The notes under the pieces are model-generated. The model was not told the DNA's origin and made no database searches. It was given only the letters and a program-made list of their open reading frames with translations. DNA of 64,000 bases, taken from assembly GCF_013408925.1 (NCBI RefSeq), contig NZ_JACCAB010000001.1, positions 2,542,001 to 2,606,000 on the forward strand, read 5' to 3'. The first letter of the stretch is position 1. Every line of letters begins with the position of its first letter. Of the stretch, positions 1-64,000 are shown piece by piece. Position numbers and translations under genes: made by a program. This stretch comes from Pedococcus badiiscoriae (lineage in GTDB: Bacteria > Actinomycetota > Actinomycetes > Actinomycetales > Dermatophilaceae).

Positions 1-36
1 CTCCTGGTCGTCTGCGATGAGCACGCGGATGGTCAC
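1..36 (-). CDS. Response regulator, N-terminal fragment (truncated by window edge)
   Basis: Only the first 12 codons are present, reading V-T-I-R-V-L-I-A-D-D-Q-E from a GTG at 36. This is the beta1 strand plus the acidic pair of a receiver (REC) domain. The start overlaps the stop of the upstream histidine kinase in a GTGA junction, so the two are translationally coupled. With a HisKA_3-type kinase as partner, a NarL/LuxR-type response regulator is expected. That class is inferred from the partner, not seen. Confidence 0.75.
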   Translation of the reverse strand, partial: MTIRVLIADDQE

Positions 37-1184
37 GACCCGACCTCACCCGGAAGACGGCACCACACCCTGAATCCGCCAGAGGCGGCGGGCCCGGTCT
101 GGATCTCCCCGCCGTACGCGGCGATACGCTCGCGCATCCCCAGGAGACCGCGCCCGTCGCGGGCCACGCTTGCGCTCACCTCACCCGTGTCAGTCACGCT
201 CACCTCGATTCCGTTGGCCTGCCAGGCGATCTCGACCCTCGCGGTGGCTGGCCGCGCATGCTTGAGACTATTCGTGAGGGCCTCCTGCACGATCCGGTAT
301 GCCGCGAGGTCGATACCGGGGTGCAGCGTGCCGGGAGTGCCCGATTGCGTCACGGTCACGGGGAGGCCCGCTGAGCGCACCTGATCGAGGAGGTGCGGTA
401 GGTCAGCGAGTCCGGGCTGCGGCGCCCGCGGGAGGGAGTCTTCCTCGCGGAGGAGACCCAACAGGCGTCGCATCTCGGTCAGGGTCTCGCGTCCCGCCGA
501 CTCCACGACCTCCAGGGCGGTGCTGACCTCTTCTGGCTTGTCGCCGAGCACCCGACGGGCGCCCTGCGCCTGGATCACCATGAGGCTGATGCTGTGCGTC
601 ACCACGTCATGCAACTCTCGGGCAAGGTGAGCTCGCTCGGCGGCCACGGCCACGTGGGCAAGTTCTTGGCGCTCGACTTCCAACTGCTGGATGAGTGCCT
701 GAGACCGGTCAGCCCGGGAACGCTGGAGGTGGACGGCGCGGCCGACCAGCCAGATGACGACGGGAATCGCGCTGTCGCTGACGAATCCCGACAGTCCTCC
801 GAACTGCTGGGACCGCCAATCGTGGGCGACGATGCCGGCGAGCAGCACCCCTAGACCCGCCGCCGCGTCGCGGAGCCGGCAGCACTCCGCGACCGTGAAC
901 GCGGCGAGCATCACCGCCAAGTACTCGCCGAAGACCGAGGGGGGATCCGCGGTCAGCCCCATGATGGCGACCGACCCTGCCACCGCTACCGAAACTGGCA
1001 GCGGCGCCGCCCGGCGCCAAGCCAGGCTTGCCGTCGTCGCCAGCATCGCGACCCGCACCCACCAAGGCGAATGCCCTGGAAGCTGCACCTGTGCCACGAC
1101 AGACAGCGCGCCGGCCAGAGCGCCATCGACGACCCAAGGGTTTGACGCCGCGAGCCGCATTCGCGTGACCACTGCCGGATCCAC
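33..1184 (-). CDS. NarL-family sensor histidine kinase, membrane-bound
   Basis: About 383 aa from a GTG at 1184. The open frame continues upstream to 1343, but the extra residues are Arg/Pro-rich and run into the promoter of the divergent gene, so the shorter start is preferred. The N-terminal third holds about five or six hydrophobic segments. A short linker leads to a HisKA_3 dimerisation motif R-E-L-H-D-V-V-T-H-S (phosphoacceptor His near residue 192), and a HATPase_c domain follows with a G-R-G-L-L-G-M-R-E-R box. This is the standard layout of actinobacterial NarL-type sensor kinases. It is coupled to a response regulator cut off by the window edge. The signal sensed cannot be read from the sequence. 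Confidence 0.9.
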   Translation of the reverse strand: MDPAVVTRMRLAASNPWVVDGALAGALSVVAQVQLPGHSPWWVRVAMLATTASLAWRRAAPLPVSVAVAGSVAIMGLTADPPSVFGEYLAVMLAAFTVAECCRLRDAAAGLGVLLAGIVAHDWRSQQFGGLSGFVSDSAIPVVIWLVGRAVHLQRSRADRSQALIQQLEVERQELAHVAVAAERAHLARELHDVVTHSISLMVIQAQGARRVLGDKPEEVSTALEVVESAGRETLTEMRRLLGLLREEDSLPRAPQPGLADLPHLLDQVRSAGLPVTVTQSGTPGTLHPGIDLAAYRIVQEALTNSLKHARPATARVEIAWQANGIEVSVTDTGEVSASVARDGRGLLGMRERIAAYGGEIQTGPAASGGFRVWCRLPGEVGS

Positions 1185-1360
1185 ACGCCGACTGTAGGGC
1201 GGCTCGGCCCTTGGGACCTCCCCTTCGCAGTGGATCGTAGGTCCGTCCACGGGCTGATCGGGGGCGCGCAACAATCGGCTCACCACCTGACGACACGGCG
1301 GGCTCCGCCAGCGCATCCTCGAGATCCGGTGGCACGGCGCCACCAGACAGGAGAAGTCAC

Positions 1361-1612
1361 ATGGACATCGTCTTCCTTTCGATCGTGATCATCGCCGCAC
1401 TGCTCCTCCCTCGTAGTCGCGCACTGGTGGTGGCACCGGCCGCCTGGGCCATCTGCGTCGCGTTCGTCGGCTGGGGACCCGCCAACAACTCAGACGTCCA
1501 CACCACGTCGCTGGGGTTCTGGGTTCCCTGGGCGATCGTCCTGGGCATCGGGCTCGGGCTCGTGTTGGGCATCGACGCCGTCCGCCGGCGCCGGCGCGCG
1601 ACGAGGGCCTGA
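1361..1612 (+). CDS. Small membrane protein, two transmembrane helices
   Basis: 83 aa, starting at an ATG 6 nt after a good ribosome binding site (AGGAGAAG). Residues 1-20 form one hydrophobic helix with almost no loop before the next. A second pair of helices around 25-40 and 52-72 is separated by a polar loop, and the protein ends in a basic tail (R-R-R-R-R). That gives two or three membrane passes with an inside-positive C-terminus. It lies divergent from the sensor kinase above. No family is recognised. It could be a membrane partner of the two-component system, but that rests on position only. Confidence 0.6.
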   Translation: MDIVFLSIVIIAALLLPRSRALVVAPAAWAICVAFVGWGPANNSDVHTTSLGFWVPWAIVLGIGLGLVLGIDAVRRRRRATRA

Positions 1613-1714
1613 CCTCCCCACCCTCGGCCGACCTTCACGCCAAACGAACGTCCGGATCTGCCGCCCGGATTCACGGTGGATGACTCGTCAGCCACGCCAT
1701 TCTTGCCGCGAGCT

Positions 1715-2446
1715 TCAGCCGGCGGCGAGTGCGGTGATGCGGGCGCGCTCAGCCTGCAGCGCGGCCCGTCCGGCGGGGGTGACCTGCAGGTGAGTTTCGG
1801 GCAGCGACGCCAGCCCGAGGGTGCGTCCGCCCCCGTTGAGCCAGCCCTGTCCTCGGAGCGAGGCGATCCAGGCGGCACCGACGACGGCTGGGAGCCCAGC
1901 GCGTTCGCACAACCAGCTGGCGGCAACGGAGTGCACGCTGGCGGCGCCGGAGAGCAGCGCGTACGCCTCGGCGCCGGGCGGCCACGCGCCCGAGGGAGCC
2001 GCGGTGGTGGGTTCCTGGCGGAGCTGGCGGTACCAGCGCCACCGGGCGGCCGGTAACTTGGGGATGACACCGGGCGCGGGCAAGGCCCGGCACAGGGCTG
2101 CGGGGAAGAACACAGAGCTGGCGTTCGCCAAGTTCACCACGATCATGAACGGCACCAGGATGGGCAGCACGTCTTCAGACTCGCCGTATGCGATGCCCCT
2201 GACGGCCAGCACCGCCATCAGCACGGCCAGCACCAGGGCAACCAGGGCGCTCAGGTCTCGCACCCACAGCCGGCGCATCCCCGCCGGGTCCAGGACACTG
2301 GTCTCCGCCTCGGCGGCCAGTGCATAGCGCGCGGCGTCCGGTGTGCTGATGGGGGTCAGGTGGACGAACGGCTGAATGCCCGGCGCGGCGCCGGGTAGGG
2401 GCGCCATCGGCTTTGCGCGTGCGCTGCGGTCGGGCATAACTCCCAT
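1715..2446 (-). CDS. Hypothetical protein with a central membrane hairpin
   Basis: 243 aa from the ATG at 2446, which has a strong GGGAGGGG ribosome binding site about 9 nt upstream. The open frame extends to 2662 but without sensible sequence. Residues about 65-110 form two long hydrophobic helices (L-V-A-L-V-L-A-V-L-M-A-V-L-A-V, then I-L-V-P-F-M-I-V-V-N-L-A). The C-terminal ~110 residues are soluble and include A-S-W-L-C-E-R-A-G-L and a final L-Q-V-T-P-A-G-R-A-A-L-Q-A-E-R motif resembling a winged-helix end ('G-x-x-A-L'). No family is recognised. It is convergent with the small membrane protein at 1361. Confidence 0.65.
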   Translation of the reverse strand: MGVMPDRSARAKPMAPLPGAAPGIQPFVHLTPISTPDAARYALAAEAETSVLDPAGMRRLWVRDLSALVALVLAVLMAVLAVRGIAYGESEDVLPILVPFMIVVNLANASSVFFPAALCRALPAPGVIPKLPAARWRWYRQLRQEPTTAAPSGAWPPGAEAYALLSGAASVHSVAASWLCERAGLPAVVGAAWIASLRGQGWLNGGGRTLGLASLPETHLQVTPAGRAALQAERARITALAAG

Positions 2447-2743
2447 TGTGTCGGCCCCTCCCGGCGGGCGCTGGGGTTCGAGGGATCGAGTTGGAGCGCC
2501 GTCGCGGTGGGCGGGGACGTCGTGGCAACGGGGGTGTGACTCGCGTGAGCGCCGTCCGGCTAGGGGCTGCCGAGTTGCGCGCTTCTCGATGTCAGGCAGC
2601 CCCGATGCGCTAGACCAGCGCACAGGCACGGCGTGGTCACAGACTCCACATTTCGGATGCAATCCGGGCGAACCAGTCGCAGGCGGAGGCCGTATCCCGT
2701 ACCTTCGGCGCAGCCGCCTACGGCGCGCCTTTGCGAACGGAGA

Positions 2744-4741
2744 ATGATGACCCGCTACCTGCGCTCACTGCTGGTCGCCACTCTTGCGGCCGCCGCGGTA
2801 GGGATCCCAGCCGCCGCGTTCGCCGCCGACGGGCCCGCCACCGTCACCCTGGAGCCGCTGAGCGCGGCCGGCGTGCCCCTGACCGGGCCGTTCACCGTCA
2901 AGGCCGACGTCACCATGAACACCGACCCCTCCGTCACCGTCAGCATGGACGTCGGGTACACCGCCAAGCCAAACTCCGGGGCAACGATCGCGAACAACAC
3001 CGGAAGCACGGTCCTGGCTGCTCAGACCGTGACCGCGCAGGACTGCCCAGTCACGTGCACACTCATCTGGACGTTCGACCCGACCACCCAAGCCGCAGCG
3101 TGGCCGGACGCGAACGTGTCCGCGGTCGCCACGATCAACCCGGGCACCGCGAACCCGACCTACAGCGGGCGCGTGGTCACCACCTACCAGTCACCCGTCT
3201 CGCCGTTCGCTGCCGCCGCCAGCCCCCAGGCGACGCCAACCGCCATCACCGCCACGTACGGCCCCGGCGTCCTCGACACCACCGGCACGTGGACACTCAC
3301 CTCACCCACCGCGCGCACCGATGGCGAGACGGTGCGCGCCACCCTGCGCCTGTCGCGAGCCCCGCAGGACGCGGCAGTGTTCACCGGGACCTGGGGCGCC
3401 CCCGACCCGGCCTCCGGAGCCACGACCGGCACCGTCCCTCTCGACGTGACGGCCCTGCCCGCCGGAGGGTACGAGCTGACGGTCCAGGGCAAAACCGCGG
3501 CAGGGCAGTACGGCATCCCGAAGTACCTCGGCATCGTCGCCGTCCGCCACGTCCCCTCGCTGACCGGGGTCACCTACGGCCCCTTCCTGGCCGGGACCTC
3601 CGTCCCGCTGAACGTGACCTCGCAGGGCCCGTACCCGACGCCGGGGGCGAACCCCACCTCGCTGAAGGTCCGCGTCGGCACCGCCGCCCCGGTGACTTTC
3701 CCCGTCACGTTCACCGACTCGTCGACGTCCGTCACCCTGCCCGCGTCCATGCTGCCGGCCGGGACGACCAGCGTGGACGTCCAGCTCCTGGACCCGTACG
3801 GGACGCCCATCGGATCGTCCATCGACGTGCCGCTGGTCGTTGTCGCCTTCCACGAGACCGTCACGGCCGCCCCGCTGGTCGTCGGCGTCCAGTCCCCGGT
3901 CACCATCAAGGGCACCGCGCCCGCCGGGCTGACGTTCTCCATCTGCGGTTTCGCGTTCTACGACCCCGCGGGACTCAACGGGTACACGTCCGGTGTGGTG
4001 TGCCAGGACGAGAAGTCGTTCGCCACCACCATCACCACGATCCCGCAGGCGGCCGGCCCAGGACGGTTCGAGGTGCAGGTCAACACCCAGGAGAACTACC
4101 TGGCCGCACCCGTCGAGACGTTCCCCACCACCGTCTACGCCGACAGGTCAGCCACCTACACCGCACCGGCAACTGGCGCGTACAACGCCGCGCTGACCGC
4201 GGTCGTGAACGTGGCTGACCTGGTCAGCACCAGCCAGCCGCGCCGCGCTGCCGCGAATGTCCCTGTCACGCTGCAGCGCAAGGTGGCCGGCACCACCACG
4301 TGGACCACCATCGCGACGGCCCGCACTGACAGCACCGGCAAGGCAGCGCTGCGGTTCGCGAACACCGCCAACGGGCGGCTGCGGGCCCTCGTCGCCTCCG
4401 CCGTGCCGGGGCGCACCCTGACGCTGCCCGAGCGTGCTATCACCTCGGTCGGCACGGTGTCCTGGTACTCCGTAGCGTCCTATGCCCGCGCCTACGCCCC
4501 CGTCACCGCCCGGGTGACCGCCGCCCCATACGAGTCGGGTGCCCGCATCGCCGTGCAGGTCCGGCGCCTGGGGACCACGACGTGGACCACCGTGGCGACG
4601 GGCTATCTCGGCACCACCGGCGCCGCCGCCGGAACCTTCAAGCTCACCTCCCGTGGCACTTGGCAGGTCCGAGTGCGCCGGTACGCCACGACTCGCATCG
4701 CGACCGGGTACACCAGCATCCGAAAGCTCACCATCAGCTAG
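2744..4741 (+). CDS. Secreted protein with Ig-like beta-sandwich repeats
   Basis: 665 aa. The start at 2744 (ATGATG) has GGAG 5 nt upstream; the open frame begins earlier at 2633 but without a ribosome binding site. The N-terminus is a classic Sec signal (M-M-T-R-Y-L-R-S then a 14-residue Ala/Leu/Val core, cleavage likely after A-F-A-A). The mature protein is rich in Thr, Val, Ala and Pro and looks like successive beta-sandwich domains. Two related repeats end the protein, marked by T-T-T-W-T-T-I-A-T and T-T-T-W-T-T-V-A-T near residues 520 and 612. There is no LPXTG or membrane anchor, so it is probably released or held non-covalently. Function is unknown; adhesin-like is a guess. Confidence 0.75.
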   Translation: MMTRYLRSLLVATLAAAAVGIPAAAFAADGPATVTLEPLSAAGVPLTGPFTVKADVTMNTDPSVTVSMDVGYTAKPNSGATIANNTGSTVLAAQTVTAQDCPVTCTLIWTFDPTTQAAAWPDANVSAVATINPGTANPTYSGRVVTTYQSPVSPFAAAASPQATPTAITATYGPGVLDTTGTWTLTSPTARTDGETVRATLRLSRAPQDAAVFTGTWGAPDPASGATTGTVPLDVTALPAGGYELTVQGKTAAGQYGIPKYLGIVAVRHVPSLTGVTYGPFLAGTSVPLNVTSQGPYPTPGANPTSLKVRVGTAAPVTFPVTFTDSSTSVTLPASMLPAGTTSVDVQLLDPYGTPIGSSIDVPLVVVAFHETVTAAPLVVGVQSPVTIKGTAPAGLTFSICGFAFYDPAGLNGYTSGVVCQDEKSFATTITTIPQAAGPGRFEVQVNTQENYLAAPVETFPTTVYADRSATYTAPATGAYNAALTAVVNVADLVSTSQPRRAAANVPVTLQRKVAGTTTWTTIATARTDSTGKAALRFANTANGRLRALVASAVPGRTLTLPERAITSVGTVSWYSVASYARAYAPVTARVTAAPYESGARIAVQVRRLGTTTWTTVATGYLGTTGAAAGTFKLTSRGTWQVRVRRYATTRIATGYTSIRKLTIS

Positions 4742-4860
4742 CGCTACCCTCCCGCCCGGCATCCCCACCAGGACGAGCGCGGTCGGGGGATCCCTGGGTT
4801 CGGTTTCGTATCCGCGGCACGAGCTGACCTGCTTGTCTATGGCCGGTGCGCGACCCGCCT

Positions 4861-5181
4861 TTACTGCGGCGCGTCGAACTCTCCGCTGCGGGTACGGTCG
4901 AGAAGGTCGACCAGGGCTCGGTCAGGGTTGGCGCCGCGTTCAAGTACCTGGCGCATGACGAGTTTGTCCCTGCGCAATCTGCCTACATTTCTCCTGAAGA
5001 CGCCGACCTTCCAAGCGGCTCCGACAGATTCGCGGACGCCGACGTAGAGCATCCAGATGAGATTGCCGACGATCGTGCTGTCTGGGGCGACACTGACGCG
5101 GAGGGGAGTCCCGGTGGGTACCGCCACGACCAAGAACTCGGCGCCACTCGCCGAGGAGGTCTCGACCTGCCGGATCTCCAT
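4861..5181 (-). CDS. Small unknown protein with one hydrophobic segment (paralog of 5591-5935)
   Basis: 106 aa. It has an N-terminal beta-like segment (E-F-L-V-V-A-V), a hydrophobic stretch (I-V-G-N-L-I-W-M-L-Y-V-G-V), then K-V-G-V-F-R-R and a charged tail, E-R-G-A-N-P-D-R-A-L-V-D-L-L-D-R-T-R-S-G-E-F-D. The tail aligns well with the product encoded at 5591-5935 (A-R-G-I-D-P-K-S-R-V-D-Q-L-L-E-E-V-R-E-G-R-F-D), so the two are paralogs. No family is recognised and no clear ribosome binding site is visible. The region before it (4742-4860) holds no gene or clear terminator. Confidence 0.6.
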   Translation of the reverse strand: MEIRQVETSSASGAEFLVVAVPTGTPLRVSVAPDSTIVGNLIWMLYVGVRESVGAAWKVGVFRRNVGRLRRDKLVMRQVLERGANPDRALVDLLDRTRSGEFDAPQ

Positions 5182-5236
5182 AGGTCGCGCACTCTAACGG
5201 ACCCGGTGGGCGATCCACCCGTGGCACCATGCGCGA

Positions 5237-5494
5237 GTGGAGAAGCTCAGTGCAGGTGGACTGAGGCTGTCGGGGATGGCCGTCGGCATCATGGTGCTCG
5301 CGGGTTGCACGGCCCCCGTCCTCGTCGGGTTGACCGGTCCCGCGGAGGCACCCACGGCTCTCATCGATCCCTGCAGGACCGACTGGTTCAGCCAGCACGC
5401 CCTCACCGTCATCGATGTCGAATCGCGAGTTGTTCTCTGGAACCGATTCTGCAGACCTTCGCCGTCTCCGAGATTGATCCGGGCAAGGTTCTGA
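5237..5494 (+). CDS. Putative lipoprotein, probably frameshifted
   Basis: 85 aa from a GTG at 5237 with no good ribosome binding site. A lipoprotein signal is visible: a short hydrophobic run, M-A-V-G-I-M-V-L-A-G-C, with the lipobox Cys near residue 24. Coding-like sequence in this frame fades around 5440. From there to about 5590 a neighbouring frame reads I-L-Q-T-F-A-V-S-E-I-D-P-G-K-V-L-T-T-D-G with strong GC-ending codons. The simplest reading is one lipoprotein gene of about 115 codons broken by a frameshift near 5440, or a sequencing error. It sits between two paralogous small genes on the other strand. Confidence 0.4.
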   Translation: MEKLSAGGLRLSGMAVGIMVLAGCTAPVLVGLTGPAEAPTALIDPCRTDWFSQHALTVIDVESRVVLWNRFCRPSPSPRLIRARF

Positions 5495-5590
5495 CGACCG
5501 ACGGCGAGAAGCATTCGCCCCCCGTCTGGGAAAGCCTGCACGAGCTGAGCTTCGGGTGGTGGATGAACGGTCAAGCCGCGCGGGGGGCGC

Positions 5591-5935
5591 CTATGGGGCC
5601 GGCCGCAGACTCCACCGACTGGCGTTGTCGAATCGCCCCTCTCGAACCTCCTCCAAGAGCTGGTCCACCCGGGACTTCGGATCGATCCCTCGGGCAAGCA
5701 TCTCCTTGTAGATCACCTGACGGCCCAAGTTGAGAGTGCCCTTGGGCATGAGAAGGACGCCGACCTTGTATCGGTCTTGGCGGTCCTGCCACCAAAAGAA
5801 TGCGAAGGCCAAGGGCGCCAACAGAAGCATCTCGATCCCTCCATCCAGGGGGGCGCCCCGCAGCGATGATCCGCGCTTGACTGCGCGGACCTGGTAGCGG
5901 CGCCCATTCCGGTGGACGGTGATTTGGTGTCTCAT
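5591..5935 (-). CDS. Small unknown protein with one hydrophobic segment (paralog of 4861-5181)
   Basis: 114 aa. A basic N-terminus (H-R-N-G-R-R-Y-Q-V-R-A-V-K-R-G) is followed by one transmembrane-length segment (M-L-L-L-A-P-L-A-F-A-F-F-W-W), then K-V-G-V-L-L-M and a charged C-terminal helix A-R-G-I-D-P-K-S-R-V-D-Q-L-L-E-E-V-R-E-G-R-F-D. The same layout and tail occur in the protein at 4861-5181, so the pair arose by duplication. I do not recognise the family. A one-helix membrane protein with a cytoplasmic tail is the best structural guess. Confidence 0.6.
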   Translation of the reverse strand: MRHQITVHRNGRRYQVRAVKRGSSLRGAPLDGGIEMLLLAPLAFAFFWWQDRQDRYKVGVLLMPKGTLNLGRQVIYKEMLARGIDPKSRVDQLLEEVREGRFDNASRWSLRPAP

Positions 5936-5945
5936 GCGCTCACTT

Positions 5946-6059
5946 TCACGGTGACTTGGTCGGTCCGCCGCGGCTCAGGTGGCTGCTGTCAGGAGGAATG
6001 ACCACGCCGACCGCGACTGTGGCGAGATAGCCCACCGTGATGGCACTAGCCAACACCAC
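5946..6059 (-). CDS. Possible small hydrophobic peptide
   Basis: A 37-codon frame starting at a GTG pair, reading V-V-L-A-S-A-I-T-V-G-Y-L-A-T-V-A-V-G-V-V-I-P-P then a polar tail. It forms one clean transmembrane helix and ends 10 nt before the start of the gene at 5935, so it could be the first gene of a small operon or the end of a decayed membrane protein. An in-frame stop lies just upstream, and no ribosome binding site is obvious. It is too short to be sure it is translated. Confidence 0.25.
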   Translation of the reverse strand: MVLASAITVGYLATVAVGVVIPPDSSHLSRGGPTKSP

Positions 6060-6188
6060 GAGTGCAGCTGGACCCGGTGTTCAACACCCCGGCAAGCAGG
6101 GCAGCACTGAACTTCGCGACACCCTGGACCGTCTTCACGACCGGACGTCCCGGGGGACCGGCCGGGCGCATGGGAGAAGGAGAGCGAC

Positions 6189-6581
6189 ATGGTCTGGCGA
6201 GCACTGGGCGCGCTGGCACTGCTGGTGTCGGCGGCGGACCACCTCAAGCTCTGGTTCGGCGGGGTTCGACACCAGTCGGTCGGCCCGGCGTTCCTCTTCA
6301 ACGTCGTCGCCGGGATGGTCATCGCGGTGCTGCTGCTGCGATGGCACCACTGGGTGCCCGCATTCCTCACCCTCGGCTTCGGGGCGTCCACGCTCGGGGC
6401 GTTCGTCCTCGCCACCACCGTGGGCCTGATGGGCGTCCACGACCGGTGGGAGGGTTTCTACGTCTTCGCTGCGGCGATCTCCGAGGTGGTGTGCATCCTC
6501 GTCGGTGGCTTGCTGCTCCTGGGGTTCTGGACGAGCAGGTCCACCACCAGCGCACCAAGCACGGAGCGGGCGCGGCTCTAG
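6189..6581 (+). CDS. Small integral membrane protein, four transmembrane helices
   Basis: 130 aa, ATG preceded by a GAGAAGGAGAG ribosome binding site. Four hydrophobic segments are visible near residues 3-16, 38-52, 57-80 and 95-117. The first loop contains A-A-D-H-L-K-L-W-F, and the end is a short polar Ser/Thr tail. It converges on and overlaps the thioredoxin gene by 4 bp. The fold resembles small DoxX-like or DUF4383-like quinone-associated membrane proteins in size only; no diagnostic motif supports a name. Confidence 0.65.
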   Translation: MVWRALGALALLVSAADHLKLWFGGVRHQSVGPAFLFNVVAGMVIAVLLLRWHHWVPAFLTLGFGASTLGAFVLATTVGLMGVHDRWEGFYVFAAAISEVVCILVGGLLLLGFWTSRSTTSAPSTERARL

Positions 6582-6949
6582 CTCTGGGTGGCCTTCTGCG
6601 ACTCGATGTCGGCCCGCACGGCGTCCATGTCGAGGTCCTGCACCTTGGCGATGACCTCCTCCAGCATGGGCGCGGGCAGGGCGCCGGCCTGGGCGAAGAC
6701 GAGGATGCCGTCCCGGAATCCCATGAGCATGGGGATCGAGGTGATGTTCGCGGCGGCGGCGAGCGCCTGCTCGGCCTCGGTGTCGACCTTGCCGAAGACG
6801 ATGTCGGCGTGCTGCTCTGACGCAGCCTCGTAGACCGGTCCGAAGCGCTTGCACGGCCCGCACCAGTCGGCCCAGAAGTCCACCAGGACAGTGCCGCCCT
6901 CCAGGATCGTCTTCTCGAAGTTCTCCGCTGTCAGCGTCGTGCTAGCCAT
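6578..6949 (-). CDS. trxA: Thioredoxin
   Basis: 123 aa from the ATG at 6949 (M-A-S-T-T-L); an ATG six codons upstream at 6967 is possible. The protein has the classic thioredoxin fold with V-L-V-D-F-W-A-D-W-C-G-P-C-K near residues 22-35, including both redox cysteines of the WCGPC active site, and the conserved cis-Pro in I-T-S-I-P-M-L. It reduces cytoplasmic disulfides using electrons from a thioredoxin reductase. Length matches the family, with a slightly longer C-terminal helix. It stands alone and is distinct from the zinc-ribbon thioredoxin at 58578. Confidence 0.93.
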   Translation of the reverse strand: MASTTLTAENFEKTILEGGTVLVDFWADWCGPCKRFGPVYEAASEQHADIVFGKVDTEAEQALAAAANITSIPMLMGFRDGILVFAQAGALPAPMLEEVIAKVQDLDMDAVRADIESQKATQS

Positions 6950-7040
6950 CTCTAGGTCCACTCCCATCAGACCGCGACGGTCGCGGTCACCGAGTTCTCG
7001 CCCAGCTCGACGGCAGATCGGCCGCCTTGCCGGTTGCCAT

Positions 7041-7295
7041 CATGGCGAACCGGGGCTGGACTCCACCACGCTCAACGTCGGACAGGCGCTCAACCTTCCC
7101 CAGCACACGGTCCTGACGCTTTCGGCAGTGGAAGCAGGGCTGGTGGGGGAGACTGTGTCCGTGCAGCTGACCGATGCCGCCTGCCCGGGCCGCGAGATCG
7201 ACCACGAGGGGTGCCCCCTGAGCGCGAGGGCCACGATCGTGAGGGTCCAAATCGCTTGGGCCGCGACAGTGATGACCACGACGGTGCCGGCCTAG
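7041..7295 (+). pseudogene. Orphan coding frame, likely 3' remnant of a gene
   Basis: From about 7041 to the TAG at 7293-7295 one frame has strongly GC-biased third positions and a protein-like reading (L-N-V-G-Q-A-L-N-L-P-Q-H-T-V-L-T, then G-E-T-V-S-V-Q-L-T-D). It lacks a convincing start. An ATG at 7042 lies in another frame and would need a frameshift a few codons later. The stop abuts the ATG of the next gene. The opposite strand (7279-7040) also offers a 79-codon frame with a signal-like start, so the coding strand is not certain. No family is recognised. Confidence 0.3.
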
Positions 7296-7757
7296 ATGCG
7301 TGGCCACGCTCGGGTCAGGTTCGTCGGCTGGTCGCTGGCCGGCCTCGCGGCGCTCATGGTGCCGTGGACGGCATACCTCTTCATCGCCCTGCCCGGCACC
7401 CAACCGTCGGCCCACTTCGACCTCGCCTGGGGCGGCTTCGACCTGGCGCTGCTGGTCGTGCTGGCCGTGACCGGCTGGGCGGCGGTGCGTCACTCGCGCT
7501 GGATCGGGTCCGTGGCCGCAGCCACCGCGGCGATGCTCGTCACGGACGCGTGGTTCGACGTGGTGACCGCGCCGTCGACGCGGGAGCGCTGGGTCGCCCT
7601 GGCCATGGCCGTCGTCGTCGAGCTGCCGCTGGCACTGGTGTGTGCCTGGCTCTCGGTGCGCGGGCAGGTCATCGTCGAGCAACGTCTGGCCCTCGGCCTG
7701 CGCCCGCGACGGATCGCTGGCCACAATGCGGCGCGGGTTCGGCGTACCCCGCGGTAA
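7296..7757 (+). CDS. Membrane protein, four transmembrane helices
   Basis: 153 aa from an ATG that directly follows the TAG of the preceding frame. Hydrophobic segments lie near residues 10-32, 46-62, 68-88 and 100-122, with short polar loops. These include an A-H-F-D-L-A-W-G-G-F-D motif before helix 2 and T-D-A-W-F-D-V-V-T-A between helices 3 and 4. The last 30 residues are basic and cytoplasmic. The fold is consistent with small uncharacterised actinobacterial membrane proteins. It ends 18 nt before the malic enzyme start, but no functional link is evident. Confidence 0.7.
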   Translation: MRGHARVRFVGWSLAGLAALMVPWTAYLFIALPGTQPSAHFDLAWGGFDLALLVVLAVTGWAAVRHSRWIGSVAAATAAMLVTDAWFDVVTAPSTRERWVALAMAVVVELPLALVCAWLSVRGQVIVEQRLALGLRPRRIAGHNAARVRRTPR

Positions 7758-7774
7758 TCGAGAGAATGCCGACC

Positions 7775-9229
7775 ATGAGCGCAGCCCCCTCCGTGTCCAA
7801 CTCCATCACCGTCCGGTTGACCCTCCCGGCCCGCGCCACCGCGGTCTCCGAGCTCACCGGCGTCATCGAGAAGTGCGGCGGGCTGGTCACCGGCCTGGAC
7901 GTCACGGCGTCCGGCGCCGACCGGTTGCGCGTGGACGTCACCGCTGCCGCCCGCGACACGACGCACGCCGACGAGCTCGTCGAGGCGATGCGCGATGTGC
8001 ACGGGGTCGAGATCGGCAAGGTCTCGGACCGCACCTTCCTCGCCCACCTCGGTGGCAAGCTCAAGATCGAGTCGAAGGTGCCGATCCGCAACCGCGATGA
8101 CCTCTCGCTCATCTACACGCCGGGCGTCGCGCGCGTCTGCCTGGCGATCGCGGAGAACCCCGCCGACGCCCGGCGACTCACCATCAAGCGCAACACGGTG
8201 GCAGTCGTGACCGATGGTTCGGCCGTCCTGGGCCTGGGCAACATCGGCCCCCTCGCCGCACTGCCGGTGATGGAGGGCAAGGCGGCGCTGTTCAAGCGTT
8301 TCGCCGACATCGACGCCTTCCCCATCTGCCTCGACACCCAGGACACCGAGGAGATCATCCGCACGGTCAAGGCCCTCAGCCCGGTCTTCGCCGGCATCAA
8401 CCTCGAGGACATCTCGGCGCCGCGGTGCTTCGAGATCGAGGCCCGGCTGCGTGACGAGCTCGACATCCCCGTCTTCCACGACGACCAGCACGGCACCGCG
8501 ATCGTGACCCTCGCAGCGCTGCGCAACGCGCTGCGAGTCGTCGGCAAGGAGCTCAGGGAATGCCGCGTGGTCATGTCGGGCGCGGGGGCCGCCGGCACCG
8601 CCATCCTCAAGCTGCTGCTCAAGGCCGGTGCCACGGACGTCGTCGTGGCCGACCAGTTCGGCGTGCTCCACCCCGACCGTGAGGACATCGCCTCGGGTCT
8701 GCACCCCGCCCTGGCCTGGTCGGCCGCGAACACCAACCACCGCGGCGTCTCCGGCACGCTCAAGGACGCGATCGCCGGCGCCGACGTGTTCGTCGGCGTG
8801 TCCGCCCCGGGGATCCTCACCGGCGACGACATCGCCACCATGAACGACGGGGCGATCGTCTTCGCGATGGCCAACCCCGAGCCCGAGGTCGACCCCATCG
8901 CCGCCGCCCAGCACGCGGCGGTCGTCGCCACCGGCCGCTCCGACTTCGCCAACCAGATCAACAACGTGCTGGTCTTCCCCGGCGTGTTCCGTGGCCTGCT
9001 CGACGCGGCCTCGACGTCGATCGACGAGGACGTGATGCTGGCCGCCGCCAGGGCGCTCTCCGAGGTGGTCCACCCCGACGAGCTCAACGCGGCCTACATC
9101 ATCCCCAGTGTGTTCCACCCGGACGTCTCCAAGGTCGTCGCGGCGGCAGTGAAGGCGGCCGTCCTCGGCACCACGCCGGAGCAGGTCGTCACCCGGCGGA
9201 TGGCCGAGGAGCCCGAGCTCATTGGATAG
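7775..9229 (+). CDS. NAD(P)-dependent malic enzyme with N-terminal ACT domain
   Basis: 484 aa from the ATG at 7775 (an in-frame ATG at 7766 is the alternative). Residues about 8-80 form an ACT-type regulatory domain (I-T-V-R-L-T-L-P, then G-L-V-T-G-L-D-V). The catalytic part follows, with S-L-I-Y-T-P-G-V-A, the conserved N-T-V-A-V-V-T-D-G-S-A-V-L-G-L-G-N-I-G box, F-H-D-D-Q-H-G-T-A for metal binding, the Rossmann motif G-A-G-A-A-G-T-A and A-M-A-N-P-x-P-E. It converts malate to pyruvate and CO2, linking the TCA cycle to pyruvate. The ACT domain suggests control by a small ligand, probably an amino acid. Cofactor choice is not settled by sequence alone. Confidence 0.93.
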   Translation: MSAAPSVSNSITVRLTLPARATAVSELTGVIEKCGGLVTGLDVTASGADRLRVDVTAAARDTTHADELVEAMRDVHGVEIGKVSDRTFLAHLGGKLKIESKVPIRNRDDLSLIYTPGVARVCLAIAENPADARRLTIKRNTVAVVTDGSAVLGLGNIGPLAALPVMEGKAALFKRFADIDAFPICLDTQDTEEIIRTVKALSPVFAGINLEDISAPRCFEIEARLRDELDIPVFHDDQHGTAIVTLAALRNALRVVGKELRECRVVMSGAGAAGTAILKLLLKAGATDVVVADQFGVLHPDREDIASGLHPALAWSAANTNHRGVSGTLKDAIAGADVFVGVSAPGILTGDDIATMNDGAIVFAMANPEPEVDPIAAAQHAAVVATGRSDFANQINNVLVFPGVFRGLLDAASTSIDEDVMLAAARALSEVVHPDELNAAYIIPSVFHPDVSKVVAAAVKAAVLGTTPEQVVTRRMAEEPELIG

Positions 9230-9587
9230 TGCGGCACCGACCCGCCGGCGCGAGCCCCGGCCGGCCGCCGTCGTGTTCGTCGTGTTGCTGGTCGCCCAGG
9301 CGCTCGCGCTCTACTGGCCGCGTGTCGACATCCAGGGGCCGGTGACGTGGACTGACAAGGTCGTGCACGTCCTGCTCTTCCTGCTGCCCACGCTCGCGGG
9401 GCTGCTGGCCGGCTTCCGCCCGGCATACGTGGTGGGGTTGTTGGCGGTCCACGCACCGGTGAGCGAGCTGATCCAGCACTACCTGCTGCCGCACCGCTCG
9501 GGCGACGTCTGGGACGCCGTCGCGGACCTTTCCGGCGTGGTGGTCGGGGTCACCGTCGTGGTGGTCGGGAGGGCCCTCCGGCGCTGA
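9222..9587 (+). CDS. VanZ-like membrane protein
   Basis: 121 aa. The only in-frame start is a TTG at 9222, overlapping the malic enzyme stop, so translation is probably coupled. There are three or four hydrophobic helices, with the VanZ-like signature D-K-V-V-H-V-L-L-F near residue 45 and R-S-G-D-V-W-D-A-V-A-D-L-S-G-V-V-V-G near residue 93. VanZ-family proteins are small membrane proteins; the founder raises low-level teicoplanin resistance, but most have no known role. The first 14 residues are basic and polar. Confidence 0.7.
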   Translation: MDSAAPTRRREPRPAAVVFVVLLVAQALALYWPRVDIQGPVTWTDKVVHVLLFLLPTLAGLLAGFRPAYVVGLLAVHAPVSELIQHYLLPHRSGDVWDAVADLSGVVVGVTVVVVGRALRR

Positions 9588-9802
9588 TAGACTGCTCTGG
9601 CTCAGATCGGCGGCGCTGGCAGCGCCAAGAGGTGGCACAGGCGCCACAGACGCATTCCCTACTCCGACTGCAGTCCCACCGGATGACAACTGTTGATCCG
9701 GTCCAACGGGCCCTTTAGGGCCTGAGGCTCGTCTTCTTCGTTGCCCTCGCCAGGTGGCTCGAGACGTGTCTACCTCGAGTACCTGAAGTGAGTTGAATAC
9801 CA
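9588..9802 (+). promoter_or_regulatory. Structured 5' leader of the DEAD-box helicase gene
   Basis: About 215 nt without a gene. A TAGACT hexamer at 9588-9593 is a plausible -10. Three short perfect inverted repeats follow: GGCGCT-GGC-AGCGCC near 9612, GTGGC-N6-GCCAC near 9632, and GGCCC-TTTA-GGGCC near 9709. Long structured leaders are typical of cold-inducible RNA helicase genes, where the helicase can act on its own leader. That link is inference. Confidence 0.4.
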
Positions 9803-12028
9803 GTGCCCAAGAACCTGCGATCCGGCGCGCCCAAAAAGGCCCGTTGGACCCCGGACCAGAAGGCTGCCGCGAAGAAGGGCCCCAAGAAGGCGCATCGCGG
9901 CCAGTCCTCCACCGCCTCCGGCGGCGCCACGTATGCCGCTCGGCCGGCCCGCGACGGAGACCGTCGCCCCGAGCGCACCGAGCGCTCGGACCGCCCTGCG
10001 CGTAGCTACGACCGCAGCGAGCGCCCCGCCCGCACCAACGAGCGCAGCGAGCGCCCTGCCCGTAGCTACGACCGCACCGAGCGCTCGGACCGCCCTGCCC
10101 GCAGCTACGACCGCAGCGAGCGCCCCGCCCGCAGCTACGACCGCGATGACCGCGCTCCTCGTCGCTTCGACCGCGACGACAACCGTGGCCCGCGCCGCGA
10201 CTTCAACCGTGACGACCGGCCGCAGCGCCGCGACTCCACCCGTGACGACCGCCCGGCTCGTCGCTATGACCGTGATGAAAACCGTGGTCCCCGTCAGTAC
10301 AACCGTGAGGACCGCCCAGTGACCAGCACCAACCGCGACGACCGACCCGCTCGCAGCTTCAACCGTGACGAGCGTCCGGCTCGCAGCTTCAACCGTGACG
10401 ACAACCGTGGCCCGCGCCGCGAGTTCGACCGCAGCGACCGTCCGGCTCGCAGCTTCAACCGCGATGACCGTCCGGCTCGCAGCTTCAACCGCGATGACCG
10501 TCCGGCTCGCAGCTTCAACCGTGACGACCGTCCGGCTCGCAGCTTCAACCGTGACGACCGTCCGGCCCGCGGCTTCGACAACCAGGTCGACCCCGAGGCC
10601 GAGCGCATGGAAGCAGACACCTGGGTGAAGGCCACCCGCAAGTCGGTCGAGGGCCCCGTGACCGTCGACGCCGACAACGGCTTCGCCGGGCTCGGCCTGA
10701 CCGAGCGCCTCGTCGAGCGGCTCGCCCGCGACGGCATCACGACGCCGTTCCCGATCCAGTCCGCGACCATCCCGGACGCGCTGGCCGGCAAGGACGTCCT
10801 CGGCCGTGGCCAGACCGGCTCCGGCAAGACGCTCGCCTTCGGCCTGCCGATGCTGTCCCGCCTCGCCGACGGCGACAAGGCCGCCCCCCGTCGACCGCGC
10901 GCCCTCGTGCTCGTCCCGACCCGCGAGCTGGCCATGCAGGTGTCCGACGCGCTCGAGCCGCTCGTGCACGTCCTCGGGCTGCGCCACAAGCTCGTCGCAG
11001 GCGGCCTGTCCTACACGACCCAGATCAACGCGCTGAACCGTGGCGTCGACGTGCTCATCGCGACGCCCGGTCGCCTCAAGGACCTCATCGAGCGTGAGGC
11101 CGTGCAGCTGCGCGACATCCAGATCGCCGTCCTCGACGAGGCCGACCACATGGCCGACATGGGCTTCATGCCCGAGGTCACCGCGATCCTCGACCAGATG
11201 CCCGAGGGCGGCCAGCGGATGCTGTTCTCGGCCACCCTCGACAAGGGTGTCGACAAGCTCGTCGAGGGCTACCTCACCGACCCGGTGACGCACTCGACCG
11301 ACGACGCCAAGGCCTCGGTCACCACGATGGAGCACCACGTGCTCCTGATCGACCCGATGCACAAGAAGACGATCACGGCCGAGGTCGCCAACCGCGAGGG
11401 TCGCACCGTCGTCTTCGTGCGGACCAAGCTCGGCGCCGACCGGGTGGCCCTCCAGCTGCGCGAGCAGGGCGTCTTCGCCGCCGCGCTGCACGGTGGGCTC
11501 AACCAGGGCGCGCGCAACCGCGTCCTGGGCGCCTTCCGCGACGGCAGCCTGCCGGTCCTCGTCGCCACCGACGTCGCCGCTCGCGGCATCCACGTCGACG
11601 ACGTCTCCGTCGTCCTGCAGGTCGACCCGCCGGCCGACCACAAGGACTACCTTCACCGCTCGGGTCGCACTGCCCGCGCCGGCGACAAGGGCACGGTCGT
11701 GACCCTCGCGCTGCCGCACCAGCGACGCACCATGGAGCGGATGGCCCGTGAGGCCGGCATCGACGCGATGCCGACCAAGGCCGTCCCGGGCGACGAGCGC
11801 CTCGCCGCGACCGGTGCCGTGACCCCCAGCGGCATCCCGGTGCCGGAGGACAAGGTGCGCCGCGTCCTCGAGGGCCCGAAGCGCGGCGGCGGTCGTCCGT
11901 CCGGCGGTCCCCGTGGTGGTGGCCCTCGTGGCCCCCGCCAGGGTGGCGGCAACCGCTCGTACCGTGACGACCGCTCCGGCGGCTCGCGCGGTGACCGCGG
12001 CAGCTACTCCCGCGCGGCCCGCGACTGA
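9803..12028 (+). CDS. DEAD-box ATP-dependent RNA helicase with long Arg/Asp-rich N-terminal repeat
   Basis: 741 aa from a GTG at 9803. Residues 1-35 are Lys-rich. Residues about 40-260 are a low-complexity tract of repeated R-D-D-R-P-A-R-S-F-N/Y-D units. The helicase core then shows the Q motif (F-P-I-Q), Walker A G-Q-T-G-S-G-K-T (Lys342), D-E-A-D at 445-448, S-A-T and the H-R-S-G-R-T-A-R-A-G motif. The tail (about 690-741) is Gly/Arg-rich with R-G-G-like repeats. It unwinds RNA structure in ribosome biogenesis, mRNA turnover or cold adaptation. The charged disordered ends are expected to bind RNA and may promote condensates. The N-terminal tract is far longer than in most bacterial homologs. 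Confidence 0.93.
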   Translation: MPKNLRSGAPKKARWTPDQKAAAKKGPKKAHRGQSSTASGGATYAARPARDGDRRPERTERSDRPARSYDRSERPARTNERSERPARSYDRTERSDRPARSYDRSERPARSYDRDDRAPRRFDRDDNRGPRRDFNRDDRPQRRDSTRDDRPARRYDRDENRGPRQYNREDRPVTSTNRDDRPARSFNRDERPARSFNRDDNRGPRREFDRSDRPARSFNRDDRPARSFNRDDRPARSFNRDDRPARSFNRDDRPARGFDNQVDPEAERMEADTWVKATRKSVEGPVTVDADNGFAGLGLTERLVERLARDGITTPFPIQSATIPDALAGKDVLGRGQTGSGKTLAFGLPMLSRLADGDKAAPRRPRALVLVPTRELAMQVSDALEPLVHVLGLRHKLVAGGLSYTTQINALNRGVDVLIATPGRLKDLIEREAVQLRDIQIAVLDEADHMADMGFMPEVTAILDQMPEGGQRMLFSATLDKGVDKLVEGYLTDPVTHSTDDAKASVTTMEHHVLLIDPMHKKTITAEVANREGRTVVFVRTKLGADRVALQLREQGVFAAALHGGLNQGARNRVLGAFRDGSLPVLVATDVAARGIHVDDVSVVLQVDPPADHKDYLHRSGRTARAGDKGTVVTLALPHQRRTMERMAREAGIDAMPTKAVPGDERLAATGAVTPSGIPVPEDKVRRVLEGPKRGGGRPSGGPRGGGPRGPRQGGGNRSYRDDRSGGSRGDRGSYSRAARD
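10320..10575 (+). repeat. 30-bp in-frame tandem repeats encoding RDDRPARSFN
   Basis: A 30-bp unit, reading roughly CGTGACGACCGT then CCGGCTCGCAGCTTCAAC, recurs about six to seven times. The last four copies (about 10435-10575) are nearly identical and differ mainly at synonymous positions (CGTGAC/CGCGAT). Copies in the first half are interrupted by an N-R-G-P-R-R variant. The pattern points to recent expansion by slippage or unequal recombination, so copy number may vary between strains. Confidence 0.85.
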
Positions 12029-12095
12029 CCCACCCCGCACACCGCGGGGGCGCTGCACATGGCAGCGCGCCACCCGCCACCGCATCACCTGAATG

Positions 12096-12130
12096 GCCAG
12101 AGCCCCGGTCCCCGCGACCGGGGCTCTGGC
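12096..12130 (+). terminator. Perfect 15-bp hairpin after the helicase gene
   Basis: Arms GCCAGAGCCCCGGTC and GACCGGGGCTCTGGC pair perfectly around a 5-nt loop (CCCGC). There is no T-run, as is common for actinobacterial intrinsic terminators. It lies 68 nt after the helicase stop and just upstream of the YqgE start. A weaker hairpin (GCGCTGC-N5-GCAGCGC) precedes it near 12050. Confidence 0.75.
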
Positions 12131-12152
12131 GCGGGCGGGCAGAATGGGACCC

Positions 12153-12710
12153 GTGGAGACCACCGACCTGTCGGGAAGCCTTCTCGTCGCGACGCCGCAG
12201 ATCGCCGACGGGGTGTTCTGCCGCAGCGTCGTCCTGCTCCTGCACCACGACGCGGAAGGCGCGCAGGGTGTGGTGCTCAACCGCCCCATGGACGCGCGCG
12301 TGGACGTCGTGCTGCCCGACTGGCAGGCCTACGCCACGGCGCCGGCGGTGCTGTTCGAAGGCGGCCCGGTCGGCCTCGACAGCGCGCTCGGCCTGGTCAC
12401 GGTGCCCGGCGACGTCGAACCGCTCGGCGTGAAGCGGCTCTTCGGCGGTCTGGGGCTGGTCGACCTCGACACCCCGCCGGCCATCGTGGTGCCCGAGGTG
12501 GCCGGCCTGCGGATCTTCGCCGGGTATGCCGGGTGGTCACCGGGACAGCTCGAGGAGGAGGTCGCCTCGGGGAGCTGGTACGTCGTGGAGTCCGAGGGTC
12601 GCGACGCCTTCGACGATGACCCCGAGCAGCTCTGGACCAGGGTGCTGCGTCGTCAGCGCGACCACCTGGCCTTCGTGTCGACGTTCCCGAGCGACCCCGA
12701 GATGAACTGA
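12153..12710 (+). CDS. YqgE/AlgH family protein (UPF0301)
   Basis: 185 aa from the GTG at 12153; an ATG three codons upstream at 12144 is the alternative. The hallmarks are G-S-L-L-V-A-T-P near the start, S-V-V-L-L-L-H-H-D-A-E-G-A-Q-G-V-V-L-N-R-P and a C-terminal G-Y-A-G-W-S-P-G-Q-L-E-E-E motif, which together identify the family. Its biochemical role is not established; AlgH was named in Pseudomonas for an effect on alginate genes. A CAGAAT hexamer 7 nt before the GTG could be a leaderless -10, which favours the GTG start. Confidence 0.9.
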   Translation: METTDLSGSLLVATPQIADGVFCRSVVLLLHHDAEGAQGVVLNRPMDARVDVVLPDWQAYATAPAVLFEGGPVGLDSALGLVTVPGDVEPLGVKRLFGGLGLVDLDTPPAIVVPEVAGLRIFAGYAGWSPGQLEEEVASGSWYVVESEGRDAFDDDPEQLWTRVLRRQRDHLAFVSTFPSDPEMN

Positions 12711-12729
12711 GCCGCCCCACGGCCCGGCA

Positions 12730-12735
12730 TACACT
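12730..12735 (+). promoter_or_regulatory. -10 element TACACT, leaderless start of the DUF3039 gene
   Basis: TACACT is followed by 6 nt (CGGGGG) and then the ATG at 12742, placing the predicted transcription start on the start codon. It overlaps a GGCATAC word. Confidence 0.6.
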
Positions 12736-12741
12736 CGGGGG

Positions 12742-13050
12742 ATGAGCGAGCCGCAGATCCCCTTGGACGACCCGCTGTCCCCGGCCGCGGAGCCGCACCG
12801 CCAGACCAGCACCGCCGTGCTCGAACGCGAGCAGGTCGAGGAGCAGCTGCAGGAGCCGGGCGACCACGAGCGGTTCGCGCACTACGTCCGCAAGGAGAAG
12901 ATCCTCGAGAGCGCCCTGTCCGGCGACCCCGTCGTGGCTCTGTGCGGCAAGGTCTGGGTGCCGGGCCGCGACCCGAAGAAGTTCCCGGTCTGCCCCACCT
13001 GCAAGGAGATCTACGACGGGCTGCGCGCGCCGCAGGACGGCGGCGAGTGA
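12742..13050 (+). CDS. DUF3039 family protein
   Basis: 102 aa. The core R-F-A-H-Y-V-R-K-E-K-I-L-E-S-A-L-S-G-D-P-V-V-A-L-C-G-K-V-W-V-P and the paired C-P-T-C near the C-terminus match the actinobacterial DUF3039 family. Cys at residue 69 plus the C-x-x-C could bind a metal ion. No function is known. It is followed by a terminator and then the helicase at 13174. The two are often neighbours in actinobacteria as I recall, which would suggest a shared nucleic-acid role, but this is inference. Confidence 0.88.
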   Translation: MSEPQIPLDDPLSPAAEPHRQTSTAVLEREQVEEQLQEPGDHERFAHYVRKEKILESALSGDPVVALCGKVWVPGRDPKKFPVCPTCKEIYDGLRAPQDGGE

Positions 13051-13104
13051 GCGCACTCTTCAGCGTCAGCTCCGCCGCGACGGGCGACACGCTCTAGCAC
13101 ACCC

Positions 13105-13136
13105 CCGAGGCCCCGGCACAGACGCCGGGGCCTCGG
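13105..13136 (+). terminator. Intrinsic terminator after the DUF3039 gene
   Basis: The 13-bp arms CCGAGGCCCCGGC and GCCGGGGCCTCGG pair perfectly around a 6-nt loop. A TCGTTTT stretch follows at 13140-13147. This is the most canonical rho-independent terminator in the window. Confidence 0.85.
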
Positions 13137-13173
13137 CATGTCGTTTTGCGCCAACGGATAACGTGGCCGCCCT

Positions 13174-14928
13174 ATGAGTACAGCCGCCGCCTCCCACCTC
13201 TCACCAGCGTTCCCGGAGCGGGCGGCCTGGGGGACGGCCGCCAAGCTGCGCGCCTGGCAGCAGGCCGCGCTCACGGCATACCTGCGGGCCGACCCCCGCG
13301 ACTTCCTCGCGGTGGCCACACCCGGCGCCGGGAAGACGACGTACGCGCTCCGCCTGGCCACCGAGCTGCTCGGCCGGGGCACCATCTCCGCCGTCACGAT
13401 CGTCGCTCCCACGGAGCACCTCAAGACCCAGTGGGCGGACGCCGCGGCCAAGGTCGGCATCCACATCGACCCGAAGTTCTCCAACTCCTCGGCCCGCCAC
13501 TCCAGCGAGTACGACGGTGTGGCCCTGACCTATGCCCAGGTGGCCAGCAAGCCCGCGCTGCACCGGACCCGCACCGAGTCCGCCCCCACCCTGGTGATCC
13601 TCGACGAGATCCACCACGGCGGCGACGCGCTGTCGTGGGGTGACGCGATCCGCGAGGCGTTCGAGCCGGCGACGCGACGGCTCGCCCTGACGGGCACGCC
13701 GTTCCGTTCCGACACCTCGCCGATCCCGTTCGTGACCTATGCCGAGGACCGCGACGGCATCCGCCGGTCCTCGGCCGACTACACCTACGGGTATGCCGAG
13801 GCGTTGCGGGACGGCGTCGTGCGGCCCGTGCTCTTCCTCGCCTACGGCGGCGCGATGCGCTGGCGCACCAAGGCGGGTGACGAGATCGCGGCCCGGCTCG
13901 GCGAGATGCTCACCAAGGACTCCATGGCCCAGGCCTGGCGCACGGCGCTGGACCCCAAGGGGGAGTGGATCCCGTCTGTGCTGGCCGCGGCCGACAAGCG
14001 GCTGACCGAGGTCCGCCGTGGGGTGCCGGACGCGGGCGGGCTCGTCATCGCGTCCAACCAGACGGCGGCTCGCGCCTACGCGCGGATCCTCGAGTCCCTG
14101 ACCGGGCAGAAGCCCACCCTGGTGCTCTCCGACGACGCCGGCTCCTCGGCACGGATCGAGGAGTATGCCGCGAGCGACTCGCGGTGGATGGTGGCGGTCC
14201 GCATGGTGTCCGAAGGGGTCGACGTCCCGCGGTTGTGCGTGGGGGTCTACGCCACCTCCACCTCGACTCCGCTCTTCTTCGCGCAGGCGGTCGGCCGGTT
14301 CGTGCGGGCCCGTCGTCGGGGCGAGACGGCCTCGGTGTTCCTGCCCTCGGTCCCGGTGATCCTCGAGCACGCGGCCCGGCTCGAGGACGAGCGCGACCAC
14401 GCCCTCGACCGCGTCACCAAGGAGTCCGACAGCGCTGCGGCGATGTGGGCCGAGGAGGACGCCCTGCTCGACGCGGCCAACCGCACGGCGCGCACCCCCG
14501 ACGTCGACCAGATGGCCTTCGAGGCGCTGGAGTCGGACGCGGAGTTCGACCACGTGCTGTTCGACGCCAAGCAGTTCGGGCTCAACGCCATGACCGGGTC
14601 GGAGGAGGAGCAGGAGTACCTGGGGCTGCCCGGCCTGCTCGAGCCGGACCAGATGGCCGTGCTGCTGCACGAGCGGCAGACGGCACAGCACGGTCGTCGA
14701 CCGCGCAAGGTCGAGCAGCCGGTCTCGGCGCACCGGGCGCTGGCGGCTCAGCGGCAGGAGCTCAACAAGCTCGTGGCGGCGTATGCCCGCAAGAAGGGCA
14801 CCCCTCACGGCGTCGTGCACAACGACCTGCGTCGCGCGTGTGGCGGTCCCTCCCTCGACGAGGCGACCTCTGAGCAGGTCGCGGCGCGGGTCGACAAGAT
14901 CAGGGCCTGGTTCGTCGGACGTCGTTGA
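13174..14928 (+). CDS. Superfamily II DEAD/DEAH-box helicase (XPB/ResIII type)
   Basis: 584 aa. Residues 27-45 carry a Q-type start (K-L-R-A-W-Q-Q-A-A-L). Walker A is A-T-P-G-A-G-K-T-T near residue 50, the DEAH-like box is V-I-L-D-E-I-H-H near 143, and motif III is L-A-L-T-G-T-P-F. The second RecA domain has V-A-V-R-M-V-S-E-G-V-D-V-P-R and Q-A-V-G-R-F-V-R-A-R, the typical motif VI. A Glu-rich extension follows. It is an ATP-dependent DNA or RNA translocase of unknown substrate. A TAACGT hexamer 9 nt before the ATG suggests a near-leaderless transcript. Confidence 0.88.
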   Translation: MSTAAASHLSPAFPERAAWGTAAKLRAWQQAALTAYLRADPRDFLAVATPGAGKTTYALRLATELLGRGTISAVTIVAPTEHLKTQWADAAAKVGIHIDPKFSNSSARHSSEYDGVALTYAQVASKPALHRTRTESAPTLVILDEIHHGGDALSWGDAIREAFEPATRRLALTGTPFRSDTSPIPFVTYAEDRDGIRRSSADYTYGYAEALRDGVVRPVLFLAYGGAMRWRTKAGDEIAARLGEMLTKDSMAQAWRTALDPKGEWIPSVLAAADKRLTEVRRGVPDAGGLVIASNQTAARAYARILESLTGQKPTLVLSDDAGSSARIEEYAASDSRWMVAVRMVSEGVDVPRLCVGVYATSTSTPLFFAQAVGRFVRARRRGETASVFLPSVPVILEHAARLEDERDHALDRVTKESDSAAAMWAEEDALLDAANRTARTPDVDQMAFEALESDAEFDHVLFDAKQFGLNAMTGSEEEQEYLGLPGLLEPDQMAVLLHERQTAQHGRRPRKVEQPVSAHRALAAQRQELNKLVAAYARKKGTPHGVVHNDLRRACGGPSLDEATSEQVAARVDKIRAWFVGRR

Positions 14929-14970
14929 TTCGTCCTGCACGGTGCACGGCCGGGATGACATGCTGCCCGC

Positions 14971-15363
14971 ATGGACCAGGCAGACACCATCTGGAACCGG
15001 GCCGCACTCGAGGGCGGGGGCCCCACTCCCGGCGTCGGCGACGAGGCGCTCGCTGCCGCGCTGAGGCTGCACAGCTCCGCCATGTCGGGGGGCGTCCTGG
15101 ACGCCGTCCAGCACATGAGCGACGAGGAGCTCGACGCCGCCGAGGGCGGGTACCGGTGGCTGCACGTCCCGGCGGCCTCGGAGGCGATCGCGGCGGTGCG
15201 TCGCGAGATCGCGGCAGGCGCGCTCGACGACCACGACCGCGCGAGTGCCCTCGAGCTGTCCTCCGAGGACCGGTACGCCGCGGCCATCGAGGACGACGCG
15301 GCGCTCGACAACGCGTTCCGGGCGCGGTTGGGCACCGACCCGGACGCCTTCGCCGCGGTCTAG
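14971..15363 (+). CDS. Hypothetical acidic protein
   Basis: 130 aa, rich in Ala, Asp and Glu and probably all-helical. Visible stretches are L-H-S-S-A-M-S-G-G-V-L-D-A-V near residue 32 and a C-terminal half of amphipathic helices ending D-N-A-F-R-A-R-L-G-T-D-P. There are no membrane segments and no cysteines. I do not recognise the family. It starts 42 nt after the helicase stop on the same strand and may be cotranscribed. Confidence 0.65.
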   Translation: MDQADTIWNRAALEGGGPTPGVGDEALAAALRLHSSAMSGGVLDAVQHMSDEELDAAEGGYRWLHVPAASEAIAAVRREIAAGALDDHDRASALELSSEDRYAAAIEDDAALDNAFRARLGTDPDAFAAV

Positions 15364-15470
15364 CCACAGCCAGTCCGGCTGGCCCTCACGAGGCCCGACG
15401 CGAAAGACGGTACGGCGCGCCTGCCCCGAGACGTTGCGCTGGAGCCGGTCTTCACGACAAGGTGACGTCC

Positions 15471-15878
15471 GTGGATCTCGTCAACGTCGTCTGGATGCTC
15501 ACCGGCCTGGCTGCGGTGGTCGTCATGCTCACCCGTTCGCGCCTCATCGCCACGGAGAAGCAGTCGGGAGTGACCGAGACGCCCCGTGGGCTGCTGAACG
15601 CCCACACGGCGTTCGGGGTGGTCGCGCTGGGCACGTGGATCGCCTGGCTCGTCGGAGCGCCACGGCTGGTGGGCTGGCTGGCCATGGTCGCCTGGTGGGG
15701 AGTCGTGCTGATCGGGCTCTTCGTCCTCGCGCGATGGGTTCCCACCGGTGGCCGGCATGCCACCGGGGCGACGGATGACGGCTGGGCGCACGGCCCCTGG
15801 CTCTCCGCCCTGGGGCACATCGGCATGCTCCTGGGCGTCGCGTTCTTCACCTGGTTCTTCGTGGGGAACCACCTCTGA
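15471..15878 (+). CDS. Membrane protein, four transmembrane helices
   Basis: 135 aa from the GTG at 15471, which has AAGGTGA 5 nt upstream; a GTG three codons earlier at 15462 is possible. There are four hydrophobic segments: residues 4-19 (V-W-M-L-T-G-L-A-A-V-V-V-M-L), 45-60, 66-85 and 112-132. The loop between helices 3 and 4 is polar and contains G-G-R-H-A-T-G. No diagnostic family motif was found. Confidence 0.65.
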   Translation: MDLVNVVWMLTGLAAVVVMLTRSRLIATEKQSGVTETPRGLLNAHTAFGVVALGTWIAWLVGAPRLVGWLAMVAWWGVVLIGLFVLARWVPTGGRHATGATDDGWAHGPWLSALGHIGMLLGVAFFTWFFVGNHL

Positions 15879-15952
15879 GGGTGGTCGCCTGCCGCCCACG
15901 CCGCTAGCGTGACGAGCACGGCGACGCTGGGCCGCCGAGGACGGAGCAGGCC

Positions 15953-16162
15953 ATGGCCAACCACGTGTACTCCATCTCCGAGGTCGTCGGCACCTCACCC
16001 GAGGGCGTCGAGGCCGCCGTGGCGAATGCCGTCACCCAGGCCGCGAAGACGGTGCGCAACCTCGACTGGTTCGAGGTGCAGAACATCCGCGGGCAGATCA
16101 GCGAGGGTGCCATCGCGCACTGGCAGGTGACCGTGAAGCTCGGCTTCCGCCTCGACGACTGA
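15953..16162 (+). CDS. Dodecin family flavin-binding protein
   Basis: 69 aa, the normal length for dodecin. The sequence V-Y-S-I-S-E-V-V-G-T-S-P-E-G-V, then N-L-D-W-F-E-V-Q-N-I-R-G and H-W-Q-V-T-V-K-L-G-F, matches the family. The Trp in the L-D-W-F motif stacks flavins in characterised members. Dodecins form hollow 12-mers that store or buffer FMN, riboflavin or CoA. The ATG has GGAGCAGG upstream, and a TAGCGT -10 candidate lies at 15904, giving a leader of about 40 nt. Confidence 0.93.
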   Translation: MANHVYSISEVVGTSPEGVEAAVANAVTQAAKTVRNLDWFEVQNIRGQISEGAIAHWQVTVKLGFRLDD

Positions 16163-16224
16163 CGCTCGCTGCGCCCCTGGGTCGGGGTCGCATGGGTTCC
16201 AAGGCCGGGCGACAGGTCCCGAGG

Positions 16225-18041
<1,817 letters not shown>

Positions 18042-18088
18042 GCCGCAGCGCGCGTGGGGCCGCACGGTTCCCGTGAGAGGCTTGCGGC

Positions 18089-18970
18089 ATGAGCACGCCC
18101 ACGACACCCGGCTGGTACGACGACCCCGAGGACGACAGCCGGCTGCGGTACTTCGACGGCGTGGTGTGGAGCAAGCACACGACCCCTCGCTCGACGCGGC
18201 CCGTCCCGTCCGTGACCCAGCCCGGGCAGCAGCAGTTCCCCGGGCAGGGCCACCCGGCTCAGTACCCGGGTCAGGGCTCTGCACAGCCTCCGGCCGCGGG
18301 CGGGTGGCAGCAGCCGCCGGCCGCGCCTCCGCAGGGTCACCAGAACCCGCAGTTCCCCGGCACCCAGCAGCCCGGCTGGTCCGCGCCACCGCAGCACGGC
18401 TGGGCACAGCCGTCCGGTCCCACCACACCTGACGGGCAGCCGCTGGCGAGCTACGGACAGCGCGTCCTCGCGTTCGTCATCGACTTCATCGCCACGAGCG
18501 TCATCGCCGGCGTCCTGTCCCTCCCGGTCCAGCTGCAGGTCAGGGACGACATCAGCAGCACCCTCGACGGCGTCGCCAACGGGAGCGCGACGCTGTCCGA
18601 CGTCTTCAACGCGGCGATGAGGGCGACAGCGGACCATGTCGTCGCGCTCACGCTCATCGCCCTCGCGTCGAGCGTGCTCTACCACGTGCTCTTCGTGGGG
18701 TTCTTCTCAGCGACTCCGGGCAAGATGGCGCTCGGCATCAGCATCCGTCGTCCCGAGGCGCCGGGACGGGTCGGGTGGGCGATCGCCGTGCGTCGCCGAC
18801 TCCTGCAGACCATCCTGGGGCTGCTGCGGCTGAGCCCGGCGCTGGACATCCTGTACTTGCTCGGGTCTGCCCTCGACCTCCTGTGGCCGGCGTGGGACCC
18901 GCGGCGCCAGGCCCTGCACGACAAGGTCGCCGGCACCGTGGTGGTCCGGGGACGCGCCCCCCGGCGCTAG
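18089..18970 (+). CDS. DUF2510 and RDD domain membrane protein
   Basis: 293 aa. Residues 7-32 are a DUF2510 motif (P-G-W-Y-D-D-P-E-D-D-S-R-L-R-Y-F-D-G-V-V-W). A Gln/Pro/Gly-rich disordered linker runs to about residue 115. The RDD domain follows, with S-Y-G-Q-R-V-L-A-F-V-I-D-F-I-A and three hydrophobic segments, G-K-M-A-L-G-I, and the C-terminal D-P-R-R-Q-A-L-H-D-K-V-A-G-T-V-V-V. Proteins of this layout are common in actinobacterial membranes; the substrate or role is unknown. It overlaps the convergent next gene by 4 bp. Confidence 0.9.
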   Translation: MSTPTTPGWYDDPEDDSRLRYFDGVVWSKHTTPRSTRPVPSVTQPGQQQFPGQGHPAQYPGQGSAQPPAAGGWQQPPAAPPQGHQNPQFPGTQQPGWSAPPQHGWAQPSGPTTPDGQPLASYGQRVLAFVIDFIATSVIAGVLSLPVQLQVRDDISSTLDGVANGSATLSDVFNAAMRATADHVVALTLIALASSVLYHVLFVGFFSATPGKMALGISIRRPEAPGRVGWAIAVRRRLLQTILGLLRLSPALDILYLLGSALDLLWPAWDPRRQALHDKVAGTVVVRGRAPRR

Positions 18971-20466
18971 CGTCCGCCGCTCCGGCGTCGCTCACCCAGG
19001 TGCCGAAACACCGTCGCGGCGAGCACCACCAGGGCCGACGCGCAGTACGCGAGCGTCGGCAGGGGGTGCACGGACACCGAGGTGTAGGCCACCGTCGCGG
19101 CCACCACCACGGCGAGCCACTCGAGCCGGCCGGCACGCACGGCGCAGGCCACCAGCGGGAGGGCGTACCAGGGATAGCTCGGGGTCGTGACGAGCAGGAG
19201 CGTGCCGAACAGGAGGGCGGCACCCGCCGCGGCCTCCTGCGCTCGCCCTGTCAACCGCCACGCGACCACCGCGGATACCGCTCCGAGCACGGCCACCGAG
19301 GCCGGACCCAGTGCGGCGCCGGGCAGGACGAGGGCGAGGATGCCGTCGCGGTTGGGCCCCTGCTCCTCGAGGAGGTAGCCGGGGAGGTAGCCGAGCACCA
19401 ATGGCCCGGCTGTCACCCAGTGGGGGAGATAGGCCGCGACGACGGTGACGGCGGCTGCAAGTGTCGCACCCAGGGCCCGGACCGCATTGCGCCGCAACGG
19501 AAAGAGTGCCGCCAGCACGACGGCAGGATAGAGCTTCGTCGCGACCGCGAGTCCGCCGAGCACCCCCGCCGCGACGACCCTCCCCGCGGGTGGACGTCCT
19601 CCGGGCGCGGTGGCCGTCGCCAGCGCGGCCACCACGAACGCAGCCGCCAGGACGTCGACGTGGGCGCCGTTGCCGGACTCCGCCACCACCGCCGGGCACC
19701 ACGCCCACCAGAGCGCGCCCCATGGGTCGCGCCCGCTACGGCGCAGCATCGAGGCGAGGGCGACTGCGATGCCTGCCGCGAGGAGGGCCGAGCCCAGCTG
19801 GAGGCCGACGGTGCCCCAGGACCAGGGAGTCAGCCACGCCACCGCGGCGAACCAGGCCTGCGCGACGGGTGGGTAGATGGTCGGCACCCGGGGCCGGTTG
19901 ATCCTCGTCCGGGGGTCGTTGGCCGCACGGGCCAGCACGTCCGCCCGGTCCGTCGGCGTCGGCCGGGTGCGGTAGCCCGAGTGGTCCTGCGGCCCGAGCC
20001 CGGGGAAGAGCACCGGGTCGCGCAGGGCTGCGAGCCGGTCGTCCAGCGGGGCGAAGCGGTACGGGGAGGTGCCGGACAGCTGGACCCGCCCGTCCCACAC
20101 GTAGCGGTAGGCGTCCGAGCTCGAGCGCGGTGGCGAAAGGAGTCCGGGGAGCTGGGCTGCGAGGGCCACCAGGAAGACGACGACCAGCACCCGGCGTGGG
20201 CCCCCGGGGAGCGTGCTGGGCCTGGGCACCCGCTGCGTGGCGGGGGCCGAGCCGACCCAGCGGGTCACGACGACGGCGAGGAACCACCACGGCACCACCA
20301 CGGCAGCCAACCGCAGCCTGTGCTGGTCCAGGTCACCCGCGAGGGCGTAGGTCGTCGAGCAGGCCACCATGACGGAGGTGCCGACAACGAGTCTGCGCAT
20401 GCGTCCACTGTGGCCGACGCGTCGTCTGGCCGGGGCCGCTGACGGCCTGGGGAGTCGATCCGTCAT
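18967..20466 (-). CDS. GT-C fold mannosyltransferase-like membrane protein (GT87/DUF2029 type)
   Basis: 499 aa from the ATG at 20466; M-R-R-L-V-V at 20400 is an alternative start. It has about ten to twelve hydrophobic helices. The first large loop contains R-S-S-S-D-A-Y-R-Y-V-W-D-G-R-V and G-T-S-P-Y-R-F-A-P, the catalytic-loop signature of polyprenyl-phosphate-mannose-dependent transferases. T-I-Y-P-P-V-A-Q-A-W-F follows, then a K-L-Y-P motif. It probably adds a mannose or similar sugar to a cell-envelope lipid or glycan on the outer face of the membrane. It is divergent from the molybdopterin oxidoreductase. Acceptor and sugar cannot be read from the sequence. Confidence 0.82.
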   Translation of the reverse strand: MTDRLPRPSAAPARRRVGHSGRMRRLVVGTSVMVACSTTYALAGDLDQHRLRLAAVVVPWWFLAVVVTRWVGSAPATQRVPRPSTLPGGPRRVLVVVFLVALAAQLPGLLSPPRSSSDAYRYVWDGRVQLSGTSPYRFAPLDDRLAALRDPVLFPGLGPQDHSGYRTRPTPTDRADVLARAANDPRTRINRPRVPTIYPPVAQAWFAAVAWLTPWSWGTVGLQLGSALLAAGIAVALASMLRRSGRDPWGALWWAWCPAVVAESGNGAHVDVLAAAFVVAALATATAPGGRPPAGRVVAAGVLGGLAVATKLYPAVVLAALFPLRRNAVRALGATLAAAVTVVAAYLPHWVTAGPLVLGYLPGYLLEEQGPNRDGILALVLPGAALGPASVAVLGAVSAVVAWRLTGRAQEAAAGAALLFGTLLLVTTPSYPWYALPLVACAVRAGRLEWLAVVVAATVAYTSVSVHPLPTLAYCASALVVLAATVFRHLGERRRSGGR

Positions 20467-20510
20467 CGCCCCGTAAGTGCAGCGGGCGGTCCGAAATCGG
20501 TTGTGCTGCC

Positions 20511-20516
20511 TAGCGT
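20511..20516 (+). promoter_or_regulatory. -10 element TAGCGT, leaderless start of the molybdopterin oxidoreductase
   Basis: TAGCGT is followed by 7 nt and the ATG at 20524, so transcription is predicted to begin at or next to the start codon. Confidence 0.5.
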
Positions 20517-20523
20517 GACAGGC

Positions 20524-21681
20524 ATGCGCCGACTGTCCCGACCGACCCGACTGCCGGGGCCACCGGTCCCCGCGGACTTCTCCTCCCCGCTGCACGACCG
20601 CACGGTGGTTGCCCGGTTGGGCCTGTGGCTGGGCTCGGCGTTCACGGTCTGCTTCCTCACGGGGCTGCTCAGCCACCTGCACCAGCACCCCGTGACGTGG
20701 CTGCCGATCCCGACCGGACCGTCGTGGGGCTACCGGGTCACGCAGGGGGTGCACGTCGCGTCCGGGACCGCGTCGGTGCCGTTGCTGCTGGCCAAGCTCT
20801 ACTCGGCCTATCCCAGGCTGTTCACCAGACCGGTCCTGGGGTCGCCCGTGGTGATGCTCGAGCGGGCCTCGATCGCTGTGCTCGTGGGCTCGTCGCTGCT
20901 GATGGTCTCCACCGGCGTCGCGAACGTCGCCGGCTGGTACGTCTTCGGCTTCGGCTTCACCAGGGTCCACTACGCCTTCGCGTGGGTCGCCATCGGCGCG
21001 CTGGTCGTGCACATCGCGGTGAAGCTGCCCGCGGTCAGGGACGCGCTGTCACCGGCCGGGGCGGACATCGTGGCGCAGCAGGGGCGCCGCGCGTTCGTCG
21101 TGGGCGCCGTGGGGGTGGCCGCGGGTGCCGTGGTCCTGACCGTCGGGTCGGCCGTGCCGTGGCTGGAGTCCGTGTCGGTGCTGCGCTCGCGCCGTCCCGG
21201 ATCGAGCCCCCTCGGTGTCCCGGTCAACCGCACTGCCGCCCAGGCGAGGATCGACCGGGGACTGGACCCCGCGAGCGGCGACGACCACTGGAGCGTGACC
21301 GTCCGCGGTCCCCGGGGAGCGCAGACGGTCACGTCGGCACAGCTGCGTTCGCTGCCGTGGCGGACCGTCTCGCTGCCGATCGCGTGTGTCGAGGGCTGGA
21401 GTGTCCAGGCGACCTGGGAAGGGGTGCGGGTGCGCGACGTCCTCGCCCTCGTCGGAGGTGCTGTCGGCGACGTCCGCGTCCGGTCGGCCGAGCGCCGCGG
21501 CACGTATGCCGCGAGCGTGCTGCCGCGCGCCTACGCGGACCACCCGAGCACGCTGCTCGCCTTGCGGCTCAACGGATCCCGACTGACCCGGGACCACGGC
21601 TACCCGGTGCGCCTGATCGCGCCGAACCGTCCTGGCGTGCTCCAGACCAAGTGGGTCGCCGAGCTGGAGGTGCTGTCGTGA
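20524..21681 (+). CDS. Membrane-anchored molybdopterin-dependent oxidoreductase (sulfite-oxidase-like domain)
   Basis: 385 aa. Residues about 28-215 hold five or six hydrophobic helices with His residues in H-L-H-Q-H and V-H-Y-A-F-A-W, resembling a cytochrome-b-type or DUF4405-like membrane part. Residues about 240-385 are an oxidoreductase molybdopterin-binding (SUOX) domain with L-P-I-A-C-V-E-G-W-S, where the Cys would ligate molybdenum, and G-Y-P-V-R-L-I-A-P-N-R-P-G. The fusion suggests electron exchange between an extracytoplasmic substrate and the membrane quinone pool. The substrate is unknown. It overlaps the next gene by 4 bp (GTGA). Confidence 0.85.
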   Translation: MRRLSRPTRLPGPPVPADFSSPLHDRTVVARLGLWLGSAFTVCFLTGLLSHLHQHPVTWLPIPTGPSWGYRVTQGVHVASGTASVPLLLAKLYSAYPRLFTRPVLGSPVVMLERASIAVLVGSSLLMVSTGVANVAGWYVFGFGFTRVHYAFAWVAIGALVVHIAVKLPAVRDALSPAGADIVAQQGRRAFVVGAVGVAAGAVVLTVGSAVPWLESVSVLRSRRPGSSPLGVPVNRTAAQARIDRGLDPASGDDHWSVTVRGPRGAQTVTSAQLRSLPWRTVSLPIACVEGWSVQATWEGVRVRDVLALVGGAVGDVRVRSAERRGTYAASVLPRAYADHPSTLLALRLNGSRLTRDHGYPVRLIAPNRPGVLQTKWVAELEVLS

Positions 21682-22004
21682 GGGAGGCGTATGCCGCCGG
21701 ACGGGGTGCCGGCTCCGGTCGCCTCCTGCTGGGCGTGGCCGGCGTGGGGCTGGGACTCGTCGGGGTGTGGCAGTTCGCGGCGCACGTCCCCCTGTCGGGG
21801 TGGGTCCGGGTGCTGGTCTGGCTGGTGGCCGGGGTCGTCGTGCACGACGGGCTGCTCGCGCCGCTGGGCGTCGTGTCGGGCTGGCTGGTCGCACGCCGGA
21901 CTCCGACACCTGTGCGGTCGGCCGTCCGGATCGCCGGTCTGGCGACGCTGACCGTCGTGCTCTTGCTGGTGCCGCTGCTGGCCACGGGCGGCCTTCGGCA
22001 TTGA
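21678..22004 (+). CDS. Small membrane protein coupled to the molybdopterin oxidoreductase
   Basis: 108 aa from a GTG that overlaps the upstream stop. There are three hydrophobic helices (about residues 15-36, 42-65, 80-103). The second pair of helices is separated by a short basic loop with R-R-T-P-T-P-V-R. Tight coupling suggests a subunit or assembly partner of the molybdopterin enzyme. No family recognised. Confidence 0.75.
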   Translation: MREAYAAGRGAGSGRLLLGVAGVGLGLVGVWQFAAHVPLSGWVRVLVWLVAGVVVHDGLLAPLGVVSGWLVARRTPTPVRSAVRIAGLATLTVVLLLVPLLATGGLRH

Positions 22005-22021
22005 GTCCGGACCCCAAGCCT

Positions 22022-22060
22022 CACCCCCGAGCCCCACCCCCGAGCCGCACCCCCCGAGCC
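22022..22060. repeat. Short tandem repeat of CACCCCCGAGCC between convergent genes
   Basis: Three copies of a 12-13 bp unit at 22022-22033, 22035-22046 and 22048-22060; the last carries one extra C. It fills the gap between two convergent stops. Strand-biased C-runs could act as a transcription roadblock or simply be slippage-prone DNA. Confidence 0.7.
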
Positions 22061-23365
22061 CTAGGCCGCCTGGCGCAGGGTCACGAAGGCCCGTTCCTCC
22101 AGGCGCCACTCCTCCACGGCGAGCAGGCCTGCCTCCGCGGCATACCGGACCAGGGCCGTGGCGCCCACCACAGCCCAGGGGAACGGGGTGGACCGGCGGC
22201 CCAGGGGGCCGGTGAGGGTCACCCGCGTGCGGAGGTCGACCGACTCGTCAGGGTCGACCTCGACGAGCGCCCAACCCTCGGGGCTGAGCAGCTCGCGACA
22301 CCGGCTCAGCAGTGCCCGCGGGTCGCCGCCGATGCCGACGTTCCCGTCGGCCAGCAGAAGGGTGCGCCAACGACCCTCCCCAGGGACCGGCTCGAAGACG
22401 TTGCGGCGCAACGCGCTGGCGCCGCGCGCGCGGGTGTGGACGACCGAGCCGCCGGACACGTCGATGCCCAGGGCGGGCAGCCCGCGCTGGGCCAGCGCCT
22501 CCACAAACCTCCCCGGCCCGCATCCGATGTCCAGGACCGGGCCTGAGCACCGGCTCACGATGATCTCGTCGACCGCGGACAGGCGCCGCCACGACGCCAC
22601 GGCGAGCGGCGTCCCGCGGCCGCCCTGTTCGTCCTCGACGTGGACCTCCCCACCCACGAGTGCGGTGTCGAACAGCTGGGAGGGATCGCACGGTGTGGCC
22701 ACGATCCGGTGGAGGGTGCGCGCGAAACGGGTGTGCGGAGCCGTGCGGGCGGCCGCGATCGCATCGGCGGCCTCGTCGACGTCTCGGTGCGTCGGAAGCA
22801 GGTGCACCGAAAGCCCTTGAGACACAAGGCGATCGAGCTGCTCTGAGCCCGTGTGGTGGGTCGACATCGGCACGCCGGCGAACAGACCGGGCTGGTAGCG
22901 GCGTAGCCCGATGGCCCAGTAGCCGCCGTCGTCACTGAGGCCCAGCACGGCGTCGGCGCCGCCCCAGTCGGCGCTGAGATCCGTGGCACCCACCTGAGGG
23001 GTGTCCATCCCCACGAGAAGGGTGGGCCGGTCTCCTGTCGTGGGAAGGCAGTCCCGGAAGGCCCGGTCGAGGCGGTCGGCCAGACCGCCGCCGGACTGGC
23101 GCTGCACCGGCACCTCCGCGGGCAGCCACGGGGCCGGGGCGCCTTCCCAGCACAGGAGCGTGCGGGCGCCGGTCGAGCGGGCCGCGTCGAGGGTGTCGCG
23201 GATCGCCGCGCCGGCGAGCGCGGCCGCCTCCCGGGGGGAGAACGTCGGGGTGAGCCGGGTCTTGACCCGGCCCGGCTGGGGGGACTTGGCCAGGATGATG
23301 ACGGTGTGCAGCTGCCGTTCGGGCCGGAGCATCCGGGCGTCGCGCGCCGGGGTCAGGATGGTCAC
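22061..23365 (-). CDS. Fusion: DUF2064 (TIGR04282-type) nucleotidyl/glycosyltransferase plus SAM methyltransferase
   Basis: 434 aa from a GTG at 23365 overlapping the stop of the upstream GT2 gene (GTGA). Residues about 18-215 are a DUF2064/TIGR04282-like domain, with V-I-I-L-A-K-S-P-Q-P-G-R-V-K-T-R-L-T-P, L-L-V-G-M-D-T-P-Q-V and S-D-D-G-G-Y-W-A-I-G-L. Residues about 255-434 form a class I methyltransferase, with P-V-L-D-I-G-C-G-P-G-R-F-V-E as SAM motif I. The two activities are usually on separate proteins. Together with the GT2 next door, a role in making a sugar-linked small molecule or lipid is likely but not proven. Confidence 0.85.
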   Translation of the reverse strand: MTILTPARDARMLRPERQLHTVIILAKSPQPGRVKTRLTPTFSPREAAALAGAAIRDTLDAARSTGARTLLCWEGAPAPWLPAEVPVQRQSGGGLADRLDRAFRDCLPTTGDRPTLLVGMDTPQVGATDLSADWGGADAVLGLSDDGGYWAIGLRRYQPGLFAGVPMSTHHTGSEQLDRLVSQGLSVHLLPTHRDVDEAADAIAAARTAPHTRFARTLHRIVATPCDPSQLFDTALVGGEVHVEDEQGGRGTPLAVASWRRLSAVDEIIVSRCSGPVLDIGCGPGRFVEALAQRGLPALGIDVSGGSVVHTRARGASALRRNVFEPVPGEGRWRTLLLADGNVGIGGDPRALLSRCRELLSPEGWALVEVDPDESVDLRTRVTLTGPLGRRSTPFPWAVVGATALVRYAAEAGLLAVEEWRLEERAFVTLRQAA

Positions 23366-24033
23366 GCTCCGAGCACCCGCTGCGTGTCGTGCACCGCCCT
23401 GGCGGCCCCGAGCCACGTGCCCGTCACCTTGGACCGTCCGGCCCTGGCGAGGTACGGAACAGGTACGCCGGTGATGGTCCAGCCGGCCCGCGCCGCGCGC
23501 AGGACCGTCTCGACCGGATAGCCCGAGCGACGGTCCTGGATCGCCAACCGCTGCAACGGGATCGTGTCGGCGAGCCGCAGCGGGCCGATGTCGACCAGCT
23601 CGGTGCCGGTGGAGCGACGCACGCGCCGAGCCAGGACCCGGTTCGCGACCCTGAGCCGCAACGGCCACGCCTCGCGCGAGACCGGTTCGCGGGCGCCGAC
23701 CACGAGGTGGGGTCGGGCCGCGGGGGCGGACTCGTGCACCGCCATCAGGTCCCCGAGCGATCTCGGGTCGAGGCTCGCATCAGCGTCCATGAAGGCCACC
23801 AGGGGAGCCGTGGCGCGCAGCAGGCCGGCGTGACAGGCCGCTCCGTAACCGCGCTGCACCACCTCGACGACCTCGACCCCACGGGCCCGGGCGATACCGA
23901 CCGAGTCGTCGCTCGAACCGTTGTCCGCCACGATCGGGCGCGCCCAGGCCGGCATCCGGTCCAGCACCCAGGGGAGAGCGCGCGCCTCGTCGAGGCAGGG
24001 GAGCACGACGTCGACTGCCACGTTCGCGGACAT
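23362..24033 (-). CDS. Family 2 glycosyltransferase
   Basis: 223 aa. The GT-A fold is marked by V-D-V-V-L-P-C-L-D-E-A near residue 7, A-D-N-G-S-S-D-D-S near 36, and the D-x-D metal site in F-M-D-A-D-A-S-L-D near 80; Q-R-G-Y-G-A-A lies between. Most similar in layout to short TIGR04283-like or dolichyl-phosphate-type transferases, with no membrane helix. It is first in a two-gene operon with the DUF2064-methyltransferase fusion, with translational coupling. Confidence 0.88.
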   Translation of the reverse strand: MSANVAVDVVLPCLDEARALPWVLDRMPAWARPIVADNGSSDDSVGIARARGVEVVEVVQRGYGAACHAGLLRATAPLVAFMDADASLDPRSLGDLMAVHESAPAARPHLVVGAREPVSREAWPLRLRVANRVLARRVRRSTGTELVDIGPLRLADTIPLQRLAIQDRRSGYPVETVLRAARAGWTITGVPVPYLARAGRSKVTGTWLGAARAVHDTQRVLGA

Positions 24034-24039
24034 GGCTCG

Positions 24040-24045
24040 ACGCTA
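24040..24045 (-). promoter_or_regulatory. -10 element TAGCGT, leaderless start of the GT2 gene
   Basis: On the minus strand TAGCGT is followed by 6 nt (CGAGCC) and the ATG at 24033. Confidence 0.6.
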
Positions 24046-24143
24046 GGGGCCAAGGGCTCGGCGCTGGTCCCACCGACGATGACGAAACCCTTACGGGTGG
24101 ACGCCGCCCGCCGAAGCACGCGCTGGCGCCGGGCTGGGCGGCA

Positions 24144-24149
24144 TACGCT
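24144..24149 (+). promoter_or_regulatory. -10 element TACGCT, leaderless start of the response regulator
   Basis: TACGCT is followed by 6 nt (GCTGAC) and the GTG at 24156. The hexamer overlaps a GGCATAC word. Confidence 0.6.
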
Positions 24150-24155
24150 GCTGAC

Positions 24156-24911
24156 GTGGTCGCAACTGTGCTGGTCGTCGAGGACGACCCCACCGTCTCC
24201 AGCGTCCTTTCGGCGTACCTGCTCAAGGCGGGCTTCGAGTCCCTGCTCGCCGCCGACGGGGTCTCCGCCCTGCAGGCCTGGCGCGAGCGGCGTCCCGACG
24301 TGGTCATCCTCGACGTGATGATCCCGCTGATGTCCGGGCTCGAGGTCCTGCGACGCCGTCGGGCCGAGGACGACCACGCGGCGGTCATCGTCCTCAGCGC
24401 CCGGGGTGAGGAGGACGACCGGTTGCTCGGGCTCGAGCTGGGGGCCGACGACTACATGGTCAAGCCGTTCAGCCCGCGCGAGGCGCTCGGCCGGGTGGAG
24501 GCGCTGCTGCGCCGGGGCGAACGGCTCGGCGCGACCGCGCTGCTGCCGCGGGTGGCCGAGCGGCTCGGGGTGAGGGTCGACACCGGCACCCGCACGGCGA
24601 CCGTCGACGGGCGCGCCACCGAGCTGACGACGCGGGAGTTCGACCTCCTGGCCTACCTCATCGCCCACCCCGGTCTGACCTTCACCAAGGAGCAGCTGAT
24701 GCGCCGGGTGTGGGGCTGGGACTTCGGCGACACCTCCACGGTGACCGTGCACGTCCGCCGGGTGCGGGAGAAGATCGAGGACGACCCGTCGGACCCGATG
24801 CGGATCGTCACCGTGCGGGGGGCCGGCTACCGGTTCGGCGACGAGGCCGCCGGGCCCGACATGCCGGAGGGGCCAGTCGAGGCCGCCGGGGACGCCGAGG
24901 AGCTGCCGTGA
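24156..24911 (+). CDS. OmpR/PhoB-family response regulator
   Basis: 251 aa. The receiver domain (residues 3-115) has the acidic pair E-D-D, the phosphoacceptor Asp in V-V-I-L-D-V-M-I-P and the Lys in M-V-K-P-F-S. A winged-helix DNA-binding domain follows, with L-T-T-R-E-F-D-L-L-A-Y-L, T-V-T-V-H-V-R-R-V-R-E-K-I-E and V-R-G-A-G-Y-R-F. The C-terminal 20 residues are an acidic extension. It overlaps the histidine kinase gene by 4 bp (GTGA). Confidence 0.95.
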   Translation: MVATVLVVEDDPTVSSVLSAYLLKAGFESLLAADGVSALQAWRERRPDVVILDVMIPLMSGLEVLRRRRAEDDHAAVIVLSARGEEDDRLLGLELGADDYMVKPFSPREALGRVEALLRRGERLGATALLPRVAERLGVRVDTGTRTATVDGRATELTTREFDLLAYLIAHPGLTFTKEQLMRRVWGWDFGDTSTVTVHVRRVREKIEDDPSDPMRIVTVRGAGYRFGDEAAGPDMPEGPVEAAGDAEELP

Positions 24912-26044
24912 GCGACATGCAGCAGATCGCCTTCATCACCACGGCCGTCTGCCTGGCCGCGGGGCTGGTCGGGGGCGTCGTCCTCTCCCGCCTGCGAGGG
25001 CGGTCGACCGCGGTGCTGGTCGTCGTCGCGTCGCTGGTCCCGCTGGCCGCGGTGACCCTGGCGGTCTTCGTCAACGTCCAGCGGATGTTCATCTCCACCC
25101 ATGACTCCACCGTCGTCCTCGTGGCGCTCGGTTGCGCCGGCCTCATCGGCGTGCTGCTGTCCCTCGTCCTGGGCCGTCAGGTGGCGGTGGAAGCCACTGC
25201 GCTCACGCGGTCCCTGCGGTCATGGGGCGACAGCACCAACGCAGCGAGCGTGCGGGAGAACCCCGTCTCCGCCGAGCTGTCGGCGCTGGGTCGTGAGCTC
25301 GACAGCACCCGCCGTCGCCTTGAGGCATCCGAACGCCGCGAGCGTGCCCTGGAGTCGTCCCGCCGTGAGCTGGTGGCGTTCATGTCGCACGACCTGCGGA
25401 CCCCCCTGGCGGGTCTGCGGGCCCTCGCCGAGGGTCTCGAGGACGGGGTCATCGAACCCGAGCCCGCCCTGCGCCAGATGCGCCAGACGGTGGGGCGCCT
25501 CGACGGGCTGGTGGGCGACCTCTTCGAGCTGTCACGCGTCAGCGCCCCCGATGCCCAGCCCCGCGAGGACGCCGCCCTGGTCAGCCTCGTCGAGGTGGCC
25601 CACGACGTGGTCGCGGAGCTGCAGCAGCACGCCCAGCAGCGACACGTCGGCCTGCACCTGCAGGTCGCCGGTGACGACGACAGGCTGGCCGTGACGGGCA
25701 ACGGCGACGAGCTGACCCGGCTCCTCGGCAACCTGGTCGGCAATGCCGTCCGGCACACCGCCGAGGGTGGGTCGGTCGTGGTCCGGGCGCACCGGTGCGA
25801 GGACGGCCGCACCCAGGTGTCCGTGGTGGACGAGTGCGGTGGCATCGCCGAGCCGGACCTGCCGCGGGTGTTCGAGGCGGGCTGGCGGGCCGATGCCGGG
25901 CGCAGTGGGAGGGACGCCGGCGCCGGGCTCGGCCTGGCGATCGCCAAGGGGATCGCCGAGTCGCACGCGGGGTCGATCTCGGTCGCGAACGTCGACGGCG
26001 GGTGCCGGTTCGACGTGGCGCTACCCGCCGCGGGGATCAGCTGA
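24908..26044 (+). CDS. Sensor histidine kinase (HisKA/HATPase)
   Basis: 378 aa from the GTG at 24908 coupled to the regulator. Three N-terminal hydrophobic helices lie at about residues 7-25, 32-55 and 70-92, with very little extracellular loop. A coiled-coil-like linker leads to the H box M-S-H-D-L-R-T-P-L-A-G-L-R. The N box (L-G-N-L-V-G-N-A-V-R-H-T) and G boxes (G-A-G-L-G-L-A-I-A-K-G) complete the kinase. The short loops suggest it senses the membrane or an intracellular cue. Its 3' end overlaps the convergent epimerase gene by 8 bp. Confidence 0.94.
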   Translation: MSDMQQIAFITTAVCLAAGLVGGVVLSRLRGRSTAVLVVVASLVPLAAVTLAVFVNVQRMFISTHDSTVVLVALGCAGLIGVLLSLVLGRQVAVEATALTRSLRSWGDSTNAASVRENPVSAELSALGRELDSTRRRLEASERRERALESSRRELVAFMSHDLRTPLAGLRALAEGLEDGVIEPEPALRQMRQTVGRLDGLVGDLFELSRVSAPDAQPREDAALVSLVEVAHDVVAELQQHAQQRHVGLHLQVAGDDDRLAVTGNGDELTRLLGNLVGNAVRHTAEGGSVVVRAHRCEDGRTQVSVVDECGGIAEPDLPRVFEAGWRADAGRSGRDAGAGLGLAIAKGIAESHAGSISVANVDGGCRFDVALPAAGIS

Positions 26045-27080
26045 ACGAGAGGCCGTCGAGCCCCGCGCGGAGCGGCACGGTGGCCCGCCAGCCGAGCTCG
26101 CGGGCGGCGCGTTCGCTCGACGCCGTGATGTGCCGGACGTCCCCGAGCCGGTAGCGCCCGGTCACGACGGGGTGCGGGGCCCCGGCCAGCAAGGACAGCT
26201 TGGCGGCCAGGTCACCGATGGTGTGCACCACGCCAGAACCCACGTTGTATGCCGTGTGCCCGGGTACGTCGCGCAGCAGTGCCGCGACGAAGGCGGCGGC
26301 CACGTCGTCGACGTGGACGAAGTCCCGGCGCTGACCACCGTCCTCATAGACCTGGGGCGACAGTCCCTGCGCGGCAGCCGTCCAGAAGATGGCGGCGACT
26401 CCCGAGTACGGGGTCGCCCGCGGCATACCCGGTCCGTAGACGTTGTGCAGCCGCAGGGAGGTGGCGGCGCCACCGGTCTCGCGCGCCCACACCGCCGCGA
26501 GCTGCTCCTGGGCGACCTTGGTGGCGGCGTAGGTGTTGCGGGGATCGGGCGCCGTGTCCTCGCCGACCAGCGCCGGGCTGAGGTCGGCGCCGCAGACCGG
26601 GCACCCGGGGTCGAAGTCGCCGCGGTCGAGCCGGTCCGTCGTGCGGAGCGCGGGGGACACGGGCCCGTGCGTATCGCAGGTGTAGGCGCCCTCGCCGTAC
26701 ACCACCATCGAGCTGGCCTGGACGACGTGCCGGACCCCGGCGCTGTGGCAGGCGCGCAGGACGGTCGCGGTGCCCAGGGAGTTGCTCGACACGTAGTCGT
26801 CCATGTCGTCCAGGTCCACGCCGAGGCCGACCTTGGCCGCGAGGTGGACCACGGCGTCAGCCCCACGCAGGTGCGCCCGTACGGTGGGCAGGTCGCGCAC
26901 GTCCGCCTCCACGAGCTGTGCCCCGAGCGCGGACATCCGGTCGCGGGCCGCCGTGCCTGCGTCCCGGTGGACGTCGGGACGCAGGGAGTCCAGCACGACG
27001 ACGTCGTCGACCGTCGGCGCGAGCGCGCGCACGACCGCGGTGCCGATGAACCCTGCACCACCGGTGACGACGACTCTCAT
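26037..27080 (-). CDS. NAD-dependent sugar epimerase/dehydratase (extended SDR) with CxxH...CxxC insert
   Basis: 347 aa. Rossmann motif T-G-G-A-G-F-I-G at residues 6-13 and the catalytic pair Y184-x3-K188 in N-T-Y-A-A-T-K are intact. Between them an insert carries C-D-T-H (135-138) and G-C-P-V-C-G (C160, C163), a likely zinc site not found in GalE-type enzymes. Most similar to nucleotide-sugar 4-epimerases or dehydratases. It sits downstream of the two-component genes, convergent. A CAGGGT hexamer lies 6 nt before its ATG, a weak leaderless -10. Confidence 0.88.
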   Translation of the reverse strand: MRVVVTGGAGFIGTAVVRALAPTVDDVVVLDSLRPDVHRDAGTAARDRMSALGAQLVEADVRDLPTVRAHLRGADAVVHLAAKVGLGVDLDDMDDYVSSNSLGTATVLRACHSAGVRHVVQASSMVVYGEGAYTCDTHGPVSPALRTTDRLDRGDFDPGCPVCGADLSPALVGEDTAPDPRNTYAATKVAQEQLAAVWARETGGAATSLRLHNVYGPGMPRATPYSGVAAIFWTAAAQGLSPQVYEDGGQRRDFVHVDDVAAAFVAALLRDVPGHTAYNVGSGVVHTIGDLAAKLSLLAGAPHPVVTGRYRLGDVRHITASSERAARELGWRATVPLRAGLDGLSFS

Positions 27081-27137
27081 GGACCCACCCTGCCAGCGGC
27101 TGCGGTCCCGTCAGGGCGCTCCGACCTTGCGGGGCCC

Positions 27138-28415
27138 TTACGCCTCGCGTGCGGGCACGATCCGTCCGCTGACCTCGCCGAGCCCGATCCGGGTGCCGCC
27201 CGCTCCCGCGGCGGTCGCCCTCAGGACGACGGTGTCGCCGTCCTCGAGGAAGGTGCGCTCCGCGCCGTCGCCGAGCGCGACGGGCTCCGTGCCGTTCCAC
27301 GACAGCTCGAGGAAGCTGCCGCGGGTGTCCTTGGCGGCACCGGAGATGGTGCCCGAGCCGAACAGGTCCCCACTGCGGATCGACGCGCCGTTGACGGTGA
27401 GGTGGGCGAGCATCTGCGCGGGCGACCAGTACATGTCGCGGTACTCGGGACGGGACACGACGGTGCCGTTCCACTCCACCTCGAGGTGGAGGTCGAGGCC
27501 GAACACAGCATCCGGCGCACCGTTCAGGTAGGGCAGGGGCTGCGGGTCCTGGGTGGGGAGCGGGACGCGGGCCGCCGCCAGCGCGGCCATCGGGGTGACC
27601 CAGGCGCTGACCGAGGTCCCGAAGGACTTGCCGAGGAACGGGCCGAGCGGGACGTACTCCCAGGCCTGGATGTCCCGGGCGCTCCAGTCGTTGAGCAGGA
27701 CGACTCCGAAGAGGTGCCGCTCGGCGGCCAGGGCGACCGCGACCGGCTCGCCCAGCGCGGTGCCCCCACCCACGACGAACCCCAGCTCGGCCTCGATGTC
27801 GAGCTTGCGGCTCGGGCCGAACGACGGCGCGGGGTCGGTCGCTGCCTTGCGCTGCCCCTGCGGGCGGACCACGTCGGTGCCCGACACCACGACCGTGCCC
27901 GCCCGCCCGTGGTAGCCGATGGGCAGGTGCTTCCAGTTCGGGGTGAGTGGCTCGGAGTCCGGCCGGAAGATCCGCCCGACGTTCGTCGCGTGGTGCTCGC
28001 TGGCGTAGAAGTCGACGTAGTCCGCGACCGCGATCGGCAGGTGCAGGGTGACGTCCTCGACGGGCACGAGGTGTGGCTTGACGCCTGCCTCGTGCACGTC
28101 GTCGGTGAGGATCTCCACGAGCCAGGCACGCGCGACGGCCCAGTCCTCGTGACCCAGGTCCAGGAACGCGTTGAGGCTGGGTCGTTCCCACGCCGCCGTG
28201 AGGTCCGGACCGTCGCCGACGCCGACCGTGTCGCGGCCGATGCGCGCCACCTCGCTGACGTCAAGCACCTGGTCGCCGATCCGCACCCCGACCCGCGGTG
28301 ACGAGCCCGCGGTCGAGAAGACGCCATAGGGCAGGTGCGTGATCCCGAACGGGTGGTCGGGCGGCAGGTCCAGCCAGCTGCGGGGGGCCGGAGGGGAGGT
28401 CATGGGCGAGGTCAT
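27138..28415 (-). CDS. fahA: Fumarylacetoacetase
   Basis: 425 aa; the final enzyme of tyrosine breakdown, cleaving fumarylacetoacetate to fumarate and acetoacetate. The N-terminal SH3-like domain is followed by the FAH catalytic fold with D-F-Y-A-S-E-H-H-A-T-N, the metal ligands in D-I-E-A-E-L-G-F-V-V and L-N-D-W-S-A-R-D-I-Q-A-W-E-Y, and L-G-P-F-L-G-K-S-F-G-T-S-V-S. The start region has two ATGs (M-T-S-P-M-T-S-P), and the second is an alternative. It is the second gene of an operon, 2 nt after the stop of the unknown gene at 28418. Confidence 0.96.
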   Translation of the reverse strand: MTSPMTSPPAPRSWLDLPPDHPFGITHLPYGVFSTAGSSPRVGVRIGDQVLDVSEVARIGRDTVGVGDGPDLTAAWERPSLNAFLDLGHEDWAVARAWLVEILTDDVHEAGVKPHLVPVEDVTLHLPIAVADYVDFYASEHHATNVGRIFRPDSEPLTPNWKHLPIGYHGRAGTVVVSGTDVVRPQGQRKAATDPAPSFGPSRKLDIEAELGFVVGGGTALGEPVAVALAAERHLFGVVLLNDWSARDIQAWEYVPLGPFLGKSFGTSVSAWVTPMAALAAARVPLPTQDPQPLPYLNGAPDAVFGLDLHLEVEWNGTVVSRPEYRDMYWSPAQMLAHLTVNGASIRSGDLFGSGTISGAAKDTRGSFLELSWNGTEPVALGDGAERTFLEDGDTVVLRATAAGAGGTRIGLGEVSGRIVPAREA

Positions 28416-28417
28416 GG

Positions 28418-29272
28418 TCAGGCTCCTTGGATGAGGCCGAGGGTGGTCAGCTCGCCGAGCGGGTCGGTGACCTCGCAGCAGCCGTATGCCGTGAAGAAGG
28501 CCCTCACGATCGCCGCGTCGGCGGCGCTCATCCGGGTCACCTGGGGGACGAGGACGGCTGGATCCCGTTCGGCCAGAAGCGACACGAGGTCGTCGACCTC
28601 CTCGCCGTTGAGGGCCCAGCGGACGGCCAGCAGCACGTTGAGCAGCCCGTGCTGCTCCTGGCCGTCATGGGTGCCCCGGACTGCGTGGTGCAGGCCTCCG
28701 GTGAGCTTGAAGCCGAGGTCGTGGTCGATGACCGTCCGGATGAAGGTCGCGAGCTCTCGCTCGTGCGGCCAGGCCCAGGTCTCGGTGGCCCCGGTGCGGA
28801 ACTTCGCCTGCAGCGCCACGGAATCCGACGCGTCCACGGCGAGGTCCGCGATCGCGACGAGCTGGTCCGCGCCGCGTGGCACCTCGAGGCTGAGGGGCAG
28901 GCCGTCGAAGACCGTGGCCCGCCAGTCCGGCGTCCAGCCGAGCTCGGCGCCCCTCACCTCCACGGCGGCCGTCGAGCGGAGTCGCTGCACGGCCGAGGCC
29001 ACGTCGGAGCCCGGGGTGCCGGGCCGTCCGATGACCACCACCGACAGGGGCTCGCCGTCGACGAGGGGACCGAGGTCACCGGCGGCGGAGGCGGGGACGA
29101 GCAGCGGACCCACGCACGCGGCATACCCGCTGGCGCGGTGGACGCGGTGGCGGCGCACGGCCTCCGGCAGGGGGGCGTTGCCCGGCGGGAAGACGGCGGC
29201 ATCGTCGACGAGGCCTGCGAACAGGGCTGGTTCGGCCAGGCGGTCAGCCAAGGCGTCAGACAGCGAGGTCAT
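28418..29272 (-). CDS. Unknown protein in the fumarylacetoacetase operon
   Basis: 284 aa from the ATG at 29272. Visible features are D-D-A-A-V-F-P-P-G-N-A-P-L-P near residue 23, H-R-A-S-G-Y-A-A-C-V-G-P-L-L-V-P near 47, F-R-T-G-A-T-E-T-W-A-W-P near 170, and F-K-L-T-G-G-L-H-H-A-V-R, a pattern resembling (beta/alpha)8-barrel phosphate or sugar loops. No transmembrane segment. I do not recognise a named family. Lying immediately upstream of fahA with 2 nt between them, it probably acts in or next to aromatic amino acid breakdown. Confidence 0.8.
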   Translation of the reverse strand: MTSLSDALADRLAEPALFAGLVDDAAVFPPGNAPLPEAVRRHRVHRASGYAACVGPLLVPASAAGDLGPLVDGEPLSVVVIGRPGTPGSDVASAVQRLRSTAAVEVRGAELGWTPDWRATVFDGLPLSLEVPRGADQLVAIADLAVDASDSVALQAKFRTGATETWAWPHERELATFIRTVIDHDLGFKLTGGLHHAVRGTHDGQEQHGLLNVLLAVRWALNGEEVDDLVSLLAERDPAVLVPQVTRMSAADAAIVRAFFTAYGCCEVTDPLGELTTLGLIQGA

Positions 29273-29279
29273 GGCGGTG

Positions 29280-29285
29280 AGGCTA
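29280..29285 (-). promoter_or_regulatory. -10 element TAGCCT, leaderless start of the fahA operon
   Basis: On the minus strand TAGCCT is followed by 7 nt and the ATG at 29272. Confidence 0.55.
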
Positions 29286-29360
29286 CTAGCGGCCAGGGGG
29301 CCGGGCGGCACAGGCCGACCAGCCCCCTGACGGAATCGAGGACAGCTCAGGGACGCAGGG

Positions 29361-30521
29361 TCACGCACCCATCGTGTCGTCCATGTCGGCCAGCGGCCGG
29401 GCGGCCTCACGCAGCGCCGTCAGGGCCTCTGCGAAGGGCACCGGCTCGCCCGTGGGCAGTGGCCCGACGGCCGTCAGCGGGATCAGCTGGTCGTCCTTGC
29501 CACCCTCGTAGCTCAGCCACAGGGCCTCGAAGTTCAGGGCGGGCACGCGGTAGAGCCGCAGCTCGCACGCCTGCTCCTGGCCTTCGACCTGCCTGACCGC
29601 CCCTTCGAGGGCCCTGGCGAACGGTTCGAGGTGGGTGGCCGAGGCCGACATCTGGCGGATGGTCCCCTCCTGGTCGTCGTCCACGTCGTAGTAGGCCCGT
29701 GGCACGCCGTCGACCGTCTCGTAGACCCGGATGCCAGACGGCACCCCCGAGGCGTCCTTCTTGCGCGAGAGGGCGTCGAGCCCGACGGTGTAGACGCGTT
29801 GCGCCAGGCCCAGCGAGGCCGTGGTGTCGGACGCGGACTGGCGGGCTGCCTCGGGGTTGACCTCCTGCTTCAGCTTGAGCAGGGGGCGGACCTCCCAGAT
29901 CCGCCGGAGCACGGCTTCCTCGATGAGGATCGGGACGATGGGCAATCTGAAGTACCTCTTCGTGTAGTACGTGTGGGTCCAGCTGCCACTGCCCTGGTAG
30001 TTGGTCGAGAAGTCGTTGACGCTCAGGTGCGACTTCCCGTAGATCGGGTCGTCGATGTCAAAGTACTCAAGCCCGAGGAACGTCGTGTAGCCGTAGATGC
30101 ACATGAAGTGGCCGCCGCCGCCGCTCCAGCCGATCCGGGCGCCGACCGGCCGACCCGCGTCGATCTCGGCGCGGACCGACGAGAACGACGCCGGACCGGT
30201 GATGCTCACGAAGTTGTTGGTCCGGGTCAGGGCCTTGTCGAGGTACCAGGGCACGTTGCACGGCCCGGGCACCGGCGAGTTGCAGCAGTCGGTCCGGGAG
30301 AGCTCGGCGCCGGCGACGCTGCACTGGGTCCAGCTGCTCCAGAACCAGTAGTAGTGCGACACCGAGGTCGACGTCGCGGCCCAGCACCAGTTGGACTGGG
30401 TCTGCGGTTGCATCGTGAAGTTCAGCTGTCTGGACTTGAAGAGCGTCCCCCACCAGTCCAGATCCCAGATCAACGAGCTGTACGGACGTGACGTCGCCGC
30501 CACCCATTCCTCAGCACCCAT
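29361..30521 (-). CDS. Papain-like cysteine protease (AvrRpt2/C70-like) with unknown C-terminal domain
   Basis: 386 aa from the ATG at 30521, which has an excellent GGAGGAGGG ribosome binding site. Residues about 33-190 form the protease: Q-T-Q-S-N-W-C-W-A-A-T with catalytic Cys46, then G-G-G-H-F-M with His138, then F-D-I-D-D-P supplying the Asp. Six further cysteines lie between 67 and 88. Residues about 200-386 are a separate soluble domain of unknown type. There is no signal peptide, so it is cytoplasmic or exported by an unusual route. Target unknown. It is divergent from homogentisate dioxygenase. Confidence 0.82.
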   Translation of the reverse strand: MGAEEWVAATSRPYSSLIWDLDWWGTLFKSRQLNFTMQPQTQSNWCWAATSTSVSHYYWFWSSWTQCSVAGAELSRTDCCNSPVPGPCNVPWYLDKALTRTNNFVSITGPASFSSVRAEIDAGRPVGARIGWSGGGGHFMCIYGYTTFLGLEYFDIDDPIYGKSHLSVNDFSTNYQGSGSWTHTYYTKRYFRLPIVPILIEEAVLRRIWEVRPLLKLKQEVNPEAARQSASDTTASLGLAQRVYTVGLDALSRKKDASGVPSGIRVYETVDGVPRAYYDVDDDQEGTIRQMSASATHLEPFARALEGAVRQVEGQEQACELRLYRVPALNFEALWLSYEGGKDDQLIPLTAVGPLPTGEPVPFAEALTALREAARPLADMDDTMGA

Positions 30522-30760
30522 CGTGAAGCCCTCCTCCGAGTCGACCCGCCGGACGTTCGTCGGCGGTTTTCTGGGGGCACGACCAGTGTCCCGACGAAAC
30601 GGCCGGATGGCCTCGTCCACCTGTCGTAGACCGCCGCGAGGACGGTTTGATCCGGATCGCGTGTGATGGCGTGGCGTGTCGGCGCGGTGTCCCGCTGGCG
30701 CCTCGACATGAAATGCTCGGCCTGGAATGGGCTCGGCACCCCCGGACGAGAGAGTGGACG

Positions 30761-32059
30761 ATGGCGTTCTACCAGCACCAGGGCAACATCCCGCCCAAGC
30801 GGCACACCCAGCACCGCCGGCCGGCCGGCCGCGGGACCAAGGGCGAGCTCTACTACGAGGAGCTGATGGGGGAGGAGGGCTTCTCCTCCGACTCCTCGCT
30901 GCTCTACCACCGCAACATCCCCTCCACCATCGCCGCCGCCCGCGAGTGGGTCATCGGTGACCTGTCGACCGCGCCGAACCACCCGCTCATGCCCCGTCAC
31001 CTCAAGCTGCACGACCTCTTCGAGGCCAAGGACGTGAAGACCACCGACGTCGTGACCGGGCGTCGCCTCGTCCTCGGCAACGGCGACGTGCGCATCTCGT
31101 ATGCCGTGGCCGGCGCGCCAAGTCCCTGGTACCGCAACGGGATCGGCGACGAGTGCGTGTACGTCGAGCGCGGCCGGGCGCGCGTCGAGACGGTCTTCGG
31201 GGCGTTCGACGTGGCGGAGGGCGACTACCTCGTGATCCCGCGCGCCACCACGCACCGGTGGATCCCGCGACGGTCCAGCAAGGAGCCGCTGCGGGCCTAC
31301 TGCATCGAGGCCAACTCACACATCACGCCCCCCAAGCGCTACCTGAGCAAGTACGGCCAGCTCCTGGAGCACGCCCCGTACTGTGAGCGCGACCTGCGCG
31401 GGCCAGCCGGTCCGCTCCTGGCCGAGGACGTCGGCGCCGCGGCGAACGACGAGACCGAGGTGTTCATCAAGCACCGCGGCAACGGTCCCTCGAGCAGCGG
31501 CGGGATCGTCGGGACCGTCCACACGCTGCCGTTCCACCCGCTCGACGTGGTCGGCTGGGACGGCTACCTGTACCCCTACGCCTTCAACGTGCGCGACTTC
31601 GAGCCGATCACCGGGCGGGTGCACCAGCCGCCGCCGGTGCACCAGGTCTTCGAGGGCTGGAACTTCGTCATCTGCAACTTCGTGCCGCGCAAGGTCGACT
31701 ACCACCCCCTGTCGATCCCGGTGCCCTACTACCACTCCAACGTCGACAGCGACGAGATCATGTTCTACGTCGATGGTGACTACGAGGCACGCAAGGGGTC
31801 CGGTATCGGCAAGGGGTCCGTCTCGGTACACCCCGGCGGGCACGCACACGGGCCCCAGCCCGGTGCGTCCGAAGCCTCGATCGGCGTCGAGTACTTCGAC
31901 GAGCTGGCCGTCATGGTCGACACCTTCCGCCCCCTCGAGCTCGGTGAGGGCGGCCGCGCCGTCGACGACGGAAAGTACGCGTGGTCGTGGAGCCGGGCAG
32001 GTGCCGCGGCCGGCGGCCCGGCCCGTGGCGGCGACGGATCGGACTACAGCATCGGGTGA
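30761..32059 (+). CDS. hmgA: Homogentisate 1,2-dioxygenase
   Basis: 432 aa from the ATG at 30761; the open frame extends upstream to 30647 without supporting sequence. It opens the homogentisate ring to maleylacetoacetate. The cupin-type features include V-P-Y-Y-H-S-N-V-D-S-D-E-I-M-F-Y-V-D-G-D-Y and S-V-H-P-G-G-H-A-H-G-P-Q-P-G, containing the iron-binding His and Glu residues. It works between the dioxygenase at 16806 and the fumarylacetoacetase at 27138. No maleylacetoacetate isomerase gene is visible in the window. Confidence 0.95.
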   Translation: MAFYQHQGNIPPKRHTQHRRPAGRGTKGELYYEELMGEEGFSSDSSLLYHRNIPSTIAAAREWVIGDLSTAPNHPLMPRHLKLHDLFEAKDVKTTDVVTGRRLVLGNGDVRISYAVAGAPSPWYRNGIGDECVYVERGRARVETVFGAFDVAEGDYLVIPRATTHRWIPRRSSKEPLRAYCIEANSHITPPKRYLSKYGQLLEHAPYCERDLRGPAGPLLAEDVGAAANDETEVFIKHRGNGPSSSGGIVGTVHTLPFHPLDVVGWDGYLYPYAFNVRDFEPITGRVHQPPPVHQVFEGWNFVICNFVPRKVDYHPLSIPVPYYHSNVDSDEIMFYVDGDYEARKGSGIGKGSVSVHPGGHAHGPQPGASEASIGVEYFDELAVMVDTFRPLELGEGGRAVDDGKYAWSWSRAGAAAGGPARGGDGSDYSIG

Positions 32060-32194
32060 GGTCGTTTCTGCCGGACGACGTGGTCGCCGCTCGGGGCACC
32101 GGTTAGGCTTGAGAAACCTGCCACGTCGACGCAGCCGTGGCCCGCGCACCGGGCACTCCGTTGAGCTCCCGGCCACCTGTCGCTGGAGGCAATC

Positions 32195-34108
32195 GTGACG
32201 TCCGCACGCACCGCCGTTCAGGAGCTTGCCCAGCAGGAGCGCAGCCGCCGCGAGCTGCTGGCGCTGGCTGTCGTCGGGGGAGCAGGAACTGCGTTGTTCG
32301 GGAGTGCGACGAAGGCGGACGCGGCGGCCGATGCGGGCCCTACCCCCGCCGGTGCGCCCGGACGGTTCCGGCTGACCGTGCTGGGGACCACGGACACCCA
32401 CGGCAACGTCCTCAACTGGGATTACTTCAAGGACGCCGAGTACGACGACGGGGCCCACAACGACGTCGGCCTGGCCAAGATCTCGACCCTCGTGACGGCC
32501 ATGCGTGCCGAGCGCGGCGCGGCCAGCACCCTGCTGATCGACGCCGGCGACACCATCCAGGGCACGCCCCTGTCGTACTACTACGCCAAGGTCGACCCGA
32601 TCACCGGTGGCTCGGTGCACCCGATGGCCACCGCCATGAATGCCATGGGTTACGACGCGGCGGCGCTGGGCAACCACGAGTACAACTACGGCCTCGACAC
32701 CCTGCGCACCTTCGAGTCGCAGTGCGACTTCCCGCTGCTCAGCGCCAACTCGGTGGACTGGAACACGGGTGCCCCCATCTTCACGCCTTACCTGATCCGC
32801 AGCTTCAAGGCCCGCGGCGGGAAGGACGTCAAGGTGGGCATCCTCGGCCTGGTCACACCGGGGGTGGCCATCTGGGACAAGGCGAACGTCGACGGCGAGG
32901 TCCGCTTTCCCGGGATCGTGGAGCAGGCCAAGGTCATGGTCCCGCGCCTCAAGGCTGCCGGCTGCGACCTGGTCATCGTGGCCTGCCACTCGGGCGCGAC
33001 GCCCGGATCCTCGTACGGTGACGCCCTGCCGTTCCCGGAGAACGCCTCCCGCCAGCTCGCCGAGGAGGTGGCCGGGGTGGATGCCGTGCTCGTCGGCCAC
33101 GCCCACGTCGAGATCGTCGAGAACCTCGTCGCCAGCAAGGTCACCCCGGGCAAGAAGGTGCTGCTGACCGAGCCGCTCAAGTGGGGCATGCGCCTGTCGG
33201 TGATGGACCTCGACCTCGAGATGGTCAAGGGCCGGTGGCAGCTGGTCGCGGCGCACTCGCACGTTCTCAACGCCGCCACCGTCCCGGAGGACCCTGCGGT
33301 GGCTGCGCTCATCCGGGACGACCACGCGGTCGTGCGCACCTACGTCAACTCGGTGATCGGCAGCTGCACCCTCGCCATGTCCGCGGCCACCGCGCGCTTC
33401 GAGGACACCGCCGCGATGGACTTCATCAACCGTGTCCAGGGCGAGGCCGTCAAGGCCGCGCTCGTGGGCACGCCGGACGAAGGGGCGCCGGTGCTGTCCA
33501 TTGCGGCCCCCTTCAACCGGGACGCCGCCATCCCCGCGGGAAACGTCACGATCCGCGACATCGCCGGCCTCTACATCTACGACAACACGCTCTTGGGGAT
33601 CCGCTTCACCGGCGCGCAGGTCAAGGCCTACCTCGAGTTTTCAGCCGTCTACTTCAAGACCGTCACGGGCACCGGGCCGTACGCTCCGGACGACGTGACC
33701 GGCGCCCTCAGCCCGACGACGGGGACCGCCATCCCGGACTACAACTACGACATCATGGGCGGCCTCGACGCCTCGCTGGCCTACGACATCGACATCGCCC
33801 AGCCCGTCGGCCAGCGGATCACCAACCTCACCTACGACGCCAAGCCGATCGACCCCGCCGCGCAGTTCGTCGTCGCCATCAACAACTACCGGCAGTCCGG
33901 TGGGGGCGGCTTCCCGGGAGTCAGGACCGCGCCGGTGGTCTACAACGCCCAGGCAGAGATCCGCCAGCTCCTGATCGACTGGACCGTCGCCAAGGGCGCC
34001 AACCACGAGCCGATCGACCCGACGACCTTCACGACGTACGACTGGAAGCTCGTCGCCAACGGTCAGCCGGTGGTCGTCGAGGGCGCCGCGGAGGGCGGTC
34101 GGCACTGA
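32195..34108 (+). CDS. Secreted 5'-nucleotidase / 2',3'-cyclic phosphodiesterase
   Basis: 637 aa from a GTG with GGAGG 6 nt upstream. The N-terminus has a twin-arginine-like signal (S-R-R-E-L-L-A-L-A-V-V-G-G-A-G) with the Arg pair at 18-19. The metallophosphatase domain shows D-T-H-G-N at 67, D-A-G-D-T-I-Q-G near 114, G-N-H-E-Y-N-Y-G near 158, H-S-G-A and G-H-A-H. The C-terminal 5'-nucleotidase domain carries A-I-N-N-Y-R-Q-S-G-G-G-G-F. It hydrolyses extracellular nucleotides to recover phosphate and nucleosides. The RR signal suggests export by Tat, folded with metals. Confidence 0.92.
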   Translation: MTSARTAVQELAQQERSRRELLALAVVGGAGTALFGSATKADAAADAGPTPAGAPGRFRLTVLGTTDTHGNVLNWDYFKDAEYDDGAHNDVGLAKISTLVTAMRAERGAASTLLIDAGDTIQGTPLSYYYAKVDPITGGSVHPMATAMNAMGYDAAALGNHEYNYGLDTLRTFESQCDFPLLSANSVDWNTGAPIFTPYLIRSFKARGGKDVKVGILGLVTPGVAIWDKANVDGEVRFPGIVEQAKVMVPRLKAAGCDLVIVACHSGATPGSSYGDALPFPENASRQLAEEVAGVDAVLVGHAHVEIVENLVASKVTPGKKVLLTEPLKWGMRLSVMDLDLEMVKGRWQLVAAHSHVLNAATVPEDPAVAALIRDDHAVVRTYVNSVIGSCTLAMSAATARFEDTAAMDFINRVQGEAVKAALVGTPDEGAPVLSIAAPFNRDAAIPAGNVTIRDIAGLYIYDNTLLGIRFTGAQVKAYLEFSAVYFKTVTGTGPYAPDDVTGALSPTTGTAIPDYNYDIMGGLDASLAYDIDIAQPVGQRITNLTYDAKPIDPAAQFVVAINNYRQSGGGGFPGVRTAPVVYNAQAEIRQLLIDWTVAKGANHEPIDPTTFTTYDWKLVANGQPVVVEGAAEGGRH

Positions 34109-34121
34109 CGCGGGCGCTCGG

Positions 34122-34724
34122 CTACCCGCGCACCACCTCGCCGCGGGTCGCGACCTCCGCCTCGGCGAGATCGGCCAGCGCGCGCGTCGTGCTCTCCGGC
34201 GCGACCCCGGCCGTCAGGTCGAGCAGCACCGTCGTGTCGAAGCCTTCGTCGGCGGAGTCGAGGGCGGTGGCGCGCACGCAGTAGTCCGTGGCGATCCCGA
34301 CGACGTGCACCTCCTCGATGGCCCGGTCGCGCAGCCAGTCAGCCAGGCCGACCACCGCGTCCGCCTCTACCGTGTGACCCTCGAACCCGCTGTAGGCGGC
34401 GCTGTAGTGGCCCTTGCGGAAGATCGCCTCCACGAACTCGAACGCCGGTTCCGCCGCCGGGTGGAACAGCGCACCGTCGCTGCCGACCCGACAGTGCACC
34501 GGCCAGCTCTCCACGAAGTCAGGGGTGGCACTGAAGTGGGCCCCCGGGTCGTCGTGCCAGTCGGCGGTGGCGACGATCGCGGCATACTCCTCGTGGTGGG
34601 CGACCACGTGCTCGCTGATCCGTCGCGCGACCTCGGCGCCCCCCGGCACGGCGAGCGAACCGCCCTCGCAGAAGTCGTTCTGCACGTCGACGATGACCAG
34701 CGCCCGGCTCATGTCCCGGCTCAT
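34122..34724 (-). CDS. pncA: Nicotinamidase
   Basis: 200 aa. Isochorismatase-like fold with the catalytic triad visible: Asp in V-I-V-D-V-Q-N-D-F, Lys in F-R-K-G-H-Y, and the nucleophile in A-T-D-Y-C-V. The metal ligands appear as D-W-H near residue 57. It deamidates nicotinamide to nicotinate for the NAD salvage step done by the adjacent nicotinate phosphoribosyltransferase, 9 nt upstream on the same strand. The first of two ATGs (M-S-R-D-M-S-R) is chosen because a -10 element sits exactly 6 nt before it. Confidence 0.94.
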   Translation of the reverse strand: MSRDMSRALVIVDVQNDFCEGGSLAVPGGAEVARRISEHVVAHHEEYAAIVATADWHDDPGAHFSATPDFVESWPVHCRVGSDGALFHPAAEPAFEFVEAIFRKGHYSAAYSGFEGHTVEADAVVGLADWLRDRAIEEVHVVGIATDYCVRATALDSADEGFDTTVLLDLTAGVAPESTTRALADLAEAEVATRGEVVRG

Positions 34725-34730
34725 GTCCCG

Positions 34731-34736
34731 ACGCTA
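34731..34736 (-). promoter_or_regulatory. -10 element TAGCGT, leaderless start of pncA
   Basis: On the minus strand TAGCGT is followed by 6 nt (CGGGAC) and the ATG at 34724. It overlaps the pncB stop region, so pncA may have its own promoter besides read-through. Confidence 0.5.
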
Positions 34737-36035
34737 CAGCGGGTCGAGATAGGTCGTCGGGATGGCGGGCTCGCCGCGCTGCAGCCGCAGGGCAGCCACG
34801 GGAAGCTCCGCCAGCGAGGCCGCGTGGCGCTCCCGCGCGTCCTCGAGGGTCGAGGTCGAGACCGTGCGCCCGGCCACCATCAGGGGGCTGAGCAGCTCGC
34901 GGTCGTCGCCGTCGTCGAGTGGTGGCTGGCCGATCCCGACCACCTCGGCCTCGGCGGTCCCGCGCGCACTGCGCCGTCGCAGCGCGTACTTGCGGCCGGC
35001 GACGGAGGCCTTGTCCTTGCTCCTCTTGGCCACGCCGACCATCGTGCCCGAGGCGTCCTCGCGGGACACCAGCTTGTAGACCATCCCGGCGGTCGGGGCG
35101 CCCGAGCCCGTGACCAGCGACGTGCCGACGCCGTAACGGTCCACGGGCCCGGCGGCCAGCGCCGCGATGGCGTGCTCGTCGAGGTCGCTGGTCACGATGA
35201 TCTGGGTGTCTCTGGCGCCGAGCCTGTCCAGCTGGTCGCGCACCTCCCGGGCCTGGACGAGCAGGTCGCCCGAGTCGAGCCGCACGCCGCCGAGCTCGGG
35301 CCCGGCCAGCTCCACGGCGAGGGCAACGGCCGTCGGCACGTCGTAGGTGTCGACGAGCAGCGTGGTGCCCTTGCCCAGCGCCGCGATCTGGGCGGTGAAC
35401 GCCTCGCGTTCGTCGTCGTGCAGCAGGGTGAAGGCGTGCGCTGCGGTGCCGGCGGTGGGGACGCCGAAGCGCCGACCGGCCTCCAGGTTCGAGGTGGTCG
35501 CGAACCCCGCGATGTATGCCGCGCGGGCGGCAGCCACGGCGGCTTCCTCGTGCGTGCGGCGGGACCCCATCTCGATGCACGGCCGGTCGCCGGCTGCCGA
35601 GGTCATCCGCGAGGCGGCCGACGCGATGGCGCTGTCGTGGTTGAGGATGGAGAGCACCAACGTCTCCAGGACCACCCCGTGGGCGAAGTCCGCCTCGACC
35701 ACCAGCACGGGTGAGCCGGGGAAGTAGCACTCGCCCTCGGCATACCCGACGATGTCGCCGTCGAAGCGGTAGTCCGCGAGGAAGGCCAGCGTCGGCTCGT
35801 CGACCACGGCGCGCAGCGCCTCGAGCTCGGCATCCCCGAAGCGGAACTGCTCGATGGCCGGGAGCAGGCGGCCCGTCCCGGCCACCACGCCGTAACGGCG
35901 TCCCTCCGGCAGCCGCCGGGCGAACACCTCGAACACGCAGCGGCGGGACGCGGCACCGCTGCGGAGGGCGGCTTCGAGCATGGTGAGCTCGTAGTGGTCG
36001 GTCAGCAGGGCCGTGCGCGGTGAACGGGAGGTCAC
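34734..36035 (-). CDS. pncB: Nicotinate phosphoribosyltransferase
   Basis: 433 aa from a GTG at 36035. Characteristic motifs are L-L-T-D-H-Y-E-L-T-M-L-E-A-A near the N-terminus, G-T-A-A-H-A-F-T-L-L-H-D-D-E with the phosphorylatable His, L-L-V-D-T-Y-D-V and V-R-L-D-S-G-D-L. It joins nicotinate to PRPP, giving nicotinate mononucleotide for NAD synthesis, and pairs with pncA downstream. It is divergent from clpS, and the two -10 elements overlap. Confidence 0.95.
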   Translation of the reverse strand: MTSRSPRTALLTDHYELTMLEAALRSGAASRRCVFEVFARRLPEGRRYGVVAGTGRLLPAIEQFRFGDAELEALRAVVDEPTLAFLADYRFDGDIVGYAEGECYFPGSPVLVVEADFAHGVVLETLVLSILNHDSAIASAASRMTSAAGDRPCIEMGSRRTHEEAAVAAARAAYIAGFATTSNLEAGRRFGVPTAGTAAHAFTLLHDDEREAFTAQIAALGKGTTLLVDTYDVPTAVALAVELAGPELGGVRLDSGDLLVQAREVRDQLDRLGARDTQIIVTSDLDEHAIAALAAGPVDRYGVGTSLVTGSGAPTAGMVYKLVSREDASGTMVGVAKRSKDKASVAGRKYALRRRSARGTAEAEVVGIGQPPLDDGDDRELLSPLMVAGRTVSTSTLEDARERHAASLAELPVAALRLQRGEPAIPTTYLDPL

Positions 36036-36041
36036 GTCGGC

Positions 36042-36051
36042 AGCCTAAGGT
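36042..36051. promoter_or_regulatory. Overlapping divergent -10 elements of pncB and clpS
   Basis: Minus-strand TAGGCT (36047-36042) lies 6 nt before the pncB GTG. Plus-strand TAAGGT (36046-36051) lies 7 nt before the clpS GTG. The hexamers share two base pairs, so polymerase can serve only one direction at a time. Confidence 0.6.
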
Positions 36052-36058
36052 GGTGGCC

Positions 36059-36373
36059 GTGCCAACCGCTGTCCCCCCGGAGATGTCCCTCGCGCCCGTC
36101 GAGCAGGAGAGTGCCTCCACCGACGAGCTGGCCGAGGTCGACGTCCCCTGGATCACGTTGGTGTGGAACGACCCGGTCAACCTGATGTCGTACGTCACCT
36201 TCGTCTTCCAGAGCTACTTCGGGTACTCGAAGTCGAAGGCGGAGAGGCTGATGCTGGACGTGCACACCAAGGGTCGCGCCGTCGTCTCGACCGGCGCCCG
36301 CGAGCGCATGGAAACCGACACCGAGGCACTCCAGGGCTACGGGCTGTGGGCCACCTTCCAGAAGGACAGCTGA
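36059..36373 (+). CDS. clpS: ATP-dependent Clp protease adaptor ClpS
   Basis: 104 aa from the GTG at 36059, chosen because a -10 element sits 7 nt upstream; the frame opens at 36020. The core W-I-T-L-V-W-N-D-P-V-N-L-M-S-Y-V-T-F-V-F and G-Y-S-K-S-K-A-E-R-L-M-L-D-V-H-T-K-G-R-A matches ClpS. It delivers N-degron substrates to ClpCP. The following DUF2017 gene begins 1 nt later, a conserved actinobacterial pairing. Confidence 0.95.
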   Translation: MPTAVPPEMSLAPVEQESASTDELAEVDVPWITLVWNDPVNLMSYVTFVFQSYFGYSKSKAERLMLDVHTKGRAVVSTGARERMETDTEALQGYGLWATFQKDS

Positions 36374-36374
36374 C

Positions 36375-37025
36375 GTGGCCCGGGGGTTCAAACGACGCGA
36401 CGGACGCTATGTCGCGAAGCTCGACGCGGTGGAGCGCGGCCTGGTCGTCGGGCTGATGGAGCAGGTGCTCGAGCTCATCGAGCCGGACGATGCCGGAGCT
36501 CGCCAGGTCCAGCCGGGCGGCGAGGGCGGCGACGGCGGCGACGAGTTCGACGAGATCGTGGCTGGGCTCGGGGGCATCGGCATGGGGGTGTCGCTGTCGG
36601 CGGCCGACCAGGTGCCCGAGCTGTCCGGCTCGGTGCCGCGCGAACGCGACCCGGCGCTGGAGCGGATCTTCCCGACGGCCAACCGGCAGGACGACCAGAT
36701 CGCTGCCGAGTTCCGGCGGCTGACCGAAGACGGCCTGCGGGCCCGCAAGTCGGGCAACCTCACCACGGCCATCCAGGCGCTGTCCGGCATCGAGGACCAG
36801 AAGGTCTCGCTCGAGCAGCCGCAGGCCCTGGCGTTGCTCATCGCGCTCACCGACGTGCGCCTGGTGCTGGGGGAGCGGCTGGGGCTCCAGCGCGACGACG
36901 ACTTCGACCTGCTCGAGGAGCAGGTCTCGGGACTGCCCCCGGACGATCCGGCGGTGTATGCCCTGGCCGTCTACGACTTCCTCACCTGGTTGCAGGAGAC
37001 GCTGGCCCACGCCCTCACCCCCTGA
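36375..37025 (+). CDS. DUF2017 family protein
   Basis: 216 aa from a GTG 1 nt after the clpS stop. The opening F-K-R-R-D-G-R-Y-V-A-K-L-D-A-V-E, the F-P-T-A-N-R-Q-D-D-Q-I-A-A-E-F-R-R-L-T-E motif and the C-terminal V-Y-D-F-L-T-W-L-Q-E-T-L define DUF2017. A Gly/Asp-rich loop at about 45-60 looks disordered. The biochemical role is unknown, but constant company with clpS points to protein turnover. Confidence 0.92.
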   Translation: MARGFKRRDGRYVAKLDAVERGLVVGLMEQVLELIEPDDAGARQVQPGGEGGDGGDEFDEIVAGLGGIGMGVSLSAADQVPELSGSVPRERDPALERIFPTANRQDDQIAAEFRRLTEDGLRARKSGNLTTAIQALSGIEDQKVSLEQPQALALLIALTDVRLVLGERLGLQRDDDFDLLEEQVSGLPPDDPAVYALAVYDFLTWLQETLAHALTP

Positions 37026-37106
37026 CTCCCGGTGTGGTGAAGGATCTGGCGACGGATGTGACACACCAGACGTGACCTCGATGGGGTTCGCGGGGAGGTC
37101 GGCACC

Positions 37107-37112
37107 TAGCCT
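37107..37112 (+). promoter_or_regulatory. -10 element TAGCCT, leaderless start of murI
   Basis: TAGCCT is followed by 6 nt (TGACCC) and the GTG at 37119. Confidence 0.6.
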
Positions 37113-37118
37113 TGACCC

Positions 37119-37966
<848 letters not shown>

Positions 37967-37970
<4 letters not shown>

Positions 37971-38740
37971 GGCTCACCGTCGTCGGCTGCTCGGGCTCGT
38001 TCGCCGGCCCCGACTCGCCCGCCTCCTCCTACCTGGTCCAGGCCGAGCACGCCGGCCGCACGTGGTCTGTGGTCCTCGACCTGGGCAACGGTGCACTCGG
38101 ACCGATGCAGCGGTTCGTCGACCTGGCCGAGATCGACGCGGTCTTCATCAGCCACCTGCACCCCGACCACTGCGTCGACATGTGCGGTCTCTATGTCACC
38201 CGCAAGTACCGCCCCGGCGGCCGGGTCGAGGGACAGCTGCCGGTGCACGCCCCGCCCGGGGCCGAGGAGCGCTTCGCGCTGATGTACCACGGCCTCGAGC
38301 ACGCCGGGATGAGCACCGAGTTCGCGGTGCACGAGCTGGCCGACGCGCAGGTGACGCACGTCGGCCCGTTCACCGTCACGGCATACCGGGTGAACCATCC
38401 CGTGGAGGCCTACGGCTTCCGCGTCGAGGCGGACGGAGCCGTCCTCGCCTACACCGGCGACACCGACTCCTGCGATGCGCTCACGCCCTTGCTCACGGGG
38501 GCCGACCTGGCCCTGGCCGACAGCGCGTTCGTCGACGGCCGCGACGACACCCAGGGCGTCCACCTCTCCGGTGCCCGCGCGGCCGCGGCCGCTGTGGCGG
38601 CCGGTGGGGTCCAGCGACTGATGCTCACCCACATCCCACCCTGGAACGATCCGGAGGTATGCCGCAACCAGGCCGCCGCCGTCTGGTCGGGTCCGCTGGA
38701 CCTCGCGGTCCAGGGCAAGGCGTACGAGCTCCAGGGGTAG
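37967..38740 (+). CDS. Metallo-beta-lactamase-fold hydrolase, RNase Z-like
   Basis: 257 aa. The zinc site H-L-H-P-D-H sits near residue 60; a distal D in Y-T-G-D-T-D and the terminal H-I-P-P-W complete it. Length and motif spacing resemble the arylsulfatase/ElaC-like or cyclic-phosphodiesterase branch. This gene follows murI in many actinobacteria, as the overlap here also suggests, and the substrate is unknown. No signal peptide, so it is cytoplasmic. Confidence 0.9.
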
Positions 38741-38762
38741 CGCCGGAGGGGCCGACCCGGCA

Positions 38763-38768
38763 TAGGCT
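38763..38768 (+). promoter_or_regulatory. -10 element TAGGCT, leaderless start of the MBL-fold gene
   Basis: TAGGCT is followed by 6 nt (CCGGAC) and the ATG at 38775. It overlaps a GGCATA word. Confidence 0.6.
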
Positions 38769-38774
38769 CCGGAC

Positions 38775-39494
38775 ATGGCCAAGCAGGCGGCAGTTCCGGT
38801 CGCGCCCGGTGTCTGGCGGATCCCGTTGCTCGGGGACTTCGTCAACGGCTTCATCCTGCGCGACGACGACGGCCAGGTCACCTTGGTCGACATGGGCATC
38901 AAGCAGTCCGGCCCCAAGGTGATGGCAGCACTCGCCTCGATCGGCTCGGGCCCCTCCGACGTCACCCGGCTGCTCCTGACGCACGCCCACCCCGACCACG
39001 CGGGCGGGGCCGCGCACGTCGCCGAGCAGACGGGACGCGACGTCGGCATCCACGAGGCCGATGCCCCGTACGCGGAGACCGGTCACACCGCCGGGCGGGA
39101 CCAGTCGTTTCTCATGGCCCGGATCATGACCAGGCTCATGGGCACCAACGCCTTTCCCGCGGTGACGGTGGGGGAGCGGCTCGTCGACGGCCAGGTGCTC
39201 GATGTCGCAGGCGGTCTGGAGGTGGTGCACACGCCTGGGCACTCACCCGGCCACGTGGCATACCTGCACCGCGAGTCGGGCGTGCTCATCACGGGCGACT
39301 CGATCTTCAACATCCGCGGGCTGCGGTGGCCGATCAAGTCGTTCTGCACGAACTTCGCGATGACCCAGAAGACCGCGCACCGGCTCGCCGAGCTCGACTA
39401 CACGACGGCGGCGTTCACGCATGGTCCGCACCTGGCCGACCAGCCGCGCGAGCACATCCGCCGGTTCCTCACCACGCACCCGCTGGTGGACTGA
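38775..39494 (+). CDS. Metallo-beta-lactamase-fold hydrolase, glyoxalase II-like
   Basis: 239 aa. Zinc ligands are visible as [10 protein letters not shown] near residue 72, H-T-P-G-H-S-P-G-H near 153 and I-T-G-D-S-I-F near 174. G-P-H near the end completes the site. The fold matches the broad glyoxalase II/YcbL group of thioester or ester hydrolases. No partner gene indicates the substrate. It converges on the endonuclease IV gene. Confidence 0.9.
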
Positions 39495-39510
39495 CGCCGC
39501 GGGGCGGGGT

Positions 39511-40323
39511 TCAGAGGCGCTCGCGCAACCAGTCGAGGTCTGCCCGCTGACCCTCCAGGCCGCCTCGCGTCTCGATGACCACCGGCGCCCCGGCGGCCCG
39601 CACGGCCCCCGCGAGCTCGTCGGGATCGATGAGGCCCTCGCCGAGGTTGGTGTGGCGATCCGCCCCCGAGTCGAACTCGTCGCGGCTGTCGTTGCAGTGC
39701 ACGAGGTCGATCCGCCCGGTGATGGCCTTGATCCGGTCGACGGCGGTGGCCAGCGCGATGCCACCGGCGTGCGCGTGACAGGTGTCGAGGCAGAAGCCGA
39801 CCTGGTCGGACCCCTCGGCGCTGCCGATGGCGTCCCAGACCCTCGCGATGCGATCGAGGGTGCGGGCCATGGCGTTGTCGCCGCCGGCGGTGTTCTCCAG
39901 GAGCAGGGGGATCTTGAGGTCGGTGGCCTCGATCGCCTTGCGCCAGTTGTCGAACCCCTTGTCGACCTCCTCGGCCTTGTCGACGTGGCCACCGTGCACG
40001 ATCAGGCCCTTGGCCCCGATCGCGGCGCCGGCGTCGATGAACTGCTGGAGCAGCTTGCGGCTCGGGATGCGGATCCGGTTGTTGGTCGTCGCCACGTTGA
40101 TGAGGTACGGCGCATGGACGTACAGGTCGACGTCTGCTGCCTGCGCCGCGGCACGCAGCGCCTCGGGCCCACCCTCGTACTCGTACTCGGGACCCTTGTA
40201 GCCCTGCGGGTTGCCGAGGAAGAACTGGCTGAGGCCCGCGCCGCGGTCCCGGGCCGCGGCGACCGGGTCGGACGAGTCGACGTGGGCGCCGATCCGCCGG
40301 GGCAGGGAGGTGGTGTCAGCCAT
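39511..40323 (-). CDS. nfo: Endonuclease IV (deoxyribonuclease IV)
   Basis: 270 aa. It cuts DNA at abasic sites in base excision repair. The TIM barrel metal ligands appear in [28 protein letters not shown] and [23 protein letters not shown]. Length matches the family. It is divergent from rph, with both starts preceded by -10 elements at leaderless distance. Confidence 0.94.
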
Positions 40324-40329
40324 GGGCCC

Positions 40330-40335
40330 AGCCTA
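40330..40335 (-). promoter_or_regulatory. -10 element TAGGCT, leaderless start of nfo
   Basis: On the minus strand TAGGCT is followed by 6 nt (GGGCCC) and the ATG at 40323. Confidence 0.6.
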
Positions 40336-40367
40336 GGCCGGGCCACCGACGCCCGGCACGGTCCGGT

Positions 40368-40373
40368 TAGCCT
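40368..40373 (+). promoter_or_regulatory. -10 element TAGCCT, leaderless start of rph
   Basis: TAGCCT is followed by 7 nt (TGCCGAC) and the ATG at 40381. Confidence 0.55.
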
Positions 40374-40380
40374 TGCCGAC

Positions 40381-41127
40381 ATGACTCGCCACGACGGACG
40401 CACCCCCGACCAGACCCGCGAGGTGCGCATCACGCGCAACTGGCTGGACCACGCCGAGGGCAGCGTGCTCGTCGAGTTCGGGCGGACCCGCGTGCTCGTC
40501 GCGGCGTCCTTCACCGAGGGCGTGCCGCGCTGGCTCAAGGGCAAGGGCACCGGCTGGGTGACGTCGGAGTACGAGATGCTGCCGCGCTCGACCAACACCC
40601 GCTCGGACCGCGAGTCGCGCAAGGGCAAGGTCGGCGGGCGCACCCACGAGATCAGCCGGCTGATCGGCCGGAGCCTGCGCGCCATCATCGACACCAAGGC
40701 GCTCGGTGAGAACACCATCGTCCTGGACTGCGACGTCCTCCAGGCTGACGGCGGGACCCGTACGGCCTCGATCACGGGGGCGTACGTCGCGCTCGTGGAC
40801 GCCATCGAGGATGCCCGGGCGAAGGGCCTGATCCGCAAGGACGCCCAGCCGCTCACCGGCTCGATCGCGGCCGTGTCCGTGGGCATCGTCAAGGGCGAGG
40901 CGGTCATCGACCTCGACTACCCCGAGGACTCGACGGCAGAGACAGACATGAACGTCGTGATGACCGGCGACGGCCGTTTCGTGGAGATCCAGGGCACCGC
41001 CGAGGACGGCGCGTTTGACCGCGACATGCTCAACCGGCTGCTCGACAAGGCCACCGTCGGGTGCGCCGAGCTGACCCGCCTCCAGCAGGAGGCCCTCGCC
41101 GCCACGCCGCGCAAGCGGGTCCTTTGA
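40381..41127 (+). CDS. rph: Ribonuclease PH
   Basis: 248 aa. It trims tRNA 3' ends using phosphate. Motifs: [11 protein letters not shown] at the start, [51 protein letters not shown] and D-L-D-Y-P-E-D-S. The stop overlaps the first start codon of rdgB (TGATG), a widely conserved pairing. Confidence 0.96.
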
Positions 41128-41180
41128 TGTCAACGCAGCCTGTGATGTCAACGCAGCCTGTGATGTCAACGCAGCCTGTG
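41127..41180 (+). repeat. Three perfect 18-bp tandem repeats, each with an ATG
   Basis: The unit ATGTCAACGCAGCCTGTG is repeated exactly three times (41127, 41145, 41163) at the 5' end of rdgB. Every copy supplies an in-frame start codon, and the first overlaps the rph stop. The repeat adds six residues per copy without disturbing the enzyme. Confidence 0.95.
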
Positions 41181-41786
41181 ACCCGGATCGTCCTCGCCAC
41201 CCGCAACGACCACAAGGTCGGCGAGCTGCGCGCCATCCTGGCCGACGTGTGCGAGGAGCTCGGTCTCGAGATCGTCGGGGCGACGGAGTTCGAGGGTGCA
41301 CCCGACGTCGTCGAGGACGAGGTCACGTTCGAGGGGAACGCCCGGCTCAAGGCCGTGGCACTGGCCGCCCACACCGGGCTCCCGTCACTGGCTGACGACT
41401 CGGGCCTGGCCGTGGACGTGCTCGGTGGGGCCCCCGGCATCTTCTCGGCGCGCTGGTCGGGCCGCCACGGCGACGACCGGGCCAACCTCGAGCTGCTGCT
41501 CGCGCAGGTCGCCGACGTCAAGGACGAGCACCGCGCCGCGGCGTTCGTCTGCGCGGCCGTGCTGGCCCTGCCCGACGGCACGATCCGCGCCACCGAAGGA
41601 CGTATGCCGGGTGCCCTGGCCCGAGAGCCCAAGGGCGCCAACGGTTTCGGCTACGACCCCATCCTGGTCGTCGAGGGCGACACGCGTCATGCCGCGGAGC
41701 TCAGCCCCGCGGAGAAGAATGCGATCTCGCACCGCGGCAAGGCTTTCCGCGCGATGGTCCCGCACCTGCGGGAGCTCCTCGGCTGA
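41127..41786 (+). CDS. rdgB: XTP/dITP pyrophosphatase (RdgB/HAM1)
   Basis: 219 aa. It removes non-canonical purine nucleotides. Motifs: I-V-L-A-T-R-N-D-H-K-V-G-E-L near residue 19, the F-E-G-N-A-R-L-K-A and L-A-D-D-S-G-L-A-V-D boxes, A-R-W-S-G, and G-F-G-Y-D-P-I-L with S-H-R-G-K-A near the end. The first 18 residues are three exact copies of M-S-T-Q-P-V, so three in-frame ATGs are available; the third gives the family's usual length. It overlaps rph. Confidence 0.95.
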   Translation: MSTQPVMSTQPVMSTQPVTRIVLATRNDHKVGELRAILADVCEELGLEIVGATEFEGAPDVVEDEVTFEGNARLKAVALAAHTGLPSLADDSGLAVDVLGGAPGIFSARWSGRHGDDRANLELLLAQVADVKDEHRAAAFVCAAVLALPDGTIRATEGRMPGALAREPKGANGFGYDPILVVEGDTRHAAELSPAEKNAISHRGKAFRAMVPHLRELLG

Positions 41787-41806
41787 CCTGCGCGCGTCGA
41801 GAGCCT

Positions 41807-41890
41807 TGGTGCCAGAGGGGGGACTCGAACCCCCACGCCTATGGCACGGCATCCTAAGTGCCGCGTGTCTACCAGTTCCACCACTCCGGC
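41807..41890 (-). tRNA. tRNA-Leu (anticodon UAG)
   Basis: 84 nt including an encoded CCA. Acceptor arm GCCGGAG pairs with CTCTGGC (one G-U). The anticodon loop CTTAGGA gives UAG, reading CUA/CUN Leu codons. A long variable arm, the T-loop GGTTCGAGTCC and the D-loop G-G-T-A-G features are class II tRNA traits. It lies 13 nt downstream of the HNH gene on the same strand. Confidence 0.95.
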
Positions 41891-41903
41891 GAGCGCGGTC
41901 AGT

Positions 41904-42422
41904 CTACGCAGAGCCGTTGGTGGGCAAGCCGTCCGCCCCGCCTCCGGATGGGTATCCGCGCTTCCCGCGCCCGGCGAAGTTCGGTGTCTGCGCATGGCAG
42001 TTCGGACACAGGAACCGAAGGTTCTCCAGCCGGTTGTCGTGGAAGTCTCCGTTCCTGTGGTCGACGTGCAGCGTGAGCGGAGCTCCCTGCCAGGTTCCGT
42101 CGATCTGGCACCCTGCACAGCAATGGGGGACGCCGGACTCGAGCAGTGCTCGCCTCAAGAACTCGGGCTTAGTCCGCTGGCTCCCGAACGGCAGAACCTG
42201 CAGGATGTCCGCCGCGCTCCGACGAAGGTGTTGTCCGGATCCCTTGTACCGGACGAAATGGTGGGTCGGGATGCCGAACTCCTTGATCTTGCGGCTCACA
42301 TGCGCGTGCGTTCCGCCTGCTTGAGGCATCCCCAAGAAGCGTAGGACGCCCATCACGGAGTCGGAGGCATCGACTGCCTCCTGAAGCAGCTCGGGGGTGT
42401 ACTTGCGATGTTTCGTCCCCAT
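41904..42422 (-). CDS. HNH endonuclease-like protein with N-terminal helix-turn-helix
   Basis: 172 aa. The first 55 residues (K-Y-T-P-E-L-L-Q-E-A-V, S-V-M-G-V-L-R-F-L-G, H-V-S-R-K-I-K-E-F-G-I) resemble the small DNA-binding helix pair found in phage HNH proteins. The nuclease part has C-A-G-C, L-H-V-D-H-R-N-G-D-F-H-D-N-R-L-E-N-L-R-F and C-P-N-C-H, so catalytic His/Asn and four zinc cysteines are present. Such proteins occur in actinophages and as free-standing nucleases. A TAGGTT -10 lies 6 nt before its ATG. Codon use is less GC3-biased than that of its neighbours, consistent with transfer. Confidence 0.88.
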   Translation of the reverse strand: MGTKHRKYTPELLQEAVDASDSVMGVLRFLGMPQAGGTHAHVSRKIKEFGIPTHHFVRYKGSGQHLRRSAADILQVLPFGSQRTKPEFLRRALLESGVPHCCAGCQIDGTWQGAPLTLHVDHRNGDFHDNRLENLRFLCPNCHAQTPNFAGRGKRGYPSGGGADGLPTNGSA

Positions 42423-42428
42423 CCACGA

Positions 42429-42434
42429 AACCTA
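42429..42434 (-). promoter_or_regulatory. -10 element TAGGTT, leaderless start of the HNH gene
   Basis: On the minus strand TAGGTT is followed by 6 nt (TCGTGG) and the ATG at 42422. Confidence 0.55.
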
Positions 42435-42526
42435 GGACCACGCACTGACGGTGGAGGGGAAGCAGGGGCAGCACCCGCTCCTGGGCAGGGATCCTTGCGA
42501 CAGAACCGTAGGTCGTTGGACGTGCC

Positions 42527-42532
42527 TAGACT
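42527..42532 (+). promoter_or_regulatory. -10 element TAGACT, leaderless start of the TMEM175-like gene
   Basis: TAGACT is followed by 6 nt (CCCAGC) and the ATG at 42539. Confidence 0.6.
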
Positions 42533-42538
42533 CCCAGC

Positions 42539-43129
42539 ATGCGGACCGGGCGGCTCGAGGCGTTCAGCGACGGTGTCCTGGCCATCCTCATCACCATCAT
42601 GGTGCTGGAGCTCAAGGTCCCCACCGGCCCGACCTTCGACGACCTGAGGCCCTCCCTCGTCGGGTTGCTGACCTACCTGCTGAGCTTCGTCTACATCGGC
42701 ATCTACTGGAACAACCACCACCACATGTTCCGGCTGGTCCGGCACGTGAGCGGGGCGATCCTGTGGGCCAACCTCGCGTTGCTCTTCATGCTCTCGCTGG
42801 TGCCGTTCACGACGGCCTGGATGGACGACACCCGGTTCGCGCGCCTGCCCGTCGTCGTCTACGGCGTCAACCTGCTGGCCGCGGCTGTGGCCTACTACGT
42901 GCTGCAGCTGGCGGTCTTCCGTCGCGACGGGTCGGACGGCCTGCTGCGCCAGGCGTTGGGACGCGACCTCAAGGGCAAGCTGAGCCCGGTCGTCTACGTG
43001 CTCGGCATCCTCGGCTCGGTCGCCGCTCCATGGATCGGGGTGCTGGCCTACGTCGCCGTCGCCATCACCTGGCTCGTGCCCGACCGCCGGGCCGAGCGGC
43101 TCATCCACGACCACGCCCTGGAGGACTGA
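42539..43129 (+). CDS. TMEM175-family potassium channel-like protein
   Basis: 196 aa with six transmembrane helices. The signature R-L-E-A-F-S-D-G-V-L-A-I-L-I-T-I-M-V-L-E-L at the N-terminus (the F-S-D motif lines the pore) and Y-W-N-N-H-H-H-M-F between helices 2 and 3 identify bacterial TMEM175. Characterised bacterial members form tetrameric K+-selective or leak channels. It forms a likely operon with the DUF1684 gene 4 nt downstream. Confidence 0.92.
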   Translation: MRTGRLEAFSDGVLAILITIMVLELKVPTGPTFDDLRPSLVGLLTYLLSFVYIGIYWNNHHHMFRLVRHVSGAILWANLALLFMLSLVPFTTAWMDDTRFARLPVVVYGVNLLAAAVAYYVLQLAVFRRDGSDGLLRQALGRDLKGKLSPVVYVLGILGSVAAPWIGVLAYVAVAITWLVPDRRAERLIHDHALED

Positions 43130-43133
43130 CCCC

Positions 43134-43760
43134 GTGTCCGAGACCGACGAAGACTTCACCTACCCGCCTGCGCTCGACGTCGCCTCGTGGCGTCGCGAGG
43201 TGCATGCGTTGTATGCCGCGGTGCGGGCCGAGCCGGACCCGGCCACCGCCCACGCGCTCTGGGTCGACACGCGCTCCCGGCTGTTCCAGGAACACCCCGC
43301 GTCCCCTCGTCGCGAGGGACAGGAGCTGAGGCACGCGCCGTACGACCCGGCATACCGGTTCGTCGTCGAGGTCGAAGGGGTCGGCGACGCCCAGGAGCCG
43401 TGGGAGTTCCGGTCGGCGACCGACGGGATCGTGCCCTTCACCGGTGCCGGTCGCGTCACCCTCGACGGGCTCGGGACCCTCGACGTCTGGTGGCTGAACT
43501 CCTACGGCGGCGGCGTGTTCCTGCCCGTGCGTGACGGGTCGGCGGGCAGCGAGACGTATGGGGCCGGGCGCTACCTACTCGACACGGTCAAGGGCACCGA
43601 CCTCGGTCGGGACGAGCAGGGTCGCTGGGTGGTCGACCTCAACTTCGCCTACAACCCGTCCTGCGTCTACGACTACCGGTGGGTGTGCCCCCTCGCCCCC
43701 GCCGCCAACCGGCTCGAGGCGCGCACCCCGGTGGGCGAGCTGCTGCCCGAGGGGTACTGA
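43134..43760 (+). CDS. DUF1684 family protein
   Basis: 208 aa from a GTG with GGAGGACT upstream. The family is recognised from W-R-R-E-V-H-A-L-Y-A-A-V near residue 17, P-F-T-G-A-G-R-V-T-L-D, the G-G-G-V-F-L-P-V-R-D-G motif, Y-G-A-G-R-Y-L-L-D-T and the C-terminal D-L-N-F-A-Y-N-P-S-C-V-Y-D-Y-R-W-V-C-P-L-A-P. Cytoplasmic beta-rich protein of unknown function. Confidence 0.9.
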   Translation: MSETDEDFTYPPALDVASWRREVHALYAAVRAEPDPATAHALWVDTRSRLFQEHPASPRREGQELRHAPYDPAYRFVVEVEGVGDAQEPWEFRSATDGIVPFTGAGRVTLDGLGTLDVWWLNSYGGGVFLPVRDGSAGSETYGAGRYLLDTVKGTDLGRDEQGRWVVDLNFAYNPSCVYDYRWVCPLAPAANRLEARTPVGELLPEGY

Positions 43761-43786
43761 CCCGCCGGAGCGCTTGGTCCGGGTCC

Positions 43787-43792
43787 TAGAGT
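43787..43792 (+). promoter_or_regulatory. -10 element TAGAGT, leaderless start of the CoA-transferase gene
   Basis: TAGAGT is followed by 6 nt (CGACCT) and the GTG at 43799. Confidence 0.6.
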
Positions 43793-43798
43793 CGACCT

Positions 43799-45148
43799 GT
43801 GAACCACCTGCTGCGCGAGGTCCTCCCGGCCCTGGGCCTCGACCAGGGGTATGCCGCGGCCCACCTCGACCTCGCCGCCGGCAGCGCCCTGCCCAGCGCG
43901 TTGCCGGTGAACACCCTCGCCTGCGGCTCGGTCGCTGCCGCCGGCCTGGCCGGTGCTGCGTTGCTCGGCTCGCAACGCGTGAAGGTCGACCCGCGCCAGG
44001 TGTCGGTGTCCTTCAGGAATGACCAGCTGCAGACGGTGGATGGGGCGCACCAGCCCGGATTCGCCGCGCTGTCAGGGTTTTTCGAGGCGAGTGACGGCTG
44101 GGTGCGCACCCATGCCAACTACCGGCACCACCGGGCCCGACTGCTCAGGGCTTTCGGTCTGCCGGATGAGGCGGGTCGGGAGGGGGTGGCAGCCGCCATC
44201 GCCGAGCGGACGGCGCAGGACGTCGAGGACCTCGTGACGGCCGACCACGGCATCGCCGTGCGGGTGCGGTCGGTGCACGAGTGGATGGCCTCGGAGGCGG
44301 CCCACGCGGTGGCCTCGCACGACCTGCTCTCGGTGGAAGCAGTCGACTCCACCACCGCCTCGGCGGCTGCCGTGGCCGTCGCCCCTCGCCCGCGGGTCCT
44401 CGACCTCACCCGGGTGCTCGCCGGTCCGGTGGCGACCCGGACCCTGGCGCTGCTGGGCTGTGACGTCCTGCGGGTCGACAGCCCGCACCTGCCCGAGCTG
44501 GACGGCCTGCACCTGGACACGGATTCGGGGAAGCGCTCCACCCTGGTCGACCTGCACGACGAGCACGCGCGCCACCGTCTGCACGAGCTCCTGGCCGAGG
44601 CCGACGTGCTGGTGACCGGCTACCGCCCGGGCGCCCTCGCGGCATACGGGCTGGACCCCGACGACCTTGCGCAGCGGCACCCTCACCTCGTCTGCGCGAC
44701 GCTCACGGCCTGGACCACCAGCGGCCCCTGGGGGAGGCGTCGCGGGTTCGACAGCATCGTGCAGGCAGCCACCGGAATCGCGCTCATCGAGTCGCGGGAC
44801 GGGTCGATGCCCGGCGCCCTGCCTGCCCAGGCGCTCGACCACGCGACGGGCTACCTCCTGGCCGCCGGAGTGCTGACGGCGCTGCGGCGACGCGCCACCG
44901 ACGGGGGCACCTGGCGCGTCGAGGCACACCTGGCCCGCACCGCCCACTGGCTGCTCCAGACCGAAGCCCTCGACGGACCGCCCGAGACGATCGACGACCC
45001 GCGGCCCTGGCTCGTGGAGTCCGATACGGCCTACGGACGGGTCGCCGCGTCGCGTCCGGCGTTCGAGCACGACGACGCTCCGCGGCGGTTCGCCTGGGTG
45101 GGGCGCCGCTGGGGGAGCGACGCCGCTGTCTGGGACCCGCGCGGCTAG
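43799..45148 (+). CDS. Class III CoA-transferase (CaiB/BaiF family)
   Basis: 449 aa. The C-terminal half carries the family core V-L-D-L-T-R-V-L-A-G-P-V-A-T-R-T-L-A-L-L-G-C-D-V-L-R-V-D, then L-L-A-E-A-D-V-L-V-T-G-Y-R-P-G-A-L and G-F-D-S-I-V-Q-A-A-T-G-I-A. The N-terminal ~190 residues are a second, weaker copy-like domain, so the layout resembles a two-lobe version. It moves CoA between carboxylic acids; the substrates are unknown. It overlaps the convergent cbiO by 4 bp. Confidence 0.9.
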   Translation: MNHLLREVLPALGLDQGYAAAHLDLAAGSALPSALPVNTLACGSVAAAGLAGAALLGSQRVKVDPRQVSVSFRNDQLQTVDGAHQPGFAALSGFFEASDGWVRTHANYRHHRARLLRAFGLPDEAGREGVAAAIAERTAQDVEDLVTADHGIAVRVRSVHEWMASEAAHAVASHDLLSVEAVDSTTASAAAVAVAPRPRVLDLTRVLAGPVATRTLALLGCDVLRVDSPHLPELDGLHLDTDSGKRSTLVDLHDEHARHRLHELLAEADVLVTGYRPGALAAYGLDPDDLAQRHPHLVCATLTAWTTSGPWGRRRGFDSIVQAATGIALIESRDGSMPGALPAQALDHATGYLLAAGVLTALRRRATDGGTWRVEAHLARTAHWLLQTEALDGPPETIDDPRPWLVESDTAYGRVAASRPAFEHDDAPRRFAWVGRRWGSDAAVWDPRG

Positions 45149-45894
45149 GGAGCCGGGATCGTCCGGGGGTCGAACCCGAACGGCAGCTCCAGCCGGTGGG
45201 CGGCCATGAGCGGGTCGTCGGTGAGGACGCCCCGGGTGGACCCGTCCGCGACGACGACCCCGTCGGACAGCACGACCGATCGCGGACACAGCTCGTAGGC
45301 GTACGGGAGGTCGTGGGTGACCATGAGCACCGTGACGTCGAGTGAGCGGATGATGTCGGCGAGCTCGCGTCGTGACGCGGGGTCGAGGTTGGACGACGGC
45401 TCGTCGAGCACGAGGATCTCCGGCTCCATCGCCAGGACCGTCGCGACCGCCACGCGCCGACGCTGCCCGAAGGACAGGTGGTGTGGCGGACGGTCGATGA
45501 AGTCGACCATCCCGACGCGGTCGAGGGCTGCAAGGACCCGCGCCTCGAGGGCCGCACCCCGAAGCCCGAGGTTGGCGGGGCCGAACTCGACATCGGCGCG
45601 CACCGAAGGCATGAACAGCTGGTCGTCGGGGTCCTGGAACACCACACCCACGCGGCGTCGGATCTCCATCAGGGTGTCCTTGCCCACCGGCATGCCCGAC
45701 ACGGCCACCGAGCCCGCGCCGGCCGTCAGGATGCCGTTGAGGTGCAGCACCAGGGTCGTCTTGCCGGCGCCGTTGGGGCCGAGCAGGGCGACGCGTTCGC
45801 CTTGGTGCACATGGAGGTTCACGCCGAACAGGGCCTGGTGGCCGTCCGGATAGGCGTAGGCGAGACCCTGGACCTCGAGGACGGGAGTGGTCAC
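45145..45894 (-). CDS. cbiO: ECF-type cobalt/nickel transporter, ATPase
   Basis: 249 aa from the GTG at 45894 (GTGA overlap with cbiQ). Walker A is G-P-N-G-A-G-K-T-T near residue 37, the Q-loop V-V-F-Q-D-P-D-D-Q-L, the signature L-S-F-G-Q-R-R-R-V-A and Walker B I-L-V-L-D-E-P-S-S-N-L-D. The signature L-S-F-G-Q is a slight variant of LSGGQ, as in other CbiO proteins. It powers metal uptake with the CbiQ, CbiN and CbiM parts encoded upstream. Confidence 0.94.
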   Translation of the reverse strand: MTTPVLEVQGLAYAYPDGHQALFGVNLHVHQGERVALLGPNGAGKTTLVLHLNGILTAGAGSVAVSGMPVGKDTLMEIRRRVGVVFQDPDDQLFMPSVRADVEFGPANLGLRGAALEARVLAALDRVGMVDFIDRPPHHLSFGQRRRVAVATVLAMEPEILVLDEPSSNLDPASRRELADIIRSLDVTVLMVTHDLPYAYELCPRSVVLSDGVVVADGSTRGVLTDDPLMAAHRLELPFGFDPRTIPAP

Positions 45895-46652
45895 AGTGCC
45901 ACCGCCACGACCAGGGTGGCCAGCGCGGCAGCGGGGAGTATGCCGGCTCGCCGCCACTGCTCGCCGGTGGCGGTCAGGGGGTGGGTGACCGGCAGTTGCC
46001 CCGTGTAGCCGCGCGACAGCATGGCGAGGTGCACCCGCTCGCCGCGCTCGTAGGAGCGGATGAACAACGCCCCGGCGGTCGTGGCGAGGACCGGCCAGGA
46101 CCGCAGGTCGCGGGATCGGAACCCGCGCGACTCCCGGGCCACCCGCATCCGCGCCATCTCCCCGGTGACCACCTCGAGGTAGCGCACCATGAACCCCATG
46201 ATCTGCACGAGCTGGTGGGGCAGGCGCAGGCGCTCCATCCCGGCCACGACGTGCCGAGGCTCGGTGGTGGTCGCGAGGACGAGCGAGGCCATGACGCCCA
46301 GCGTGCCCTTGGCCAGCAGGGCCCACGCACCGAGCAGGCCTGCCTCGGACAGCCGCAGAGGACCCAGCTGGACCCGCGGCCCGCTCGCCACGAACGGCAT
46401 CAGCAGGGCGAACACCACGAACGGCGTCTCGACGACCATCCGCTTGGCGTAGTAGGCGAACGGCACCCGGGAGCTGCGCTGGGCGACGAGGACGAGGGCG
46501 AGGTAGACGGCATACGCGGGGAAAGCGGTCCGTGGCGTGAGGACGACCGTGACCACGAACCCCAGCAGCGCCACGAGCTTGACGTGCGCGGGGAGGCGGT
46601 GGACGACCGAGTGCCCGTGGAAATGCAGGTGGTGCCCGTGTCCTGCGCCCAC
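45891..46652 (-). CDS. cbiQ: ECF-type cobalt/nickel transporter, transmembrane T component
   Basis: 253 aa from a GTG at 46652, 1 nt after the cbiN stop. A His-rich N-terminus (H-G-H-H-L-H-F-H-G-H-S) may gather metal. About five transmembrane helices follow, then the coupling motif A-R-E-S-R-G-F-R (Ala-Arg-Gly-type) that contacts CbiO, typical of CbiQ/EcfT. Confidence 0.92.
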   Translation of the reverse strand: MGAGHGHHLHFHGHSVVHRLPAHVKLVALLGFVVTVVLTPRTAFPAYAVYLALVLVAQRSSRVPFAYYAKRMVVETPFVVFALLMPFVASGPRVQLGPLRLSEAGLLGAWALLAKGTLGVMASLVLATTTEPRHVVAGMERLRLPHQLVQIMGFMVRYLEVVTGEMARMRVARESRGFRSRDLRSWPVLATTAGALFIRSYERGERVHLAMLSRGYTGQLPVTHPLTATGEQWRRAGILPAAALATLVVAVAL

Positions 46653-46653
46653 G

Positions 46654-47088
46654 TCAGCCTTCGCCCGAGCCGGCGGGGGAGGTCTCGCCTGCCGCGTCGG
46701 AGCCGCCTCGCCGCCGGACCACGAGGAACAGCCCACCGGCGAGCAGGAACACCAAGGTGGCTCCGACGACACCCGCGACCCCGCCCGACAGCCTGCGGTT
46801 CTCGATGCCGCGGGTGGCGTAGCCGGCGAAGGGCGACCCATGGGTGGGGTGGGCCGGGGCCGAGTGGAGGAAGCCCTTCTCGCCGGCCACGAAGACCAGT
46901 CCGTCGGGGTGCTTGGAGGCGTAGAACGACACGACGCCGGCGATGAAGAACGACACGAGGATGCCGAGGACGAGGAGGCGACGAGTGCTCACCTGTGGGC
47001 GAGCCGTGGCGGTGGTGGTCGTCGAGGGCGTGGTCGGGGGCGTGCTCGAGGGCGCCGTCGAGGTCGTGGTGGGGCTGGGGTCGCTCAT
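46654..47088 (-). CDS. cbiN: PDGLE/CbiN-like subunit of the metal transporter
   Basis: 144 aa from the ATG at 47088 (ATGA overlap with cbiM). A Thr/Ser/Pro-rich disordered N-terminus runs to about residue 32. One helix follows (L-L-V-L-G-I-L-V-S-F-F-I-A-G), then the extracellular H-P-D-G-L-V-F-V-A-G motif, equivalent to the PDGLE motif, and a second helix near 105-125. CbiN-type proteins help load metal into CbiM. Confidence 0.85.
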   Translation of the reverse strand: MSDPSPTTTSTAPSSTPPTTPSTTTTATARPQVSTRRLLVLGILVSFFIAGVVSFYASKHPDGLVFVAGEKGFLHSAPAHPTHGSPFAGYATRGIENRRLSGGVAGVVGATLVFLLAGGLFLVVRRRGGSDAAGETSPAGSGEG

Positions 47089-47774
47089 GCCCGCGCCTCC
47101 TCTCGGATCGTCAGGGTGCGTCGTCGAAGGCTGGGACGCGCGCCGTAGACCAGGTCCGGGCGCACGGCGAGGATGCTCGACACGGCCAGGGCCGTGATGG
47201 CTGCCTCGCCGATCCCGATGATGCTGTGCACTCCCACCATGGCGGCGGCGACGGTGGAGAAGGGCACGTCGGCGGTGCCCCCGATGCCGAACAGCACCGA
47301 GAACCCGAACGCCGCCGTCGGCACGGACACCAGGGCCGCGACCGCGGCCGCGGGCACGACCGACGCAGGCCGCTGCGGCAACAGGGCCCTCACGCCGACG
47401 AAGACGAGCCAGCCGACCCACACGCCCACGAGGCCCATCAGGGTGATGTTGGTGCCGAGCGCGGTGAGGCCGCCGTCGGCCATCAGGGTGCCCTGGACGA
47501 TGAGCACGACGGTGATGGCCAGGGTGGCGGTGTAGGGACCGACGAGGACCGCCGCGAGCGCGCCCCCGAGGAGGTGGCCCGACGTGCCCGCGCCGATGGG
47601 GAAGTTGACCATCTGGGTCGCGAAGATGAACAGCGCCACGAGTCCCGCCAGCGGTGCGGTCCGGTCGTCGAGCTCGCGCCGCGCGCCGCGCAGCGCGAGC
47701 CCCACGCCGGTGACCGCGACGACGGCGGTACCGACCGACGTCGGTGCGTCGAGGAATCCGTCGGGGACGTGCAC
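47085..47774 (-). CDS. cbiM: ECF-type cobalt/nickel transporter, substrate-binding CbiM
   Basis: 229 aa from the GTG at 47774, with AGGAG 8 nt upstream. It begins V-H-V-P-D-G-F-L-D, where the N-terminal Met/Val, the His at position 2 and further His residues bind the metal in CbiM/NikM. Seven hydrophobic helices follow, including F-P-I-G-A-G-T-S-G-H-L-L-G-G and G-V-H-S-I-I-G-I-G-E-A. Whether it carries Co or Ni cannot be told from these motifs alone; the Nur-type box upstream favours Ni. Confidence 0.93.
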   Translation of the reverse strand: MHVPDGFLDAPTSVGTAVVAVTGVGLALRGARRELDDRTAPLAGLVALFIFATQMVNFPIGAGTSGHLLGGALAAVLVGPYTATLAITVVLIVQGTLMADGGLTALGTNITLMGLVGVWVGWLVFVGVRALLPQRPASVVPAAAVAALVSVPTAAFGFSVLFGIGGTADVPFSTVAAAMVGVHSIIGIGEAAITALAVSSILAVRPDLVYGARPSLRRRTLTIREEARA

Positions 47775-47844
47775 GAGGTGCTCCTGCCTGCTCGGGTGCC
47801 GGGCCTGCTGCTGGGATAGGTTTGCCGCAGGACCGATGGCCACT

Positions 47845-47867
47845 CTATTGCAAATCATTTGCAATAG
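47845..47867. promoter_or_regulatory. Perfect 23-bp palindrome matching the Nur (nickel uptake regulator) box
   Basis: Arms CTATTGCAAAT and ATTTGCAATAG surround a single C. The core TTGCAA-N5-TTGCAA is the consensus published for Streptomyces Nur, a Fur-family nickel sensor. It lies in the divergent region between cbiM (start 71 nt away) and bcp (30 nt away). A minus-strand TAGAGT (47847-47842) and a plus-strand TAGGCA (47865-47870) overlap its two ends, so binding would block both promoters. Confidence 0.8.
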
Positions 47868-47896
47868 GCACCCCGCAGGTGAGGAGACCGACCACC

Positions 47897-48367
47897 GTGA
47901 GCGAGCGACTGAGCCCGGGCGACACCGCCCCCGACTTCACGCTGACCGACGACAAGGGCGACCAGGTGGCCCTGTCCGACCTGCGCGGCACCAAGGTCGT
48001 CGTCTACTTCTACCCGGCGGCCATGACCCCGGGGTGCACCACCCAGGCCTGCGACTTCAGCGACAACATCAACACCCTGCGCGGCGAGGGCTACGAGGTG
48101 TTGGGGATCTCGCCCGACAAGCCCGAGAAGCTGGCCACGTTCCGCGAGCGCGACGGGCTCACCATCCGGTTGCTCTCCGATCCGGACAGGTCCGTGATGA
48201 ACGCCTACGGAGCCTTCGGCGAGAAGAAGCTCTACGGCAAGACCGTCGAGGGAGTCATCCGCAGCACCGTCGTCGTCGACGAGACCGGCACCGTGTCCCA
48301 CGCCTGGTACAACGTCAAGGCCACTGGTCACGTCGCCAAGCTGCGCCGCGACCTTGGTCTGGCCTGA
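47897..48367 (+). CDS. bcp: Thioredoxin-dependent peroxiredoxin, Bcp/PrxQ type
   Basis: 156 aa from a GTG with GAGGAG 10 nt upstream. The peroxidatic Cys is in F-Y-P-A-A-M-T-P-G-C-T-T-Q-A-C-D-F near residue 46, and the second Cys five residues later is the resolving Cys typical of PrxQ. It reduces peroxides with electrons from thioredoxin. Its promoter region contains the Nur-type box. Confidence 0.95.
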   Translation: MSERLSPGDTAPDFTLTDDKGDQVALSDLRGTKVVVYFYPAAMTPGCTTQACDFSDNINTLRGEGYEVLGISPDKPEKLATFRERDGLTIRLLSDPDRSVMNAYGAFGEKKLYGKTVEGVIRSTVVVDETGTVSHAWYNVKATGHVAKLRRDLGLA

Positions 48368-48416
48368 CCCGTTCTCCCCTGTCCGTCCTCCCCGCCCGAG
48401 CCACCAAGGAGCCCGC

Positions 48417-48686
48417 ATGAGCGAGAACCCGAGCAAGCAGTCGGTCGACCAGATCGAGGCCGACATCACGGCCGCGCGCGTCCGCCTCGCGGGCACCGTC
48501 GACGAGCTCCACACGCGCACCGCCCCGCAGGAGATCGCCCGGCGGCAGGTCGAGTCGCTGAGGACGAAGCTCACCGCGGCGACACACACCGAGTCCGGCG
48601 ACCTGCGCGCCGAGCGCATCGCAGCCGTCGCCGCCGCCGCAGTGGCCCTGCTCGGCCTGGCAGTGGCGCGCCGCCGACACCGCTGA
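48417..48686 (+). CDS. DUF3618 family small membrane protein
   Basis: 89 aa with AAGGAG before the ATG. The N-terminal helix Q-I-E-A-D-I-T-A-A-R-V-R-L-A-G-T-V-D-E-L matches DUF3618. One hydrophobic helix (A-A-V-A-A-A-A-V-A-L-L-G-L-A-V-A) ends in a basic A-R-R-R-H-R tail. It may anchor to the membrane with a cytosolic helix. Function unknown. Confidence 0.88.
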   Translation: MSENPSKQSVDQIEADITAARVRLAGTVDELHTRTAPQEIARRQVESLRTKLTAATHTESGDLRAERIAAVAAAAVALLGLAVARRRHR

Positions 48687-48750
48687 CCCGCCGCTCACCC
48701 CAGGTGAGCCGCGGCGTCGGCGGTGCAGCCCGCCTGCGGTGCAGCCCGCC

Positions 48751-49257
48751 TCAGGTGGTGATCGGCAGGCCTGCCTCCCGCCACGCCCGGAACCCGCCGA
48801 CGACGTCCGTCGCCCGACGGATTCCCAGGCGCAGCAACGCATCCGCGGCCAACGACGAGGTGAAGCCCTCCTGGCACAGCACGAGCACTCGGGTGTCGAA
48901 GCGGGCGACGTCGAGTCGCGCCTCGTGTCGGGGGTCGAACCTCCACTCGAGCACGTTGCGCTCGACCACGAGTGGTCCGAGGTGGGCCGCCACCTCGCCC
49001 TCCACGGCGCGCTGCGCCGCCGGCCGGATGTCGACGAGCACCGCCCGACCGTGCAACAGCTCCTGGTATGCGCCGCGGGCGCTGACCCGGTCCAGGCGGC
49101 TGCGCGCGTCTTCGAGCTGGTCGTCGATGCCGCGGTAGACCGGTGCGCCCCAGCCGCGACCGGCTGACGTCCGGGTCGTCGCCGGGGCCGTCGGGGTCGG
49201 CGTGGTGGGCGGGGCGCTGAACAGGCGGGTCTCCCAGTGGATGGTCGCGGCGCTCAC
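48751..49257 (-). CDS. Rhodanese-like sulfurtransferase
   Basis: 168 aa from a GTG overlapping the cysteine dioxygenase stop (GTGA). The rhodanese domain starts near residue 55, with A-V-L-V-D-I-R-P-A and the active-site loop L-V-L-C-Q-E-G-F-T-S-S, Cys128. A 35-residue Thr/Pro-rich N-terminus is likely disordered. Coupled to cysteine dioxygenase, it probably handles sulfane sulfur released during cysteine breakdown. Confidence 0.88.
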   Translation of the reverse strand: MSAATIHWETRLFSAPPTTPTPTAPATTRTSAGRGWGAPVYRGIDDQLEDARSRLDRVSARGAYQELLHGRAVLVDIRPAAQRAVEGEVAAHLGPLVVERNVLEWRFDPRHEARLDVARFDTRVLVLCQEGFTSSLAADALLRLGIRRATDVVGGFRAWREAGLPITT

Positions 49258-49739
49258 CACTGCTCACCCGCCCGCTCGATGCCGGTCTCGCGCAACGTGT
49301 TGTCCAGCAACGCATACCTGGTCATGCCGCGCAGCGCCGGGGAGTAGACGTGCACCGAGAGCGCAGGCCGGTCACCGAGGTTGGTCACGGTGTGGATGTG
49401 GCGCGGCCCGAACGTCCGGCCCTCGCCCTCCCAGAGGTACCGGTCGTGCACTTGGTTCCCGGACCAGAACTGCTCGGTGAGCTCGCCCTTGACGGTGAGG
49501 AAGGCGCCCTCCGACTGGAGGTGGTCGTGCCAGCCGGTGGACGCCCCGAGCGGCCAGTGGATCAGCCAGATCTCGAGGTGGGCGGTGGCATCGAGCCGGC
49601 GCCAGCTGCGCTGGGTCGCACCGAGGTCGAGCTCGCGCTCGAGGTCGGGATCGGTGGCGAACAGCCGGGCGGTGCGCAGCAGCTGGTTACGGGTGAAGCG
49701 GTTGACGCCGGGGGTGCCGGCGGTGGTGATGGCGGTCAT
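49254..49739 (-). CDS. Cysteine dioxygenase-type cupin
   Basis: 161 aa from an ATG with AGGAGCAGGA upstream. The metal-binding motif G-W-H-D-H (His71, His73) and the third His in G-P-R-H-I-H (114/116) match bacterial cysteine dioxygenases. The protein would oxidise L-cysteine to cysteine sulfinate. The long intergenic region before it contains a poly-cysteine leader peptide and a perfect inverted repeat, which fits cysteine-dependent control. Confidence 0.9.
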   Translation of the reverse strand: MTAITTAGTPGVNRFTRNQLLRTARLFATDPDLERELDLGATQRSWRRLDATAHLEIWLIHWPLGASTGWHDHLQSEGAFLTVKGELTEQFWSGNQVHDRYLWEGEGRTFGPRHIHTVTNLGDRPALSVHVYSPALRGMTRYALLDNTLRETGIERAGEQW

Positions 49740-49778
49740 GGTCCTGCTCCTGGTCGTGGGAAGGGGTCGAACGGTCGG

Positions 49779-49801
49779 AATGCGTTGTGTGGCAACGCAT
49801 T
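49779..49801. promoter_or_regulatory. Perfect 9-bp inverted repeat upstream of cysteine dioxygenase
   Basis: AATGCGTTG-TGTGG-CAACGCATT. It lies 40-62 nt before the gene start on the minus strand, between the leader peptide and the gene. It could be an operator, or an RNA hairpin in the leader transcript. Confidence 0.6.
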
Positions 49802-49948
49802 CGGCGACAGAGGGACCCCTGCGTCAGGTGCAGGTCGAGGTGGATGCGGTGGTATGCCGCGTGGCTGGAACGGGGTGTGGCCATGGTGTCGTCTTCCGAT
49901 CGGGCGGCGCGCGCGCAGAGGGGGCGCCGGGGCTGGTGCGGACTGGGG

Positions 49949-50002
49949 TCAGGCGCAGCAGCAACACCGCATGACGCCGCCACACATGGAACCCATGTGC
50001 AT
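49949..50002 (-). CDS. Poly-cysteine leader peptide upstream of cysteine dioxygenase
   Basis: On the minus strand, in-frame ATGs at 50002, 49996, 49987 and 49972 lead to the ending M-R-C-C-C-C-A-stop, with a further Cys in M-C-G-G-V-M. Four consecutive Cys codons (TGT TGC TGC TGC) just before the stop are wildly improbable by chance. Ribosome stalling at Cys codons when cysteine is scarce is a known actinobacterial control for sulfur genes. The stop lies about 210 nt before the dioxygenase start. The exact start codon is uncertain. Confidence 0.65.
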   Translation of the reverse strand: MHMGSMCGGVMRCCCCA

Positions 50003-50320
50003 GCGGTGCGTCGCGGTGGTCGAAGACATGCCCCCAGTGGAGCACGACGGCCGCGGCGCCGTCCACGTCCAGCCGGGGCCGTCTCGACACCCGGACGCTG
50101 TGCCATGGCGCCAGGCACGTTCGTCACCGACGGCACCAGCGTGGACCAGTCAGGGCTAGTGCAAATGATCGAGGCCCATCGCACCCAGGTCGGCCACCAT
50201 GGACGTGAACTGGCGCTCTCAGGAGGAGAGCAACTCGGCAGGGGTTCGCGGCGCCAGACGTTGTGACCGGCCATGAGGACGGGCCGTCTGCGCCGCTTCG
50301 ACACGCGGTGGAGAAGGGCC
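50003..50320. other. Intergenic region without a recognised gene
   Basis: About 320 bp between the leader peptide and the lysozyme-like gene. Several short frames cross it, but none has a ribosome binding site and coding bias together. It probably carries the promoter of the leader peptide (leftward) and of the gene at 50321 (rightward). A TCAGGAGGAGAG stretch at 50219 is a strong ribosome-binding-site-like sequence with no obvious start after it. Confidence 0.5.
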
Positions 50321-51073
50321 ATGGCTGCAGCAGACATCCTGACGAAGTTCGGTACCAAGCGTGCGACGGAGGTAGTGGAGCTCGCGGCCCTGGCCGGACT
50401 CGAGCTCGCCGCGGCGGCGACGCTCCTCGAGAAGGAGTCCGGCGGGGGGGACAACGTGTACGGCCACGACCCCGTGCAGACCGGCGGCTTCTACTTCATG
50501 GGCGGACCCGTCACCAAGGCGAACTACACGCTGTACAAGAAGCACCGTGCCACCCTGGGGGCGCAGGGAGTCGGCCCCTGCCAGCTGACCTTTCCCGGCT
50601 TCCAGGACAGGGCCGACGCGCGAGGCGGGTGTTTCGACTGGCGGGTCAACGCCCTCGTGGGCTTCGAGATCCTGTCAGGCAACATCACCGCCCTGGGCGT
50701 GCAGAAGGGCTTCCGCGCCTTCAACGGGACGGGGCCTGCGGCCGACAAGTACGCGACCGACGCGATGAACAAGCTGCGGGTCTGGCGGGAGCGACTGAAC
50801 GGCTCGCCCTCGGTCGCGCCACCCATCGCGCGACCCTTGCTCAAGGAGAACGACTCGGGCCCGTTGGTGCTCGCGGTCCAGAAGTTCATGAACCGCACCT
50901 TCCCCCTGTACTCCCACCTCGAGGTCGTGTCGAAGATCTACGGGCCGGAGACCTCGAAGGTGATCGCCGAGTTCCAGCGCCGAGCCGGCGTGTCGGGGGC
51001 CGGCGTCAGCGCCGCGGGGCGCCAGATCGGGCCACCGACCTGGGCCGCCCTGGAGTTCTTCGGCTTCCGCTGA
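50321..51073 (+). CDS. Lysozyme-like protein with C-terminal peptidoglycan-binding domain (endolysin-like)
   Basis: 250 aa from the ATG at 50321; an ATG at 50273 is possible. Residues about 25-165 look like a lytic domain: L-E-K-E-S-G-G-G-D-N-V-Y-G-H-D-P (Glu37/Glu39), then G-P-C-Q-L-T-F-P-G-F. Residues about 180-250 form a PG_binding_1 domain (L-V-L-A-V-Q-K-F-M-N, Y-G-P-E-T-S-K-V-I-A-E-F-Q-R-R-A, P-P-T-W-A-A-L). No signal peptide. The layout is that of actinophage endolysins or autolysins. Confidence 0.78.
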   Translation: MAAADILTKFGTKRATEVVELAALAGLELAAAATLLEKESGGGDNVYGHDPVQTGGFYFMGGPVTKANYTLYKKHRATLGAQGVGPCQLTFPGFQDRADARGGCFDWRVNALVGFEILSGNITALGVQKGFRAFNGTGPAADKYATDAMNKLRVWRERLNGSPSVAPPIARPLLKENDSGPLVLAVQKFMNRTFPLYSHLEVVSKIYGPETSKVIAEFQRRAGVSGAGVSAAGRQIGPPTWAALEFFGFR

Positions 51074-51127
51074 CGAGTCCTGTCCACGAGTGGCGGCGGT
51101 CTTGTCCAGCACGGCGCGTAGCATCAG

Positions 51128-51158
51128 CGGGGTGGCGTCACACAATCGCGACACCCCG
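51128..51158. promoter_or_regulatory. Inverted repeat at the start of the MEDS-LuxR gene
   Basis: CGGGGTG at 51128-51134 pairs with CACCCCG at 51152-51158, which runs into the GTG start. A TAGCAT -10 candidate (51119-51124) lies just upstream. It could sequester the start codon in RNA or act as an operator. Confidence 0.4.
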
Positions 51159-52030
51159 TGAACGACCTGAGCCTGGGCATCCCGGGGGTGGGTGAGATCC
51201 ATCCCGGGACGCATCTCTGCGCGCTGTACTCCGGACCGGCTGAGCGAGAGCGGCTGCTGACCTCGTTCATGCTGGAGGGGGTGCGCCATGGCGACCAGTG
51301 TGTGTGCCTCGGCGACGACCCCGAGCCGGCGAGCATGCCGCCGGGGGCCTACGGACCGGCAGGTCCCGCGGACGAGCGCCGATGGCACCTCAGCAGGTAC
51401 CCGCTCGCGGACGCCTATCTCCGGCCCGGGGCCTGGGAGCGGATGATCTCGCTCCGCGTCGTCTACCCGACGCCGTCCACCGACGGCCAGCTCTCCGTGC
51501 TGCGTGGCGCCGGGGAGATGTCCTGGGTGCCGCAGGAGCCTGGCGCGCAGGAGCCCGGCGCGGAGGAGCTGTCCGACTACGAGCTGGCCGTCACCCAGAT
51601 CCTCGCCGACCTGCCCGCCTTGTTCCTGTGCATGTACGACCTGCAGCGTTTCGAGGTGGGCACGCTCGTCGAGGTCCTGAGGATCCACTCCGCGGTGCTG
51701 CTCGCCGGCGTCGTGCTCCACAACCCTCACAGCCAAGCACCGACCGCCTATCCGAAGCCCGCACCCGACCCAGTCCCGCGGTTCCCGTTGGCCAGGCTTC
51801 CCAACGGCCGCGAGGACGGCGGTGACCGGTGGCTGACCCTCACCGGGGCCGAGGTCCGGGTCGCCGAGCTCGTGGCGTGCGGCATGACGAACCGCGCCAC
51901 GGCGCAGGAGCTGGTCGTGTCGCCCCACACCGTGGACGCGCACCTCAAGCACATGTACGCGAAGCTCGGCATCCACTCGCGGGTCGAGCTCGCCGTCCTG
52001 GCGCTCCAGCACGGGTCCTCCGGCGCCTGA
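51158..52030 (+). CDS. MEDS-domain LuxR-type transcriptional regulator
   Basis: 290 aa from a GTG. The N-terminal MEDS (methanogen/methylotroph DcmR sensory) domain shows H-L-C-A-L-Y-S-G-P-A-E-R-E-R-L-L-T-S-F-M-L-E-G-V-R-H-G-D-Q-C-V-C-L. The C-terminal LuxR helix-turn-helix is L-T-G-A-E-V-R-V-A-E-L-V-A-C-G-M-T-N-R-A-T-A-Q-E-L-V-V-S-P-H-T-V-D-A-H-L-K. It is the first gene of the chaperone/redox block and the obvious candidate regulator. The signal sensed is unknown. Confidence 0.9.
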   Translation: MNDLSLGIPGVGEIHPGTHLCALYSGPAERERLLTSFMLEGVRHGDQCVCLGDDPEPASMPPGAYGPAGPADERRWHLSRYPLADAYLRPGAWERMISLRVVYPTPSTDGQLSVLRGAGEMSWVPQEPGAQEPGAEELSDYELAVTQILADLPALFLCMYDLQRFEVGTLVEVLRIHSAVLLAGVVLHNPHSQAPTAYPKPAPDPVPRFPLARLPNGREDGGDRWLTLTGAEVRVAELVACGMTNRATAQELVVSPHTVDAHLKHMYAKLGIHSRVELAVLALQHGSSGA

Positions 52031-52111
52031 CGCCGAAGCAGGGCAGCGGGCGTCCCAGCGTTGTTCCGGTTCACGCTCCAGGTTCAGGTGTCCCTGTTCG
52101 CGTTGTGAATG

Positions 52112-52140
52112 TTGACGCGATTTGTACGCGTTCACGGGAT
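52112..52140 (+). promoter_or_regulatory. Candidate promoter of the dnaK operon
   Basis: TTGACG (52112-52117), 17 nt, then CGGGAT (52135-52140), giving a leader of about 60 nt. The -10 is poor. No HAIR box (HspR site) is visible in 52031-52202, so the operon is probably not controlled by HspR. Confidence 0.35.
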
Positions 52141-52202
52141 GCCCCCTCATCACCCCCGGCGACAGCATGGCTTGGTCCGATGTCGAGCGAACGGGGTGCG
52201 TC

Positions 52203-54101
52203 ATGGGTAGGGCCGTAGGTATCGATCTGGGAACGACGAACTCGGTGATCGCGGCGATGGAGGGTGGCCAGCCGACGGTCATCCCCAACGCCGAAGGAAA
52301 CCGGACCACGCCCTCCGTCGTCGCGTTCCTCGAGAGCGGTGAACGACTCGTGGGCCAGATGGCCCGGCGACAGGCGATCCTCAACCCCAAGGGCACGATC
52401 TACTCGGCCAAGCGCTTCGTGGGCCGCAAGCACGACGAGGTGCAGAGCGAGCTCGACGCCGTCTCCTACGATGTCGTCTCCGGACCGGACGGGGCGGTGC
52501 GCTTCTCCGTCCACGGCAAGCTCTATGCGCCGGAGGAGATCTCCGCGCAGGTCCTGCGCAAGCTGGCGGACAACGCCGGCAAGACGCTCGGTGAGCGGGT
52601 CACCGAAGCGGTCATCACCGTGCCCGCCCACTTCAACGACGCGCAGCGGCAGGCCACCAAGGACGCGGGCAAGATCGCCGGCCTCGAGGTGCTCCGGATC
52701 ATCAACGAGCCCACTGCTGCGGCGCTCGCATACGGCATGGACAAGCTCGAGAACGAGACCATCCTGGTCTTCGACCTCGGCGGCGGCACCTTCGACGTCA
52801 GCATCCTGACGGTCGGTGAAGGCGTCGTCGAAGTGCGGTCCACGGCAGGCGACACCCACCTCGGCGGGGACGACTTCGACCGGCGGGTCGTGGACTACCT
52901 CGCGGACGAGTTCAAGAAGGAGAACGGCATCGACCTTCGGCAGGACCCGCAAGCCCTGCAGCGCCTGTTCGAGGCGGCCGAGAAGGCCAAGGTCGAGCTG
53001 TCCTCCGTCACCCAGACGGCAGTGAACCTCCCGTTCGTGACGGCGGACGCCTCCGGCCCCAAGCACCTCAACATCAACCTGATGCGCTCCACGTTCGACC
53101 AGCTCACCGCGGACCTGGTCGAACGCTGCATGGGCCCGGTCAAGCAGGCCATGGGTGACGCGAAGGTCACCGCGGACGACATCGACGAGGTGATCCTCGT
53201 CGGCGGCTCCACGCGCATCCCTGCGGTGCAGGACCTGGTGCGCCGGATGACCGGTGGCAAGGAACCCAACATGACCGTCAACCCGGACGAGGTCGTCGCA
53301 CTCGGCGCGGCCGTGCAGGCGGCGATCATCAAGGGCGACGTGAAGGACGTCCTGCTCCTGGACGTCACCCCCCTCTCACTGGGGTTGGAGACGCAGGGCG
53401 GGGTGATGACCAAGGTCATCGAGCGCAACACCACGATCCCGGCGCGGCGCACCGAGGTCTTCAGCACCGCCGAGGACAACCAGGGGGCAGTGGACGTGGT
53501 CGTGCTCCAGGGCGAGCGTGAGCGGGCCAGCGACAACCGGGCCCTGGCCCGGTTCCGGCTGGAGAACATCCGGCCCGCACCTCGAGGGGAGCCGCAGATC
53601 GAGGTCACCTTCGACATCGACGCCAACGGCATCCTGCACGTCTCCGCCAAGGACAAGGACACTGGCGCCGAGCAACAGGTCACCATCAGCGAGACCTCGA
53701 CCCTGAGCCAGGAGGAGGTCGAACGCATGGTCTCGGACGCCGAGGCGCACCGCAGCGAGGATGCCCAGCTCCGTGAGCTGGTCGACGCCCGCAACGAGCT
53801 CGACTCCGTGACCTACCAGGTGCAGCGCCGGCTGGAGCAGGGCGGCAGCGCGATTCCCGAGCACGAGCGCGCCCGGGCGGAGATGTTGGTCAACGACGCG
53901 CGGGCGGCCCTCGACGAGCAGGCGCCGATCGACCGCCTGCGGTCCCTCACCGGCGAGCTCCACCAGATGGCCCAGGCCCTCAGCACGTCTGCCCAGAGCC
54001 AGGCCGGCACCGGGTACGCCGGGGAGTCGGCCGGGTCCGGCCAGGTGGGGCCCAGCGATGACTCGGACGACGTGATCGACGCCGAGTTCACGGCGCACTG
54101 A
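52203..54101 (+). CDS. dnaK: Hsp70 chaperone DnaK
   Basis: 632 aa. Phosphate-1 loop G-I-D-L-G-T-T-N-S near residue 6, [22 protein letters not shown] and [10 protein letters not shown] are intact. The substrate domain follows, and a Ser/Gly/Asp tail ends in D-D-V-I-D-A-E-F. Full length for DnaK. It is first in a run of GrpE, DnaJ, CbpM and ClpB genes, so this is a complete refolding/disaggregation machine. Whether the chromosome has another dnaK elsewhere cannot be seen. Confidence 0.96.
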
Positions 54102-54112
54102 GCGAAACCGTC

Positions 54113-54631
54113 ATGTCCGAGCAAGAGACACCCGAGCAGGAGACACCCGAGCAGAGGCCTGTCGACGCGGACGTCGTCGACAGCACCGCCGAGACCGAGA
54201 AGCAGATCGCCGAGCTCGAGGACTCGTGGCGCCGCACCGCCGCCGAGCTGGACAACTTCCGCAAGCGCTGCGCCAGGGACCTCGTCCGGGCCCGCGAGCA
54301 GGAGCGGGCCTTGGTGGCCGCGCGCTGGCTGCCGGTCCTCGACAACCTCGAGCGTGCGCTCGAGCACGCCTCCTCGAACCCGGACCAGATCGTCGAGGGC
54401 GTCCGCGCCGTGCACCAGCAGGGAGTCGCGATCCTCGCGGACCTGGGCTACCCCCGGCGCGACGACGAGACCGGCAAGCCTTTCGACCCCGCCCGCCACG
54501 AAGCCGTCGGCACCGTTGCAGCCGCGGACCTCGTGCCCGGGACGGTCGCGCACGTCGTCAGGCCCGGATACGGGCCCGACGCCGAGATCCTCCGGCCGGC
54601 GTCTGTCGTAGTGGCGACCAGGAGCGAGTGA
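54113..54631 (+). CDS. grpE: Nucleotide exchange factor GrpE
   Basis: 172 aa. A 20-residue acidic N-terminus with a Glu/Thr/Pro repeat (E-Q-E-T-P repeated) leads into the long coiled coil (I-A-E-L-E-D-S-W-R-R-T-A-A-E-L-D-N-F-R-K-R) and the beta-domain (G-T-V-A-H-V-V-R-P-G-Y). It releases ADP from the neighbouring DnaK. It overlaps dnaJ by 1 nt (TGATG). Confidence 0.93.
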   Translation: MSEQETPEQETPEQRPVDADVVDSTAETEKQIAELEDSWRRTAAELDNFRKRCARDLVRAREQERALVAARWLPVLDNLERALEHASSNPDQIVEGVRAVHQQGVAILADLGYPRRDDETGKPFDPARHEAVGTVAAADLVPGTVAHVVRPGYGPDAEILRPASVVVATRSE

Positions 54632-55599
54632 TGGCCCGGGACTTCTACGAGGTCCTGGGGCTTTCCCGCGATGCCGAACAGTCGGAGATCCAGCGGGCCT
54701 ACCGCAGGCTTGCCCGCACACTCCACCCGGATGTCAACAAGGATCCCGCCGCGGAGGAACGGTTCAAGGAGCTCTCCGAGGCCTACGACGTGCTCTCCGA
54801 CCCCGACCAGCGCACGAGGTACGACGCGTTCGGGGCGGACTTCCGGCGCGTCGGTGCCGACGTGGACCCCGATGCCTACCGCCGCGCGCGCGCCTATGCG
54901 GGGGCCGGTGCCGGCGGCGGGCGGTCGAGCGGCTGGGGCGGGGGAGGTCCCTCGACCGGGGGCTTCCGGTACTCCGGCTCCGGCGACGACGTCGACCTGG
55001 AGGACCTGCTCGGCGGCATCTTCGGCGGTCGCGGCCGCGGCCGCGGTGGCTGGGGACCGCTCGCCGGCTCCGACCACGAGACCGAGGTGGAGGTGAGCAT
55101 CGAGGAGGCGTACCACGGGACCCAGCGCACCCTGTCGATCAGTGGTCCTGACGGTCCGCGCACCCTCGACGTGACCGTCCCCGCAGGCGTGGTGGACGGC
55201 CAGCGGATCCGGCTGCGCGGCCAGGGCGGTCAGGGATCCGGCGGAGGCGAGGCGGGCGACCTGTACCTCGTCGTGCGCATCGCGCCCCACCCTCGCTACC
55301 GGCTCGAGGGCCGGGACCTGCACCTGCTGATGCCCTTGGCCCCGTGGGAGGCCGCCCTCGGCTCGTCGGTGGACATCGACACCCCCGGCGGCCCGGCCAC
55401 CGTCACCGTGCCGGCGGGCACCTCCAGTCATCGCCGCCTGCGGCTCAAGGGCCGCGGGCTGCCGAACAAGCGGGGCAAGCCGGGTGACCTGTATGCCGAG
55501 GCGCAGATCAAGGTCCCCACGTCACCGTCGGCGGAGGAACGCGAGCTGCTCGAGCGACTCGGCAAGGTCTCGAGCTTCGACCCCCGGGGGACACGATGA
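54631..55599 (+). CDS. DnaJ co-chaperone, CbpA-like (no zinc domain)
   Basis: 322 aa. The J domain has H-P-D at residues 32-34. A Gly-rich stretch follows (about 85-145), then the two C-terminal substrate domains with V-T-V-P-A-G-V-V-D-G-Q-R-I-R-L-R-G-Q-G. The four CxxCxGxG zinc repeats of DnaJ are absent, so this is the CbpA type. The next gene encodes a CbpM-like modulator, the expected partner. Confidence 0.94.
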   Translation: MARDFYEVLGLSRDAEQSEIQRAYRRLARTLHPDVNKDPAAEERFKELSEAYDVLSDPDQRTRYDAFGADFRRVGADVDPDAYRRARAYAGAGAGGGRSSGWGGGGPSTGGFRYSGSGDDVDLEDLLGGIFGGRGRGRGGWGPLAGSDHETEVEVSIEEAYHGTQRTLSISGPDGPRTLDVTVPAGVVDGQRIRLRGQGGQGSGGGEAGDLYLVVRIAPHPRYRLEGRDLHLLMPLAPWEAALGSSVDIDTPGGPATVTVPAGTSSHRRLRLKGRGLPNKRGKPGDLYAEAQIKVPTSPSAEERELLERLGKVSSFDPRGTR

Positions 55600-55612
55600 C
55601 GAGGCATCCGCG

Positions 55613-55954
55613 ATGACACAGCCGACCACCGGGGCACCGACCGGGACGAGGTGGGCGCTGGCCCGCCCCTACCGCCTGAGCCTGGACAGCTACGCCCGCA
55701 TCACCGGGGTGCACCCCGAGCTGGTGCGCCGACTGGTCACGCTCGGACTGCTCGACATCACCCGGGACGCTGAGGGCAACCTCTGGTTCGACCCGTCCCA
55801 GGTGCGGGAGATGGCCACCATCCAGCGACTGCACCTGCGGCTGAACCTCAGCTACTCGTCGCTCGGCCTGGTGATGGACCTGCTCAACCGGATCTCCGAG
55901 CTCGAGAGATCCCCCCGGCGCTCGCCAGGAGATAGGGGAGTTCGATGGACCTGA
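55613..55954 (+). CDS. Chaperone modulator CbpM-like (MerR-type helix-turn-helix)
   Basis: 113 aa from the ATG at 55613. The core [22 protein letters not shown] and [21 protein letters not shown] matches CbpM/MerR-like partners of CbpA. It would bind the J domain and tune DnaK work. An alternative is an HspR-like repressor, but the conserved HspR DNA-binding tail is lacking. It overlaps clpB by 10 bp. Confidence 0.85.
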
Positions 55955-58581
55955 ACCGGCTCACACAGAAGTCGCAGGAAGCACTGCACGACGCCCAGAC
56001 CAAGGCGCTCCGGTTCGGTCACCAGGAGGTGGACGGCGAGCACCTGCTGCTGGCGCTGCTCGAGCAGGGTGACGGGTTGGTCCCGCCGCTCCTGGCCCGG
56101 GCGGGGGCGGACGTGGTGCGGCTTCGGGAAGACGTGGAGGCCGAGCTCGAGAAGCGTCCGCGCGTCACGGGCTCCGGCGCCGAGCCCGGGAAGGTGTACG
56201 TCACCCAGAGGTTGAACCGCGTCCTCGAGGGAGCCGAGAAGGAGGCCCGCAGGCTGAAGGACGAGTACGTCTCGGTGGAGCACCTGGTGGTCGCGCTGCT
56301 CGACGAGGGCTCCGGTTCGGCAGCGGGTCGGGTCCTCGCGCAGCACGGCGTGACGCGGGACTCGTTCCTGCAGACGCTGACAGCGGTGCGGGGTTCCCAG
56401 CGGGTCACCTCCGCCACGCCCGAGGGGACGTATGAGGCCCTCGCCAAGTACGGTCGCGACCTCGTCGCGGACGCGGCCGCCGGACGCCTGGAGCCAGTGA
56501 TCGGCCGGGACTCGGAGATCCGTCGAGCCGTCCAGATCCTGTCGCGCAAGAGCAAGAACAACCCGGTGCTGATCGGGGAGCCCGGGGTCGGGAAGACCGC
56601 CATCGTCGAGGGTCTGGCGCAGCGGATCCACCACGGCGACGTGCCTGAGGGGCTGCGCGACAAGACCGTCTTCGCCCTCGACATGGGTTCCCTCGTCGCC
56701 GGTGCGAAGTACCGCGGCGAGTTCGAGGAACGCCTCAAGGCCGTCCTCAACGAGGTCCTGGCCGCTGAGGGCAAGATCCTGTTGTTCGTCGACGAGCTGC
56801 ACACCGTGGTCGGTGCCGGCGCGTCGGAAGGTGCGATGGACGCGGGCCAGATGCTGAAGCCCATGCTGGCCCGCGGCGAGCTGCACATGATCGGTGCCAC
56901 CACGCTCGACGAGTACCGGACCCACATCGAGAAGGACGCGGCCCTCGAGCGCCGGTTCCAACCGGTTCTGGTCGACGAACCGAGCGTCGAGGACGCCCTG
57001 TCGATCCTGCGGGGACTGCGCGAGCGGTTCGAGGTCTTCCACGGCGTCAAGATCCACGACGGCGCGCTGGTCGCCGCGGTCACGTTGAGCGACCGCTACA
57101 TCTCCGAGCGCTTCCTGCCCGACAAGGCCATCGACCTGGTCGACGAGGCCTGCGCGATGTTGCGCACCGAGATCGACTCCATGCCCACCGAGCTCGACGA
57201 GCTCACCCGCCGGGTGACGCGCTCCGAGATCGAGGAGGCCGCGATCGCCCAGGAGACGGATCCAGCCAGCAAGCGCCGCCTGGAGGACCTGCGCAGGGAG
57301 CTGGCCGACCTCAAGGCAGAGGCCGATGCCATGCGCGCCCAGTGGGAGGCGGAGCGCCAAGCGCTCCACGAGGTCCAGGCGCTGCGGCAGGAGATCGAGC
57401 AGGTGCGCGTCGAGAGCGAACGTGCCGAGCGGGAGTACGACCTGAACCGGGCCGCGACCCTGCGCCATGGCAAGCTGCCCGAGCTCGAGCGAAGGCTCAC
57501 GGCGGCGGAGGAGCGGCTCGCGGCCAAGCAAGCCGGCAGACGCCTGCTGCGCGAGGTCGTCACGGCCGACGAGATCGCCGCCATCGTGGCGCGGTGGACG
57601 GGCATCCCGTTGGACCGCCTCCAGGAGGGCGAGCGGCAGAAGATCCTTCGCCTCGACGAGGTGCTCCATGAGCGGGTGATCGGCCAGGACGAGGCGGTGC
57701 AGCTGGTGAGCGACGCCGTCGTGCGGGCGCGCTCCGGCATCAAGAACCCGACCCGTCCGATCGGCTCCTTCGTCTTCCTCGGCCCGACCGGCGTGGGCAA
57801 GACCGAGCTAGCCAAGGCCCTCGCGGAGGCCCTCTTCGACAGCGAGGAGAACATCATCCGCATCGACATGAGCGAGTACCAGGAGCGTCACACGGTGAGC
57901 CGGCTCGTGGGGGCCCCACCCGGCTACGTCGGGTTCGAGGAAGGCGGCCAGCTGACCGAGGCGGTCCGGCGCAAGCACTACTCGGTCATCCTGCTCGACG
58001 AGATCGAGAAGGCCCATGTGGACGTCTTCAACACCCTGCTCCAGGTCCTCGACGACGGGCGCCTCACGGACTCTCATGGACGCACGGTCGACTTCCGCAA
58101 CACCGTCATCATCATGACCTCCAACCTCGGGTCGGAGCACCTGCTCGAGGGCGTCACGCCAGACGGTGAGATCAAGCCGGAGGCCCGCGCCATGGTGATG
58201 AGCTCCCTGCGGTCCCACTTCCGGCCGGAGTTCCTGAACAGGGTCGACGAGATCGTGCTGTTCAAGCCGCTGACCTTCACGCAGATCGAGCGCATCGCCG
58301 ACCTGCAGCTGGGCGAGCTGCGCGAGCGGCTGGCGGAGCAGCGGATCACGCTCGAGGCCACCGACCAGGCCCGCCGGTTCATGGCGGAGCAGGGCTTCGA
58401 CCCGGCATACGGCGCCCGACCCCTGCGGCGGTTCATCTCGCGTGAGGTGGAGACCCGCGTGGCCCGCGCGCTCCTGCGCGGTGAGCTGCCCGAGGACTCG
58501 ACCATCGTGGTCGATGTCGCCAACGGGGAGCTCACTGCCATCCCGAAAGCACCCGACACCTCGGAGAAGGCAGTGGCATGA
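55945..58581 (+). CDS. clpB: AAA+ disaggregase ClpB
   Basis: 878 aa. The N-terminal double Clp repeat, AAA-1 with Walker A G-E-P-G-V-G-K-T at 211-218, the pore loop K-Y-R-G at 255-258, the coiled-coil middle domain (about 410-530) and AAA-2 with G-P-T-G-V-G-K-T at 613-620 are all present. The C-terminus lacks the IGF/ClpP-binding loop, so it is a disaggregase, not a protease partner. It works with the DnaK-GrpE-DnaJ genes just upstream. Confidence 0.96.
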
Positions 58582-59102
58582 ACACGACGCTGAAGGGCCC
58601 GACCACCATCGTCGTGTGCGCGAACTGCGGCACGAAGAACCGCGTGCCCGCGGTCGCAGGCGGGGCACCCCGCTGCGGAAAGTGCCGGAACCCTCTTGCC
58701 TGGGTGGTCGACACGTCAGACGCGGACTTCGCCGCCGTGGTGGACCGCTCGACCATCCCCGTCCTCGTCGACGTGTGGGCGCCGTGGTGCGGTCCCTGCC
58801 GGATGGTCAGCCCGGCACTGGAGCAGCTGGCGACCGAGCTTGCGGGAAAGCTGAAGCTGGTCAAGGTCAACGCGGACGAGGCGCCGGAGGTCAGTCGCCG
58901 CTTCGAGGTCCAGGCGATCCCGACGCTGGTCCTGATGAACCGCGGTCAAGTCGTGGTCAAGCAGGTCGGGGCCGCGCCCGTACCCGCTCTGCGGTCGTGG
59001 CTCACGCAGCACCTCCCCAAGGAAGACCCCGAGCCCGACCGCTCGAGCCGGGACGAGCCCTCGGGCCGGGACGACCCACCGACCCAGGGCGCCCGGCAGT
59101 GA
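58578..59102 (+). CDS. trxC: Zinc-ribbon thioredoxin (thioredoxin 2 type)
   Basis: 174 aa, ATG overlapping the clpB stop. A zinc ribbon with C14-x2-C17 and C33-x2-C36 precedes the thioredoxin domain, whose active site W-C-G-P-C has Cys71 and Cys74. The cis-Pro is in A-I-P-T-L-V. A charged disordered tail of about 30 residues ends it. Thioredoxin 2 proteins resist oxidation and serve under stress, which fits the operon. Confidence 0.92.
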
Positions 59103-59377
59103 GCGCGATCCCCGGGCAGCTCCTGCCTGACCCGCACCTGGCGCTGATCCGGCCGGTGGGACCACCCCGGACGCCGGGGTGTGAGGAATGCCTGCTTCTC
59201 GGGACGCCCTGGGTGCACCTGCGGCAGTGCCTCACCTGCGGACAGGTGTGCTGTTGCGACTCCTCTCCGATGCGCCACGCTCGCGCCCACGCCGCCACGG
59301 CTGGCCACGTCATCGTGCGTTCAATCGAGCCGGGGGAGAGCTGGAGGTGGTGCTATGCCGACGAGCAGTACGTCTGA
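59099..59377 (+). CDS. UBP-type zinc-finger protein
   Basis: 92 aa from a GTG overlapping the trxC stop. Cys and His spacing C28-x2-C31, C44-x2-C47, Cys51-53, then H60, H64 and H70 matches the ZnF_UBP fold, better known for ubiquitin binding in eukaryotes. In bacteria the role is unknown; here it lies between a thioredoxin and a reductase-like protein, which suggests a redox partner role. Confidence 0.85.
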   Translation: MSAIPGQLLPDPHLALIRPVGPPRTPGCEECLLLGTPWVHLRQCLTCGQVCCCDSSPMRHARAHAATAGHVIVRSIEPGESWRWCYADEQYV

Positions 59378-61022
59378 GCGCGAGCCCCCGGACCTGCCGG
59401 AGACCCCGGACACCACCGGTGCCTATCCCCGGCTCACCGACGAGCAGCTGATGATGCTCTCGCGGTACGGCGAGCGGAAGAGTCTGCCCCAGGGCACCAC
59501 GTTGTTCTGTGAGGGGGACCGCGACTGCGGGCTGTTCATCGTGCTGGAGGGCAAGGTCCAGGTCGTCCAGGAGGACCGACCTGGGGAAGGTGCGCGCGTC
59601 ATCGCGGTCCACGGCCCGGGTCGGTTCGTGGGTGACCTGTCGATCCTGACCGGCCAGGCCGTCTACGTCACCGGCATCGCCCAGACGGATGTCGAGGTGC
59701 TGGAGATCCCGTACGACCAGCTCAAGGAGGCGGTCACCCAGGACCGGGCACTGGGCGACCTGATCCTGCGGGCCTTCATCCTGCGACGCAACATCCACGC
59801 CGACCTGGGCGCCGGCCTCCAGATCATCGGCTCCCGCTACTCGGCGGACACCCGCCTGCTGAGGGACTTCGCGAGCCGCAACCGCGTCCCGTACCGCTGG
59901 GAGGACGTCGAGGAGGATCCCGAGGCGGAGACCACCCTCCGGGCGTTCGGTATCCCACCCGAGCAGACCCCCGTCGTGATCTGGAAGGGGCAGACCGTCC
60001 TGCGCAGGCCGAGCATCAGGGAGCTGGCCGAGCTCCTCGGTCTGCGGGAGGACGCGGCGGCACGTGACGCCTGCGACCTGCTGGTGGTCGGCGCCGGTCC
60101 CGCGGGTCTGGCTGCTGCGGTGTCTGCAGCGTCCGAAGGACTCTCCACGGTCGTGCTCGACGCCATCGCGACGGGTGGGCAGGCGGGGACGTCGTCCCAG
60201 ATCGAGAACTACCTCGGCTTTCCGGCGGGCATCTCGGGCGCGGAGCTCGCTGATCGAGCGGTGATCCAGGCCCGCAAGTTCGGCGCCACCTTCACGATCC
60301 CCGGTGAGGCCAGGTCGCTCGATCGCCTCGACGGTCACTTCGTCGTGAGCCTGGCGGACGGGGCCCAGGTGGAGGCGCACACCGTGGTGCTCGCGACCGG
60401 CGTGCGGTACCGCCGACTCGAGGTCCCCGGCATGGACCGGTTCGAGGGGCCGAGCGTCTACTACGCCGCCACCGAGTTCGAGGCACGGCTCTGCCGTGGC
60501 GACCCGGTCGTGGTCGTCGGTGGCGGGAACTCGGCCGGGCAGGCGGCACTGTTCCTGTCCCGGAACGCCGCCCACGTCAACCTCGTGATCCGCCACGACG
60601 ACCTGAACCGCGACATGTCCCGCTACCTGGCAGACCGCATACTGTCCGCCGCCCGCGTGCAGGTCTGGCGCAACCGTGAGGTCTGCGAGCTGCAGGGGGA
60701 CCTCGGCCTCGAGGAGGTCATCGTCCGCGACCTGAGGACGGACGAGCGCGAGGCTCTCCGTGCGACGGCGCTCTTCGTGCTGATCGGATCCGAGCCGAAC
60801 ACGCGCTGGCTCGATGACGTGGTCACGCTCGACGACTCGGGGTTCGTGCTCACCGGTGCTGGCGCGCAAGGGGCAGCCATGTTCGCGACGGCGAGCGCGG
60901 GCGTCTTCGCGGTCGGCGACGTGCGCAGCGGCTCGGTGAAGCGGGTGGCGTCCGCCGTGGGGGAGGGCGCGGTTGCCGTGCGCCTGGTCTACGAGCACCT
61001 CGTGAGGGGTGGTCGACGATGA
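59355..61022 (+). CDS. cNMP-binding, glutaredoxin-like and thioredoxin-reductase-like fusion protein
   Basis: 555 aa from the ATG at 59355 (GGAGG upstream; overlaps the previous gene by 23 bp). Residues about 28-140 are a cyclic-nucleotide-binding domain (G-T-T-L-F-C-E-G-D, F-V-G-D-L-S-I-L-T-G). Residues about 160-225 look like a degenerate glutaredoxin fold. The rest is a FAD/NAD(P)H reductase with G-A-G-P-A-G at 246-251 and V-V-G-G-G-N-S-A-G near 388. The C-x-x-C of true thioredoxin reductases is missing at its expected place (Y-Y-A-A-T-E-F-E). It may be a cNMP-gated reductase of a different disulfide or flavin partner. Confidence 0.88.
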   Translation: MPTSSTSEREPPDLPETPDTTGAYPRLTDEQLMMLSRYGERKSLPQGTTLFCEGDRDCGLFIVLEGKVQVVQEDRPGEGARVIAVHGPGRFVGDLSILTGQAVYVTGIAQTDVEVLEIPYDQLKEAVTQDRALGDLILRAFILRRNIHADLGAGLQIIGSRYSADTRLLRDFASRNRVPYRWEDVEEDPEAETTLRAFGIPPEQTPVVIWKGQTVLRRPSIRELAELLGLREDAAARDACDLLVVGAGPAGLAAAVSAASEGLSTVVLDAIATGGQAGTSSQIENYLGFPAGISGAELADRAVIQARKFGATFTIPGEARSLDRLDGHFVVSLADGAQVEAHTVVLATGVRYRRLEVPGMDRFEGPSVYYAATEFEARLCRGDPVVVVGGGNSAGQAALFLSRNAAHVNLVIRHDDLNRDMSRYLADRILSAARVQVWRNREVCELQGDLGLEEVIVRDLRTDEREALRATALFVLIGSEPNTRWLDDVVTLDDSGFVLTGAGAQGAAMFATASAGVFAVGDVRSGSVKRVASAVGEGAVAVRLVYEHLVRGGRR

Positions 61023-61038
61023 AAAGAAAGGACACGTC

Positions 61039-61608
61039 ATGAGCTCCTACCGGGTCGGCTACTTCGTCGGAAGCCTCTCGTCCACCTCCATCAACCGGAC
61101 CCTCAGCAGGGCATTGATCAACCTGGCGCCTTCGGGCCTGGAGTTCACCGAGATCCCCATCGGGGACCTCCCCCTGTACAGCCCGGACTACGACGGCAGC
61201 TACCCACCCGAGGCGGTCGCGCTGAAGGAAGCCATCGCGGCCTCCGAGGCGGTGCTGTTCGTGACCCCCGAGTACAACCGCTCCATTCCCGGCGCCCTCA
61301 AGAACGCCATCGACTGGGCTTCTCGCCCTTGGGGTCAGAACTCCTTCGACCACATGCCTGCCGCAGTCTGTGGAGCCTCGATCGGTCAGATCGGGACTGC
61401 GGTCGCGCAACAGAGCCTGCGGGGTGTGCTGAGCTTCTGCAACGCGCGCCAGATGACCGCGCCCGAGTGCTACGTGCAGTTCACTCCGGAGGTCTTCCCA
61501 GGGTCCGGTGAGGTGACTGACGAGGCGACCCGCGACTTCCTGACCGCCTTCATGCAGGAGTTCCGCATCCACACCGAACGGGTGCTCACGGTGCTCCCGC
61601 GCAGCTGA
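61039..61608 (+). CDS. NADPH-dependent FMN reductase
   Basis: 189 aa from the ATG at 61039. The flavodoxin-like fold shows G-S-L-S-S-T-S-I-N-R near residue 11, then P-E-Y-N-R-S-I-P-G-A-L-K-N-A-I-D-W, the family signature, and G-A-S-I-G-Q-I-G-T-A. It is likely a quinone or azo-type reductase using NADPH and FMN. It is last in the block, 16 nt after the TrxR-like gene, and fits a redox-repair role. Confidence 0.92.
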   Translation: MSSYRVGYFVGSLSSTSINRTLSRALINLAPSGLEFTEIPIGDLPLYSPDYDGSYPPEAVALKEAIAASEAVLFVTPEYNRSIPGALKNAIDWASRPWGQNSFDHMPAAVCGASIGQIGTAVAQQSLRGVLSFCNARQMTAPECYVQFTPEVFPGSGEVTDEATRDFLTAFMQEFRIHTERVLTVLPRS

Positions 61609-61639
61609 ACACCGAGGTGCCTCACGTCCCTGGAGGGTC

Positions 61640-61645
61640 TAGACA
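61640..61645 (+). promoter_or_regulatory. -10-like element TAGACA before the uvrA paralog
   Basis: TAGACA is followed by 7 nt and the GTG at 61653, matching the leaderless spacing seen elsewhere, with A in the last position of the hexamer. Confidence 0.4.
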
Positions 61646-61652
61646 GGGGGTT

Positions 61653-64000
61653 GTGCCCCACGACTCGAGCGACCACTTCGTCCACGTCCGGGGCGCCACT
61701 GAGCACAACCTCCGCAACGTCGATGTCGACGTGCCGCGTGACGCGATGGTGGCCTTCACCGGGGTGTCCGGCTCCGGCAAGTCATCGCTGGCGTTCGGCA
61801 CCCTCTACGCCGAGGCGCAGCGGCGCTACTTCGAGTCGGTGGCGCCATACGCCCGGCGGTTGGTGCAGCAGATGGGTGTCCCGCACGTCCAGGAGATCAC
61901 CGGGCTGCCCCCCGCGGTGGCGTTGCAGCAGCGCCGTGGCGCGCCCAGCGCACGGTCCACCGTGGGCACTCTCACGACCTTGTCGAACCTCCTGCGGATG
62001 TTGTACTCCCGGGCCGGCACCTACCCTCGGGGCGCACCCCGCCTGGCGGCGGAGGCGTTCTCGCCCAACACCGTTGCGGGCGCTTGTCCGCGGTGCCACG
62101 GCCTCGGGGTGGAGCACGACGTCAGCGAGGAGCTGATGGTCCCGGACACCTCCCTGAGCATCCGGGAGGGCGCGATCGCCGCGTGGCCCGGTGCCTGGCA
62201 AGGCGCCAACCTGCGCAGCATCGTCTCCGGTCTCGGCATCGACGTCGACGCGCCCTGGCGGTCCCTCAAGGCCAAGGACCGACGGTGGCTGCTGTTCACC
62301 GACGAGCAGCCGAAGGTGTTGGTCAAGCCGGAACGTGACCGCGTCGACTACGGCTACCACGGCACGTTCTGGAGCGCCCGCGCGCACGTCCACCACGTCT
62401 TGGCCACCTCCAAGAGCGCGTCGATGCGCGAGAAGGCGATGCGCTTCATCCGCAGCGTCCCGTGCCCGGAGTGCGGCGGGACCGGGCTGCGTCCGGACGC
62501 CTTGAAGGTGACGTTCCGCGGGCTCACCATCGCCGCGGTGAACGCGCTGTCGCTCACCGAGCTCGTCGAGTTCCTCCGGCCGGTGGCAGACCTGTCCGAG
62601 GCTGCCGCTGCGACGGCGACGGCCGACTCGGGCGAGGCGACCGAGGTGGCGGTGCGGCTGTGCACCGACCTCGTCGCCCGGGTCCGGGTCCTGCTCGACC
62701 TCGGGCTGGGCTACCTCTCGCTCGGGCGCAGCTCCACGACGCTGTCACCGGGGGAGGCGCAGCGCCTGCGCGTCGCGACGCAGCTGCGCTCGGGGCTGTT
62801 CGGCGTGGTCTACGTGCTCGACGAGCCGTCGGCGGGGCTGCACCCGGCCGACGCGGCGCCGCTGCTCGACGTCCTGGACCGGCTCAAGGGTTCGGGCAAC
62901 TCGCTGTTCGTGGTCGAGCACGACCTCGACATCGTCCGTCGGGCCGACTGGGTCGTCGACCTGGGACCGGGCGCCGGCGAGAACGGCGGGCAGGTCCTGT
63001 ACTCCGGTCCGGTGGCCGGGCTCGAACAGGTGCCGGCTTCCGTGACGGGGGCGCACCTGTTCGGCCGGGTGGCGGCCCCCGAACGCCACCAGCGGGTTCC
63101 CCAGGGGTGGCTCCACCTGCGCGGGATCAGCCGGCACAACCTCGTCGACCTCACGGTCGACGTGCCGCTCTGCGTGATGACGGCGGTGACGGGCGTCTCC
63201 GGGTCGGGCAAGTCGACCCTGGTCACGCAGGTGCTTGCCGAGCTGGTCCGGCGTCACCTCGGACAGGCGCCGGAGGACGCCGAGGACGCCGAGGTCGACG
63301 AGCTCGAGATCGACGTCGACGGCGTCACAGGGCTGGAGTCCTTCGATCGGCTGGTGCGCGTGGACCAGCGCCCGATCGGGCGCACCCCGCGCTCCAACCT
63401 GGCCACCTACACGAGCCTGTTCGACGCCGTGCGCAAGGTGTATGCCGCGACGCCGGCAGCACGCGAGCGCGGTTACGGCCCAGGCCGCTTCTCGTTCAAC
63501 GTGGCGGAGGGACGGTGCGAGACGTGCCAGGGGGAGAGCTTCGTGACCGTCGAGCTGCTCTTCCTGCCGGGCACCTACGCCCCCTGCCCGACCTGCCACG
63601 GGGCGCGCTACAACGAGACGACGCTCGAGATCGAGTACCGGGGGAAGAACGTCGCCGAGGTGCTGGCCCTGTCGGTCGACGAGGCCGCCGACTTCCTGGC
63701 CGACGTTCCGGCCGCCGCGCGCAGCCTGACCACGCTGAGGGAGGTCGGCCTGGGTTACCTCCGGCTGGGCCAGCCTGCCACCGAGCTCAGCGGCGGGGAG
63801 GCCCAGCGGATCAAGCTGGCCACCGAGCTGCAACGCGCGCGTCGCGGCCACGCCCTGTACCTGCTCGACGAGCCCACGGCAGGGCTGCACCCCGCCGACA
63901 TCGCCCTGCTGCTGCGCCAGCTGCACCGGTTGGTGGACGCCGGCAACACCGTGGTGCTGGTCGAGCACGATCTCGACACGGTCATCAGCGCCGACTGGGT
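61653..64000 (+). CDS. UvrA paralog (excinuclease ABC subunit A-like), truncated by window edge
   Basis: 782 codons visible from a GTG at 61653, running off the right edge. Two ABC modules are seen. The first has G-V-S-G-S-G-K-S-S near residue 35 and a C-P-R-C ... C-P-E-C zinc finger; the second has G-V-S-G-S-G-K-S-T near 515 and C-E-T-C ... C-P-T-C. Signatures are L-S-P-G-E-A-Q-R and L-S-G-G-E-A-Q-R. The shorter interdomain regions suggest UvrA2, a paralog linked to DNA damage or drug tolerance, rather than the main UvrA. Confidence 0.9.
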   Translation, partial: MPHDSSDHFVHVRGATEHNLRNVDVDVPRDAMVAFTGVSGSGKSSLAFGTLYAEAQRRYFESVAPYARRLVQQMGVPHVQEITGLPPAVALQQRRGAPSARSTVGTLTTLSNLLRMLYSRAGTYPRGAPRLAAEAFSPNTVAGACPRCHGLGVEHDVSEELMVPDTSLSIREGAIAAWPGAWQGANLRSIVSGLGIDVDAPWRSLKAKDRRWLLFTDEQPKVLVKPERDRVDYGYHGTFWSARAHVHHVLATSKSASMREKAMRFIRSVPCPECGGTGLRPDALKVTFRGLTIAAVNALSLTELVEFLRPVADLSEAAAATATADSGEATEVAVRLCTDLVARVRVLLDLGLGYLSLGRSSTTLSPGEAQRLRVATQLRSGLFGVVYVLDEPSAGLHPADAAPLLDVLDRLKGSGNSLFVVEHDLDIVRRADWVVDLGPGAGENGGQVLYSGPVAGLEQVPASVTGAHLFGRVAAPERHQRVPQGWLHLRGISRHNLVDLTVDVPLCVMTAVTGVSGSGKSTLVTQVLAELVRRHLGQAPEDAEDAEVDELEIDVDGVTGLESFDRLVRVDQRPIGRTPRSNLATYTSLFDAVRKVYAATPAARERGYGPGRFSFNVAEGRCETCQGESFVTVELLFLPGTYAPCPTCHGARYNETTLEIEYRGKNVAEVLALSVDEAADFLADVPAAARSLTTLREVGLGYLRLGQPATELSGGEAQRIKLATELQRARRGHALYLLDEPTAGLHPADIALLLRQLHRLVDAGNTVVLVEHDLDTVISADW

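Follow-up and report, generated by a model that had tools for sequence, protein, structure and literature searches.

The cysteine dioxygenase (CDO)-rhodanese operon described here is preceded by two short cysteine-containing reading frames, leader A and leader B, and it seems somewhat probable, at slightly better than even chances, that the two form a two-stage, cysteine-responsive, ribosome-mediated translational attenuator which would switch the operon on when cysteine or sulfur runs short. The presence of a cysteine leader at this CDO locus is very likely, and the assignment of a conserved poly-Cys leader ORF to the CDO-rhodanese operon is supported; the direction of switching, on by shortage, is what we infer from the comparisons given below. 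We count in favor of the two-stage attenuator the conservation of both leaders, the masking of Shine-Dalgarno sequences (SD) in comparison with shuffled sequences, a promoter-like box and the exchange of leader A for a SAM-IV riboswitch; against it we count the null result of a modelled stall on leader A, an effect of opposite sign in the g30 loci, a modelled release at 1 of 13 loci of family f22, a pattern of changes in leader A that does not resemble that of coding sequence and a negative promoter scan. All coordinates are positions in the window, i.e. the whole 64,000-nt stretch of DNA that was analysed, and the host genome is a single 3.39-Mb contig.

The operon and its two leader frames

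The preliminary description had reported a CDO gene coupled to a rhodanese, and this is borne out by the matches to PF05995 and PF00581 (Table 1), the CDO protein lying above its Pfam cut-off, and by the overlap of the rhodanese GTG, at 49260, with the end of the CDO gene, whose ATG is at 49739. By eye, the CDO translation keeps the HDH and S-x-H-x-Y motifs; the nearest solved chains, 8qfr and 8qfl (E about 2e-15), are labelled 'Cysteine dioxygenase', although the enzyme in these entries may be one that oxidises a different thiol (ergothioneine). Cysteine degradation is established for the CDO family, and induction of a cysteine-degrading enzyme at low cysteine would be odd unless its substrate were another thiol; a thiol-scavenging role of CDO would fit such an induction.

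Table 1. Genes, leader frames, signals and predicted RNA elements of the CDO locus (window coordinates)
Feature	Position	Strand	Remarks
-35-like sequence TGGACG	50060..50065	minus	18 nt before -10 box; TGGAC(G/C) in 13/14 Pedococcus-group loci
Extended -10-like box TGC-TCCACT	50036..50044	minus	ends 6 nt before leader A ATG
Leader A, MSSTTATHRMHMGSMCGGVMRCCCCA and stop	49949..50029	minus	26 residues; Cys-rich C-terminus in 14/14 nearest loci, own included
Poly-Cys codons TGT TGC TGC TGC	49955..49966	minus	codons 22-25; presumed cysteine sensor
P1 5' strand GUCUUC	50022..50027	minus	RNAalifold; mRNA 5' end as predicted anti-SD of leader B
P2 helix	49965..50018	minus	CACCGCG (50018-50012) with UGCGGUG (49971-49965); paired in 13-14/14 loci per base pair
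P3 helix	49932..49962	minus	Cys codons with post-stop sequence; paired in 11-14/14 loci per base pair
Leader B SD GGAAGAC	49891..49897	minus	P1 3' strand
Leader B ORF, MATPRSSHAAYHRIHLDLHLTQGSLCRRMRC...	49687..49884	minus	ATG 49884; contains RIHLDLHLTQGSLC; extends beyond CDO start in another frame
Predicted anti-SD in leader B (GACCUGCACCUG)	49825..49836	minus	codons 17-20
Leader B conserved Cys codon TGT	49807..49809	minus	codon 26; presumed stall site
Hairpin GAATGCGTTG-CCACA-CAACGCATTC	49778..49802	minus	3' of leader B Cys; 10-bp perfect stem
CDO SD (AGGAG)	49747..49751	minus	
CDO type I family gene	49254..49739	minus	PF05995, 64.3 bits (cut-off 23)
Rhodanese-domain gene	48751..49260	minus	PF00581, 26.1 bits (cut-off 22.2)

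Leader A agrees with the earlier account of a short minus-strand frame that ends in four Cys, with an extra Cys upstream, some 210 nt before CDO: its codons end ATG CGG TGT TGC TGC TGC GCC TGA, one further Cys stands at codon 16, and its stop ends at 49949, 209 nt before the CDO ATG. Two parts of that account have to be revised. The start, previously put at 50002, is moved to the ATG at 50029, which is the conserved start in the alignment of the loci, and the claim that four Cys codons in a row could not be due to chance is contradicted by the genome itself, where the run TGYTGYTGYTGY (four consecutive TGY codons) occurs 30 times vs 42 times for the backward control; within the window it occurs 2 times vs 0.06 in shuffles. 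Two of the 30 runs, L115 and L120 (leader A), stand at the end of an ORF that has a start codon no more than 6 codons from the run, that of L115 sitting opposite a 742-codon ORF. A 269-codon plus-strand frame that overlaps leader A is regarded as spurious, a judgement reached without a gene-caller run.

Leader A is considered real because of its conservation, not because of the Cys run itself. The 14 nearest CDO loci are those of the own genome, of 10 same-genus CDO genomes and of three genomes from neighboring genera (among this 'Pedococcus group' the named close CDO relatives are Pedococcus bigeumensis, two Phycicoccus strains and Knoellia koreensis), and the ORF is found in all of them, with 26 residues in 13 and 27 in one (L007, through an in-frame insertion of 3 nt) and with GTG in place of ATG at L006; the question raised beforehand, whether close relatives keep the poly-Cys frame, is thus answered by 13 of 13 nearest relatives. 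The leader ends in these relatives read RCCCCA, RCRCCA, RCCCHCA or RCRCQA. Its third codon positions vary least (414, 333 and 262 pairwise differences by position) and the median dN/dS is about 0.88, a pattern of changes that is not coding-like; we read this as a sign that the Cys codons and the RNA structure are what matters, the pattern being no proof of translation. The spacer 3' of leader A is variable, contains indels and is poorly conserved across the 14 loci. For leader A of the window, of L003 and of L022, no NCBIfam model was matched.

Transcription may begin at the leader A ATG itself, giving a leaderless mRNA, because a promoter-like box lies 6 nt before this ATG and because an SD is missing: the mean duplex energy is -3.0 kcal/mol at leader A, whereas leader B and CDO reach -6.5 and -6.8. 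Of 32 loci, 31 share the pattern TG-T....T, its TG falling at -15/-14 and its two other T bases at -12 and -7 relative to the leader start codon, with L005 one base off; the A normally expected as the second base of the box is absent, the -35-like position of L014 reads TTGCCG, and a scan with the standard sigma-70 consensus called no promoter between 48600 and 50200. Two further sequence elements were seen in this region. On the minus strand GAGAC stands at 50081-50085, perhaps as an activator site, and GAGAC lies no more than 90 nt before the leader start at 23 of 32 loci (13/14 in the Pedococcus group, 7/8 in g30). In other genera, a CATAAC/GTTATG or CATAAGTTAG-like sequence that resembles a common operator was seen by eye near the CDO promoter or leader start (L047, L052-L054, L056, L058, L060 and L069-L074).

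Leader B, which the preliminary description had overlooked along with the predicted pairing of the mRNA 5' end to its ribosome-binding site, lies between leader A and CDO and has a good SD. Its core motif R.H[VIL]DLx7C is present at 14/14 nearest loci, changes at third codon positions are in excess, the core has a median dN/dS of about 0.55, and a profile of the motif run against the own genome returns leader B as the sole significant match (E 2e-15, the next being E 0.385). In 18 aligned CDO-locus leaders, a set chosen for the H.DL motif, the H, D, L and C residues never vary; seven of these 18 type B leaders match the NCBIfam model NF042934 'putative leader peptide', and six match a model of the Ms4527A leader (E up to 10). 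Against NF042934, with its cut-off of 27 bits, the leaders of L014, L041, L047, L051 and L062 score 27.3-32.9 bits (28.3 for L014); leader B of the window matches neither this model nor the Ms4527A leader model, and neither window leader matches NF042933 or NF042936. Leader B is related, though divergently, to Cys leaders already known from actinobacteria. The hairpin 3' of its Cys codon is shorter and partly altered in close relatives and by eye was not seen in L012-L014; no T run follows the hairpin, and the terminator scan found no intrinsic terminator.

Predicted RNA pairing and simulated ribosome stalls

The consensus fold computed with RNAalifold from the 14 nearest CDO loci contains the helices P1, P2 and P3. 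P1 joins the first leader A codons to the leader B SD (paired in 11-14/14 loci per base pair) and P2 joins leader A codons 4-6 to the MRC codons; further downstream, CCUG of leader B codons 17-18 pairs with the CDO SD (12-13/14 loci per base pair). Across 32 loci the duplex between the leader head and its own ribosome-binding site amounts to -10.73 vs -9.45 (sd 0.24) for permuted partners, and 0 of 20000 permutations equal it, a count that is not a probability because the 32 loci are related. The g30 heads, GUCGUC, match a GACGAC directly 5' of the g30 SD, and the Pedococcus heads, GUCUUC, match the SD itself. Opening the leader B SD costs 10.05 kcal/mol vs a mean of 6.8 (6.4-7.4, 12 sets) when nt 1-12 are shuffled, and opening the CDO SD costs 10.7 kcal/mol vs 6.9 (6.1-7.8, 12 sets) when the leader B stretch is shuffled base by base. 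This folding beyond shuffled controls suggests a cascade in which the mRNA 5' end would mask the leader B SD and leader B would mask the CDO SD.

A modelled ribosome placed at the leader B Cys reduces the cost of opening the CDO SD in 14/14 loci, from a mean of 10.7 to 6.6 kcal/mol, i.e. a mean drop of 4.1 vs 0.3 (-0.1 to 0.75) in shuffle sets. A stall moved 4 or 8 codons upstream is equally effective (means of 5.0 and 6.1), so that the effect belongs to a region with the Cys at its edge. A modelled stall at the leader A Cys run did not lower the cost of opening the leader B SD (10.0 to 10.2); as a direct opener of that SD, the Cys-run stall had no effect in the folding model. Among the positions modelled on leader A, the 5' AUG is the one at which a ribosome opens the leader B SD (cost 5.5), and it is from these two results, a Cys-run stall that leaves the SD masked and a 5'-AUG ribosome that opens it, that the idea of a ribosome queue is derived.

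Applied to other loci, the stall model mostly gives no clear direction for g30, type C and f22, with type C as the exception. At type C loci, in which a leader A-like head stands directly before CDO, a 5'-AUG ribosome lowers the cost of opening the CDO SD in 9/9 and a first-Cys stall does so in 6/9. In g30 the sign is the opposite: masking of the 5' end raises the CDO SD opening cost from a mean of 3.7 to 6.3, with an increase at 7/8 loci. Of the f22 CDO loci, a first-Cys stall lowers the cost by more than 0.5 kcal/mol at 1/13 and raises it by at least 1.2 kcal/mol at 6/13. Type B CDO loci elsewhere show a drop of more than 0.5 kcal/mol in 7/13; among the seven whose Cys lies 49-58 nt from the CDO start, five drop by at least 1.4, L047 drops by 0.5 and L023 rises by 2.0. 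Calibration on known leaders, which covered 25 of 26 prepared loci (L165 was omitted, its gene start being unclear), returned a first-Cys drop in 3/12 for Ms5788A and 5/13 for Ms4527A; since known leaders seldom show a drop, the model often misses real attenuators and its negative outcomes carry little weight.

Leaders and riboswitches at CDO genes elsewhere

In 186 genomes of the family, 90 CDO match rows were obtained (two of them pieces of one gene), and the upstream regions of 70 were analysed, the 20 weakest rows being omitted. Short ORFs whose C-terminus carries a Cys pair occur at 33/70 loci and the H.DLx7C motif at 27/70, one of the latter (L036) being doubtful and apparently accidental; 16/70 combine the two features, in 15 cases as separate leaders and at L023 inside a single ORF, 44/70 have either and 26 have neither by these rules. 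The base rate of C-terminal Cys-pair ORFs in the window is 0.031 per 400 nt (10 on both strands, leader A included). At eleven of the 26 loci with neither feature, WHxC stands close to the end of a leader. Leaders with WHxC plus two residues stand before CDO at L021, L024, L030, L042-L044, L046, L048, L050, L055 and L057, and several WHxC leaders share the MSS start and the anti-SD head of leader A.

Outside the family, 4/20 CDO loci of other orders have a Cys leader, and so have 6 of 20 further CDO loci of the class, chosen among the matches listed (L145-L148, L151 and L152), a distant Cys leader at L163 being left uncounted. In family f22, a short ORF with a terminal Cys pair accompanies CDO at 13 of 14 loci, L137 being the exception; because all 13 f22 genomes searched match the Ms5788A leader model (E up to 1, 8/13 over its cut-off), f22 is probably Mycobacteriaceae. 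The f37 leaders at L145-L148 terminate in SCCCCPSC, ARCCCCCSSC (twice) and ARCCCSSC, and the two of them that were compared with NCBIfam gave no match; these f37 leaders differ in sequence and stand before a CDO paralogue. Cys-ended leaders of several unlike sequences thus recur at actinobacterial CDO genes. At eight loci of f15 and f16 (L078-L080, L082, L083, L085, L091 and L092), a leader is absent and CDO lies directly 3' of an amidohydrolase-like ORF (by eye).

SAM-IV riboswitches (Rfam RF00634, 91.6-113.2 bits) precede CDO at L016, L051, L062, L064, L065, L087 and L151, i.e. at 7 of 40 loci scanned, which were partly chosen for a SAM-riboswitch-like appearance, and six of these seven also have a type B leader. 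In the window itself the Rfam scan of 48700-50400 gave 0 matches up to E 1, SAM-IV being absent, and a known riboswitch was on this ground discarded as a candidate for that interval. L015 and L016 come from one genus (g52) and from assemblies 87% and 68% complete; between the two, the CDO protein is 75% identical over 161 residues and the B leaders have HIDLSLTASDLCQRMP in common, and L015 combines leader A with leader B, whereas L016 combines SAM-IV with leader B, so that the riboswitch occupies the place of leader A. The L016 genome contains a second CDO copy (L040) with no recognised leader. SAM-IV riboswitches are taken to shut off sulfur genes at high SAM, and the exchange of one sensor for the other within g52 suggests that leader A and SAM-IV act in the same direction; this exchange, combined with the shut-off by SAM-IV at high SAM, is the main reason for reading the operon as switched on by starvation.

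Mechanism, alternatives and known systems

In the two-stage attenuator, transcription would start at the A of the leader A ATG, as the promoter-like box indicates. With ample cysteine, ribosomes would quickly clear leaders A and B, the 5' GUCUUC would pair with the leader B SD and leader B codons (ACCUGCNCCUG) with the CDO SD, and little CDO or rhodanese would be made. With cysteinyl-tRNA in short supply, ribosomes would pause at the leader A Cys run and might queue back to the 5' AUG, where the queue might free the leader B SD, a release of which the model shows the 5'-AUG part alone. Translation of leader B would then halt at the conserved Cys, where the ribosome would occupy the anti-SD and leave the CDO SD open, a step with support in silico. 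Expression of CDO-rhodanese at shortage would probably help release thiol sulfur for reuse. A more specific version places two sensors in series, the leaderless 5' terminus acting as a lock on the leader B ribosome-binding site that is opened by a queue, leader B locking CDO, and the first module being exchangeable with SAM-IV; this we put forward tentatively, at rather less than even chances.

The preliminary description had proposed the reverse logic, namely that passage through the leader at high cysteine permits CDO expression and that stalling shuts it off. Such a direction suits a catabolic enzyme from a family that degrades cysteine, and it draws on the stall model where a 5'-end ribosome increases SD masking (7/8 g30 loci) and where a first-Cys stall does likewise (the 6/13 f22 loci noted above). 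It is unlikely all the same, because SAM-IV riboswitches occur at CDO operons, one of them in the place of leader A, because the modelled leader B stall frees the CDO SD throughout the 14 nearest loci, and because siblings of leader B match models of leaders that belong to biosynthetic genes (nirA, cysA2).

Two other explanations were considered. Ribosomes paused at the Cys run might shield the C-rich spacer, Rho otherwise stopping transcription before CDO; this spacer, which reaches from leader A to the leader B SD and is poorly conserved, consists of 54% C and 25% G over the 14 loci, the terminator scan found no intrinsic terminator, and Rho has been proposed for mycobacterial cys leaders in the excerpted text of PMC1262725. 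Both downstream SDs are nonetheless masked beyond shuffled controls, which points to control of translation, and we regard Rho attenuation as quite improbable. Least probable of all, and to our minds very improbable, is that leader A is an untranslated, conserved regulatory RNA or protein-binding site: the low variation of its third positions and the median dN/dS of about 0.88 are what one would cite for it, yet none of the 14 loci has lost the start, the frame, the Cys-rich end or the stop (with the one in-frame +3 and the one ATG-to-GTG change), and Cys-ended ORFs of other kinds turn up at CDO genes of further families.

If the two-stage attenuator holds, cysteine-responsive attenuation would thereby be extended to a thiol-oxidising enzyme in many actinobacteria, and the locus offers a testable case both of serial leaders and of a riboswitch taking the place of a leader peptide. 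Should CDO be induced by cysteine shortage, its usual cysteine-catabolic label would need rethinking; should the serial-sensor version be true as well, the arrangement would be an amplifying cysteine/SAM gate, and actinobacterial CDO-rhodanese would be a sulfur-starvation rather than a cysteine-detoxifying enzyme.

Mycobacterial leaderless short ORFs of the poly-cysteine type are reportedly the subject of Canestrari 2020, at six loci, and are said to figure in Shell 2015 as well. Leader A resembles Ms5788A (before cysA2) and Ms4527A (before nirA) in being short, apparently leaderless, first in a sulfur operon and provided with Cys near its stop, and the release of a masked ribosome-binding site is proposed here too; it differs from them in its CDO-rhodanese target, in the two serial leaders, in an anti-SD at the extreme 5' end and in the lack of an NCBIfam match for leader A. 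Leader B, like the cis_reg_atten model NF042934, has R.H[VIL]DLx7C, and its sibling leaders pass the cut-off of that model; unlike it, leader B of the window gives no match to the model and extends past the motif as ...RRMRC. SAM-IV (RF00634) occurs before CDO at other loci, its place in the window being occupied by leader A.

Among published accounts, Cys-run leaders are described in the excerpted text of PMC1262725 for the cys operons of Mycobacterium and P. acnes and for B. longum cbs. These have Cys codons near the stop as here, and a terminator hairpin is neither reported in that excerpt nor found in our locus; they are described one at a time and before biosynthetic operons, whereas two leaders precede CDO here. 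Conserved leaderless Cys-rich uORFs at cysA2, Rv0485 and nirA are mentioned in the excerpt of PMC4633059, and the excerpts of PMC9094748, PMC13236596 and PMC9031893 cite the poly-cysteine work of Canestrari 2020. Among the literature matches listed, as represented by titles, abstract openings and term counts and with the loci of Canestrari 2020 lying outside them, none joined CDO with a leader peptide or with SAM-IV. We are dealing with a real, conserved cysteine-leader system of a known kind, in which the CDO target is new as far as the search extended, the leaders are arranged in tandem and the first module seems to be exchangeable.
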